DNA of 41,872 nt from assembly GCA_029982755.1 (NCBI GenBank), contig JARRBR010000011.1:1-41872 (forward strand). The letters are read 5' to 3'. Below the pieces are notes generated by a model. The model did not search any database. It saw only the letters and a program-made list of their open reading frames with translations, and was not told where the DNA came from. Positions within the stretch are counted from its first letter, which is position 1. Every line of letters starts with the position of its first letter. Shown piece after piece: positions 1 through 41,872 of this stretch. This DNA is from Rhodocyclaceae bacterium (GTDB lineage Bacteria; Pseudomonadota; Gammaproteobacteria; Burkholderiales; Rhodocyclaceae). Position numbers and translations under genes: made by a program.

Positions 1-1
1 G

Positions 2-958
2 CGCTGCGAGGGCTACCGCAACTTCTGCAACAAGCTGTGGAACGCCACCCGCTTCGTGCTGATGAACTGCGAGGGCCAGGACTGCGGCATCGGCGACAAT
101 GTCGCCTGCTCCACCGAGGTGCTCGACTTCTCCTTCGCCGACCGCTGGATCGTGTCGCGCCTGCAGCGTACCGAAGCCGAGGTCGCCGAGCAGTTCGAGG
201 CCTACCGTTTCGACCTCGTCGCGCGTGCGGTGTACGAGTTCGTATGGGACGAGTACTGCGACTGGTACCTGGAGCTCGCCAAGGTGCAGATCCAGACCGG
301 CACGCCCGCGCAGCAGCGCGCCACCCGTCGCACGCTGCTGCGCGTGCTCGAGACCGTGCTGCGCCTCGCCCACCCGCTGATCCCCTTCATCACCGAGGAG
401 TTGTGGCAGACCGTGGCCCCGCTCGCCGGGCGCAAGGACACCGATAGCCTGATGCAGGCCCGCTACCCGCAGGCCGACATGAAGCGCATCGATGAGGCCG
501 CCGAGGCGAAGGTCGCCGAGCTCAAGGCGATGATCTACGCCTGCCGCAACCTGCGCGGCGAGATGAACATCTCCCCCGCCCAGCGTCTGCCGCTGGTGGC
601 CGCCGGCGACAGGGCCGCACTGGGCGTGTATGCGCCCTACCTCGCCGGACTGGCCAAGTTGTCGGACGTGCAGATCGTCGATGAGATCGGCGCCGACGAG
701 CTCGCCCCGGTCGCAGTGGCTGGCGAGACCCGCCTGATGCTGAAGGTGGAGATCGACGTCGCCGCCGAGCGCGAGCGCCTGGGCAAGGAAATCGCCCGCC
801 TCGAAGGCGAGATCGCCAAGGCCGAAGGCAAGCTCGGCAACGCCAGCTTCGTCGACCGCGCGCCGGCGGCGGTGGTGCAGCAGGAACGCGACCGCCTCGC
901 CGGTTTCAAGGCCACGGTGGACAAGCTCAAGCCGCAGCTGGTCAAGCTCGGCGGCTGA
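2..958 (+). CDS. valS: Valyl-tRNA synthetase, C-terminal part (5' end outside window)
   Basis: This is the 3' part of a class I aminoacyl-tRNA synthetase that charges tRNA-Val in the cytoplasm. The frame is open from the first bases; its first readable residues, [20 protein letters not shown], match the start of the ValRS anticodon-binding domain. The helical domain follows (LADRW-like segment, [20 protein letters not shown], then TEELWQ). The last ~70 residues, with alternating Glu/Lys/Leu ([20 protein letters not shown]), form the C-terminal coiled-coil arm typical of ValRS, which contacts the tRNA. About 318 residues are visible; the catalytic HIGH and KMSKS motifs would lie upstream of the window. 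A strong inverted repeat ~100 bp downstream probably ends the transcript. The family call is secure. Confidence 0.96.
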
Positions 959-1054
959 GCCCGGCCGTCACGCCTGTCGTTCGCGGGCAGGCCCACTCCG
1001 CTCCTATGGGAGATTCGGGCTCGCCCGGGTCACACCGTGGAAGCGGGCCCGCCG

Positions 1055-1094
1055 GACAAGAAAAAAGCGGGCCGAGGCCCGCTTTTTTCTTGTC
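1055..1094. terminator. Bidirectional intrinsic terminator between valS and tusA-like gene
   Basis: Two 19-nt arms, 1055-1073 and 1076-1094, are perfect reverse complements. The stem core is GC-rich (AGCGGGCC/GGCCCGCT) and is flanked by a run of A on the left and a run of T on the right. Either strand therefore yields a GC hairpin followed by a U tract. It lies between the convergent valS (+) and tusA-like (-) genes and would terminate both. Confidence 0.93.
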
Positions 1095-1127
1095 GCCGTC
1101 ATCGGCCGCGACGCGGCCGGCACGGGC

Positions 1128-1358
1128 TTACTTGCGCTTCAGGAAGAACTCGAACGCCTTGTCGGCCGTCTCGCCCTGCTGCACCAGCTCGTTACCGGTC
1201 TGACGCGCAAAGGCCTGGAAGTCCTTGACCGAACCCGGGTCGGTCGCGAGTACGCGCACGACCTGGCCGGACTGCATCTCCGCCAGCATCTTCTTGGCGC
1301 GCAGGATAGGCAGGGGGCAGTTGAGCCCGCGAGCATCCACTTCCTTGTCGAAATTCAT
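1128..1358 (-). CDS. tusA: TusA-family sulfur carrier / sulfurtransferase
   Basis: A 76-residue cytoplasmic protein of the TusA/SirA/YeeD family (~75-80 aa). The defining motif, DARGLNCPLPILRAKKML, is near the N terminus; its Cys in CPxP carries the persulfide. The two-layer alpha/beta fold is completed by VRVLATDPGSVKDFQAF and the C-terminal FEFFLKRK. TusA proteins pass sulfur to tRNA thiolation, molybdenum-cofactor or dissimilatory sulfur pathways; which one applies here cannot be read from the sequence. The gene is monocistronic, converges on valS, and ends 34 nt from the shared terminator. The start ATG at 1358 places the CPxP motif at the usual distance from the N terminus. Confidence 0.88.
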   Translation of the reverse strand: MNFDKEVDARGLNCPLPILRAKKMLAEMQSGQVVRVLATDPGSVKDFQAFARQTGNELVQQGETADKAFEFFLKRK

Positions 1359-1466
1359 CCTTGTCCTCTGTTCCTGGTTTGAGTAGAACGCCGGATTCTA
1401 ATGGATGCCGGCGGGTGTCGAAAGGCATGGGTTCACAGGCGGCTGCGGTCGTTCCACGAACCCGGT

Positions 1467-2906
1467 TCAGCGCTCGCGCTTTTCCTCGAGCAGGCGCTGC
1501 TTGAGCTCGCGCATCCGCGCATCGACCGCAGACAGCTCGTAGAAATCGCCATCCCCGGCCTTGCGCGCGATCTCCAGCTGCTCGATCGCCGCCGGCAGGC
1601 TACCGCGCAGCACATAGACCTCAGCCTGTGCGCGGTGCTGCGCGGTGCGCTGGCCGAGCGCGGCGTGCGCGCGCGACAGCAGCTGCCACAGGCGCGGATC
1701 GCCGTTGCGGGTATCGATCATGCGCCGCACGCCGGCCGCCGCCTCGCGCGCCTGCCCGGCGTGGATGCGGGCGTCGGCGAGCGCATAGGACAGGCTGCGG
1801 CTGGCCGGGAACTGCTTCTGCGCCGCCTCCAGGATCCGCGCCGCCCCGGTGGCGTCCTTGCGCGCCAGGCGAATCTCCGCAGCGAGCGCCTCCAGCCAGG
1901 GCGAGGCCGGCGCGGACTTGCGCAAGGCCGTGATGTGCCGATCGGCTTCGTCGAGGCGCCCCGCACGCAACAGGGCACGTCCGAGCCCATACTCGAGCGC
2001 CTCGTCCTTCGGCGTGCGCGCGAGCTGATCCTGCAGGTCCTTTACCGCCTCCGTCGGCTGCCCGGCACTGGCGCGCAGCTTGGCGCGGACATAGCGGAAG
2101 TCCGCCGAATCGGGCACCTGGCGGTAGGGCATGCTGGTCACCCGGTTCTCCATGTCCGCGATACGTTCGGAGGTCAGCGGGTGGGTGCGCAGGTAGGCCG
2201 GGGCGTTGTTCTCATACACGCGGGTATTGCGCTGCAGGCGCTCGAAGAAGCCGGGCATGCCGCGCACGTCCAGTCCGGCGTTGGCGAGCGTCTCCAGCCC
2301 GACGCGGTCGGCCTCGCGCTCGAACGAGCGGGTGTAGCCGAGCTGGGACTGGATGGCGCCGGCCTGGCCCGCCGCGATCGCCGCCTGGCTGAGGTCGGAG
2401 TTGCTGCGCGCCGCCAGCACCGCCACCAGCATCGAGGCCACCATCAGCATCGCCGACTGGCTCTGCTTGCCGACGATCTGCGCGATGTGGCGCTGGGTCA
2501 CGTGGGCGATCTCGTGTCCGAGCACCGAGGCGAATTCGGACTCGGTCTGCGCCGCCAGCAGCAGACCGGTGTGCACACCGATGTAGCCACCGGGCAGCGC
2601 GAAGGCATTCAGCGTCGGGTCGCGCACGACGAAGAAATCGAAATCCTGGGTCGGACTGTTGCTCGCCGCCGCCAGCCGGTGGCCGAGGCGATCGACGTAT
2701 TCCTCGACCTCCGGATCGTCCAGATAAGCAGCATCCCGCCAGCGGATCTGGCTGATGATCTGCTCGCCGATGCGACGCTCGGCCGCGGGCGAAAGCTCGG
2801 ACGCGGCCACATCGCCCAGATCGGGCAGATCGTAGGCCAGAGCGGGCAGCGGCGCGGGCAAGGCCAGCGCCAGGCTGAGCAGCAGGGCGAGAGGTCGGCG
2901 CATCAT
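1467..2906 (-). CDS. bepA: BepA-like periplasmic M48 metalloprotease/chaperone with TPR domain
   Basis: A 479-residue protein beginning with a Sec signal peptide (RRPLALLLSLALALPAPLPA, cleavage near ALA). The M48 peptidase domain follows, with the zinc motif HEIAH (His131, Glu132, His135) and the third ligand in FEREADRVG (Glu198). His242 in THPLTSERI sits where BepA has its regulatory 'His switch'. The second half (~260-470) is alpha-helical TPR repeats (for example LEYGLGRALLRAGRLDEADRH). In Escherichia coli, BepA (YfgC) helps assemble or degrade the LPS transporter LptD in the outer membrane; the same architecture suggests the same role. The start is ATG 2906, with a second ATG immediately after it. 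It is divergent from moaC. Confidence 0.9.
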   Translation of the reverse strand: MMRRPLALLLSLALALPAPLPALAYDLPDLGDVAASELSPAAERRIGEQIISQIRWRDAAYLDDPEVEEYVDRLGHRLAAASNSPTQDFDFFVVRDPTLNAFALPGGYIGVHTGLLLAAQTESEFASVLGHEIAHVTQRHIAQIVGKQSQSAMLMVASMLVAVLAARSNSDLSQAAIAAGQAGAIQSQLGYTRSFEREADRVGLETLANAGLDVRGMPGFFERLQRNTRVYENNAPAYLRTHPLTSERIADMENRVTSMPYRQVPDSADFRYVRAKLRASAGQPTEAVKDLQDQLARTPKDEALEYGLGRALLRAGRLDEADRHITALRKSAPASPWLEALAAEIRLARKDATGAARILEAAQKQFPASRSLSYALADARIHAGQAREAAAGVRRMIDTRNGDPRLWQLLSRAHAALGQRTAQHRAQAEVYVLRGSLPAAIEQLEIARKAGDGDFYELSAVDARMRELKQRLLEEKRER

Positions 2907-3028
2907 CGGGTGCTATGATACCCGCCGCTTGCGCAGCGTTCCCGGCCGGGTGTATCGATCTGTAGCCACAGGCCGGCAGCGCGCCTCCCGACCATTGCAG
3001 CCAGTCCCACCAACCCGCCTTCCGACCC

Positions 3029-3052
3029 GGCGCCGGCTCATTTGCCGGCGCC
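3029..3052 (+). promoter_or_regulatory. Perfect 9-bp hairpin just before moaC
   Basis: GGCGCCGGC (3029-3037) and GCCGGCGCC (3044-3052) are perfect reverse complements around the 6-nt loop TCATTT. The stem ends 13 nt before the ATG of moaC, so it would sit against the ribosome entry site of the mRNA. No ribosome binding site is obvious between the stem and the ATG. It does not resemble the large conserved Moco riboswitch. A role in translation control is inference. Confidence 0.4.
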
Positions 3053-3065
3053 CGCCCATGAAGCC

Positions 3066-3554
3066 ATGTCCTCCTCGACTCCGAATCCCCTCACCCATTT
3101 CGACGCCGACGCCCAGGCCCACATGGTCGACGTCGGTGCCAAGGCCGAGACCCGCCGTGTCGCCATCGCCACCGGCCGCATCGTGATGCTCCCGGACACC
3201 TTCGCGATGGTGAAATCCGGCAGCGCGAAGAAGGGCGACGTGCTCGGCATCGCGCGCATCGCCGCCATCCAGGGCTCGAAGCGCGCCAGCGAACTGATCC
3301 CGCTCTGCCACCCGATCCCGCTCACCCGGGTGGCGGTGGAGTTCGAGCTGGACGAGGCCGAATCCGCCATCCGCTGCACGGTCACCGCCGAAACCGTCGG
3401 CCGGACCGGCGTGGAGATGGAAGCGCTGACCGCGGTGAACGTGGGCCTGCTCACGATTTATGACATGTGTAAAGCCGTCGATCGCGGCATGCGCATGGAG
3501 GGCATCCAGTTGATGGAGAAGCTGGGGGGCAAGTCGGGGCACTGGAAGGCCTGA
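3066..3554 (+). CDS. moaC: Cyclic pyranopterin monophosphate synthase MoaC
   Basis: MoaC acts after MoaA in molybdenum (or tungsten) cofactor synthesis, converting the 3',8-cyclo-GTP intermediate to cyclic pyranopterin monophosphate in the cytoplasm. The 162-residue protein has the expected length. It carries the family motifs [19 protein letters not shown] (catalytic His) and [11 protein letters not shown] (catalytic Asp/Lys), and ends in KSGHWKA. ATG 3066 is chosen because conserved sequence ([16 protein letters not shown]) starts just after it; an in-frame TTG at 3042 is possible but lies inside the hairpin. The gene stands alone here, but its product is needed by the AOR and formate dehydrogenase enzymes encoded further on. 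Confidence 0.96.
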
Positions 3555-3650
3555 GCACCGGGGCCTCCTGCGCCCCGCAGTGTCCCTCTGCCCGACGCCC
3601 CCGTCAGGACAAGCGAATCGCCCCGGCCCCAGCAGGCGCCGGCATCCTGA

Positions 3651-4304
3651 TCAGGCTCGCCGCCGCCCGAGACCGAAGGCAGCACTCAGCAGACCTACCG
3701 CCAGCAGGGCCAGGCTGCCGGGCTCCGGGACAGGGATGACCTCGGCCTCCTGTTCCGCGGGTCCATTCCCGCCCGTCGGAGCGGTCGGCGCGGGCACGCC
3801 GAAGAAGGCCAGTTCGCCCACCGCGTACTTGTTGTCGCCGGTGACTGCGCTGATGCGTGCATGGCGCGCAATGACGGCGTCCAGGGAAGACAGCCAGTCA
3901 TCGAGTGCGCCTGTGCGGCTGTCGAGGGTCTGCATTCCGCTGTCGTTCCCCGCCCACCCCAGGGGCAGCAGGAGCAACTGCGACCAGGAGATGCTGTCCG
4001 TCGAGATCTCTACCAGATAGCTGTCGTTGCCATCCACCGACAGCACCAGGTCATGAAGCGCGTAATCCTGGTCGAAGCTCAGCGTGATGGTCTTGCCGTT
4101 GCCCCTCCAGTAGGCGCTGCCCTGACCATTCCACGAACTGCCCTCAGCCGGATAGAGGCCGTCGGCGATCAGGGCGGAGCCGTTGCCGATCGGATTGTCG
4201 TTGCCGATGGCCGCGATTTCGGCCACTTGCACCGGGACGGGGGCCGCGACGGCAGCGGACCCAAGCAGTCCGAACGCAAGCACCACGAGCGTATTCTTTT
4301 TCAT
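3651..4304 (-). CDS. PEP-CTERM sorting-domain secreted protein, discoidin-like
   Basis: A 217-residue exported protein. It starts with a Sec signal peptide (MKKNTLVVLAFGLLGSAAVA). The last ~25 residues are a complete PEP-CTERM signal: the VPEPGS motif, a hydrophobic helix (LALLAVGLLSAAFGLG) and an RRR tail. Exosortase (EpsH/XrtA family) recognises and removes such signals, usually in bacteria that make exopolysaccharide or floc matrix. The body (SYLVEISTDSISWSQL, ARHARISAVTGD, YAVGELAFFG) resembles F5/8-type C (discoidin) carbohydrate-binding folds; this is a weak call. The start ATG 4304 is preceded by GAGGGG at good spacing. No exosortase or partner gene is in the window. Expression is probably RpoN-dependent (see the -24/-12 element). 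Confidence 0.88.
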   Translation of the reverse strand: MKKNTLVVLAFGLLGSAAVAAPVPVQVAEIAAIGNDNPIGNGSALIADGLYPAEGSSWNGQGSAYWRGNGKTITLSFDQDYALHDLVLSVDGNDSYLVEISTDSISWSQLLLLPLGWAGNDSGMQTLDSRTGALDDWLSSLDAVIARHARISAVTGDNKYAVGELAFFGVPAPTAPTGGNGPAEQEAEVIPVPEPGSLALLAVGLLSAAFGLGRRRA

Positions 4305-4341
4305 GTCATCCCCTCGGCCCATTGACGGCACTTATCCCGAA

Positions 4342-4356
4342 GCAACGCCCGTGCCA
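4342..4356 (-). promoter_or_regulatory. Sigma-54 (-24/-12) promoter of the PEP-CTERM gene
   Basis: On the minus strand this reads TGGCACGGGCGTTGC, a perfect match to the RpoN consensus TGGCACG-N4-TTGC, with GG and GC separated by 10 nt. The predicted transcript start (~4330) leaves a ~26-nt leader that includes the GAGGGG ribosome site before ATG 4304. RpoN promoters need an enhancer-binding activator; two candidate sites lie upstream. Confidence 0.88.
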
Positions 4357-4408
4357 CCCTGCCAAACCCGTGTGAATAGTACAGCCACGTGAGCACATGA
4401 CGCTGGAG

Positions 4409-4426
4409 TGTAAGAAATACCGACAG
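4409..4426 (-). promoter_or_regulatory. Proximal upstream activator-like repeat
   Basis: TGTAAGAAATACCGACAG on the plus strand, 52 nt upstream of the -24/-12 element of the PEP-CTERM gene. It shares 16 of 17 bases (GTAAGAAATnCCGACAG) with the copy at 4569-4585. Placement upstream of an RpoN promoter makes it a likely enhancer site, probably for a PrsR-type regulator of PEP-CTERM genes. The regulator's identity is inference. Confidence 0.65.
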
Positions 4427-4568
4427 TTCACCCCGCCAGAACCCAAGCTGGGCAATAACTCGGGCGAGAATGACAAAGCGTTCCCGTGGTTAGTGTGACT
4501 TAGATCACGGTGCAGGACCGAAACCGCCGCGAAACGCCTCGTAGCAATCGGATTCACTGATCGCGAGC

Positions 4569-4585
4569 GTAAGAAATCCCGACAG
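4569..4585 (-). promoter_or_regulatory. Distal upstream activator-like repeat
   Basis: GTAAGAAATCCCGACAG on the plus strand, in the same orientation as the proximal copy and 159 bp from it. It lies about 212 nt upstream of the -24/-12 element and just past the stop codon of the small membrane protein gene. Two same-orientation sites at these distances are typical of sigma-54 enhancers. Confidence 0.6.
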
Positions 4586-4592
4586 TGCGGCC

Positions 4593-4823
4593 CTACTCGC
4601 CGCCGTCCCGACGCGCCAGACGGGCGAAAACGAGCGGGAACGCCCCCGAGCCGGCGAGCGCGATCGCCGACACCAGGAAGGCGAGGCCGGCCATGGGGTC
4701 GGACAGCGCCGGGTGCAGGCGGGCCCCTTCGCCGGCGAAGCAGATCAGCGCCGGCACCAGGCTCAGCCCGGCCAGCACGAAGAGCACCACGGCCGGCAGC
4801 GGCACTCGGCGGCGACGGCTCAC
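4593..4823 (-). CDS. Small two-helix membrane protein coupled to tupC
   Basis: Not a family I recognise. From GTG 4823 it is 76 residues: a basic N terminus (SRRRRVPL), a first membrane helix (PAVVLFVLAGLSLVPALICF), a short loop (AGEGARLHPALSDP), a second helix (AGLAFLVSAIALAGSGAFPL) and a basic end (ARLARRDGGE). The start is chosen because its GTG overlaps the tupC stop (GTGA) and follows a GGATGAGG stretch; an in-frame GTG at 4838 would add five residues. Translational coupling to the tungstate ATPase suggests it works with that transporter or ends the same operon. The function is unknown. Confidence 0.62.
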   Translation of the reverse strand: MSRRRRVPLPAVVLFVLAGLSLVPALICFAGEGARLHPALSDPMAGLAFLVSAIALAGSGAFPLVFARLARRDGGE

Positions 4824-5545
4824 AGCCTCATCCGCCACGGCAGCTCGCCCTGGATGAAGAGCCGCGCCTCCTCCGAGCGCGGGCGCGCGAAGAAGGGCTG
4901 TACCGCGGTGTGCTCACAGACCCGCCCGCCGGACATGAACACGATGTCGTCGCCCAGCCGTGTGGCCTGACCGAGGTTGTGGGTGACCATCAGGATGCGC
5001 GTGCCGTCGGTACGGATCTCGCGGATGATGCGCTCGACCGCCGCGCTCGCCGACGGGTCGAGGCTGGCGGTGGGTTCGTCGAGCAGCAGCAGGCGCGGCC
5101 TGGTCAGCCAGGCGCGCGCCAGCGCGAGGCGCTGCTGCTCGCCGCCGGACAGCAGGCGCGCGCTGTCGCCGGCACGGTCGGCGAGGCCGATGCGCTCGAG
5201 CATCGCCATGGCACGCCTTGCGCGCTCGCGCCCCGACAGATCGAAGGGCTTGAGGCCGAGGGCCGCGTTGTGCAGCACCGAGGCGCGCAGCATCATGGGG
5301 CGCTGGAACACCATCATCACGCCATGCTCCGGCCGCGCGCCCTGCTCCGCGCCCCAGGCCATGCTGCCCGAGCTCGGCTGCACCAGGCCACAGATCGCGC
5401 GCAGCAGGACGCTCTTGCCCGCGCCGTTGGGCCCGAGCACCAGCGTGATGCCCTCGTCGCCCAGCTCCAGGTCGATCCCGGCAAGCACCTCGCGGCCGTT
5501 GGGGCGGTAACGCAGGTCGCGGATGCGCAAGGGGAAGATCGTCAT
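4820..5545 (-). CDS. tupC: Tungstate ABC transporter ATP-binding protein (TupC)
   Basis: A 241-residue ABC ATPase on the inner face of the cytoplasmic membrane. It has Walker A GPNGAGKS, Q-loop VFQRPMMLR, signature LSGGEQQRLALARAW, Walker B LLLLDEPTASLD and H-loop VTHN. The short form, without a C-terminal TOBE/molybdate-binding domain, together with the adjacent permease, fits TupC (tungstate) rather than ModC (molybdate). ATG 5545 is chosen because the ATPase fold begins at MTIFPLRIRDLRY. It starts 8 nt after tupB and overlaps the small membrane protein gene. Lying downstream of a tungsten-enzyme operon supports tungstate as the substrate; other oxyanions cannot be excluded from sequence alone. 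Confidence 0.87.
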   Translation of the reverse strand: MTIFPLRIRDLRYRPNGREVLAGIDLELGDEGITLVLGPNGAGKSVLLRAICGLVQPSSGSMAWGAEQGARPEHGVMMVFQRPMMLRASVLHNAALGLKPFDLSGRERARRAMAMLERIGLADRAGDSARLLSGGEQQRLALARAWLTRPRLLLLDEPTASLDPSASAAVERIIREIRTDGTRILMVTHNLGQATRLGDDIVFMSGGRVCEHTAVQPFFARPRSEEARLFIQGELPWRMRL

Positions 5546-5553
5546 CGCCCGCC

Positions 5554-6258
5554 TCAGCCGTAACGTCGCATCGCCCACTGGCGCAGCACGAAGGCGACGG
5601 CGTTGAGTGCCAGGATGATGACGATGAGCACCATGCCCAGCGCGATCGCCAGCGCGAGGTCGCCCTTGCTGGTCTCGAGCGCGATCGCGGTCGTCATCAC
5701 CCGGGTCGCGCGATCGATGTTGCCGCCGACGATCATCACCGCGCCCACCTCGCTCATCGCCCGTCCGAGGCCGGCCAGCACCGCGACCACCAGGGAATGG
5801 CGGCAGTCGTAGAGCAGCGTGGTCACGCTGTCCCACCACGAGAAGCGCATCAGCTGCAGCTCCTCGGCGTAGCGCTGCCACACGTCCTCCACCACCTGGC
5901 GGGTGATCGCCGCCATCAGCGGCACGACCAGAAGCGTCTGGGCGATGATCATGGCCAGCGGCGTGTACAGCAGCCCGAAGCCCCCGAACGGGCCCGAGCG
6001 CGACAGCACCAGATAGACGACCACGCCCACCACCACCGAGGGCAGGCCCATCATGCCGTTGATCAGCACCGACAGCGCGTTCTTGCCCGGAAAGCGGCCG
6101 ACCGCGATGCAGGCGCCCAGAGGCAGACCGATCAGCGTGCCCAGCACAACGGCGCCGCCGCTGACCTGCAGGGAAAGCGCCACGATCTCCGCCACGGTGT
6201 GGTCGAAAGTGGCGAGCAGCGAAATGGCTTCGGAGAAGGTGGCGGCGAAGGCGGACAT
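5554..6258 (-). CDS. tupB: Tungstate ABC transporter permease (TupB)
   Basis: A 234-residue integral membrane protein with about five to six hydrophobic helices. It carries the binding-protein-dependent permease signature (LGRAMSEVGAVMIVGGNIDR, the EAA loop that docks on the ATPase). The stretch TRVMTTAIALETSKGDLALA is characteristic of TupB/WtpB-like permeases. It imports the oxyanion delivered by a periplasmic binding protein (TupA), but no tupA is present next to it or elsewhere in the window. It lies 113 bp downstream of the last small gene of the aor cluster on the same strand. That gap contains no recognisable terminator, so co-transcription is possible. Confidence 0.88.
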   Translation of the reverse strand: MSAFAATFSEAISLLATFDHTVAEIVALSLQVSGGAVVLGTLIGLPLGACIAVGRFPGKNALSVLINGMMGLPSVVVGVVVYLVLSRSGPFGGFGLLYTPLAMIIAQTLLVVPLMAAITRQVVEDVWQRYAEELQLMRFSWWDSVTTLLYDCRHSLVVAVLAGLGRAMSEVGAVMIVGGNIDRATRVMTTAIALETSKGDLALAIALGMVLIVIILALNAVAFVLRQWAMRRYG

Positions 6259-6371
6259 CGGCGGGGAGCATACCCGAAAGCCCGTGCCCGCCGGAACATG
6301 GCAAGCGGATGAGGCGGGAGACCGTGCCGCCGGGCGTTACGCGCCGAGAATCAGCCGGAAAGGCGCCCCGC

Positions 6372-6659
6372 CTAGCTCTCGTAGGACAGCAGGAGTACGT
6401 CGGCGGCCTGTTCGCGCAGCGGAATCAGGGCCTGGTAGGCCGGCGACGAGAACCAGTCATTCACCGCCGCGACGCTGGGAAAGCGGATCACGACGATGTC
6501 CTCATGCGGGCTCGCACCGGACAGCGCCGCCACCTGCTTGCCGCGGAAGACGAGTTCGCCACCCCAGGGGGTCAGCGTCGCCGGCACCCTGCTTCGATAC
6601 TCGGCCCACATCTCCGCGTTCTTCACCGTGATGTGGCCGACGACATAACCGTTGTTCAT
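6372..6659 (-). CDS. DUF1330-family small protein in the aor gene cluster
   Basis: A 95-residue soluble protein with the DUF1330 / dimeric alpha-beta-barrel pattern: GYVVGHITVKNAEMWAEYRS at the start, GGELVFRGKQV in the middle, then IVVIRFPSVAAVNDWFSSPAYQ. Family members are usually stand-alone small proteins of unknown role. It follows the 102-residue orphan by 33 nt on the same strand, so it is probably part of the aor operon, but nothing shows a direct link to tungsten or aldehyde chemistry. The ribosome binding site is weak. Confidence 0.8.
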   Translation of the reverse strand: MNNGYVVGHITVKNAEMWAEYRSRVPATLTPWGGELVFRGKQVAALSGASPHEDIVVIRFPSVAAVNDWFSSPAYQALIPLREQAADVLLLSYES

Positions 6660-6692
6660 TTATGGATATCCAGAGCTTGGTCGAGGCGGGGA

Positions 6693-7001
6693 TCAGCCCC
6701 CGCCCTTCTGCATCGCGCGGTCCAGCCTCGCCAGCAAGGCGCGGCGCATGGCCTCGTCGCCGGGGGCGAAGCGGTAGCGCACGTCGAGTTGCGGCAATTC
6801 GAACAGGCCCAGCCGGCGCACGCCGGCGGCTTCGATGTCGATGACGAGTTCCTGCGTGCCGTCGCGCAGGCTGAAGCGCGCCGCAGCCGCGCTGCCCTCC
6901 ACTGCCGGCCAGGCCTGGCGCAGGTCGCGCTCGAACTCGCGCGGCGTGGCGGTGACCCGGCGCTCGAAGGATTCGGGCACCGGGCCGTTGATGAACGCCA
7001 C
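6693..7001 (-). CDS. Conserved-looking 102-residue protein of unknown function in the aor operon
   Basis: Not recognised. It is predicted soluble, with no signal peptide or membrane segment. The sequence suggests alternating strands and helices (RFSLRDGTQELVIDIEAAGV, RRLGLFELPQLDVRYRFAPG) and a helical, basic end (MRRALLARLDRAMQKGGG). It starts with GTG three bases after the stop of the MoaD-like gene and so is tightly coupled to it. Position between a sulfur carrier and the DUF1330 gene suggests a role in cofactor handling or AOR maturation (inference). It ends in GGG, but it has no ubiquitin-like core that I can see. Confidence 0.7.
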   Translation of the reverse strand: MAFINGPVPESFERRVTATPREFERDLRQAWPAVEGSAAAARFSLRDGTQELVIDIEAAGVRRLGLFELPQLDVRYRFAPGDEAMRRALLARLDRAMQKGGG

Positions 7002-7004
7002 CGC

Positions 7005-7262
7005 TCAACCGCCTGCGATCGGCGGCCAGATGGCGAGCTCGTCGCCCTCCTGCAGGTGGCGCTTCGCGCGCTCGGCCGCAGGCACGAAGTGCCCGTTCAC
7101 CAGCACCAGATGCGCGCTGCGCTCGGGCACGCGGTAGCGGTGGATCATGTCCGCCACCGTCGTGCCTTCGTCCACCTCCAGATCCAGCCGGTTGCCGCGA
7201 TGGCCGTCGGGCAGGTAGTCGGACAGCGAGGCGAAAAGCTTGAAAGCGATGCGGATCGTCAC
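7005..7262 (-). CDS. MoaD/ThiS-like sulfur-carrier protein of the AOR operon
   Basis: An 85-residue ubiquitin-fold protein that ends in Gly-Gly (IWPPIAGG), the tail that is adenylated and thiocarboxylated to donate sulfur to the pterin dithiolene in MoaD proteins. Supporting sequence includes IRIAFKLFASLSDYLPDG, LDLEVDEGTTVADMIHRY and LVLVNGHFVP. GTG 7262 is preferred: it has GGAG upstream and starts directly at the first beta strand, whereas longer frames add a non-conserved basic stretch. It lies 22 nt after aorC. A dedicated MoaD copy beside a tungsten AOR suggests a role in its tungstopterin cofactor (inference from family and context). Confidence 0.85.
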   Translation of the reverse strand: MTIRIAFKLFASLSDYLPDGHRGNRLDLEVDEGTTVADMIHRYRVPERSAHLVLVNGHFVPAAERAKRHLQEGDELAIWPPIAGG

Positions 7263-7284
7263 CCGGGTCTCCAATTCGCCCCCC

Positions 7285-8580
7285 TCAGCGCGCGAGCGCC
7301 ATCGGCTGCTGGCTGCGCGCGACGTAGGCATCGACGAAGGCCAGCGGATTGGCGAGCAGACGCGCCTTCCAGTCGCCCAGCTTCACCTGGCCGTGGATCA
7401 GCCCGCGCAGCGCGCCGACGTGCTGGGTCAGCCCGATCGAGGTGGCGCCGATCATCACGTCGTCCTTGAACTGCAGGCTGAGGTAACGGTAGCGGGTCTC
7501 GTCGATCATCTCCACGCCGCTGCCGCCGGCTTCGGCCTTCTCGCCCCACCACTGGCCGAAGGACGAGGAGATCAGGCCCAGCGTGTCGAGCACGTTGATC
7601 GCGAGCACGCCGTTGAGCCGGGTGTCACGTGCCGCGGCGCTGCCGCGCGCCATGTTCATCGCGGCGATGCGCGCCTGGTCGGCGGCGTTGGGCTGGATCG
7701 CGGCGACCAGATGCGCGCCGGTGAAGAGATCCGGCGCCTCGGCCACGTCGCCGGCGGCGAAGACGCCGGGCACCGAGGTTTCCATGCGGTCGTCGACCAG
7801 CACGCCCTTGGCCACATGCACCGGCGTTTCCTCGAGGAAGCCGACATTGGGCGCGACGCCCGCGGCGACGATGACCAGGTCGCAGTCCAGGCGGTCGCCG
7901 GTGGACAGCGTGACCGCCAGCGGCGCGTCGCTGCCCGCCTCGCTGCCGCGATCGATGCGTTGCACGCCGGCCGAGGTCACGACGCGGATGCCCTTCTCCT
8001 CCACCCAGCGCTTGATCATGCCGCCGGCCTTGGGCGTCATCATGCGCGGCACCATGCGGTCGCCCATCTCCACCACCGTAAGCTGCACGCCACGCTTGGC
8101 GAGCGCCTCCATGATGATGCAGCCGATGAAGCCCGCGCCCAGCTGCAGCACGCGCGCGCCCGGTTTCGCATGGGCGGCGATCGCGCGCGCGTCGGCTAGC
8201 GTCCAGCAGGTCTGCACCTCGGGCAGATCGACGCCGGGGATCGGCGGACGCACCGGATGCGAGCCGGTGGCGATCAGCAGGCGGTCGTAGTCCTCGAAGT
8301 GACCGTCGTCGAACAGCACGGTGCGCTTTTCGGTATTGAGTGCCACCGCACGGCCGCGCAGCTGGCGGATGCGCAGGCGCTCGAAATGGTCCGCACCCTT
8401 GCGCAGCCAGGTGCCCGACTCGTCGATGTTGCCTTCGAGCAGGTAGGGGATGGCCATGCGCGAGTACGGCGGCGCATCCTCGTGGCCGACCATCAGGATG
8501 TCGTCGCCGGGCGCGGCCTTGCGCAGGGTTTCGGCGGCAACGACCCCCGCGGGGCCGTTGCCGAGAATCAGATGTTTCAT
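7285..8580 (-). CDS. aorC: AorC: FAD/NAD-binding subunit of the aldehyde oxidoreductase
   Basis: A 431-residue flavoprotein of the pyridine nucleotide-disulfide oxidoreductase family. The FAD-binding motif is at the N terminus (KHLILGNGPAGVVAAETLRK). The NAD(H)-binding Rossmann motif lies near one third (VLQLGAGFIGCIIMEAL), and the second FAD motif is GVFAAGDVAEAPD. In the Aromatoleum-type AOR, this subunit passes electrons from aldehyde oxidation to NAD+. ATG 8580 has GAGGA at good spacing and starts exactly at the FAD strand. It lies 59 nt after aorB and is followed closely by the MoaD-like gene. Confidence 0.88.
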   Translation of the reverse strand: MKHLILGNGPAGVVAAETLRKAAPGDDILMVGHEDAPPYSRMAIPYLLEGNIDESGTWLRKGADHFERLRIRQLRGRAVALNTEKRTVLFDDGHFEDYDRLLIATGSHPVRPPIPGVDLPEVQTCWTLADARAIAAHAKPGARVLQLGAGFIGCIIMEALAKRGVQLTVVEMGDRMVPRMMTPKAGGMIKRWVEEKGIRVVTSAGVQRIDRGSEAGSDAPLAVTLSTGDRLDCDLVIVAAGVAPNVGFLEETPVHVAKGVLVDDRMETSVPGVFAAGDVAEAPDLFTGAHLVAAIQPNAADQARIAAMNMARGSAAARDTRLNGVLAINVLDTLGLISSSFGQWWGEKAEAGGSGVEMIDETRYRYLSLQFKDDVMIGATSIGLTQHVGALRGLIHGQVKLGDWKARLLANPLAFVDAYVARSQQPMALAR

Positions 8581-8639
8581 TGGAACGTCCTCGAACGGCA
8601 CACGGGCTCCCGCGAAGGCGCCCGTGTGCGCTTGCGACA

Positions 8640-10487
8640 TCACAAACCCAGACGTGCGCGGGTCTCCGCGGTCGGTTCGCCCGCGGGCGTCCAGCCGCGT
8701 ACCTGGTAGTACTCGGGCAGCATCTTCGCCAGGCCGTTGACCAGGCCCTTGGCGGGACCGGTCTTGGCCGGTTCCTGGGTCAGGCGCGGCGGCAGGTTGT
8801 CGTCCTTGGCGGTGAAGCCTGCGGCGTTGTTGAACATGCGCTCCATGTTCCAGATGCGCTCGCCCACCTCGTTCAGCTTCTCCATGCTCCAGTCGCCCTC
8901 GCAGGCGGCGGCGACCTGCGGCTGCACGTCGGCCAGGGTCCAGGCGAAGCTGGTGAACACGCAGATGCCCGCCGAGTCGAACACCGCGGTCGCGTCCTGG
9001 AAGGCCTTCACCAGCTCCGGCTTACCGTCGGTGGTGAGCGGATCGGTCTTGACCGGGATACCGAGCACTTCGGATGCCACCGTGTAGCCGCGCAGGTGGC
9101 AGGCGCCGCGGTTGGAGGTGGCGTAGGCCAGGCCCATGCCCTGGATGCCGCGCGAGTCGTAGGCCGGGAACTCCTGGCCCTTGACGCTCATCGACAGCTC
9201 GGGACGGCCGTATTTCTCGCACAGGCGCTTGCTGCCCATGCCGAGCTCCTTGCCGAAGCCCTCGCCCACCGCGGTCATCTCGACCATCTTCGCCAGCGCC
9301 TCGGCCGAGCCGAAGGGCGCCGGGATGCCGATCTTCGCGTCATCGAGGATGCCCAGCTCGTACAGCTCCATCGCCGCGCCGACGGTGGCACCGAAGGAGA
9401 TCGGGTCCATGCCCTGCTCGTTGCAGATCAGGTTCGCGTACTGCAGCGCCTCGAGGTCGCCCACGCCGTTGGCCGCTCCGAGCGCCCACGCCGCCTCGTA
9501 TTCCAGGCCGCCGGAGGCGCCCCAGTATTTCGGGCTGTTCTTCACCGTGAAGTGGCCCTTGTCGATTTCCGAGATGCGACCGCAGGCGATGGTGCAGCCG
9601 AAGCAGGCGGCGTTGGTGACGAGGTGGGTCTTGCCATCGGACTCGCGCTTCTCGTGCATGGCCTCGGCGGAAATCTTGGACGCATCCTCGAACTGCACGT
9701 CGCGGTGGTTGCGGGTGGGCAGCGCGCCGATCTCGTTGATCACGTTCATCAGCACCTGGGTGCCGTACTTCGGCAGGCCCTGGCCGGTGACCGCGTTGTC
9801 GGCGAGCACCTTCTTGGCGTCGTTGGTGGCCTTGAGGAAGGCGCCGAAGTCCTTGATGCCCGACACGCCCTTGGTGCCGCGGATCGCCACCGCCTTGAGG
9901 TTCTTCGAGCCCATCACCGCGCCCACGCCCGAGCGGCCGGCCGCGCGATGCAGGTCATTGACGATGCAGGCGTACAGCACCTGATTCTCGCCGGCGACAC
10001 CGATCGAGGAGATGCGCACCAGCGGGTCCTGGAGTTCTTCCTTGATCTTCTCCTCGGTTTCCCAGCAGCTCTTGCCCCACAGGCCGGCGGCGTCGCGCAG
10101 CTCGGCCCTGTCGTTCTCGATGTAGAGCCACACCGGTTTGGCCGACCTGCCCTCGAAGACCACCATGTCCCAGCCGGCGAACTTCATCTCGGCGCCGAAG
10201 AAGCCGCCCGAGTTCGAGCACGCGATGGCACCGGTCAGCGGGCCCTTGGTGACGACGGTGTAGCGACCGCCGGTCGAGGCCATGGTGCCGGTCAGCGGCC
10301 CGGTGGCCATGATCATCTTGTTGTCGGGCGACAGCGGATCGACCCTGGGGTCGATCTCGGACACCAGGTACTTGGTGGCCAGGCCGCGCGAGCCGAGGTA
10401 TTCGTCGGCCCACTTCATGTTCAGCGCTTCTTCCGTACAGGTACCGGCCGTGAGGTTCACCCGCAGGACTTTTCTGTTCCAACCCAT
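8640..10487 (-). CDS. aorB: AorB: tungsten-containing aldehyde:ferredoxin oxidoreductase large subunit
   Basis: A 615-residue catalytic subunit that oxidises aldehydes to carboxylic acids in the cytoplasm using a tungsten bis-pterin. The AOR N-terminal domain (MGWNRKVLRVNLTAGTCTEE, then GPLTGTMASTGGRYTVVTKG) and the pterin-contacting RSGVGAVMGSKNLKA are present. The [4Fe-4S] cluster ligands are Cys295, Cys298 and Cys302 (AACFGCTIACGR), with the fourth at Cys509 (AGICVFTSF). Length matches archaeal and betaproteobacterial AORs. It starts 12 nt after aorA. Tungsten rather than molybdenum is family knowledge, supported by the tupBC genes downstream. Confidence 0.95.
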   Translation of the reverse strand: MGWNRKVLRVNLTAGTCTEEALNMKWADEYLGSRGLATKYLVSEIDPRVDPLSPDNKMIMATGPLTGTMASTGGRYTVVTKGPLTGAIACSNSGGFFGAEMKFAGWDMVVFEGRSAKPVWLYIENDRAELRDAAGLWGKSCWETEEKIKEELQDPLVRISSIGVAGENQVLYACIVNDLHRAAGRSGVGAVMGSKNLKAVAIRGTKGVSGIKDFGAFLKATNDAKKVLADNAVTGQGLPKYGTQVLMNVINEIGALPTRNHRDVQFEDASKISAEAMHEKRESDGKTHLVTNAACFGCTIACGRISEIDKGHFTVKNSPKYWGASGGLEYEAAWALGAANGVGDLEALQYANLICNEQGMDPISFGATVGAAMELYELGILDDAKIGIPAPFGSAEALAKMVEMTAVGEGFGKELGMGSKRLCEKYGRPELSMSVKGQEFPAYDSRGIQGMGLAYATSNRGACHLRGYTVASEVLGIPVKTDPLTTDGKPELVKAFQDATAVFDSAGICVFTSFAWTLADVQPQVAAACEGDWSMEKLNEVGERIWNMERMFNNAAGFTAKDDNLPPRLTQEPAKTGPAKGLVNGLAKMLPEYYQVRGWTPAGEPTAETRARLGL

Positions 10488-10499
10488 GACGTGTCCTCC

Positions 10500-10979
10500 T
10501 CAGGCAGCGGCCGAAGCCGGCGTGTTGGCCTTGGCGGCCCAGGCGCGCATCTTGTCGATGCCGGTCCAGTCGGCGTCGACATAGGTGATGGCGCCGGTGG
10601 GACAGGCGCTGGCGCAGGCGGGATTGCCCTCGCACAGGTCGCACTTCTGCACCTTGCCGGTGTCCTGGTTGTAGTTGATGGTGCCGAACGGGCAGGCGAT
10701 GGTGCACACCTTGCAGCCGACGCAGGTGTCCTCGAACACCATCTTGGCGCCCGTGGTGAGATCGATGCGGATCGCATCCACCGGACAGGAGTTCAGGCAC
10801 CAGGCCTCGGTGCACTGCGTGCAGGTGTAGGGCACCTTGCGGCCCTCGTGTTCGAAGTTGAACACCTTGATGCGCGACTTGCTCGGATTGATGACCCCGG
10901 TGTGCTCGTAGGAGCAGGCCATCTCGCATTGCAGACAGCCGGTGCACTTCGCGGGATCAATGTGCAGTGCTTTCCACAT
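10500..10979 (-). CDS. aorA: AorA: polyferredoxin-like electron-transfer subunit of AOR
   Basis: A 159-residue iron-sulfur protein of the HycB/DmsB type with four Cys clusters, enough for four [4Fe-4S] centres: CTGCLQCEMAC near residue 12, CTQCTEAWCLNSCP, CVGCKVCTIACP, and CDLCEGNPACASACP. It would wire AorB to AorC. It is the first structural gene of the operon. ATG 10979 has AGGAGA six nt upstream. A 144-bp gap separates it from the activator gene; it holds a possible sigma-70 promoter and two short dyads. Confidence 0.93.
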   Translation of the reverse strand: MWKALHIDPAKCTGCLQCEMACSYEHTGVINPSKSRIKVFNFEHEGRKVPYTCTQCTEAWCLNSCPVDAIRIDLTTGAKMVFEDTCVGCKVCTIACPFGTINYNQDTGKVQKCDLCEGNPACASACPTGAITYVDADWTGIDKMRAWAAKANTPASAAA

Positions 10980-11088
10980 CGATCGTCTCCTGATTCGTTA
11001 TTGGTTGATGCAATCGGTCGCCGGACCGAACACCCTGCCCCCGGCGACCCACAGGTGCTTCACAGGTCAAAGCGCCTATGCAAATTCA

Positions 11089-11116
11089 AGCATAAGCCAT
11101 GCCTATGGAAGGTCAA
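11089..11116 (-). promoter_or_regulatory. Candidate sigma-70 promoter of the aor operon
   Basis: On the minus strand TTGACC (11111-11116) and TATGCT (11089-11094) are separated by 16 bp. A short dyad TATGC-N8-GCATA overlaps the -10 side, and a second (TCGGTC-gccg-GACCGA, 11014-11029) lies in the leader. No good -24/-12 element was found in this gap. The match is moderate. Confidence 0.4.
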
Positions 11117-11123
11117 CCCGGGA

Positions 11124-13193
<2,070 letters not shown>

Positions 13194-13284
13194 AGTCCTC
13201 TCGTCTCCTCCGGGTGGCCTGGCCGCGATGCCCGCGACCGGCTGCCTCGAATTTCTGGGTTCCACGATTCGCAACGTAGCACTT

Positions 13285-13301
13285 GATCCGTCTCGCAACA
13301 A
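13285..13301 (+). promoter_or_regulatory. Possible distal enhancer site upstream of cytochrome promoter
   Basis: TGATCCGTCTCGCAACA keeps most bases of the 17-bp site TGTTGCGCTTCGGAACA seen at 17961 (TG.T.CG...CG.AACA). It lies 109 nt upstream of the -24 element. This is a weaker match than the sites at 14809 and 17961. Confidence 0.35.
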
Positions 13302-13351
13302 ACGGCGTGCTCCGTTTACCCGGCTCCTGAGCAGGAATCTTGCCAGCTCGA

Positions 13352-13368
13352 AAAATCGGCGCGGAACA
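13352..13368 (+). promoter_or_regulatory. Proximal enhancer half-site upstream of cytochrome promoter
   Basis: The right half CGGAACA is identical to the strong site at 17961-17977, and the next bases (AAGGCCCGT, allowing one extra A) also match. The left half has degenerated. The gap from its end to the TGG of the -24 element is 42 nt, exactly as at the SoxYZ-like promoter. Confidence 0.5.
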
Positions 13369-13410
13369 AAGGCCCGTGCGGCGGCCCTTGCAGCGCGATT
13401 ATCCCCCAGG

Positions 13411-13426
13411 TGGCACGCCGATTGCA
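13411..13426 (+). promoter_or_regulatory. Sigma-54 promoter of the cytochrome/binding-protein operon
   Basis: TGGCACGCCGATTGCA is a full match to the RpoN consensus, with GG and GC 10 nt apart. The predicted start of transcription (~13437) gives a ~40-nt leader to ATG 13479. It also rules out an upstream in-frame start at 13410 for the cytochrome. Confidence 0.88.
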
Positions 13427-13478
13427 GTTGAGGCTTCATCCGGAGGAACCGGATCAAGACCCGATTCGAACCACACCC

Positions 13479-13943
13479 ATGAGGATCAACAAGGTGAAGA
13501 CAAGAACCTTGACGGAGACACTGCTGCGCCGACTCGCCCTCGGTACCGCCACCCTCGGCATCGCGGCCGCCGCCACCTTCGCCCACGCGCACGGCGACGT
13601 CACCCCGCAGGCGGTGGACACCTCCAGCCTGAAGCAGCTCGGCGGGGACTGGCTGATCGCCAACCCCTACCGCGACAATGCGGATGCGATCCGTATCGGC
13701 GACTCGGCCTTCAACCAGAACTGCGCGCGCTGCCACGGCCTGGGCGCGGTCTCCGGCGGCATCGCCCCCGACCTGCGCTACCTGGAGCGCGGCGACGAGA
13801 TGGACGAGTTCTTCATCGGCAAGGTGCGCAACGGCGTGACCCGCAACGGCGCGGTGTACATGCCGCCCTTCGAGGGCATGCTGACGCAGGAAGCCATGTG
13901 GGCGATCCGCGCCTGGCTGGAGACGGTCCATGAAGAACAGTGA
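13479..13943 (+). CDS. PedF-like periplasmic cytochrome c associated with PQQ alcohol dehydrogenase
   Basis: A 154-residue class I c-type cytochrome. The signal peptide is LALGTATLGIAAAATFAHAH. One haem site CARCH (Cys82, Cys85, His86) is followed by the Met axial ligand in AVYMPPF (Met128). It would accept electrons from the PQQ enzyme in the periplasm, as in the ped/exa systems. ATG 13479 is used; a GTG at 13494 with AGGA upstream is an alternative that still leaves a signal peptide. Its stop overlaps the next gene by 14 nt, so the two are coupled. It is transcribed from the -24/-12 element at 13411. Confidence 0.88.
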   Translation: MRINKVKTRTLTETLLRRLALGTATLGIAAAATFAHAHGDVTPQAVDTSSLKQLGGDWLIANPYRDNADAIRIGDSAFNQNCARCHGLGAVSGGIAPDLRYLERGDEMDEFFIGKVRNGVTRNGAVYMPPFEGMLTQEAMWAIRAWLETVHEEQ

Positions 13944-14778
13944 TCGCCGCCGCTTCCTGCTCGGCGCCGGCGCCCTTGCCCTGCTCGCCGCCAGCCCGGT
14001 GCGGGCGGCGGCGGCCGAGCTCGAGCTGCAGCAGGCGGGCACGCTGCGGGTGGCGGTGTACGCCAACTTCGCACCCTTCTCGGCGGCCGGCAAGGGCATC
14101 GACGTCGCCCTCGGCCGCGCGCTGGCCGAGCGCCTCGGGCTGCAGCCGCAGATCGTCGAGTTCCCGGCCGACGAGAACATGAACGACGACCTGCGCAACA
14201 TGGTCTGGCGCGGCCACTACCTCGGCCACAAGCCGGGCGACGTGATGCTGCACGTGCCGGTTGACGTGAATTTCGCCGCCGCCAACCGCCAGGTGAAGAT
14301 CTTCGCCCCCTATCACCTGGAGACCCTGGCGCTGGCGCGCATCGCCGAGCGCGTGCCGGCCCCCTCAGCCTCGGCGGCGGAGAGCTTCGCGGTGTTCACC
14401 CAGGAGCGCATCGGCGTGGAACTGGACACCCACGCCAGCGACTTCCTGCTCCACCTGATGGACGGCGCGCTGCGCCCCAACGTCGTGCATTTCCGCACCC
14501 TGGGCGAGGCCGCGGCAGCGCTGAAGAAGGGCGACATCGCCGCGGTCATGGGCACGCGCAGCGAGCTCGAAGCTGCGCTCGCATCCCACCCCGGCGTCGC
14601 CCTCGACACACTCGCCATGCCCGAACTGCGTCTCAGCGGCTGGCCGCTGGGCATGGCCGTCAAGGCCGACAGCGGCGCGCTCGCCGACGCCCTCGGCAGG
14701 GCGCTCGCGGACCTCCAGCGCTCGGGCGAACTCGCCCGCATCTTCGAAGCCGGCGGCGTCCGCCATCGCCTGCCCTGA
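13930..14778 (+). CDS. MxaJ-like periplasmic binding protein of a quinoprotein system
   Basis: A 282-residue protein of the extracellular solute-binding family 3 fold. The N terminus is Tat-like (NSDRRRFLLGAGALALLA, twin or triple Arg then a hydrophobic stretch). The core begins LQQAGTLRVAVYANFAPFSA and has ...KGIDVALGRALAERLGL, the usual amino-acid-binding-protein pattern. No permease or ATPase is adjacent. Binding proteins of this kind next to PQQ dehydrogenases (MxaJ/XoxJ) are thought to help the enzyme mature or bind its partner rather than drive import. It is co-transcribed with the cytochrome. It converges on the double-Cache gene across a large palindrome. Confidence 0.82.
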   Translation: MKNSDRRRFLLGAGALALLAASPVRAAAAELELQQAGTLRVAVYANFAPFSAAGKGIDVALGRALAERLGLQPQIVEFPADENMNDDLRNMVWRGHYLGHKPGDVMLHVPVDVNFAAANRQVKIFAPYHLETLALARIAERVPAPSASAAESFAVFTQERIGVELDTHASDFLLHLMDGALRPNVVHFRTLGEAAAALKKGDIAAVMGTRSELEAALASHPGVALDTLAMPELRLSGWPLGMAVKADSGALADALGRALADLQRSGELARIFEAGGVRHRLP

Positions 14779-14783
14779 GCAAT

Positions 14784-14837
14784 GGAACGTTCCGGAGCGC
14801 AACGAATTTGTTGCGCTCCGGAACAACCCATTGTTCC
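14784..14837. repeat. Nested palindromes containing an enhancer-like 17-mer
   Basis: GTTCCGGAGCGCAAC (14789-14803) and GTTGCGCTCCGGAAC (14810-14824) are perfect 15-bp arms around GAATTT. The right side reads TGTTGCGCTCCGGAACA (14809-14825), 16/17 identical to the site at 17961-17977. Flanking it are GGAACGTTCC (14784-14793) and GGAACAA-ccca-TTGTTCC (14820-14837). It sits between convergent genes, so it could be a terminator, but neither strand shows a T tract. Confidence 0.75.
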
Positions 14838-15698
14838 TTATTCCAGGTAGTGCCCGACCCCGATCAGCGAGCGCCCGTCGCGGCGCACGTAGGAGCGCTT
14901 GTGCTCCACCACGTTGGTGACCGGATTGCGCCAGACGTAGTCGACCGTTGCTTCATCCGCAGACTGGAGCTTGGCGACCATCTCGGCGACCAGCGCATTG
15001 CCCGCCGCGTCGCGCAGGCCGAGGGCGTCCGTGTCCGCCAGCGCAGGATTCATCCCCATCGCCTCGAAGCGGCCGCTGTCCATGTCCACCATGAACACGT
15101 AGAGATCGTCCCTGACGAACTCGCCGCGACGGTCGTTGAAACGCGCCGCGGCGGCGGCGTGGCCGTCGCTGCGCGCCAGCGCGACCGCACGCTCTAGCAT
15201 CGCGCGCGCATCGTCGGCGCTGGCGCGCGGTGCCGAGTACCCCACGCCGAGCACGTAGCTGCCGTGCTTGCGGACGTAGCTGACCTTGGGCTCGACCTTG
15301 TTGGTCACCCGGTTCAGCCACATGTAGCGCACCGTGGCCTCAGGGCTGACGCGGGTACGGTCGATCATCTCGCGGAACAGCGGGTTGCCGGCGGCGTCGG
15401 TGGTGTTGAGCACGGTGAGGCCGACCAGCGCCTCCGGGGCCGCGCCGCTGGCGTGATAGACGCCCTTGTCGTCGATCACGAACACGTACAGGTCCTTGCG
15501 CACGAACTCGCCCTTGCGGTCGTTGAAGGCGGCGAAGGCGCGCTCGGGGCCGTTCGTGTCCATGTACTTCACCGCCAGCTCGAACAGGGTGCGCGCCTCG
15601 CGCGGCGTGGCGCGCTCGCCGGCATGGACGGCGAGGCTGGCCAGGGTGGTGAAGGCCACCGCGGCCAGGGTCTTGGTCTTCGGGAAATGCTTCATCAT
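14838..15698 (-). CDS. Secreted tandem sCache_2 protein in the PQQ cluster
   Basis: A 286-residue exported protein made of a signal peptide (KTLAAVAFTTLASLAVHAGE) and two single-Cache-type-2 domains in tandem. Each repeat has the same order of motifs: AAFNDRKGEFVRKDLYVFVI / ARFNDRRGEFVRDDLYVFMV, then DAAGNPLF / DAAGNALV, then VRYMWLNRVTNKVEPKVSYV / VDYVWRNPVTNVVEHKRSYV. Cache domains usually sense small molecules outside the cell as part of chemoreceptors or kinases. Here there is no membrane helix, HAMP or output domain, so it is a free periplasmic binder. It lies downstream of the PQQ dehydrogenase on the same strand. The start ATG 15698 (second ATG follows) has GGAG upstream. Confidence 0.85.
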   Translation of the reverse strand: MMKHFPKTKTLAAVAFTTLASLAVHAGERATPREARTLFELAVKYMDTNGPERAFAAFNDRKGEFVRKDLYVFVIDDKGVYHASGAAPEALVGLTVLNTTDAAGNPLFREMIDRTRVSPEATVRYMWLNRVTNKVEPKVSYVRKHGSYVLGVGYSAPRASADDARAMLERAVALARSDGHAAAAARFNDRRGEFVRDDLYVFMVDMDSGRFEAMGMNPALADTDALGLRDAAGNALVAEMVAKLQSADEATVDYVWRNPVTNVVEHKRSYVRRDGRSLIGVGHYLE

Positions 15699-15884
15699 CG
15701 GGACTCCATGGTTGCAGACTTGCGCGGCTGGGGGATCGGTTCGCCTCGGGCTGGCGGCAGGTTCGAATCCGGCATGCGCCGCCGCGGCCAATGCAGTGCG
15801 GCCCGGGCGCTGCTGCGTCCGGGCCGCCACTGCGGGCCGTGGCACCGCCGCGCAGGCGGGCCACGGAACCAGACCCCAGCCGGA
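15699..15884. other. Gap between PQQ dehydrogenase and double-Cache gene, with a stem-loop
   Basis: This non-coding 186-bp gap contains a long imperfect stem: CAGTGCGGCCCGG (15794-15806) pairs with the segment 15819-15832 with one bulge, around a 12-nt loop. It could attenuate or end the dehydrogenase transcript, but no T tract follows on the minus strand. No -24/-12 promoter was seen for the downstream gene. Confidence 0.45.
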
Positions 15885-17693
15885 TCAGCTCTTGTGCAGC
15901 TTGAACACCCAGACGGTGCCGCCCTGCTCGAGATAGTTCACACGCTTGGCGACGTCGCCGCCCCACAGCGGCACCGCGCCGCCCCAGCCCGACACGACGG
16001 CCACGTACTGCTCGCCGTCCGCTTCCCAGGTCACCGGCGGCGCGATGACGCCCGAGCCGGTCTGGAACTGCCAGACCTCCTCGCCCGTCTTCGCATTCAC
16101 CGCCTTCAGGAAGCCCTCGGGCGTGCCGTAGAACACGAGGTTGCCGCCGGTGGTCAGCACCCCGCCCCACAGCGGCGCATTGTTCTTGACCTCCCATACG
16201 ATCTTGCCGCTCACCGGATCCACCGCGCGCATCGCGCCGATGTAGTCCTCGTACAGCGGCTTGATGGTGAAGCCGGCGCCCAGGTAGGCGGCGCCGCGCT
16301 TGTAGCTCACCGGCTCGTTCCAGATGTCCATGCCCCACTCGTTGGCCGGCACGTAGAACAGGCCGGTCTCCGGGCTGAAGGCCATCGGCATCTGGTTCTT
16401 GCCACCGAGGAAGGACGGCGCGTTGAACACCACCTTGCCCTTGCCGCCCTCGACCGCGCCGCCGCCCTCGGTGAAGGGGTTGCCGGGGCGCTTGGTGTCG
16501 TCGAAGATCGGCCGCCCGGTCTGCATGTCGATGCCCTTGGCCCAGTCGATGCGGGTCACGAACGGGAAGGCGTTGAGCAGCTTGCCGTTGGTGCGGTCAT
16601 TGACGAAGAAGAAGCCGTTGCGGTCGGCCTTGCCGCCGGCCTTCACCACCTGGCCGGTCTTCGGGTCCTTGTATTCGAAGGAGATGAATTCGTTGACACC
16701 GTCATAGTCCCAGCCGTCGTGCGGGGTGCTCTGGTAGTGCCAGGCGATCTTGCCGGTGTCGGGATCGATGGCGACGGTGGCCGAGGAGTACAGGTTGTCG
16801 CCCGGGCGCAGCCAGGAGTTCCACGGCGCCGGATTGCCGGTGCCCATGAAGATCAGGTCCACGTCGGGGTCGTAGTAGGCCGCCTGCCAGGTCGCCGCGC
16901 CGCCGGTCTTCCACAGGTCGCCCGGCCAGCTGGCGTTGGTCGTGCCCGAGATGCCGTTCTCGACCTTGTTGCCGTCCTTGTCGTAGGTGTAGCCCATGTG
17001 GCCCTCGACCACCGGGCGCATCCACACCATCTTGCCGGTCTTCGCGTCGCGCGCCTCGACCCGGCCCATGACCCCGAACTCGCCGCCCGACACGCCGGTG
17101 ATGATCAGGCCCTTGACGATCTGCGGCGCCGCGGTCAGCGAGTAGCCGGCCTTGTAGTCGTCGACCTTCTCGCGCCACACGACCTTGCCGGTGTCCTTGT
17201 TGAGGGCGACGAGCTGGGCGTCGAGGGTGCCGAAGATCACCAGGTCGCCGTACAGCGCCGCGCCGCGGTTGATGACGTCGCAGCAGGGCATGATGCCTTC
17301 GGGCAGGCGATGCTCGTATTTCCACAGCTTGGCGCCGGTCTTCGCATCGAGCGCGTAGATGCGGCTGTAGGAGCCGGTCACGTACATCTTGCCGTCGTGG
17401 ATCAGCGGCTGCGACTGCTGGCCGCGCTGCTTCTCGCCGCCGAAGGAGAACGCCCACGCCGGCACCAGGTTCTTCACCGTCTCGGGGTTCACCTTGTCGA
17501 GCGGGCTGTAGCGCTGGCCCTTGGTGCCCAGGCCGTGGGTGACGACCTGATGGGTGGTTTCCGCATCCCTCAGGATGTCCTCGTCAGTCACGCTGGCCGC
17601 CAGGGCGCCGCCCGCGGTGCCGAAGCCCGCGATGGCGATGGCGACGGCGCTCAGCATGGCGGGCAGGTGCTGCCGCCGGGTGTGCTTCTTCAT
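15885..17693 (-). CDS. PQQ-dependent alcohol dehydrogenase, lanthanide type (PedH/ExaF-like)
   Basis: A 602-residue periplasmic quinoprotein that oxidises alcohols to aldehydes. The signal peptide is [20 protein letters not shown]. An eight-bladed propeller follows with repeated 'D.KTGK..W' tryptophan-docking motifs. Vicinal Cys137-Cys138 ([10 protein letters not shown]) form the disulfide over PQQ. Metal/PQQ ligands are Glu205 (GGEFG), Asn287 (GTGNPAPWN) and catalytic Asp329 in GWDYDGVN. Asp331, two residues on, is the extra acidic ligand that separates lanthanide enzymes (XoxF, ExaF, PedH: D-x-D) from calcium enzymes. No haem domain is fused, so it needs a separate cytochrome (one is encoded at 13.5 kb). 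ATG 17693 follows GAGGAGTC. It is driven by a -24/-12 element 85-100 nt upstream. Confidence 0.93.
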
Positions 17694-17777
17694 CTTCGAC
17701 TCCTCCTCGTGTCTCTCTTGCCTGTTGTGTGGTGGCATGGGCTCCGGCACCGCTGCGGCACCGGACGGGAGGCAAAC

Positions 17778-17793
17778 TGCAATCGCCATGCCA
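17778..17793 (-). promoter_or_regulatory. Sigma-54 promoter of the PQQ dehydrogenase
   Basis: On the minus strand it reads TGGCATGGCGATTGCA: GG and GC are 10 nt apart, with a single change (T for C) from TGGCACG-N4-TTGCA. The predicted start is ~17767, leaving a ~74-nt leader. The enhancer-like site at 17961-17977 lies 167 nt upstream. Confidence 0.82.
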
Positions 17794-17960
17794 CAGCACC
17801 ACCGACGTGCGCCGGCGGTGCGGCGCAGTGCCAGCGCCGGCGCGGCCCGCAGCGAGGAGAGAGGCAAGCAGCGAACGCCGGCGCATGGCCGCCGTGACAG
17901 GGGCACGCTGCTCCAGCCGCAGCGCGAGGAGCTGTCCGCAACGGAGCGGCGGAGCAGAAA

Positions 17961-17977
17961 TGTTGCGCTTCGGAACA
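17961..17977. promoter_or_regulatory. 17-bp near-palindromic enhancer site between divergent promoters
   Basis: TGTTGCGCTTCGGAACA has two inverted half-sites (TGTTgCG / CGgAACA). It is 42 nt upstream of the -24 element of the SoxYZ-like operon and 167 nt upstream of that of the PQQ dehydrogenase on the other strand. It is thus placed to serve both as an upstream activating sequence, most likely for one of the two AcoR/BmoR-type activators. Confidence 0.7.
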
Positions 17978-18019
17978 AGGCCCGTCCGGCCGCAGCGGGC
18001 CGGCCGGGGCATCGCTCGC

Positions 18020-18035
18020 TGGCACGACGATTGCA
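18020..18035 (+). promoter_or_regulatory. Sigma-54 promoter of the SoxYZ-like/hydrolase operon
   Basis: TGGCACGACGATTGCA is a full RpoN consensus match. The predicted start (~18046) gives a ~54-nt leader to ATG 18100, which has AGGA seven nt upstream. Confidence 0.88.
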
Positions 18036-18099
18036 CCTGCCCGGCAGGCATATCCGGGGCGGGCGATTCCCCGCCTGCCCCGCTTTCCAGGACCACACC

Positions 18100-18912
18100 A
18101 TGAGACCACCCGGTTCGGCCCGGCGCCTGCTGGCGGCGGGTATCGCTGCGCTGTTCGCGTGCACCGCCGCGCCTGCCCTCGTGCGCGCGCAATCCGACGC
18201 AAGCCCGGCAGGGATCGCGGACCCGCTCGAGTCACCGCGCTGGGGCGACATGCGCAAGGCGTTCTTCGACGGCCAGGCGGTAGTGTTCGACCCCCGCGTC
18301 AAAGTCAGCGGCCCCGCGGTGGCGGAAGATCCGCTCAACGTGCCCATCACCGTCGATGCCAGCGCGCTGCCCGGCGTGGAGGAGATGATCGTGTTCGCGG
18401 ACTTCAACCCGATCGTGAAGGCACTGCGCTTCGAGCCGGGCGCGGCCCGCGCCAGCCTCGGCTTCCGGCTCAAGCTGCAGCAGTCCTCGCCGATCCGCGT
18501 CGCGGCAAGAACGGCCGACGGCACGTGGCGGGTGGGCGGCGCCTGGGTCACCACCACCGGCGGCGGCTGCACCCTGCCCTCGCTCGGCTCCGGTTCGGCG
18601 GAATGGCAGGAGCGCCTGAACGAGGTCCACGGCCGTCTGTGGCCGCGCATCGGCGGCGGCGAACGCCTGCGCATGCGCATCATCCATCCGATGGATACGG
18701 GCCTGGCCGCCGGCATCCCGGCCTTCCACATCGAGGACATCGTGGTCACCGACGCGTCGGGCCAGGTCCTTAGCCGGATCCAGCCACTCGAACCGGTCGC
18801 GGAGAACCCGAGCTTCACGCTCGACTTCGCTGCGGTCGCCCCCGGGGAACGCCTGCACGTCGGCGGCCGCGACAACAACGGCAACCCCATCGACGCCTGG
18901 GTGACGCGATGA
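18100..18912 (+). CDS. Quinoprotein-associated fused SoxYZ-like carrier
   Basis: A 270-residue periplasmic protein. The signal peptide is [20 protein letters not shown], then a SoxY-like domain (~45-160) followed by a SoxZ-like domain (~165-270). SoxY proteins carry sulfur intermediates on a Cys near their C terminus in a GGCGG motif; here the fused protein keeps Cys157 in [11 protein letters not shown] at the domain border. Fused SoxYZ-like proteins recur beside PQQ dehydrogenases, but not as part of thiosulfate oxidation. Their proposed role in a quinoprotein 'relay' is family knowledge without a firm mechanism. The gene overlaps the next one by 4 nt (ATGA). Confidence 0.86.
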
Positions 18913-20387
18913 CGCCCGCCGCCCCGCTCGCCCCCACGTGCGTGGTGCGCCCGCATCCACGACACCCGCGCCCGGGCCGTTTCCCTGTCGTCATGCGCTG
19001 GCTTGCCCGCGTGCTGGCCGCGCTGTCCGCCCTGCTCGCGCTGATCCCCGGCGCGCATGCCGAACGCTTCGACTATCGGCTCGAGCCGCGCGAGATCGCG
19101 CCCGGCGCCTATGTCATCGTCGGACTGAAGGAGGACTTCTCCTTCACCAACGGCGGCAACATCGCGAACGCCGGATTCCTGGTCGGTACGGAAGGCGTGA
19201 TCGTCATCGACACCGGCTCGTCGAAGCGCTACGGCGAGCAGATGCTGGCCGCGATCCGCCGCGTCACGCCGCTGCCGGTGGTGCTCACCCTCAACACCCA
19301 TCATCACCCCGACCACTTCCTCGGCAACCAGGCCTTCCCGCCCGCCACGCTGGCCGCGCTGCCGGAGACGATCGCCGCCATCCGCAGCGAGGGCGAAGCC
19401 TTCAACGCCAACATGTACCGTCTCAACGGCGACTGGATGCGCGACACCGAGGTGGTCGTCCCCGCTCGCGCAGTGGAACCCGGCCGCCAGCGCATCGGTG
19501 GCCGCGACGTCGAGCTGCTCGCGCTCGGCGGCCACACCGTGGCCGACCTCGCGCTCGTCGACCACGACACCGGCACCGTCTTCGCCGCCGACCTCGTCTT
19601 CAACGGCCGCACCCCCACCACGCCGCATGCCGACATCGCGCGCTGGCTGGCCGCGCTCGACGCGCTCGAGCGCCTGCCGGCGCAGCGCTGGGTGCCCGGC
19701 CATGGCGAGGTCGTCACCGACACCGCGCCGCTGCGCCAGACCCGCGACTATCTCGCATGGCTGCAGCGCACCATCCGCCAGAGCGCCGAGGACGGGCTGG
19801 ACATGAGCGAGGTGTTCGCGACGCCCATCCCCGCGCGCTTCGCCGCCCTGGCGCTGGTCGAGAACGAGTTCCGGCGCTCGGTCGCGCACCTGTTCCCGGC
19901 GGCGGAACAGGCGGTGCTCGAGGGCCCGGCGAGGGCGGACGAGGCGGCGGACGAGACCGCCGGCCGGCAGGCGGGCGCGGATGCCGGGATCCGCGTCCGC
20001 CACTTCACCGACGTCGACTTCTCGGACGTGCGCGACGCGCTCGCCGAAGCGATTGCAGCAGAAGGCATCACGCCGCCGGTGGTGAGCCATTTCGGCCACA
20101 TGCTCGACCGCACCGCGCCCGACCTCGGCCACGCGCGCGGGCTCTACGCCGAGGCCGAGATCCTCACCTTCTGCAACGCGGCAGTCGCTGCCCGCCTCGC
20201 CGCCGAAGCGCGCGAGCACATTGCGCTGTGCCCGCTGTCGATCGGGGTCTATGCCGAGCCCCGCGCCCCGCGCGAGGTGCGCGTCGCCTACCGCCCCCCG
20301 GGCATCGACACGCCAGGAGCGACAGCGGCGCGCGAACTGATGGCGCGGATCGTGAGGCGCGCGGCGGCCCTGCTCGGGCGCGAGTGA
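18909..20387 (+). CDS. Quinoprotein-relay zinc hydrolase (MBL fold) fused to a DUF302-like domain
   Basis: A 492-residue protein with two parts. Residues ~52-335 are a metallo-beta-lactamase-fold hydrolase with the zinc motif HHHPDH (131-136), GGHTVADL (His209) and PGHGE (His264). They match the hydrolases found with PQQ dehydrogenases and SoxYZ-like carriers. Residues ~362-470 look like a DUF302 domain ([47 protein letters not shown]). Ala/Glu/Asp-rich linker residues 340-360 separate them. A signal peptide ([22 protein letters not shown]) begins at residue 30, so ATG 18993 may be the true start. ATG 18909 is listed because it overlaps the upstream stop. Likely periplasmic. Confidence 0.83.
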
Positions 20388-20441
20388 GCGACGCAAGGCG
20401 TAGCGCGGCGGGGGTACGCGGCGACGCCCGTCGCAGGCGGA

Positions 20442-22487
<2,046 letters not shown>

Positions 22488-22653
22488 GTCGTCTTCCTCC
22501 GGCTCCCCGGAAACGTGGTCCGGGGATGCAGTTTTATGGTTGTGTTCAAAAAAGTAGCACCTGCCCAACATTGAAGCAAATGCAGCGCCGCCTTTCAGGC
22601 CCCGGCCCGGCGGGATCGCCGCGTGGCGCGCTGCGCGGGGCTTCCGGCACGAC

Positions 22654-22668
22654 TGGCACAAGGTTTGC
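22654..22668 (+). promoter_or_regulatory. Sigma-54 promoter of the small repeat-protein gene
   Basis: TGGCACAAGGTTTGC has the GG-N10-GC spacing and differs from the RpoN consensus at one base. The predicted start is ~22680, about 79 nt before ATG 22759. No clear copy of the 17-bp enhancer site was found in the 165 nt between it and the divergent activator gene. Confidence 0.72.
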
Positions 22669-22758
22669 CTGAAAACAGGGCTTGTGTCATTCCAGCACAG
22701 CCGTCCGCACGCACGCACCGCGTCGGCGCACCGACCATCCACCGAGGAGGCGTTCGTC

Positions 22759-23118
22759 ATGCATGCCTGTCCCCTGCCCACCGACTCGATCCTGCGCCGG
22801 CACTTCGAGCAGCTCGCGTCCTCCGCCGGACTGCCACAACCGCCGCAGGACTCGATCCTGCAGCGCCACTACCGGCAGCTGCTCGATGCCCGCCTCGAAG
22901 CCAGGCCCGCCGCCGCGCCCGCCGCGACGCCCGCAGCCACCCAAGCCCAGCCCGCCGCGAGCCCGCGTCCGGCCCCTGCGCCCGAGGCGCCTCAGGTGAT
23001 GCGCAGCCAGCCCGCCCACGCCGCCCGCGAGCCCGCGTCGATGCCCGATCGCAACCCGCCGCCGGCGCCGGCCACGAGCTGGTTCAGCCGCCTGCTGGCG
23101 CGGATATTTGGCAGCTGA
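22759..23118 (+). CDS. Small protein with tandem DSILxRHxxQL repeats, unknown function
   Basis: Not recognised. It is 119 residues with no signal peptide. The N-terminal part has two copies of a 13-residue motif, PTDSILRRHFEQL (~7-19) and PQDSILQRHYRQL (~32-44). A long Pro/Ala linker follows (~50-105), and the protein ends in an aromatic/basic amphipathic segment TSWFSRLLARIFGS. This looks like two peptide 'hooks' and a membrane- or partner-binding tail joined by a flexible tether. ATG 22759 is preceded by GAGGAGG at ideal spacing; an in-frame upstream GTG-type start at 22684 would lie on the predicted promoter start. A sigma-54 promoter and its place in the PQQ cluster tie it to alcohol oxidation. 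Confidence 0.72.
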   Translation: MHACPLPTDSILRRHFEQLASSAGLPQPPQDSILQRHYRQLLDARLEARPAAAPAATPAATQAQPAASPRPAPAPEAPQVMRSQPAHAAREPASMPDRNPPPAPATSWFSRLLARIFGS

Positions 23119-23165
23119 GTTGGAAACCGAGTCGGCAACCCGTTTGCCAACTCGGCTTCCAACTC
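23117..23165. repeat. Long imperfect inverted repeat between small protein and formate dehydrogenase
   Basis: 22-nt arms (23117-23138 and 23144-23165) pair at 20 of 22 positions around a 5-nt loop. The arms are themselves built from repeats of GAGTTGG and CCGAGTTGGCAA-like units. The left arm overlaps the stop codon of the small protein gene. It may end that transcript; there is no T tract. Confidence 0.7.
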
Positions 23166-23256
23166 GGTTGCCAGCCGACCCGCCAGCCGCCCGACCGCAT
23201 CATGAACCGGGCGCCGACCCGCAACCCGCCCCCGACCACCGAGGAACATCCCCAAG

Positions 23257-25002
23257 ATGGCCGCTTCCACGACCGCCCAGGACAGCCCCGTGCGCCGCAA
23301 GCCCCGCGCCACGCAGCGCGGCCGGCAACTCGAGCCCGCCGCGCTCGCCGAGATCGAGACCCTGCTCGCTGGCCGTCCGCGCGCCCGCGACCACCTCATC
23401 GAGCACCTGCACGCGATCCAGGACGCCTGCGGCCATCTCTCGCTGCGCCACCTGCAGGCGCTGGCGCAGTGGATGAACCTGCCGATGGCCGCGGTGTATG
23501 AGACCGCCACCTTCTACGCCCACTTCGACATCGTCCGCGAGGGGGAAATTCCGCCCCCGGCGGTGACCATCCGCGTGTGCGATTCGCTGTCCTGCGAACT
23601 CGCCGGCGCACGCACGCTGCATGCGGCGCTCGCCGCCGACATCGACCCGGCACGGGTTCGCGTCGTGCGCGCCCCGTGCATGGGGCGCTGCGACAGCGCG
23701 CCGGTGGTCGAGGTCGGCCACCGCCACCTCGGCCACGCCACGCCGGCCGCGGTGCGCACCCTGCTCGAAGCCGATGGTGGGCTGCATCCTGAGCCGATCG
23801 CCTGGCAGCGGCTCGACGCCTACCGCGCCGAGGGCGGCTACGCACTGCTGCAGTCCGTGCGCGACGGCAGTGTCTCCGTCGAACAGCTCAGCCAGGTGCT
23901 GCAGGACGCCGGCCTGCGCGGTTTGGGCGGCGCCGGCTTCCCCACGTTCAGGAAGTGGGCCTTCGTGCGTGCCGAACCCGCGCCGCGCTACATGGTGATC
24001 AACGCCGACGAGGGCGAACCCGGCACCTTCAAGGACCGCCAGTACCTGGAGCAGGCGCCGCACCGCTTCCTCGAGGGCGCCCTCATCAGCGCCGCGGCGG
24101 TGGACGCGGCCGCGCTCTACATCTACCTGCGCGACGAATACCCCGGCCTGCATTCGGCGCTGCGCGAAGCGATCGCCGAGGCGGAGTCCGCCGGCCTCGC
24201 CGCGCCCGGCTTCGTCCACCTGCGCCGCGGCGCCGGCGCCTACATCTGCGGCGAGGAGTCGGCGCTGATCGAGTCGCTCGAAGGCAAGCCCGGCAAGCCG
24301 CGCCACCGCCCGCCCTTCGTCGCGCAGAAGGGTCTGTTCGATCGCCCGACGCTGGTGAACAACGTCGAGACCGTCTACTGGATCCCGCTGCTGTGGCAGC
24401 GCGGCGCCGCGTGGTTCGCCAGCCAGGGCCGCAATGGACGCAAGGGGCTGCGCAGCTTCTCGGTGTCGGGCCGCGTGAACAAGCCCGGCGTGCATCTGGC
24501 CCCGGCCGGCATCACGCTGCAGGAACTGGTCGACGAATACTGCGGCGGCATGGCCGAAGGCCACCGCCTGCTCGCCTACCTGCCCGGCGGCGCCTCGGGC
24601 GGCATCCTGCCGGCGAGCAAGGCCGACATCCCGCTCGATTTCGACACCCTGCAGCCGCACGGCTGCTTCATCGGCTCGGCCGCGGTGGTGGTGATTTCGG
24701 ATCGGGACGACCTGCGCGCGGTGGCGAAGAACCTGATGGCCTTCTTCGCTGACGAATCCTGCGGCCAGTGCACGCCCTGCCGCGTCGGCACCGAGAAGAT
24801 GCTCGGCCTGCTCGAACGCGACGAATGGGATGCCGACCAGCTCCAGCGCCTCGCCCAGGTCATGCAGGACGCCTCGATCTGCGGCCTCGGCCAGGCCGCG
24901 CCCAACCCGGTCACCAGCCTGCTGCGTTTCTTCCCGGCCGAACTGGCAAAACAGGGCGTGAGCCTGCGCCCGGCCACCGCGAACACGGAATCCGCCTCAT
25001 GA
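23257..25002 (+). CDS. NAD-dependent formate dehydrogenase beta subunit (NuoE-NuoF fusion)
   Basis: A 581-residue cytoplasmic diaphorase subunit that passes electrons from formate to NAD+. Residues ~25-190 are NuoE/thioredoxin-like with [2Fe-2S] ligands Cys108, Cys113 (RVCDSLSC), Cys141 and Cys145 (PCMGRC). The rest is NuoF: FMN/NADH motif YICGEESALIESLEGKPGKP, NADEGEPGTFKDR, and the N3 [4Fe-4S] ligands ESCGQCTPCRVGT. The fused form matches the beta subunit of the two-subunit tungsten FDH1 of Methylorubrum rather than the separate FdsG/FdsB of other soluble FDHs. The frame was started at ATG 23257, with GAGGAA upstream. It overlaps the alpha gene by 4 nt. Confidence 0.93.
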   Translation: MAASTTAQDSPVRRKPRATQRGRQLEPAALAEIETLLAGRPRARDHLIEHLHAIQDACGHLSLRHLQALAQWMNLPMAAVYETATFYAHFDIVREGEIPPPAVTIRVCDSLSCELAGARTLHAALAADIDPARVRVVRAPCMGRCDSAPVVEVGHRHLGHATPAAVRTLLEADGGLHPEPIAWQRLDAYRAEGGYALLQSVRDGSVSVEQLSQVLQDAGLRGLGGAGFPTFRKWAFVRAEPAPRYMVINADEGEPGTFKDRQYLEQAPHRFLEGALISAAAVDAAALYIYLRDEYPGLHSALREAIAEAESAGLAAPGFVHLRRGAGAYICGEESALIESLEGKPGKPRHRPPFVAQKGLFDRPTLVNNVETVYWIPLLWQRGAAWFASQGRNGRKGLRSFSVSGRVNKPGVHLAPAGITLQELVDEYCGGMAEGHRLLAYLPGGASGGILPASKADIPLDFDTLQPHGCFIGSAAVVVISDRDDLRAVAKNLMAFFADESCGQCTPCRVGTEKMLGLLERDEWDADQLQRLAQVMQDASICGLGQAAPNPVTSLLRFFPAELAKQGVSLRPATANTESAS

Positions 25003-27845
25003 GCACGCTTGCATCAGCCCCGCCCCCCTCCCCGGCTCCCTCCTTGACTGCATCGCCGGACGCCTTCGAGATCACCCTCGACGGCGTCCGCGTGCAGGCT
25101 TTTTCGGGAGAAAGCCTGTGGCAGGTCGCCAAACGCGCCGGCGATCGCATCCCGCACCTGTGCTTCAAGGACGCCCCCGGCTACCGCGCCGACGGCAACT
25201 GCCGCGCCTGCATGGTCGAGATCGAGGGCGAGCGCACGCTGGCGGCGAGTTGCATCCGCCCCGCCATGCCCGGCATGGTGGTGCGGAGCGCCTCGTCCGA
25301 GCGCGTGCGCACCGCGCGCGAAGGCGTGATGGAGCTGCTGCTCGCCGACCAGCCGGCGCGCGCCGACAGTCCCGACCGCTCCAGCCACTTCTGGGAGATG
25401 GTCGACCTGATGGCGCTCGACATCGATGCGCCCGACGCCCCGCACGCCCGCCTGCCCAAGCGCCGCGAGGCGCCAACCCCGCCCGACACCTCGCACACCG
25501 CGATGCACGTCAATCTGGATGCCTGCATCGACTGCAACCTGTGCGTGCGCGCCTGCCGCGAGGTGCAGGTCAACGACGTCATCGGCCTCGCCCACCGAGG
25601 CGCGGGCGCGAAGATCGTGTTCGACTTCGACGACCCGATGGGCGACAGCACCTGCGTCGCCTGTGGCGAGTGCGTGCAGGCCTGCCCCACCGGCGCGCTG
25701 ATGCCTGCCCGCATCATCGACGAACACGGCCGCGGCGACTCGGCCTGTGCCGACCGCAAGGTCGATTCGGTCTGCCCGTACTGCGGCGTCGGCTGCCAGC
25801 TCACCTACCACGTCAGGCACGACAAGATCGTCTTCGTCGAGGGACGCAACGGGCCGTCGAACGAAAACCGCCTGTGCGTGAAGGGCCGCTTCGGCTTCGA
25901 CTACCCCAACCACCCCTCTCGCCTCACCGTGCCGCTGATCCGGCGCGAAGGCGTGCCGAAGGGCATCGACCCGGATTTCGACCCCGCCAAGCCGCTGACT
26001 CACTTCCGCGCCGCGAGCTGGGACGAGGCGCTCGACGTCGCCGCCGCCGGCCTGCGCCGCCTGCGCGACGAACACGGCCCCGACGCGCTCGCCGGCTTCG
26101 GCAGCGCCAAATGCTCCAATGAAGAAGCCTGGCTGTTCCAGAAGCTGGTGCGTACCGGCTTCCGTTCCAACCACGTGGACCACTGCACCCGGCTGTGCCA
26201 CGCCAGCTCGGTCGCGGCGCTGATCGAATGCATCGGCTCGGGTGCGGTCACCGCCTCCTTCATGCAGGCGCAGCAGGCCGACGTCGTCATCCTCACCGGC
26301 TGCAACCCGACGGTGAACCACCCGGTCGCCGCCACCTATTTCAAGCAGGCGGCCAAGCGCGGCACCAGGCTCATCGTGCTCGACCCGCGCGGCATCACCA
26401 TGGGCGCCTACGCCCACCGCATGGTGCGCTTCACCCCGGGCAGCGACGTGTCGCTGTTCAACGCCATGCTCAACGTGATCGTCACCGAACACCTGTACGA
26501 CGAGGACTACGTCGCCGCCCACACCGAGGGCTTCGAGGCCCTCAAGGCACACGTCGCGCCAATGACGCCCGAGGCCATGTCGCCCGCCTGCGGCGTCGCC
26601 CCCGACGAGATCCGCGACATCGCCCGCCTGTACGCCAAGGCCGAGCGCGCGATGATCTTCTGGGGCATGGGCATCTCGCAGCACACCCACGGCACCGACA
26701 ACGCGCGCTGCCTGATCTCGCTCGCGCTTGCCACCGGCCACATCGGCCGCCCCGGCACCGGCCTGCACCCGCTGCGCGGCCAGAACAACGTGCAGGGGGC
26801 ATCGGACGCCGGCCTCATCCCGATGGTCTTCCCCGACTACCAGCCCGTAGGCAATGCGCAGATCCGCGCCGCCTTCGAGGAGCTGTGGAATACGCCGCTG
26901 CATGACAAGCCCGGCCTCACCGTGGTCGAGATCATGCACGCCATCCATGCCGGCACCATCCGCGGCATGTACATCCAGGGCGAAAACCCGGCCATGTCCG
27001 ACCCCGACCTCGCCCATGCGCGCGGCGCGCTGGCCATGCTCGAGCATCTGGTCGTGCAGGACCTCTTCGTCACCGAAACCGCACAGTTCGCCGACGTCAT
27101 CCTGCCGGCCTCGGCCTGGGCCGAAAAGGACGGCACCGTCACCAACACCAACCGCCAGGTACAGATGGGCCGCGCCGCCGTGCCCCTGCCCGGAGACGCC
27201 CGCCCCGACTGGTGGATCATCCAGGAGATCGCCCGCCGCCTTGGCCTCGACTGGCACTACACCCACCCGCGCGACGTCTTCGCCGAGATGAAACGCGGCA
27301 TGCACTCGCTCGACCACATCAGCTGGGAGCGGCTGGACGCGGAGCAATCTGTCACCTACCCCTGCCCCGCCGACGACGCCCCCGGCCTGGACGTGGTCTT
27401 CGGCGACCGCTTCCCCACCGCCAGCGGCCGCGCCCGCTTCCGCCCCACCGTGCCACTGCCGCCCGACGAGCCGATCGACGACGCCTGGCCCACCGTGCTC
27501 ATCACCGGCCGCCAGCTCGAACACTGGCACACCGGCTCGATGACCCGCCGCGCCACGGTGCTCGACGCGCTGGAACCGGCCCCGGTGGCGACGCTCGCCC
27601 CCGGCGAGCTCGCCCGCCTCGGGCTCGAACCCGGCGCGGCGCTGTCGATCGAGACCCGCCGCGGCAGGATCACGCTCACCGCGCGCACCGATCCGCTGAT
27701 GCCCGAAGGCATGGTCTTCGTGCCCTTCTGCTACGTGGAAGCGGCGGCCAACATGCTGACCAACCCTGCGCTCGACCCATACGGGAAGATTCCGGAGTTC
27801 AAGTACGCGGCATGCAGGCTGGCGGCGGGCGTTCCCGCAGCCTAG
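24999..27845 (+). CDS. fdhF: Formate dehydrogenase alpha (catalytic) subunit, Mo/W bis-pterin
   Basis: A 948-residue catalytic subunit. The N-terminal [2Fe-2S] domain has Cys55, Cys68, Cys71 and Cys85. Two ferredoxin-type clusters follow (CIDCNLCVRACRE; CVACGECVQACP), then the molybdopterin domain with its own cluster (CPYCGVGC..., VKGRFGFDY). The metal ligand is Cys400 followed by His401 (DHCTRLCHASSV), i.e. cysteine, not selenocysteine. GRPGTGLHPLRGQNNVQG carries the second-sphere Arg. It oxidises formate to CO2. The metal (Mo or W) cannot be decided from sequence; nearby tungstate genes favour W. The ATG overlaps the beta stop. No fdhD or fdsD chaperone gene is adjacent. Confidence 0.95.
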   Translation: MSTLASAPPPSPAPSLTASPDAFEITLDGVRVQAFSGESLWQVAKRAGDRIPHLCFKDAPGYRADGNCRACMVEIEGERTLAASCIRPAMPGMVVRSASSERVRTAREGVMELLLADQPARADSPDRSSHFWEMVDLMALDIDAPDAPHARLPKRREAPTPPDTSHTAMHVNLDACIDCNLCVRACREVQVNDVIGLAHRGAGAKIVFDFDDPMGDSTCVACGECVQACPTGALMPARIIDEHGRGDSACADRKVDSVCPYCGVGCQLTYHVRHDKIVFVEGRNGPSNENRLCVKGRFGFDYPNHPSRLTVPLIRREGVPKGIDPDFDPAKPLTHFRAASWDEALDVAAAGLRRLRDEHGPDALAGFGSAKCSNEEAWLFQKLVRTGFRSNHVDHCTRLCHASSVAALIECIGSGAVTASFMQAQQADVVILTGCNPTVNHPVAATYFKQAAKRGTRLIVLDPRGITMGAYAHRMVRFTPGSDVSLFNAMLNVIVTEHLYDEDYVAAHTEGFEALKAHVAPMTPEAMSPACGVAPDEIRDIARLYAKAERAMIFWGMGISQHTHGTDNARCLISLALATGHIGRPGTGLHPLRGQNNVQGASDAGLIPMVFPDYQPVGNAQIRAAFEELWNTPLHDKPGLTVVEIMHAIHAGTIRGMYIQGENPAMSDPDLAHARGALAMLEHLVVQDLFVTETAQFADVILPASAWAEKDGTVTNTNRQVQMGRAAVPLPGDARPDWWIIQEIARRLGLDWHYTHPRDVFAEMKRGMHSLDHISWERLDAEQSVTYPCPADDAPGLDVVFGDRFPTASGRARFRPTVPLPPDEPIDDAWPTVLITGRQLEHWHTGSMTRRATVLDALEPAPVATLAPGELARLGLEPGAALSIETRRGRITLTARTDPLMPEGMVFVPFCYVEAAANMLTNPALDPYGKIPEFKYAACRLAAGVPAA

Positions 27846-27850
27846 CCCGA

Positions 27851-27882
27851 GGCCGGTCGGCCGCCCCGCGGCACGACCGGCC
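27851..27882. terminator. Possible hairpin between convergent fdh and maoC-like genes
   Basis: GGCCGGTC (27851-27858) and GACCGGCC (27875-27882) are perfect 8-bp arms in the 42-bp convergent gap. The loop is GC-rich and there is no T tract, so intrinsic termination would be weak. Confidence 0.45.
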
Positions 27883-27887
27883 CGCCA

Positions 27888-28337
27888 TCACCTCCGCCGC
27901 TGCACAACCAGATTCGCCACATACACCTGGAGCGCCTCGTCGTCCTGGTTCAGCGTCGTCACCTGCACCTTGACGATGCCCTGCTCCGGGCGCGACTTCG
28001 ACGGGCGGACATCGAGCACCTCGATCTCGAGATGCAACTCGTCCCCGGGCCGTGCCGGCTGCGGCCAGCGCAGCTCCTCGAGGCCGGCGCCGATCACGCC
28101 GCCGGCCGGGCGGAACTCGCTGTCCACCAGTAGCCGCATGGTGACCGCCGCCGTATGCCAGCCGCTGGCCGCGAGCCCGCGGAACAGCGTTGCCTGCGCG
28201 GCCTCATCGTCGAGGTGGAAGGGCTGCGGGTCGAACTCGGCGGCGAAGGACCGGATCGCGTCGCGGTCGAGCGTGCGGCGGCCGGAGCCGAATTTCTGGC
28301 CGACGGTCAGGTCGTCGAGGTAGTGGGGCTGGGTCAT
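27888..28337 (-). CDS. MaoC-like (R)-enoyl-CoA hydratase family protein
   Basis: A 149-residue hot-dog-fold protein. The MaoC/PhaJ signature is present: DRDAIRSFAAEFDPQPFHLDDEAA (catalytic Asp and His of the DxxPxH motif), LAASGWHTAAVTMRL, and GAGLEELRWPQPARPGDELH. Such enzymes hydrate enoyl-CoAs or related thioesters. The specific substrate is not deducible; it is a single-domain form. ATG 28337 has AAGGAG 8 nt upstream. It is followed on the other side by the MFS gene in the same orientation, 84 bp away. Confidence 0.88.
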   Translation of the reverse strand: MTQPHYLDDLTVGQKFGSGRRTLDRDAIRSFAAEFDPQPFHLDDEAAQATLFRGLAASGWHTAAVTMRLLVDSEFRPAGGVIGAGLEELRWPQPARPGDELHLEIEVLDVRPSKSRPEQGIVKVQVTTLNQDDEALQVYVANLVVQRRR

Positions 28338-28421
28338 CGTCAAGGCTCCTTGCCAGGTGATCGAGTTCGTCTTGATTGAGGTTCCGGGTGGCGGGCGGCG
28401 TCATCCCCGGCTGATGCCCGC

Positions 28422-29645
28422 TCAGGCAGCGCGGGCCTGCAAGGCCTGCACCCGTGCCTCGCGAATGGAAAGATTGAGCAGCGCGGCCGCCACGGCGAGC
28501 GCCATGTCCGCATACCACATCCAGGTGAAGTCGCCGAACGCGCTCAGCGCCACACCGCCGAGCCAAGCGCCGAGAAAGCCGCCGACCTGGTGCGACAGCA
28601 GCGTCAGCCCGAATAGCGTCGCCAGATAGCGCGTGCCGAACAGCTTGCCGACGATTGCCGCAGTCGGCGGCACCGTGGCCAGCCAGGTGAAACCCAGGCC
28701 GGCGGCGAACAGGTAGAAGGTCCATGCGGTGGGCGGCATCAGCAGGTACCAGGCGATCAGCAGCGCGCGCGATGCGTACATCAGCGCCAGCACGTGCTTG
28801 CTGCGGTAGCGCCCCACCCACGAACCGGCGAACAGGCTACCGAACACGTTGGCGAGCCCGATGATGGCCAGCGAGGTACTGGCCACCCCGGCCGGAAGCC
28901 CGCACAGGTCGACCTCGCCGGGCAGATGCGTGACCAGGAAGGCGATGTGAAAGCCGCAGGTGAAGAACCCGGCATGCAGCAGCAGATAGCTCCGGTCCTT
29001 CAACGCCGCGCATACCGCCTGGCCGAGGCGCTGCTCGCCCACCGGCGCCGGGGCTGCCGCAGCCGCGGCACCGGGCGCCGTGAGCCGGCCGACCAGCGGC
29101 AGCGCGGCCAGCGCGGCCAGCGCCATCGCCCACATTGCGCCCATCCAGCCGATCGACTGGATCAGCTTCTGCAACAGCGGCGCGAACACGAACTGCCCGA
29201 ACGAACCGCCGGCATTGATGACGCCCGACGCCGCGCCGCGCGCATCGGCCGGCAGGCGCTGCGCCGCGGCGCCGATCAGCACCGAGAAGCTGCCGATCCC
29301 CGAGCCCATCGAGGCGAGCAGGCCCAAGCTCACCGCCAGGCCGAAGCCGTCGTCGACGAAGGGCGTGAGCGCGCAACCCACGGCGAGCACCACCAGGCCT
29401 GCCACCAGCACCACCCGCACCCCGTAGCGGTCGGCCAGCGCGCCGGCGACGGGCTGGATCGCCCCCCAGCTGAGCTGACCGATCGCCAGCGCCAGGCTGA
29501 CGGTGGCCACACCCATGCCGGTCGCGCTGTTGAGCGGGCTGACGAACAGCCCGAACGACTGCCGGACGCCCATCGTGACCATCAGGATGCCGGCGGCGGC
29601 CAGGGTGACGACCAGCACATCGGGACGGCGCAGGGTGTGAAACAT
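28422..29645 (-). CDS. Major facilitator superfamily transporter (OFA/oxalate-formate-like group)
   Basis: A 407-residue inner-membrane transporter with ~12 hydrophobic helices. The N half (VLVVTLAAAGILMVTMGVRQ, SFGLFVSPLNSATGMG, SLALAIGQLSWGAIQPVAGA) has the conserved loop ALADRYGVR after helix 2, as in monocarboxylate/oxalate-formate-type MFS proteins. The substrate is unknown. ATG 29645 is chosen because the first helix starts shortly after it. It is divergent from a LysR gene, which is its probable regulator; 97 bp separate the two starts. Confidence 0.87.
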   Translation of the reverse strand: MFHTLRRPDVLVVTLAAAGILMVTMGVRQSFGLFVSPLNSATGMGVATVSLALAIGQLSWGAIQPVAGALADRYGVRVVLVAGLVVLAVGCALTPFVDDGFGLAVSLGLLASMGSGIGSFSVLIGAAAQRLPADARGAASGVINAGGSFGQFVFAPLLQKLIQSIGWMGAMWAMALAALAALPLVGRLTAPGAAAAAAPAPVGEQRLGQAVCAALKDRSYLLLHAGFFTCGFHIAFLVTHLPGEVDLCGLPAGVASTSLAIIGLANVFGSLFAGSWVGRYRSKHVLALMYASRALLIAWYLLMPPTAWTFYLFAAGLGFTWLATVPPTAAIVGKLFGTRYLATLFGLTLLSHQVGGFLGAWLGGVALSAFGDFTWMWYADMALAVAAALLNLSIREARVQALQARAA

Positions 29646-29742
29646 GGCTCGAACTTCCGCTTTCAGATGCGCCCGATTGTGGTCACCCGGGCGCTCGCCG
29701 ACAAACGATCTATACTGCGCCATGCAATAGTTTTTCTATACC

Positions 29743-30657
29743 ATGACTCCCTACCCGCCCCTGAAAGCCCTCGTCGCCTTCGATGCCGCGATGCGCACCG
29801 GCAGTTTTTCTCTTGCTGCGGCCGAGCTCTTCGTGACCCCCGGCGCCGTCGGCCAGCAGATCCAGAAGCTGGAGGAATGGCTGGGCGTCGCGCTATTCGT
29901 ACGCCAGGTCCGGCAGGTGCAGCCAACCGCAGAGGCGCTCGGCTACTGGAAGCGCATCCAGCCCGCGCTGGCGCAGATCGCCGACGCCAGCAACAGGCTC
30001 AGGCAAGGCCGCAATAACGCCGTGTGGCTGTCCATGCCGCCCGGCTTCGCCACCCAATGGTTCGCCAGCCGCATGGCCGGCCTGCTGCGGCGGCATCCCG
30101 AGATCGAACTGCACCTCAACGCCACGCCCCAGGTCATTGACCTCGAGCGCGAATCCATCGACCTCGCCATCCGCTACTTCGACGGCCAGGCACCCGAGCT
30201 CGACGTGACGCTACTGCTGCAGGACGAAAGCCGCGTCTACGCCAACCCGCGCTACCTCGCTCCGCTCGACCTGCGCGAACCCGACGACGTGGCGCGCGCG
30301 ACACTGCTGGTGACGACGCTGCAACCCCACTGGCCCACCTGGCTGCAGCGCTACAGCCGCCTGTCGGCGGCGCAGATCGCCGCCATCCCGCGCATCCACT
30401 TCGACCAGAGCCTGATGGCGATCGAGGCCGCGCGCCAGGGCCAGGGCCTGGTCATGACCAGCCCGCACCTGGTGGAAGCGGAACTGGCCGAAGGTTCGCT
30501 GGTGGAACCGTTCGCGCACGCGCTGGCGCTGACGCAGGGCTACTACCTCGTGCACCACGGCAGGCTGCCGCTGCGCCCGGCGGTGGCGACGGTCAAGCAG
30601 TGGTTGATCGATGAGGCGGGCCCTTCGGCGCAGACGCCGGCCGGCGATCCGTCCTGA
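29743..30657 (+). CDS. LysR-family transcriptional regulator (GcvA-like)
   Basis: A 304-residue DNA-binding regulator. The winged HTH is at the N terminus (LKALVAFDAAMRTGSFSLAA, AAELFVTPGAVGQQIQKLEE) and the substrate-binding domain begins with NAVWLSMPPGFATQWFASRM. The order and motifs resemble GcvA-type members. No ribosome site precedes ATG 29743. TCTATAC occurs twice upstream, at 29709-29715 and 29735-29741, spaced 26 bp, one copy ending just before the ATG. It likely regulates itself and the divergent MFS gene. Confidence 0.9.
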   Translation: MTPYPPLKALVAFDAAMRTGSFSLAAAELFVTPGAVGQQIQKLEEWLGVALFVRQVRQVQPTAEALGYWKRIQPALAQIADASNRLRQGRNNAVWLSMPPGFATQWFASRMAGLLRRHPEIELHLNATPQVIDLERESIDLAIRYFDGQAPELDVTLLLQDESRVYANPRYLAPLDLREPDDVARATLLVTTLQPHWPTWLQRYSRLSAAQIAAIPRIHFDQSLMAIEAARQGQGLVMTSPHLVEAELAEGSLVEPFAHALALTQGYYLVHHGRLPLRPAVATVKQWLIDEAGPSAQTPAGDPS

Positions 30658-30807
30658 ACACGCCTGGCGCTGAACGCAAGCGCCCCGGGACGTCGGCCCC
30701 CGCTCCCGTCCGCTGGATTGCGCACGCTTCTTGCGTTGTGCGAGCGCCCGAATTGAATCTGCAGCAATCCAGGCGCGCCACGCCACCACCGGAACAAGGG
30801 AGCACAC

Positions 30808-31635
30808 ATGAAGAAGAAGCATCTCCTGGTCGCCATCGCACTGGCGTTCACGGCAGGCACCGCATTCGCGTCGCCGGCAGACGACGTGATGACACCCGAC
30901 ATCGAGAAAGGCGAGCGCGAGTTCGAATTCGCCTATGGTGCAGACCGCAACGACGCGGGCAAATACGAAAGTGCCCTGGAGCTCAGTCTTGGAGCAGGTA
31001 TCACGGACCGCTGGGCAACCGAGCTCGGTGTCGAGTTCGAGCGCGAGCGCGGCGAGCACATGAAGTACAGCGGGGTCGAGTGGGAAAACCGCCTCGGCCT
31101 GATCATCGACGAGGACGCCCCGGTCACGCTAGGCCTGCTGGTCGGCTTTGAGGGCCCGCGCGAGCGCGCCGAAGGCTGGTCTTCGACCCTGGGACTGCTG
31201 TCCGAAACCACCGTCGGCCGGTTCCTGGTCAACGCCAACCTGCTGGTCGAGCGCAATTGGGACGTCGACGCGGAGGATGGGGATGACGAGGGCGATGACG
31301 AGGGTGACGAAGAGGACGACGATCGCGACCTTGGTGCTGCAGGGGACGACGACGATGACGGCGCCGAAGCCCGCACCACGCTCGGCTACCAGTGGCAGGT
31401 GCTTTACCGCCACTCGCACCGCCTCTACTACGGCATGCAGGGCATGGGCGAGATGGGCCAGTGGGACGACTGGGCCAAACGCGACGACCAGGAGCACAAG
31501 ATCGGCCCGGCGATCTTCGGCCGCCTCAAGACCGCCGGCGGACAGCGCCTGAACTACAACGCCGGCCTGCTGTTCGGCGTCACCGACGGCACGCCGGACT
31601 ACACGCTGCGCTTCAAGCTGGAGTACGAACTGTAG
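30808..31635 (+). CDS. Outer-membrane beta-barrel-like protein with a very acidic loop
   Basis: A 275-residue exported protein. The signal peptide is KKKHLLVAIALAFTAGTAFA. Alternating amphipathic strands follow (REFEFAYGADRNDAGKYESA, WATELGVEFERERGEH, RFLVNANLLVERNWDV), and the protein ends in the hydrophobic/aromatic strand YTLRFKLEYEL typical of outer-membrane barrels. Between ~150 and 187 is a run of about 25 Asp/Glu with Gly spacers (for example DGDDEGDDEGDEEDDD). No family recognised. Such loops can bind divalent or trivalent cations. ATG 30808 has AAGGGAG upstream. Confidence 0.75.
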   Translation: MKKKHLLVAIALAFTAGTAFASPADDVMTPDIEKGEREFEFAYGADRNDAGKYESALELSLGAGITDRWATELGVEFERERGEHMKYSGVEWENRLGLIIDEDAPVTLGLLVGFEGPRERAEGWSSTLGLLSETTVGRFLVNANLLVERNWDVDAEDGDDEGDDEGDEEDDDRDLGAAGDDDDDGAEARTTLGYQWQVLYRHSHRLYYGMQGMGEMGQWDDWAKRDDQEHKIGPAIFGRLKTAGGQRLNYNAGLLFGVTDGTPDYTLRFKLEYEL

Positions 31636-31645
31636 GATGCGCGCG

Positions 31646-31685
31646 CCGCCCGCTGTCGAAAATTGGGCCGCGAAGGAGCGGGCGG
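31646..31685 (+). terminator. Possible terminator after the outer-membrane protein gene
   Basis: CCGCCCGCT (31646-31654) and AGCGGGCGG (31677-31685) are perfect 9-bp arms with a 22-nt loop, 10 bp after the stop codon. No T run follows. Confidence 0.35.
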
Positions 31686-31746
31686 GTCGGGACAGCCGGT
31701 GTGAGGCCACATTCATCGGCTCCCCGCAGTCGGGTCGTACCCCTCT

Positions 31747-32166
31747 CTAGCCCTGCTTCATGGCGATCACCATCCACGGCACGCCGAAGCGGTCGGTGGC
31801 CATGCCGAAGCTCGACGCGAAGAAGGTCTCGCCCAGCGGCATCTGCACCTGGCCGCCGTCCGCCAGCGCGGCGAAGCGGCGTTCGGCCTCGGCGGTGTCG
31901 GCCACCGACAGGGTCAGCGAGAAGCCCGCGAACCCGGCCTTGTCGTTGCAGCCGCCGTCGGACGCCATCACCACCGAATCCCCGATGCGCACGCTGGCAT
32001 GCATCACCTTGTCGTCCCAGTCGGGGGGAATCATTCCCGGCGGGGGCTCGTCGGGACTTTCGCGGAAGCGCATCAGCATCTCGACTTCCGCGCCCAGCGC
32101 GGTCTTGTAGAAGCTCAGCGCCTCCTCGCAGCGGCCGCCGAAGTTCAGATAGGGTTGAACCAGCAT
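31747..32166 (-). CDS. VOC-superfamily protein (PhnB/YjdN-like)
   Basis: A 139-residue glyoxalase/dioxygenase-fold protein. It shows the PhnB-type pattern LVQPYLNFGGRCEEALSFYK at the start, VMHASVRIGDSVVMASDGG in the middle, and DRFGVPWMVI near the end. The role of these small VOC proteins is usually unknown. ATG 32166 has GGAGGAGAA upstream. It stands alone. Confidence 0.88.
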   Translation of the reverse strand: MLVQPYLNFGGRCEEALSFYKTALGAEVEMLMRFRESPDEPPPGMIPPDWDDKVMHASVRIGDSVVMASDGGCNDKAGFAGFSLTLSVADTAEAERRFAALADGGQVQMPLGETFFASSFGMATDRFGVPWMVIAMKQG

Positions 32167-32286
32167 GATCGTTCTCCTCCCGGGCAAGCTGCCCGCCCGC
32201 AGAGTTCAACCATAGGACCCCAACTGCGTTTGCGCGAATCAATTCCTCCGCAGGCCGCCTGCAGGGCCGACGCCGCGCGCAGGGCA

Positions 32287-33222
32287 TCACCCCGCAGTGC
32301 CGCTCAACCACAGGAAGGCACTGATCGTGAAAAAGGACGTCACCGTGGTCGCCACCAGCGCCGCCGCGCACAAGCCTTCCTGGCCGTACTTCTGCGCCAG
32401 GATCGGATAGATGCTCATCATCGGCATGCAGGCATTGAGCACCGCCGCGGTCTGCAGCGCCGCACCGTCGAGCGGCAGCGCGAGGAAGGCCAGGTAGACC
32501 AGCAGTGGATGCAGCACCAGCTTGCCGGCCACGATCAGGCCGATGTCCCCGGCGGCGATCTTCACCTTCAGCCCGGCCAGGGTGCCGCCGATGTAGAACA
32601 GCGCCACCGGCGCCGCGGTGCTGCCAAGCAGTTCGATGGCGCGCGCGGCGGGAAGCGGCAGCGTCAAGCCGGCCAGCGAGAGGGCGACCCCGGCAAGAAT
32701 GGCGAGGATCATCGGATTCCTCGCCAGGCTCAGCACGATGCCGCGCAGCACCACCGGCCAGCGCCCCCCGCCGCCGCCGAGTTCGGCCAGCGCCATCAGC
32801 AGCGGGAACATGATCAGCGCCTCGACCATCGCATACACCGCCAGCGCGGCGCTGGCCGTTCCCGGCGACAGTTGCTGCGCGATCGGAAAGCCGATGAAGG
32901 CGCTGTTCGACACCGACATCCCCATCGCCAGTACCGCCGCCATCTGCAGCTTGCGCCGCAGCACCGTCATCGCCAGCGCCACCACCAGCCCGACCACTGC
33001 GAGCGAGCCGAGCGCGTAGGGCAGCAGCAGGTCCAGCCGCAGCGTCTGGGTGACCGAGCCGGCCGACATCGCGCTAAACAGCAGCGCCGGCAGCGCGAAG
33101 TTGATGACGAACACGCCGAGCGCGCGCATGTCGGTGGTGGCCAGCACGCGCAGGCGGACCGCGGCGAAGCCCACGGCGATGAGGATGAAGATCGGGCCGG
33201 TGATGGCCAGGATGGCGAGCAT
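32287..33222 (-). CDS. AEC-family (auxin efflux carrier-like) permease
   Basis: A 311-residue integral membrane protein with ~10 hydrophobic helices. The AEC fold is recognisable from the N-terminal helix pair (AILAITGPIFILIAVGFAAV, VFVINFALPALLFSAMS) and MSVSNSAFIGFPIAQQLSPG, plus the inverted-repeat second half (NACMPMMSIYPILAQKYGQE). Bacterial members transport small organic acids such as malonate or malate; no substrate is evident. Start ATG 33222. It follows the truncated TRAP permease on the same strand, with a hairpin in between. Confidence 0.9.
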   Translation of the reverse strand: MLAILAITGPIFILIAVGFAAVRLRVLATTDMRALGVFVINFALPALLFSAMSAGSVTQTLRLDLLLPYALGSLAVVGLVVALAMTVLRRKLQMAAVLAMGMSVSNSAFIGFPIAQQLSPGTASAALAVYAMVEALIMFPLLMALAELGGGGGRWPVVLRGIVLSLARNPMILAILAGVALSLAGLTLPLPAARAIELLGSTAAPVALFYIGGTLAGLKVKIAAGDIGLIVAGKLVLHPLLVYLAFLALPLDGAALQTAAVLNACMPMMSIYPILAQKYGQEGLCAAALVATTVTSFFTISAFLWLSGTAG

Positions 33223-33238
33223 GGGCGTTAACGATTGA

Positions 33239-33275
33239 GGGGCCGTTCGGGCAGCGGTTTGCTGCCGGCGGCCCC
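33239..33275 (-). terminator. Composite hairpin between TRAP remnant and AEC permease
   Basis: GGCAGC-ggttt-GCTGCC (33250-33266) is nested in GGGGCC (33239-33244) and GGCCCC (33270-33275), forming a two-part stem. It could terminate the TRAP transcript or act in the AEC leader. No clear T tract. Confidence 0.4.
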
Positions 33276-33335
33276 GAACTGAGGAGATTCGACTGTAGCC
33301 TGGGCACGGGGCATGACGCCCCCGCGCCCAAGCGT

Positions 33336-34738
33336 TCAGTCTGCCTTGATGGCGTCGAGCACGTCGCGCGTGGGGTCTTCCGCGCCGCTTGCGGGCGGCG
33401 GTTCGAGGCCCTGCATCAGGTCGCCATCATCGGCCCCGGACGACTGATTTTCAAAGACCTTCATGACCTCGGCCTCGTCGAGCATCACCTTGTCCTCGGC
33501 ACCTGGACTGGTCAGGCCCGGGAATGCGACCACGAGCGCCACGACCAGCACCTGCAGGAGGATGAAGGCGATCGAGCCCTTGTAGATCTGCTCGGTGGTG
33601 ACTGCGGGAATGCGCTTCCCGGTGACCCGATCGTCGTAGTCCTTCTTGGCCGCCACACTGCGCAGGAAGAACAGCGCGAAACCGAAGGGCGGGGTCAGGA
33701 AGGACGTCTGCAGGTTCAGCGCGATGATGATGCCGAACCAGATCAGGTCGATACCCATCTTCTCGGCGACCGGCGCGAGCATCGGGATGACGATGAAGGC
33801 GATCTCGAAGAAGTCGAGGAACATGCCGAGCACGAAGACGAGCAGGTTCACCACCAGCAGGAAGCCGATTTCGCCCCCCGGCAGGCCATGGAACAGGCTT
33901 TCCACCCAGAGGTGACCGTCGGCGGCGTTGAAGGTGAAGCTGAAGATCGTCGCCGCGATGAGGATGAAGACGACGAAGCAGGACAGCGTCGCGGTGGTGT
34001 TGAGCGCCTGCTTGAGCAGGTCGAAGTTGATCTTCCCGCGCGCACCCGCCATCACCAGCGCCCCCACCGCACCCATCGCGCCGCCTTCGGTCGGCGTCGC
34101 GACGCCGAGGAAGATCGTGCCCAGGACCAGGAAGATCAGCACCAGCGGCGGGATCATCACGAAGGTCACCTGTTCGGCGAGCTTGGACAGCAGGCTGGCG
34201 CCGGTGACGCGGTTGGCCAGCGCGAGCACCAGTCCGAACAGCGAGGCCACGGTGAGCGAGGAGATGAAGACTTCGTCGGCCGGCGCCGCAGTCTCGCGCT
34301 GCAGCCAGCCGCCGACCAGGCCGTCATGGAACTGCGACCAGCCCAGGCCTGCCGCCGCGCACACCGCCACCAGCACCAGCAGCGACAGATGGCCGCTGCT
34401 GCCGTTGGCCTCCTTATAGATCAGCGCCTCCGGTGGCAGCGCCGGCACCCACCTCGGACGCACCAGCGCGACGGCGACGATGAAAAGCACATACACCCCG
34501 ACCAGCAGCAGGCCGGGCAGCAGCGCGGCGCTGTACATGTCGCCCACCGAGCGGCCGAGCTGGTCAGCGAGCACGATCAGCACCAGCGAGGGCGGCAGTG
34601 CCTGGGCGAGCGTCCCGGAGGCGGTGATCGTCCCCATCGCGATGCTGCGGTTGTAGCCGTAGCGCAGCATGATCGGCAGCGCGATCAGGCCCATCGAGAT
34701 CACCGCGGCGGCGATCACCCCGGTGGTCGCCCTTGCGG
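33336..34738 (-). pseudogene. TRAP transporter large permease (DctM-like), N-terminally truncated
   Basis: The frame encodes ~460 residues of a DctM/TRAP-type large permease: LPIMLRYGYNRSIAMGTITA, SGTLAQALPPSLVLIVLADQ, the FLGVATPTEGGAMGAVGALV motif, and FLDFFEIAFIVIPMLAPV. It ends in an acidic tail (DKVMLDEAEVMKVFENQSSG). Full-length members have ~100 more residues, with three helices, before ATTGVIAAAVISMGL. Here that sequence follows an in-frame TAG only ~10 codons upstream. The only starts are internal (GTG 34718). No small permease (DctQ) or binding protein (DctP) gene lies nearby. The 5' part looks lost in a rearrangement with the neighbouring gene, whose end lies only ~48 bp away. Function is probably abolished. 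Confidence 0.7.
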
Positions 34739-34785
34739 GGTATTCCGCCTAACGACGCCATACGACCTCCGGTCGCCGCCGGTCC

Positions 34786-35877
34786 TCACGGTGCCAGCGT
34801 GCGCGCGACCCGGAACCCGACGCAGTAACTGCGCTTGAACGGCTCCCAGGCCTCGCGCCGCGCAGAGCGCAACTGGGCGGGGGGATAGGCCCAGCATCCG
34901 CCACGGATCACGCGCACCGCGCAGTTCGGCTCGGCCCAGGCCGCAGCGGTCGCGCGCGTGGCCGCCGGCATGTGCTCGTAGCTGCCGTGGTAGCAGTCGG
35001 CGACCCATTCGTGGACGTTGCCGTGGACGTCCATCAGGCCGAATGCATTGGGGCGGTAGGCGCCGACGCGGGCGGTGCCGATGCGCACCCCGTCGGCACA
35101 CCATCGGTTGGCGTTCCATGTGGGGTCCAGCGCCCGGTCGGCACCGTTGCCGTACTGGCACAGGCGGCTTTCGTCATCGCCGTAGGTGTAGCTGTCCGGG
35201 CTGCCGGCGCGCGCGACGTACTCCCATTCGGCCTCGGTCGGCAGGCGGTAGTCCGCGCCGGTCCGGTCGCTCAGCCAGCGCAGGTACGCGATGGCGTCGT
35301 CCCAGCTGATGCAGACCACGGGATGATCATCGGCCTGCTCGAAACCGGGCGTGCGGAAGTTGCGCCCCAGGATGTCGTCCCACACCTTGGAGGGTGAGGC
35401 GGGATCGAGGATGCCGATGCACTCGTTGCCGGTCTGGTGTCCGGTCGCCTCGACGAACTGGCGGTACTGGCCGACGGTGACCTCGAAGCGGCCCACGGCG
35501 AAGGCTTCGGCGACCTGTACGGCCTGGCGCGGCCCCTCGTGGCGGTCCTGCACCGCGGTCCATTCGGTGTCGAGCGAGCCCATGAGCAGCGTGCCGGCCG
35601 GAATCACGATCATCTCGGGGCAGTCGGGGCAGTCGGCGAAACGCGACAGGGGCTGCTGCTCGCCGGGGCCGTGGCTCGGCGCCGGCGGCATGCCGGCGAG
35701 GCGCTGCGCGGCGGCCTGTGCCTCGTCGCTGTCGCGGAAGGTGGAGAGGAAGTCGGCGATCTCGCGCCGGTCGTCGGAATCCTTCACCTTGCTCCACGCA
35801 CGCGCGCTGATGTACTGCATCCACAGCTTCGCCTCGCGCCCCTCGGGCGTGTCCGGGTGGCGGCGCACGAAGTCCAC
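34786..35877 (-). CDS. SUMF1/formylglycine-generating-like domain protein, start uncertain
   Basis: A 363-residue protein (from GTG 35877). The C-terminal ~270 residues form an SUMF1 domain: MIVIPAGTLLMGSLDTEWTA, VGRFEVTVGQYRQFVEATGH, PVVCISWDDAIAYLRWLSDR, RLPTEAEWEYVARAGSPDSY, and VIRGGCWAYPPAQLRSARRE. The Cys pair used by true formylglycine-generating enzymes is not present in its usual place, so it is probably not a sulfatase activator. The N-terminal part (DFVRRHPDTPEGREAKLWMQ) resembles linkers that follow peptidase C14 domains in related proteins. The same frame stays open and protein-like for 66 more codons to TAA 36076-36078, but has no ATG or GTG there and no ribosome site. The 5' end may be damaged. 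Confidence 0.72.
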   Translation of the reverse strand: MDFVRRHPDTPEGREAKLWMQYISARAWSKVKDSDDRREIADFLSTFRDSDEAQAAAQRLAGMPPAPSHGPGEQQPLSRFADCPDCPEMIVIPAGTLLMGSLDTEWTAVQDRHEGPRQAVQVAEAFAVGRFEVTVGQYRQFVEATGHQTGNECIGILDPASPSKVWDDILGRNFRTPGFEQADDHPVVCISWDDAIAYLRWLSDRTGADYRLPTEAEWEYVARAGSPDSYTYGDDESRLCQYGNGADRALDPTWNANRWCADGVRIGTARVGAYRPNAFGLMDVHGNVHEWVADCYHGSYEHMPAATRATAAAWAEPNCAVRVIRGGCWAYPPAQLRSARREAWEPFKRSYCVGFRVARTLAP

Positions 35878-36078
35878 CAGCAGGGCGGGATTGGTCTTGT
35901 CGACATAGGTGAGCGTGGCCCACTCGCGTGCCGACGGGCGAATCAGCGTTTCGACGCCGAAGGCCGCGGGCAGCCGCCCTGCATGGATGGCGGCGACCAG
36001 CAGCGCAGCCCGCAGGCCGGTCGCCTCGTCGCCCGGGCAAAGCCAGCACGCGATCGATGACGAGCGACGGAAACTTTA

Positions 36079-36212
36079 TGCCGGCAATCCCATCTTGTTA
36101 CATTGCCGTTCACACAAGGCTCGCATTTCCACGTCCTCTCGACCCGCGCCCCGAGGGTCTGGTACAAGCTCACCGTTTCGTTCTGCGTCGCCCCCCAACC
36201 TGACCACAGTCA
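36079..36212. other. Region upstream of the mrp operon
   Basis: A 134-bp stretch of lower GC than its neighbours, containing TTTATG/TTGTTACATTG-like AT-rich segments. It probably holds the promoter of the Mrp operon. No confident -35/-10 pair was identified. Confidence 0.3.
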
Positions 36213-39131
36213 ATGCTGCTCGCCTCGCTCATCCTCGTCCCGTTCCTCGGCAGTGTCCTCGCGGCACTCATGCCGCAGGACGCGCGCAATCGCGAATCCT
36301 GGCTGGCGATCGCGGTGGCGGTCTGCGGCCTGCTGATCGCCCTCGCCCTGTTCCCGAAGATCGCGGGTGGCGAGGTGCTGCGCGAGGAGTTCGCCTGGCT
36401 GCCGGCCCAGGGCCTCTTCTTCGTGCTGCGGATCGATGGGCTGGCCTGGGTATTCACCATGCTGGTGCTGGCGATCGGCCTGCTGGTGGTGCTGTATGCG
36501 CGCTACTACATGTCGCCCGAGGACCCGGTGCCACGCTTCTTCTCCTTCCTGCTCGCCTTCATGGGCTCGATGCTGGGGGTGGTGCTGTCGGGCAACCTGG
36601 TGCAGCTGGTGGTGTTCTGGGAGCTCACCAGCCTGACCTCCTTTCTGCTCATCGGCTACTGGCACCACCGTGCCGACGCCCGTCGCGGCGCGCGCATGGC
36701 GTTCACCGTGACCGCGACCGGCGGCCTGTGCCTGATGGCCGGGGTGCTGGTGCTCGGCCACATCGTCGGCAGCTACGACCTCGACACCGTGCTCGCCGCC
36801 GGCGACCGCATCCGCGGCCACGACCTGTACCTGACCGCGCTGGTGCTGATCGCGCTCGGCGCGCTGACCAAGAGCGCGCAGTTCCCCTTCCACTTCTGGC
36901 TGCCGCACGCAATGGCGGCACCGACGCCGGTGTCGTCCTACCTGCATTCGGCGACCATGGTGAAGGCCGGCGTGTTCCTGCTCGTGCGGCTGTGGCCGGC
37001 GCTGGCGGGCACCGAGGAATGGACCTGGATCGTCGGCGGTGCCGGGGTGTGCACGCTCCTGCTCGGCGCCTTCATCGCCATCTTCCAGCACGACCTCAAG
37101 GGCCTGCTGGCGTATTCGACGATCAGCCATCTCGGCCTGATCACCGTGCTGATCGGCATCGGCACGCCGCTGGCGATGGTGGCGGCGATCTTCCACATCC
37201 TCAACCACGCCACTTTCAAGGCCTCGCTGTTCATGGCCGCCGGCATCATCGACCACGAATCGGGCACCCGCGACCTGCGCGTGCTGCGCGGGCTGCGCCA
37301 CAAGCTGCCGGTGACCGCCACGCTGGCAATCGTCGCCAGCGCGGCGATGGCGGGCGTGCCGCTGCTCAACGGCTTTCTGTCCAAGGAGATGTTCTTCGCC
37401 GAGACCCTCCACGTCGGCGGCGACCGCAACTGGTGGATGTCGTACGCCGCGGTGGCGATGGGCATGTTCAGCGTCGCCTACTCGTTGCGCTTCATCTCGA
37501 TCTTCTTCGGCACACCGGCGCAGGACCTGCCCCGTGATCCGCACGAGCCGCCGCGCTGGATGCGCTTTCCGGTCGAACTGCTGGTGCTCGCCTGCCTCGT
37601 CGTCGGCATCGCGCCCGGCATCAGCATCGAACCGGTCCTGAACATCGCGGTGCACGCGGTGCTCGGCAGTGCCGCGCCGGACTACGACCTCGCGCTCTGG
37701 CACGGCCTGAACCTGCCGCTGCTGATGAGCGTGGCCGCGCTGGTGGGCGGCGTGCTGCTCTACGTCGTGCTGCGCCGCCATTTCGGCCTGCAGCAGCGCG
37801 AGCGCGTGCCGCTGATCCATCGCTTGAACGGCGCCCAGGCCTACGAGACCACGATGCTGCAGCTCACCCGCGCGGCCGAGTGGCTGCTGCGACGCGTCGG
37901 CACCCGAAGACTGCAGCCGCAGCTGCTGCTGATCATGGCCGCGCTGCTGGTGATCCCGCTGCTGCTTGCCGGCGCGCCGCCGGCATGGACGTCGATCGCG
38001 CTGCAGGATTTCGATCCGCTCTTCGCCGGCATCTGGGCGATCGGCGCCGGCTGCGCGGTGGCCGGGGCATGGATGGCGAAGTACCACCGCCTGGCCGCCC
38101 TCGCCCTCATCGGCGGCACCGGCATCGTCACCGCGGCGACCTTCCTGTGGCTGTCGGCGCCCGACCTCGCGCTCACCCAGCTGATGGTGGAGACCGTCAC
38201 CACGGTGCTGATCCTGCTCGGGCTGCGCTGGCTGCCGCCGCGACTCGAATCGATCGCCGCCGCGCCGCAGCCACCGTACCGCGTCTGGCTGCGGCGCGCG
38301 CGCGACCTGACGATCGCGACCGGCGGCGGCCTCGCGCTGGCCGCGCTCACCTACGCCGTGCTGGTGCATCCGGCCTCGGACACCATCGCCGATTTCTTCC
38401 TCCTCAACGCCCTCGGCGGTGGCGGCGGCAGCAACGTGGTCAACGTGCTGCTGGTGGACTTCCGCAGCTTCGACACCCTGGGCGAGATCACCGTGCTCAG
38501 CATCGTCGCGCTCACCGTCTATGCGCTGCTGCGCCGCTTCCGCCCCGCGCCCGAGAGCGCCGGCATTCCGCCGCAGCAGCGCTTCGAGGCGGATCCGGCG
38601 AGCCGGCAGAGTCCGGCCGAGCAGGCCGACAGCGGCTACCTGCAGGTGGCCGGCATCTACCTGCGCCTGCTGCTGCCCTTCATGGGGGTGATCGCGGTGT
38701 ATTTCTTCATGCGCGGCCACAACCTGCCCGGGGGCGGGTTCGTCGCCGGGCTGATCTTCGCGGTTGCGATCCTGGTGCAGTACATGCTCGCCGGCACGGC
38801 CTGGGTCGAAAGCCATGTGCACCTGCGCCCGCACCGCTGGCTGGGGGTGGGGCTGCTGCTGTCCTGCGCCACCGGGCTGGGGGCGTGGGTGTTCGGCCAT
38901 CCCTTCCTCACCACCCACACCGCGCACGTGGACTGGCCGCTGGTCGGGGAACTGCACCTGCCGAGCGCCTTCGTGTTCGACCTCGGCGTGTTCGCGGTGG
39001 TCGTCGGCACCACGATGCTGATGCTGGTCGCGCTCGCGCACCAGTCGCTGCGCGCGCACCGCCAGCCGGGCGAGGAACTGGCGGAAGGCGGCGTCGAGCT
39101 CGCCGACGGGAGGGCGACGCGATGGAACTGA
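36213..39131 (+). CDS. mrpA: Mrp-type Na+/H+ antiporter subunit A (with MnhB-like C-terminal domain)
   Basis: A 972-residue integral membrane protein, the largest subunit of the multi-subunit cation/proton antiporter (Mrp/Mnh). The N-terminal ~500 residues are the NuoL/complex-I-like proton channel (LFFVLRIDGLAWVFTMLVLA, VVFWELTSLTSFLLIGYWHH, KSAQFPFHFWLPHAMAAPTP, FQHDLKGLLAYSTISHLGLI). The C-terminal part (~780-950) is MnhB-like: LLLPFMGVIAVYFFMRGHNL and GGGFVAGLIFAVAILVQYML. Subunits A and B are thus fused. Start ATG 36213. It overlaps mrpC by 10 nt. Confidence 0.95.
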   Translation: MLLASLILVPFLGSVLAALMPQDARNRESWLAIAVAVCGLLIALALFPKIAGGEVLREEFAWLPAQGLFFVLRIDGLAWVFTMLVLAIGLLVVLYARYYMSPEDPVPRFFSFLLAFMGSMLGVVLSGNLVQLVVFWELTSLTSFLLIGYWHHRADARRGARMAFTVTATGGLCLMAGVLVLGHIVGSYDLDTVLAAGDRIRGHDLYLTALVLIALGALTKSAQFPFHFWLPHAMAAPTPVSSYLHSATMVKAGVFLLVRLWPALAGTEEWTWIVGGAGVCTLLLGAFIAIFQHDLKGLLAYSTISHLGLITVLIGIGTPLAMVAAIFHILNHATFKASLFMAAGIIDHESGTRDLRVLRGLRHKLPVTATLAIVASAAMAGVPLLNGFLSKEMFFAETLHVGGDRNWWMSYAAVAMGMFSVAYSLRFISIFFGTPAQDLPRDPHEPPRWMRFPVELLVLACLVVGIAPGISIEPVLNIAVHAVLGSAAPDYDLALWHGLNLPLLMSVAALVGGVLLYVVLRRHFGLQQRERVPLIHRLNGAQAYETTMLQLTRAAEWLLRRVGTRRLQPQLLLIMAALLVIPLLLAGAPPAWTSIALQDFDPLFAGIWAIGAGCAVAGAWMAKYHRLAALALIGGTGIVTAATFLWLSAPDLALTQLMVETVTTVLILLGLRWLPPRLESIAAAPQPPYRVWLRRARDLTIATGGGLALAALTYAVLVHPASDTIADFFLLNALGGGGGSNVVNVLLVDFRSFDTLGEITVLSIVALTVYALLRRFRPAPESAGIPPQQRFEADPASRQSPAEQADSGYLQVAGIYLRLLLPFMGVIAVYFFMRGHNLPGGGFVAGLIFAVAILVQYMLAGTAWVESHVHLRPHRWLGVGLLLSCATGLGAWVFGHPFLTTHTAHVDWPLVGELHLPSAFVFDLGVFAVVVGTTMLMLVALAHQSLRAHRQPGEELAEGGVELADGRATRWN

Positions 39132-39463
39132 CCCTTGCGCTCGCCATCGGCGTCGTGTTCGGAGCAGGCATCTGGCTGGTCCTGCGTCCGCGGACCTTCC
39201 AGCTCATCACCGGCCTGCTGCTGATGTCCTATGCGGTCAACCTGTTCATCTTCGCAATGGGCCGGCTGTGGGTGGACAAGCCGCCGATCACGCCCACGCC
39301 GGACATCGATCCGGCGCAGTTCGCCGACCCGCTGCCGCAGGCCCTGGTGCTGACCGCGATCGTGATCGGCTTCGCGACCACCGCGCTCTACCTGGTGATG
39401 ATGATCGGCGCGCGCGGCCTGTCCGGCAGCGACCACGTCGATGGCGAGGAGCCGCGCGAATGA
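39122..39463 (+). CDS. mrpC: Mrp antiporter subunit C
   Basis: A 113-residue, three-helix membrane protein homologous to NuoK. Helix motifs: LALAIGVVFGAGIWLVLRPR, LITGLLLMSYAVNLFIFAMG, ALVLTAIVIGFATTALYLVM. ATG 39122 lies inside the end of mrpA; it overlaps mrpD by 4 nt (ATGA). Confidence 0.95.
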   Translation: MELTLALAIGVVFGAGIWLVLRPRTFQLITGLLLMSYAVNLFIFAMGRLWVDKPPITPTPDIDPAQFADPLPQALVLTAIVIGFATTALYLVMMIGARGLSGSDHVDGEEPRE

Positions 39464-41094
39464 GTTCGCTGCCCTGGCTGCAACATCTGATCATCGTGCC
39501 CGTGCTGCTGCCGCTGGTGGCCGGCGCGCTGCTGATCCCGATCAACCAGAAGCGCCACGCGCTGAAGTTCGGCGTCGGCCTGGCGAGCGGCGTGCTGCTG
39601 TGGGTGGTGGCGGTCGCGCTGCTGCTGATGGCGGACGGCGGGCACTGGCCGGGCGGGATCGGCGTGTATCTGGCCTCGAACTGGGTGGCGCCCTTCGGCA
39701 TCGCGCTGATGGTCGACCGCCTCGCCGCGCTGATGCTGGTGCTGACCGCGACCATCGCGCTCGCCGTGCTGCTGTTCTCGGCACAGCGCTGGGACCGGGT
39801 CGGGGTGAGCTTCCATTCGCTGTTCCAGTTCCTGCTGATGGGGCTCAACGGCGCCTTCCTGACCAATGACCTGTTCAACCTCTTCGTGTTCTTCGAGGTG
39901 ATGCTGGCCGCGTCCTACGGCCTGGTGCTGCACGGCTACAACCTGCGCCGCATCCAGGCCGGCATGCAGTACATCGCGGTCAACCTGGTGGCCTCGCTGC
40001 TGTTCCTGATCGGCGTGTCGCTGATCTACGCCGCCACCGGCACGCTCAACATCGCCGACCTCAGTACGCGCGTGGCGGGACTCGGCGCGCAGGACGCCTG
40101 GCTGCTGCAGGTCGGCGCAGCCGTGCTGGCGCTCGCCTTCCTGACCAAGGGGGCGATGTGGCCGCTCGGCTTCTGGCTGCCGACCACCTACGCCTCCGCC
40201 TCGGCGCCGGTGGGCGCGATGCTGGTGCTGATGACCAAGGTCGGCGTGTATGCGGTGCTGCGCGTGTGGCTGGCGGTGTTCGGCGACCAGGCCGGCGACC
40301 TCGGCGGCTTCGGCTTCGCGGCCCTGACCGTCGGCGGGATGGCGACGCTGGTCTTCGGCGCGATCGGCATGCTGGCGAGCCAGGACGGCGGGCGCATGGC
40401 GGGCTATGGCGCGATCATTTCCTCGGGCACGCTGCTGGCGGTGATCGGGCATTCGGGCAGCGCGGTGCTGGCGTCCGGCCTGTATTACCTGCTCGGCTCG
40501 ACGCTGGCGATGGCGGCCTTCATGCTGCTGATCGAGCTGACCGAGCGCATCCGCCCGCCCGGTGCGGCGCTGATCGCGATCACGATGGAAGCCTTCGCCA
40601 TCGAGGACAAGCCGGAAGACCCGGTCGGCGTCGGCATGCCGGGCACGCTCGCCTTCCTCGGCCTGAGCTTCGCGGCCTGCGCGCTGGTGATCGCCGGCAT
40701 GCCGCCGCTGTCGGGTTTCGTCGCCAAGTTCAGCCTGTTCCACGCCATGCTGGCCGCATCGTCTGCCGACGCCGGCGGCGTACCCGGCACCACCTGGCTG
40801 CTGATCGCACTGATGGTGGTCGGCGGCCTGGCGGCGATCATCGCGCTGATGCGCCTGGGGGTACGCACCTTCTGGGCCTCGGGCGTGGTGACGCCGCCCC
40901 GGCTCCAGGTCTCCGAAGCGGCGCCGGTGGCCGCCCTGGTGATCGCGTGCGTCCTGCTCACGGTGCAGGCCGAACCGCTCTTCGACTACCTGGGCCGCAC
41001 CGTTGAGGGCCTGCTGCACGGCGGCGGCTACGCCGAGCGCGTGCTGGGCGAGCCGGCCGTGCAGCGCGTGTCGGGCGCGGAGGCGGTCCGATGA
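39460..41094 (+). CDS. mrpD: Mrp antiporter subunit D
   Basis: A 544-residue NuoM/NuoN-like membrane subunit. It has ~14 helices with the conserved Glu/Lys region FNLFVFFEVMLAASYGLVLH and LTKGAMWPLGFWLPTTYASA, plus PPLSGFVAKFSLFHAMLAAS. It forms the second proton-translocating module with MrpA. It starts inside the mrpC stop and overlaps mrpE by 4 nt. Confidence 0.95.
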   Translation: MSSLPWLQHLIIVPVLLPLVAGALLIPINQKRHALKFGVGLASGVLLWVVAVALLLMADGGHWPGGIGVYLASNWVAPFGIALMVDRLAALMLVLTATIALAVLLFSAQRWDRVGVSFHSLFQFLLMGLNGAFLTNDLFNLFVFFEVMLAASYGLVLHGYNLRRIQAGMQYIAVNLVASLLFLIGVSLIYAATGTLNIADLSTRVAGLGAQDAWLLQVGAAVLALAFLTKGAMWPLGFWLPTTYASASAPVGAMLVLMTKVGVYAVLRVWLAVFGDQAGDLGGFGFAALTVGGMATLVFGAIGMLASQDGGRMAGYGAIISSGTLLAVIGHSGSAVLASGLYYLLGSTLAMAAFMLLIELTERIRPPGAALIAITMEAFAIEDKPEDPVGVGMPGTLAFLGLSFAACALVIAGMPPLSGFVAKFSLFHAMLAASSADAGGVPGTTWLLIALMVVGGLAAIIALMRLGVRTFWASGVVTPPRLQVSEAAPVAALVIACVLLTVQAEPLFDYLGRTVEGLLHGGGYAERVLGEPAVQRVSGAEAVR

Positions 41095-41615
41095 AGCGCT
41101 GGCTGCCCTCGCCGCTGCTGTCCGCCAGCCTGCTGCTGATGTGGCTGCTGCTGAACCAGAGCGTCGCCGCGGGGCACTGGCTGCTCGGCGGCGCACTGGC
41201 GATCCTCGCCCCGCTGCTGGCGCGCCCGCTGCAGCCCCATGGCCATGCCCGCATCCGCCGCCCGCTGGCCCTGTTCCGCCTGCTGTGGTTCTCGGCGATC
41301 GAGATCGTGCGCTCCTGCTTCAACGTCAGCCAGATCATCCTGCTGCGACGCTCGGCCGACGTGAATTCGCAGTTCATCCGCGTGCCGCTCGACCTGCGCA
41401 GCCCGCATGGGCTCGCCCTGCTGTCCTGCCTGATCAACTCGACCCCGGGCACGGTGTGGGTGGAGATCATCCCGGACAGCCACGAACTGCTGCTGCACGT
41501 GTTCGACCTGCACGACGAGGCGTGGTGGGTGGACACCATCAAGACGCGTTACGAACAGCCGATCATCGAGGTGTTCGAAAGCGCGGAAGCGGAAGACCGA
41601 GGAGAACGCAAATGA
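41091..41615 (+). CDS. mrpE: Mrp antiporter subunit E
   Basis: A 174-residue protein with two N-terminal membrane helices (LPSPLLSASLLLMWLLLNQS, HWLLGGALAILAPLLARPL). The soluble part carries the family motif CLINSTPGTVWVEIIPDSHE. Overlaps with D and F (ATGA at both ends) show a tight operon. Confidence 0.95.
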   Translation: MKRWLPSPLLSASLLLMWLLLNQSVAAGHWLLGGALAILAPLLARPLQPHGHARIRRPLALFRLLWFSAIEIVRSCFNVSQIILLRRSADVNSQFIRVPLDLRSPHGLALLSCLINSTPGTVWVEIIPDSHELLLHVFDLHDEAWWVDTIKTRYEQPIIEVFESAEAEDRGERK

Positions 41616-41872
41616 CGCCCGCAACGCTGCTGTCGGCGGCGACCCTGTTCGCGCTCGCCTGCGTGGTGCTGGCAATGCTGCTGTGCACGCTGCGCCTGAT
41701 GATCGGTCCGTCGGCGCAGGACCGCGTGCTGGCGCTCGACACGCTGTGGATGTGCACCATGCTGCTCGCCCTCATGCTGGGCATCCGTCACGGCAGCCAG
41801 ATCTATTTCGAGGCGGCGCTGATCATCGCCCTGCTCGGCTTCGTGTCGACGATCGCGCTGGCCAAGTTCCTG
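41612..41872 (+). CDS. mrpF: Mrp antiporter subunit F (3' end outside window)
   Basis: The first 87 residues of a ~90-residue three-helix subunit, still open at the window edge. Motifs: TLRLMIGPSAQDRVLALDTL (conserved GP..xDR..ALD), MCTMLLALMLGIRHGSQIYF, and ALIIALLGFVSTIALAKFL. The ATG overlaps the mrpE stop. MrpG is expected just beyond the window. Confidence 0.93.
   Translation, partial: MTPATLLSAATLFALACVVLAMLLCTLRLMIGPSAQDRVLALDTLWMCTMLLALMLGIRHGSQIYFEAALIIALLGFVSTIALAKFL

Follow-up and report, generated by a model that had tools for sequence, protein, structure and literature searches.

The quinoprotein alcohol dehydrogenase exaA of Azospirillum brasilense is reportedly under sigma-54 control, together with a LuxR-type regulator, EraR. 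The gene cluster described here has a quinoprotein dehydrogenase under predicted sigma-54 control in common with it, and it is the LuxR-type regulator that sets exaA apart.

The ped cluster of Pseudomonas shares PedF, a solute-binding protein, a SoxYZ-like carrier, a SoxH-type zinc metallohydrolase and PQQ dehydrogenases with our cluster. It differs, according to excerpts of the source, in having the local regulator AgmR/PedR1, hybrid kinases and YiaY (PMC12997753).

For sigma-54 activators of the Clostridiales, dyads whose TGT and ACA ends are 10-12 bp from each other have been described for many members (PMC6615313). In excerpts from that paper, AdhR and AorR, which adjoin alcohol and aldehyde oxidoreductase genes, are among the activators of this form, and AcoR itself has a different motif. 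Another comparable activator is the alcohol-responsive BmoR of Thauera butanivorans, a sigma-54 activator with an inverted-repeat upstream activating sequence far upstream of the -24/-12 boxes. As excerpted, BmoR can be likened to the activator discussed below by description, but it serves an alkane monooxygenase promoter, with its site 193 bp upstream (PMC8899819). For such a cluster, a search of open-licence papers showed no described activator of this kind, which is weak evidence.

The DNA analysed here, called the window, is the whole stretch of 41,872 nucleotides of contig JARRBR010000011.1 from Rhodocyclaceae bacterium (assembly GCA_029982755.1). From left to right, the cluster has an aldehyde ferredoxin oxidoreductase gene, a ferredoxin-like ORF (labelled by eye) and the activator gene EBP1. 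This is followed by PedF and SBP (plus strand), Cache and PQQ dehydrogenase (minus), SoxYZ and the metallohydrolase (plus), a second activator EBP2 (minus), and finally a small ORF and formate dehydrogenase (plus). The features that matter are these:

11124-13193, minus strand: EBP1, a GAF + AAA+ (GAFTGA) + HTH_8 sigma-54 activator with helix SRNRLYRKL; start codon placed by eye
13265-13281 and 13284-13300: R1, tandem dyads CGATTCGCAACGTAGCA and TGATCCGTCTCGCAACA, 19 bp centre to centre, overlapping the EBP1 sigma-70-like promoter
13273-13301, minus strand: EBP1 sigma-70-like promoter, TTGTTG-17-TACGTT, with TGC ahead of the -10
13411-13425, plus strand: sigma-54 promoter of the PedF-SBP operon
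13479-13943, plus strand: cytochrome c-550 PedF (TIGR04494)
13930-14778, plus strand: family 3 solute-binding protein (SBP)
14788-14804 and 14809-14825: R2, inverted dyad pair between the convergent SBP and Cache genes, with no U-tract here
14838-15845, minus strand: sCache_2 domain protein
15885-17693, minus strand: PQQ-dependent dehydrogenase
17793-17779, minus strand: promoter of the sigma-54 type for the PQQ dehydrogenase-Cache operon, TGGCATGGCGATTGC, with one mismatch
17940-17956: R3 weak neighbour site AACGGAGCGGCGGAGCA, 21 bp from the main dyad, read by eye
17961-17977: main dyad of R3, TGTTGCGCTTCGGAACA, with divergent sigma-54 promoters on its two sides; predicted upstream activating site for EBP1
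18020-18034, plus strand: sigma-54 promoter TGGCACGACGATTGC (TGGCAC-N5-TTGC type) of the SoxYZ-SoxH operon, 42 nt past the dyad
18100-18912, plus strand: quinoprotein dehydrogenase-associated SoxYZ-like carrier (TIGR04557)
18909-20387, plus strand: quinoprotein relay system zinc metallohydrolase 1, SoxH-type (TIGR04558)
20442-22487, minus strand: EBP2, second activator, with helix SRNTLYRKL; start codon placed by eye
22543-22578: R4, tandem dyads 19 bp apart at the promoter of EBP2, ahead of the formate dehydrogenase box
22654-22668: sigma-54 box directed towards the formate dehydrogenase genes

The dyad at 17961-17977 is probably an EBP1 enhancer site that drives both flanking sigma-54 operons, with EBP1 also acting at R1. 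With the Clostridiales sites, as far as these are excerpted, it has in common a TGT-N11-ACA-type dyad upstream of -24/-12 boxes (PMC6615313). Unlike them, it is found in a Gram-negative PQQ alcohol-oxidation cluster as one dyad between two divergent promoters, and it has a TGTTSCG half-site that goes with an arginine in the recognition helix.

Some further features of the window were seen along the way. The small ORF between EBP2 and formate dehydrogenase (22684-23118, plus) is by eye conserved in several relatives and has TDSIL-RHF/RHY-like stretches near its N-terminus; it has no Pfam or NCBIfam match at E 0.001. An exact TGGCAC-N5-TTGC also lies at 4342-4356 (minus), just upstream of ORF 3651-4331.

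A conserved dyad between two divergent promoters

The main R3 dyad TGTTGCGCTTCGGAACA lies in a spacer of 406 bp, with the PQQ-dependent dehydrogenase gene (minus) on one side and the SoxYZ-like carrier gene (plus) on the other. Counted by eye, 6 of its 8 base pairs are symmetric. The preliminary description had called it a 17-bp near-palindrome between divergent sigma-54 promoters, which is borne out by the boxes at 18020 (plus) and 17793 (minus). It had also placed the end of the dyad 42 nt ahead of the 18020 -24 box, and in this genome that is where it is. The dyad, TGT-N11-ACA at 42 nt ahead of a -24 box, fits the form of a bEBP upstream activating sequence. The neighbour site is weak in this genome and better formed in some relatives (TGTGGCGCTGGAGCACA in G026).

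The dyad is real, conserved and above chance. Within the window, the exact 17-mer is found in 3 places at up to 3 mismatches, where 0.18 are expected, and none of 100 shuffled windows reaches 3 places. Across the whole genome (3.24 Mb, 86% complete), the strict form TGTTSCG-N3-CGSAACA is matched exactly at 2 places, 17961 and 14809, both in this cluster, and the reversed control has none. At one mismatch there are 6 places genome-wide, 3 of them in the cluster (13284, 14809 and 17961), and at up to 2 mismatches there are 27, versus 6 for the control. Both the exact place at 14809-14825 and a further copy at 14788-14804 were absent from the preliminary description.

The one-mismatch matches elsewhere in the genome were set aside. 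For C3:4003 and C169:3535, no sigma-54 box was seen within the 3 kb examined. C169:15598 does have a sigma-54 box, but it adjoins another activator-like ORF, one that is 27-30% identical to EBP1 or EBP2 across some 200 aa, and it was not counted for EBP1. A dyad beside another activator-like ORF means that this form of site is not exclusive to EBP1.

The comparison set is the orthologous cluster, whole or partial, from 14 further same-genus genomes. R3 is readable in 12 of the 13 same-genus genomes that have EBP1, this genome included, and in all 12 the dyad is there. Scored on TGYTNC-N5-GNARCA, it gets 10/10 in eleven clusters and 9 in G004. The gaps between this dyad and the -24 boxes on the SoxYZ and dehydrogenase sides are as follows, in nt:

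G000 42/167; G008 42/166; G009 41/167; G010 41/165
G005 53/96; G015 41/167; G027 51/96; G004 76/84
G007 73/84; G026 64/83; G019 53/83; G020 64/83

In G020, the 64 nt on the SoxYZ side are measured to a box for which the gene cannot be checked, since the contig ends short of SoxYZ and the genome has no SoxYZ match. Given that the dyad is constant and the gaps are variable, it is the site that is constrained and not the spacing. The fixed spacing of 42 nt claimed earlier fails, as the gap from dyad to SoxYZ ranges over 40-76 nt across two genera. Which promoter the R3 site favours may differ between clades.

The claim of a fixed spacing also involved a half-matching site at the cytochrome promoter, CGGAACA at 13362-13368 (plus). 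The stated 42 nt from its end to the cytochrome -24 box are correct, but for this genome alone. CGGAACA is found at this position in 1 of 11 readable clusters; the other 10 differ, the nearest being CCGGACA in G008. With 1 in 11, and with variable gaps, the half-site and its fixed spacing are judged to be a coincidence. Absence or random placement in relatives had been named as what would count against the sites: the one at 17961 survives this check, and the half-site at 13362 is refuted by it.

Three clusters that lack EBP1 (G003, G013 and G016) keep both sigma-54 boxes, the one on the dehydrogenase side in some form, and not one of them has an R3 dyad scoring at least 9. Four more EBP1-less clusters (G001, G002, G017 and G023) were left out of the R3 count because there the dehydrogenase and SoxYZ are not divergent neighbours.

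Strict motif matches are found in 12 of the 29 same-genus genomes. Some of these, in G024, G007, G019 (C11) and G020 (C215), were dropped: they lie inside the start of one conserved coding sequence, by eye that of an EngB/YihA-like GTPase. For G024 and G007 these are the sole strict matches, while G019 and G020 each have one such extra match. After this, the cluster contains an exact match in 10 genomes, and one that is a single base off in G004 and G007.

Perfect dyads number 28 in the 12 clusters versus 0.45 in dinucleotide shuffles, and dyads scoring at least 9 number 49 versus 13.9, ratios that overstate the evidence because the pattern was derived from the same sequences and the genomes are related. 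All but one of the 28 perfect dyads lie in R2 or R3 (27; the other is in G026), and 5 of the 49 fall outside R1-R4. A second genus is a fairer test than the shuffle ratio.

The wider survey covered 199 family genomes from 68 genera, 193 of them outside the genus. The strict motif occurs in 15 of the 199. Out of genus this is 12 of 193, versus 6 with a control match, which is near chance. One of these matches, in G144 from another genus, lies exactly in R3, flanked by PQQ dehydrogenase and SoxYZ and with sigma-54 boxes on both sides. The other 11 out-of-genus loci, scanned for dyads and boxes only, show nothing comparable.

G087, a congener of G144, has the best EBP1 match outside the genus (68%). 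Its gene order is AFOR-ferredoxin-EBP1/PedF-SBP/dehydrogenase/SoxYZ-SoxH, without the Cache gene, and both its R1 (105 nt ahead of the PedF -24) and its R3 contain a 10/10 dyad. The R3 dyad is thus found in 2 of 2 genomes of the second genus. From the coordinates, the R3 gaps in both are 40 nt to SoxYZ and 60 nt to the dehydrogenase, and each has one further 9/10 dyad. No EBP1 was seen in G144, a genome that is 52% complete; single absences are weak evidence as completeness ranges from 52 to 100%.

A near-palindrome of 17 bp is a frequent shape for an operator. The dyad could be the site of another kind of regulator, a repressor or a global factor, that is in this cluster by chance. This is very improbable, since the same type of dyad is found at the EBP1 promoter (R1), of the 13 same-genus genomes with EBP1, 12 have the dyad as well, and in two genera the dyad sits between two conserved sigma-54 boxes.

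Separately, a few dyads were noted at other loci. The Cache gene of G026 is split from PQQ dehydrogenase by other genes and has its own upstream dyad (L017 1501-1517), with no sigma-54 box by strict scan. In L213, a dyad TGTTCCCATTCGGAACA at 3599-3615 and a sigma-54-like box at 3691-3705 precede what is by eye a substrate-binding-protein-like gene. This dyad adjoins an activator-like ORF, and G007 (L218) has a similar arrangement. In L265 and L266, from two genomes of another genus, TGTTCCGCAGCGGAACA lies about 580-590 bp from a TGCTCC-N5-GGAGCA dyad, and the scan gave no sigma-54 boxes.

The two activators, their promoters and their helices

EBP1 consists of an N-terminal GAF region, an AAA+ sigma-54 interaction domain and a C-terminal Fis-type HTH. 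Its domain matches are PF00158 (5.1e-64), PF01590 (1.1e-11) and PF02954 (9e-12), the motifs GAFTGA and GESGVGKE are present, and among the matches listed there is no NCBIfam match that reaches its curated cut-off. The AcoR-type label is that of the preliminary description and reflects domain make-up only. EBP2 likewise has an AAA+ sigma-54 domain, a Fis-type HTH and GAFTGA. Sigma-54 itself (rpoN) is encoded in the genome.

Orthologs of EBP1 (at least 78% identity) are found in 13 of the 29 same-genus genomes: the 12 with the R3 dyad and G024, where no SoxYZ match was found. G007, a genome 99% complete, and G019, one 77% complete, have no EBP2 in the cluster. Genome-wide, G007 has no EBP2-like match at the threshold used, just EBP1 and a 56% paralog. 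Because both these clusters keep the R3 dyad without EBP2, and because none of the 16 same-genus genomes without EBP1 has the strict motif, EBP1 is the better candidate of the two. The activator had earlier been left as one of two AcoR/BmoR-like proteins, a choice that these genomes narrow.

It might still be EBP2, or both activators, that bind the 17961 dyad. EBP2 adjoins the SoxH gene, is about 62% identical to EBP1 with a very similar helix, and has own-promoter dyads of the same general form. We consider this improbable, given the R3 dyads of G007 and G019 and given that the EBP2 sites at 22543-22578 contain no TGTTSCG half-site. The best reading of EBP2 is that it serves formate dehydrogenase.

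With EBP1 as the candidate, the earlier proposal of a shared activator and a small RpoN regulon of cytochrome, binding protein, PQQ dehydrogenase, SoxYZ-like carrier and hydrolase gains from the conservation of promoters and dyads. The reason given for it, a 42-nt match, is wrong at the cytochrome promoter.

At that promoter it is R1 that is conserved. The tandem pair is kept in 11 of 11 readable same-genus clusters, and its nearer dyad is 110 nt from the PedF -24 box here and 106-113 nt across the 11. The layout of the EBP1 sigma-70-like promoter is likewise present in 11 of 11 same-genus EBP1 upstream regions; a generic promoter scan does not list it. The conservation of R1 could partly reflect this promoter. 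The overlap suggests that EBP1 may limit its own synthesis while activating PedF.

The EBP2 dyads also lie over a sigma-70-like promoter, and EBP2 and the formate dehydrogenase box look like a parallel activator unit.

The tandem layout is not limited to the genus. In the upstream regions of out-of-genus EBPs (L238-L254), a dyad pair scoring at least 17/20 is found at exactly 19 bp in 13 of the 13 loci that could be oriented, out of 15. No such pair is found there at any other spacing from 14 to 30. The pattern used was fixed beforehand, from the same-genus analysis. L242 and L243, which are outside the 13 loci counted, both have dyads 19 bp apart. For the distant paralog group c, the script did not show a 19-bp pair, and it misplaced some gene starts in doing so. 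The conservation of the pair may in part be that of the EBP promoter itself.

The recognition helix reads SRNRLYRKL in 10 of 10 same-genus EBP1 proteins with a readable C-terminus, and in G087. In 27 other same-genus EBPs it reads RNT. In a tree, the 10 EBPs with the arginine form one clade (support 100/100), and of the 15 out-of-genus EBP loci that were read, G087 is the only one to have it. A set of 80 EBP loci from named genomes, too coarse for sites, contains nothing closely related (54% at best), and none of the helices that could be read there is of the Arg type. The Arg/Thr residue presumably faces the DNA, going by structures of Fis-type HTH domains.

Sites differ along with the helix. 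The 26 EBP1-type sites chosen (13 distinct) are 12 first own-promoter dyads and 14 R3 dyads, with the helix itself not seen in 3 of the latter (G015, G020 and G144). The 24 Thr-type sites (20 distinct) are first own-promoter dyads, picked as the best 19-bp pair scoring at least 16. A T at position 3 is found in 25 of the 26 EBP1-type sites versus 0 of the 24 Thr-type sites, and G7 with C11 in 26 of 26 versus 4 of 24. The second own-promoter dyad of EBP1 starts with TGC in 12 of the 12 read. Since the Thr-type sites were chosen by score and the Arg type arose once, the match of helix and site is a correlation that goes back to a single origin. Shared history could account for both having changed.

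The inverted dyad pair at R2

The R2 pair is present in 12 of 12 same-genus clusters; its dyads are spaced by 21 bp in seven of them and by 19 bp in the other five. Five clusters have R2 dyads of the TGC type, so the preference of the R3 site is not shown there. In the second genus, R2 lies 3' of SBP and is a hairpin in which one dyad is complete and the other, at spacing 16, is degenerate.

R2 folds into a strong hairpin (-37.8 kcal/mol, z -9.8), and 4-5 of the 5 core positions between the dyads pair in 10 of the 12 clusters. A U-tract is absent on both strands in 11 of 12; in G004, the exception, a dyad is followed by TTTTTT. In G020 and G026 there is another hairpin, distinct from this one, that has a T-run. 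A hairpin without U-tract does not make an intrinsic terminator, and R2 is not in the terminator scan list either. A generic terminator repeat was also considered and rejected: TGCTCC-N5-GGAGCA, which is the form of the five clusters or close to it, is rare beyond R2, with 9 places outside versus 7 inside in 29 genomes.

The stability of this hairpin, its core pairing, and the second-genus hairpin with one full dyad only would all fit a dyad family whose primary nature is that of an RNA hairpin or terminator motif, with 14788-14825 as the example, and whose likeness to activator sites is secondary. Yet the dyads of R3 and R1 lie in promoter regions, next to -24/-12 boxes, and the U-tract is lacking in all clusters except G004, which makes such an origin of the family extremely unlikely.

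For R2 itself, activator binding, as a downstream enhancer or a roadblock, and a plain 3' hairpin are about equally probable. A sigma-54 enhancer beyond the end of a gene is described, in the part of the source available, for rocG of B. subtilis (PMC4941409). The likeness of this downstream activating sequence to R2 is that of an enhancer past the gene end, as R2 might be. R2 differs from what is excerpted there in lying between two convergent operons and in also being a strong hairpin.

How EBP1 may act, and what it means

The proposed mechanism builds on what can be read from the DNA: dyads, promoters, conservation, co-occurrence with EBP1 and the difference in the helix. Binding, looping, activation, autorepression and signal are inferred. 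EBP1 dimers would bind TGT-N11-ACA dyads through the Fis-type helix and assemble on R3. By DNA looping and ATP hydrolysis, EBP1 would then open sigma-54 RNA polymerase at both flanking promoters, leading to PQQ dehydrogenase-Cache transcription leftward and SoxYZ-SoxH rightward. A point against an enhancer is that looping would have little room in the 42 nt up to the SoxYZ -24 box.

On 13265-13300, EBP1 would activate the PedF cytochrome-SBP promoter 110 nt away. It would also cover its own sigma-70-like promoter there, and so limit its own synthesis. The N-terminal GAF region may be what senses the signal, which could be an alcohol or an aldehyde.

A more ambitious version can be drawn up, in which R1, R3 and R2 form one EBP1 enhancer island, R2 being a downstream enhancer or a protein-gated end-point, and in which the change in the helix insulates EBP1 from EBP2. 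Two convergent sigma-54 operons, with promoters roughly 1.4 kb and 3 kb away, would then share R2. In the recognition helix, one Thr-to-Arg substitution would have re-tuned the preferred site from TGC... to TGTTNCG, insulating EBP1 from the 62%-identical EBP2. Taken as a whole this is doubtful, and the second own-promoter dyad of EBP1 and the five R2 pairs, all of the TGC type, have lowered its probability.

The form of the activator site is already known; the correlation of helix and site, and R2, are the parts that a specialist might follow. What the predicted pair of EBP1 and its dyads offers is a concrete activator-site pair for a PQQ alcohol-oxidation cluster that is flanked by an aldehyde ferredoxin oxidoreductase-type gene and formate dehydrogenase. 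The 19-bp tandem rule at the activators' own promoters may help locate sites for other members. The two paralogs, neighbours whose helices differ slightly and whose sites differ too, amount to a small natural experiment on the avoidance of cross-talk.
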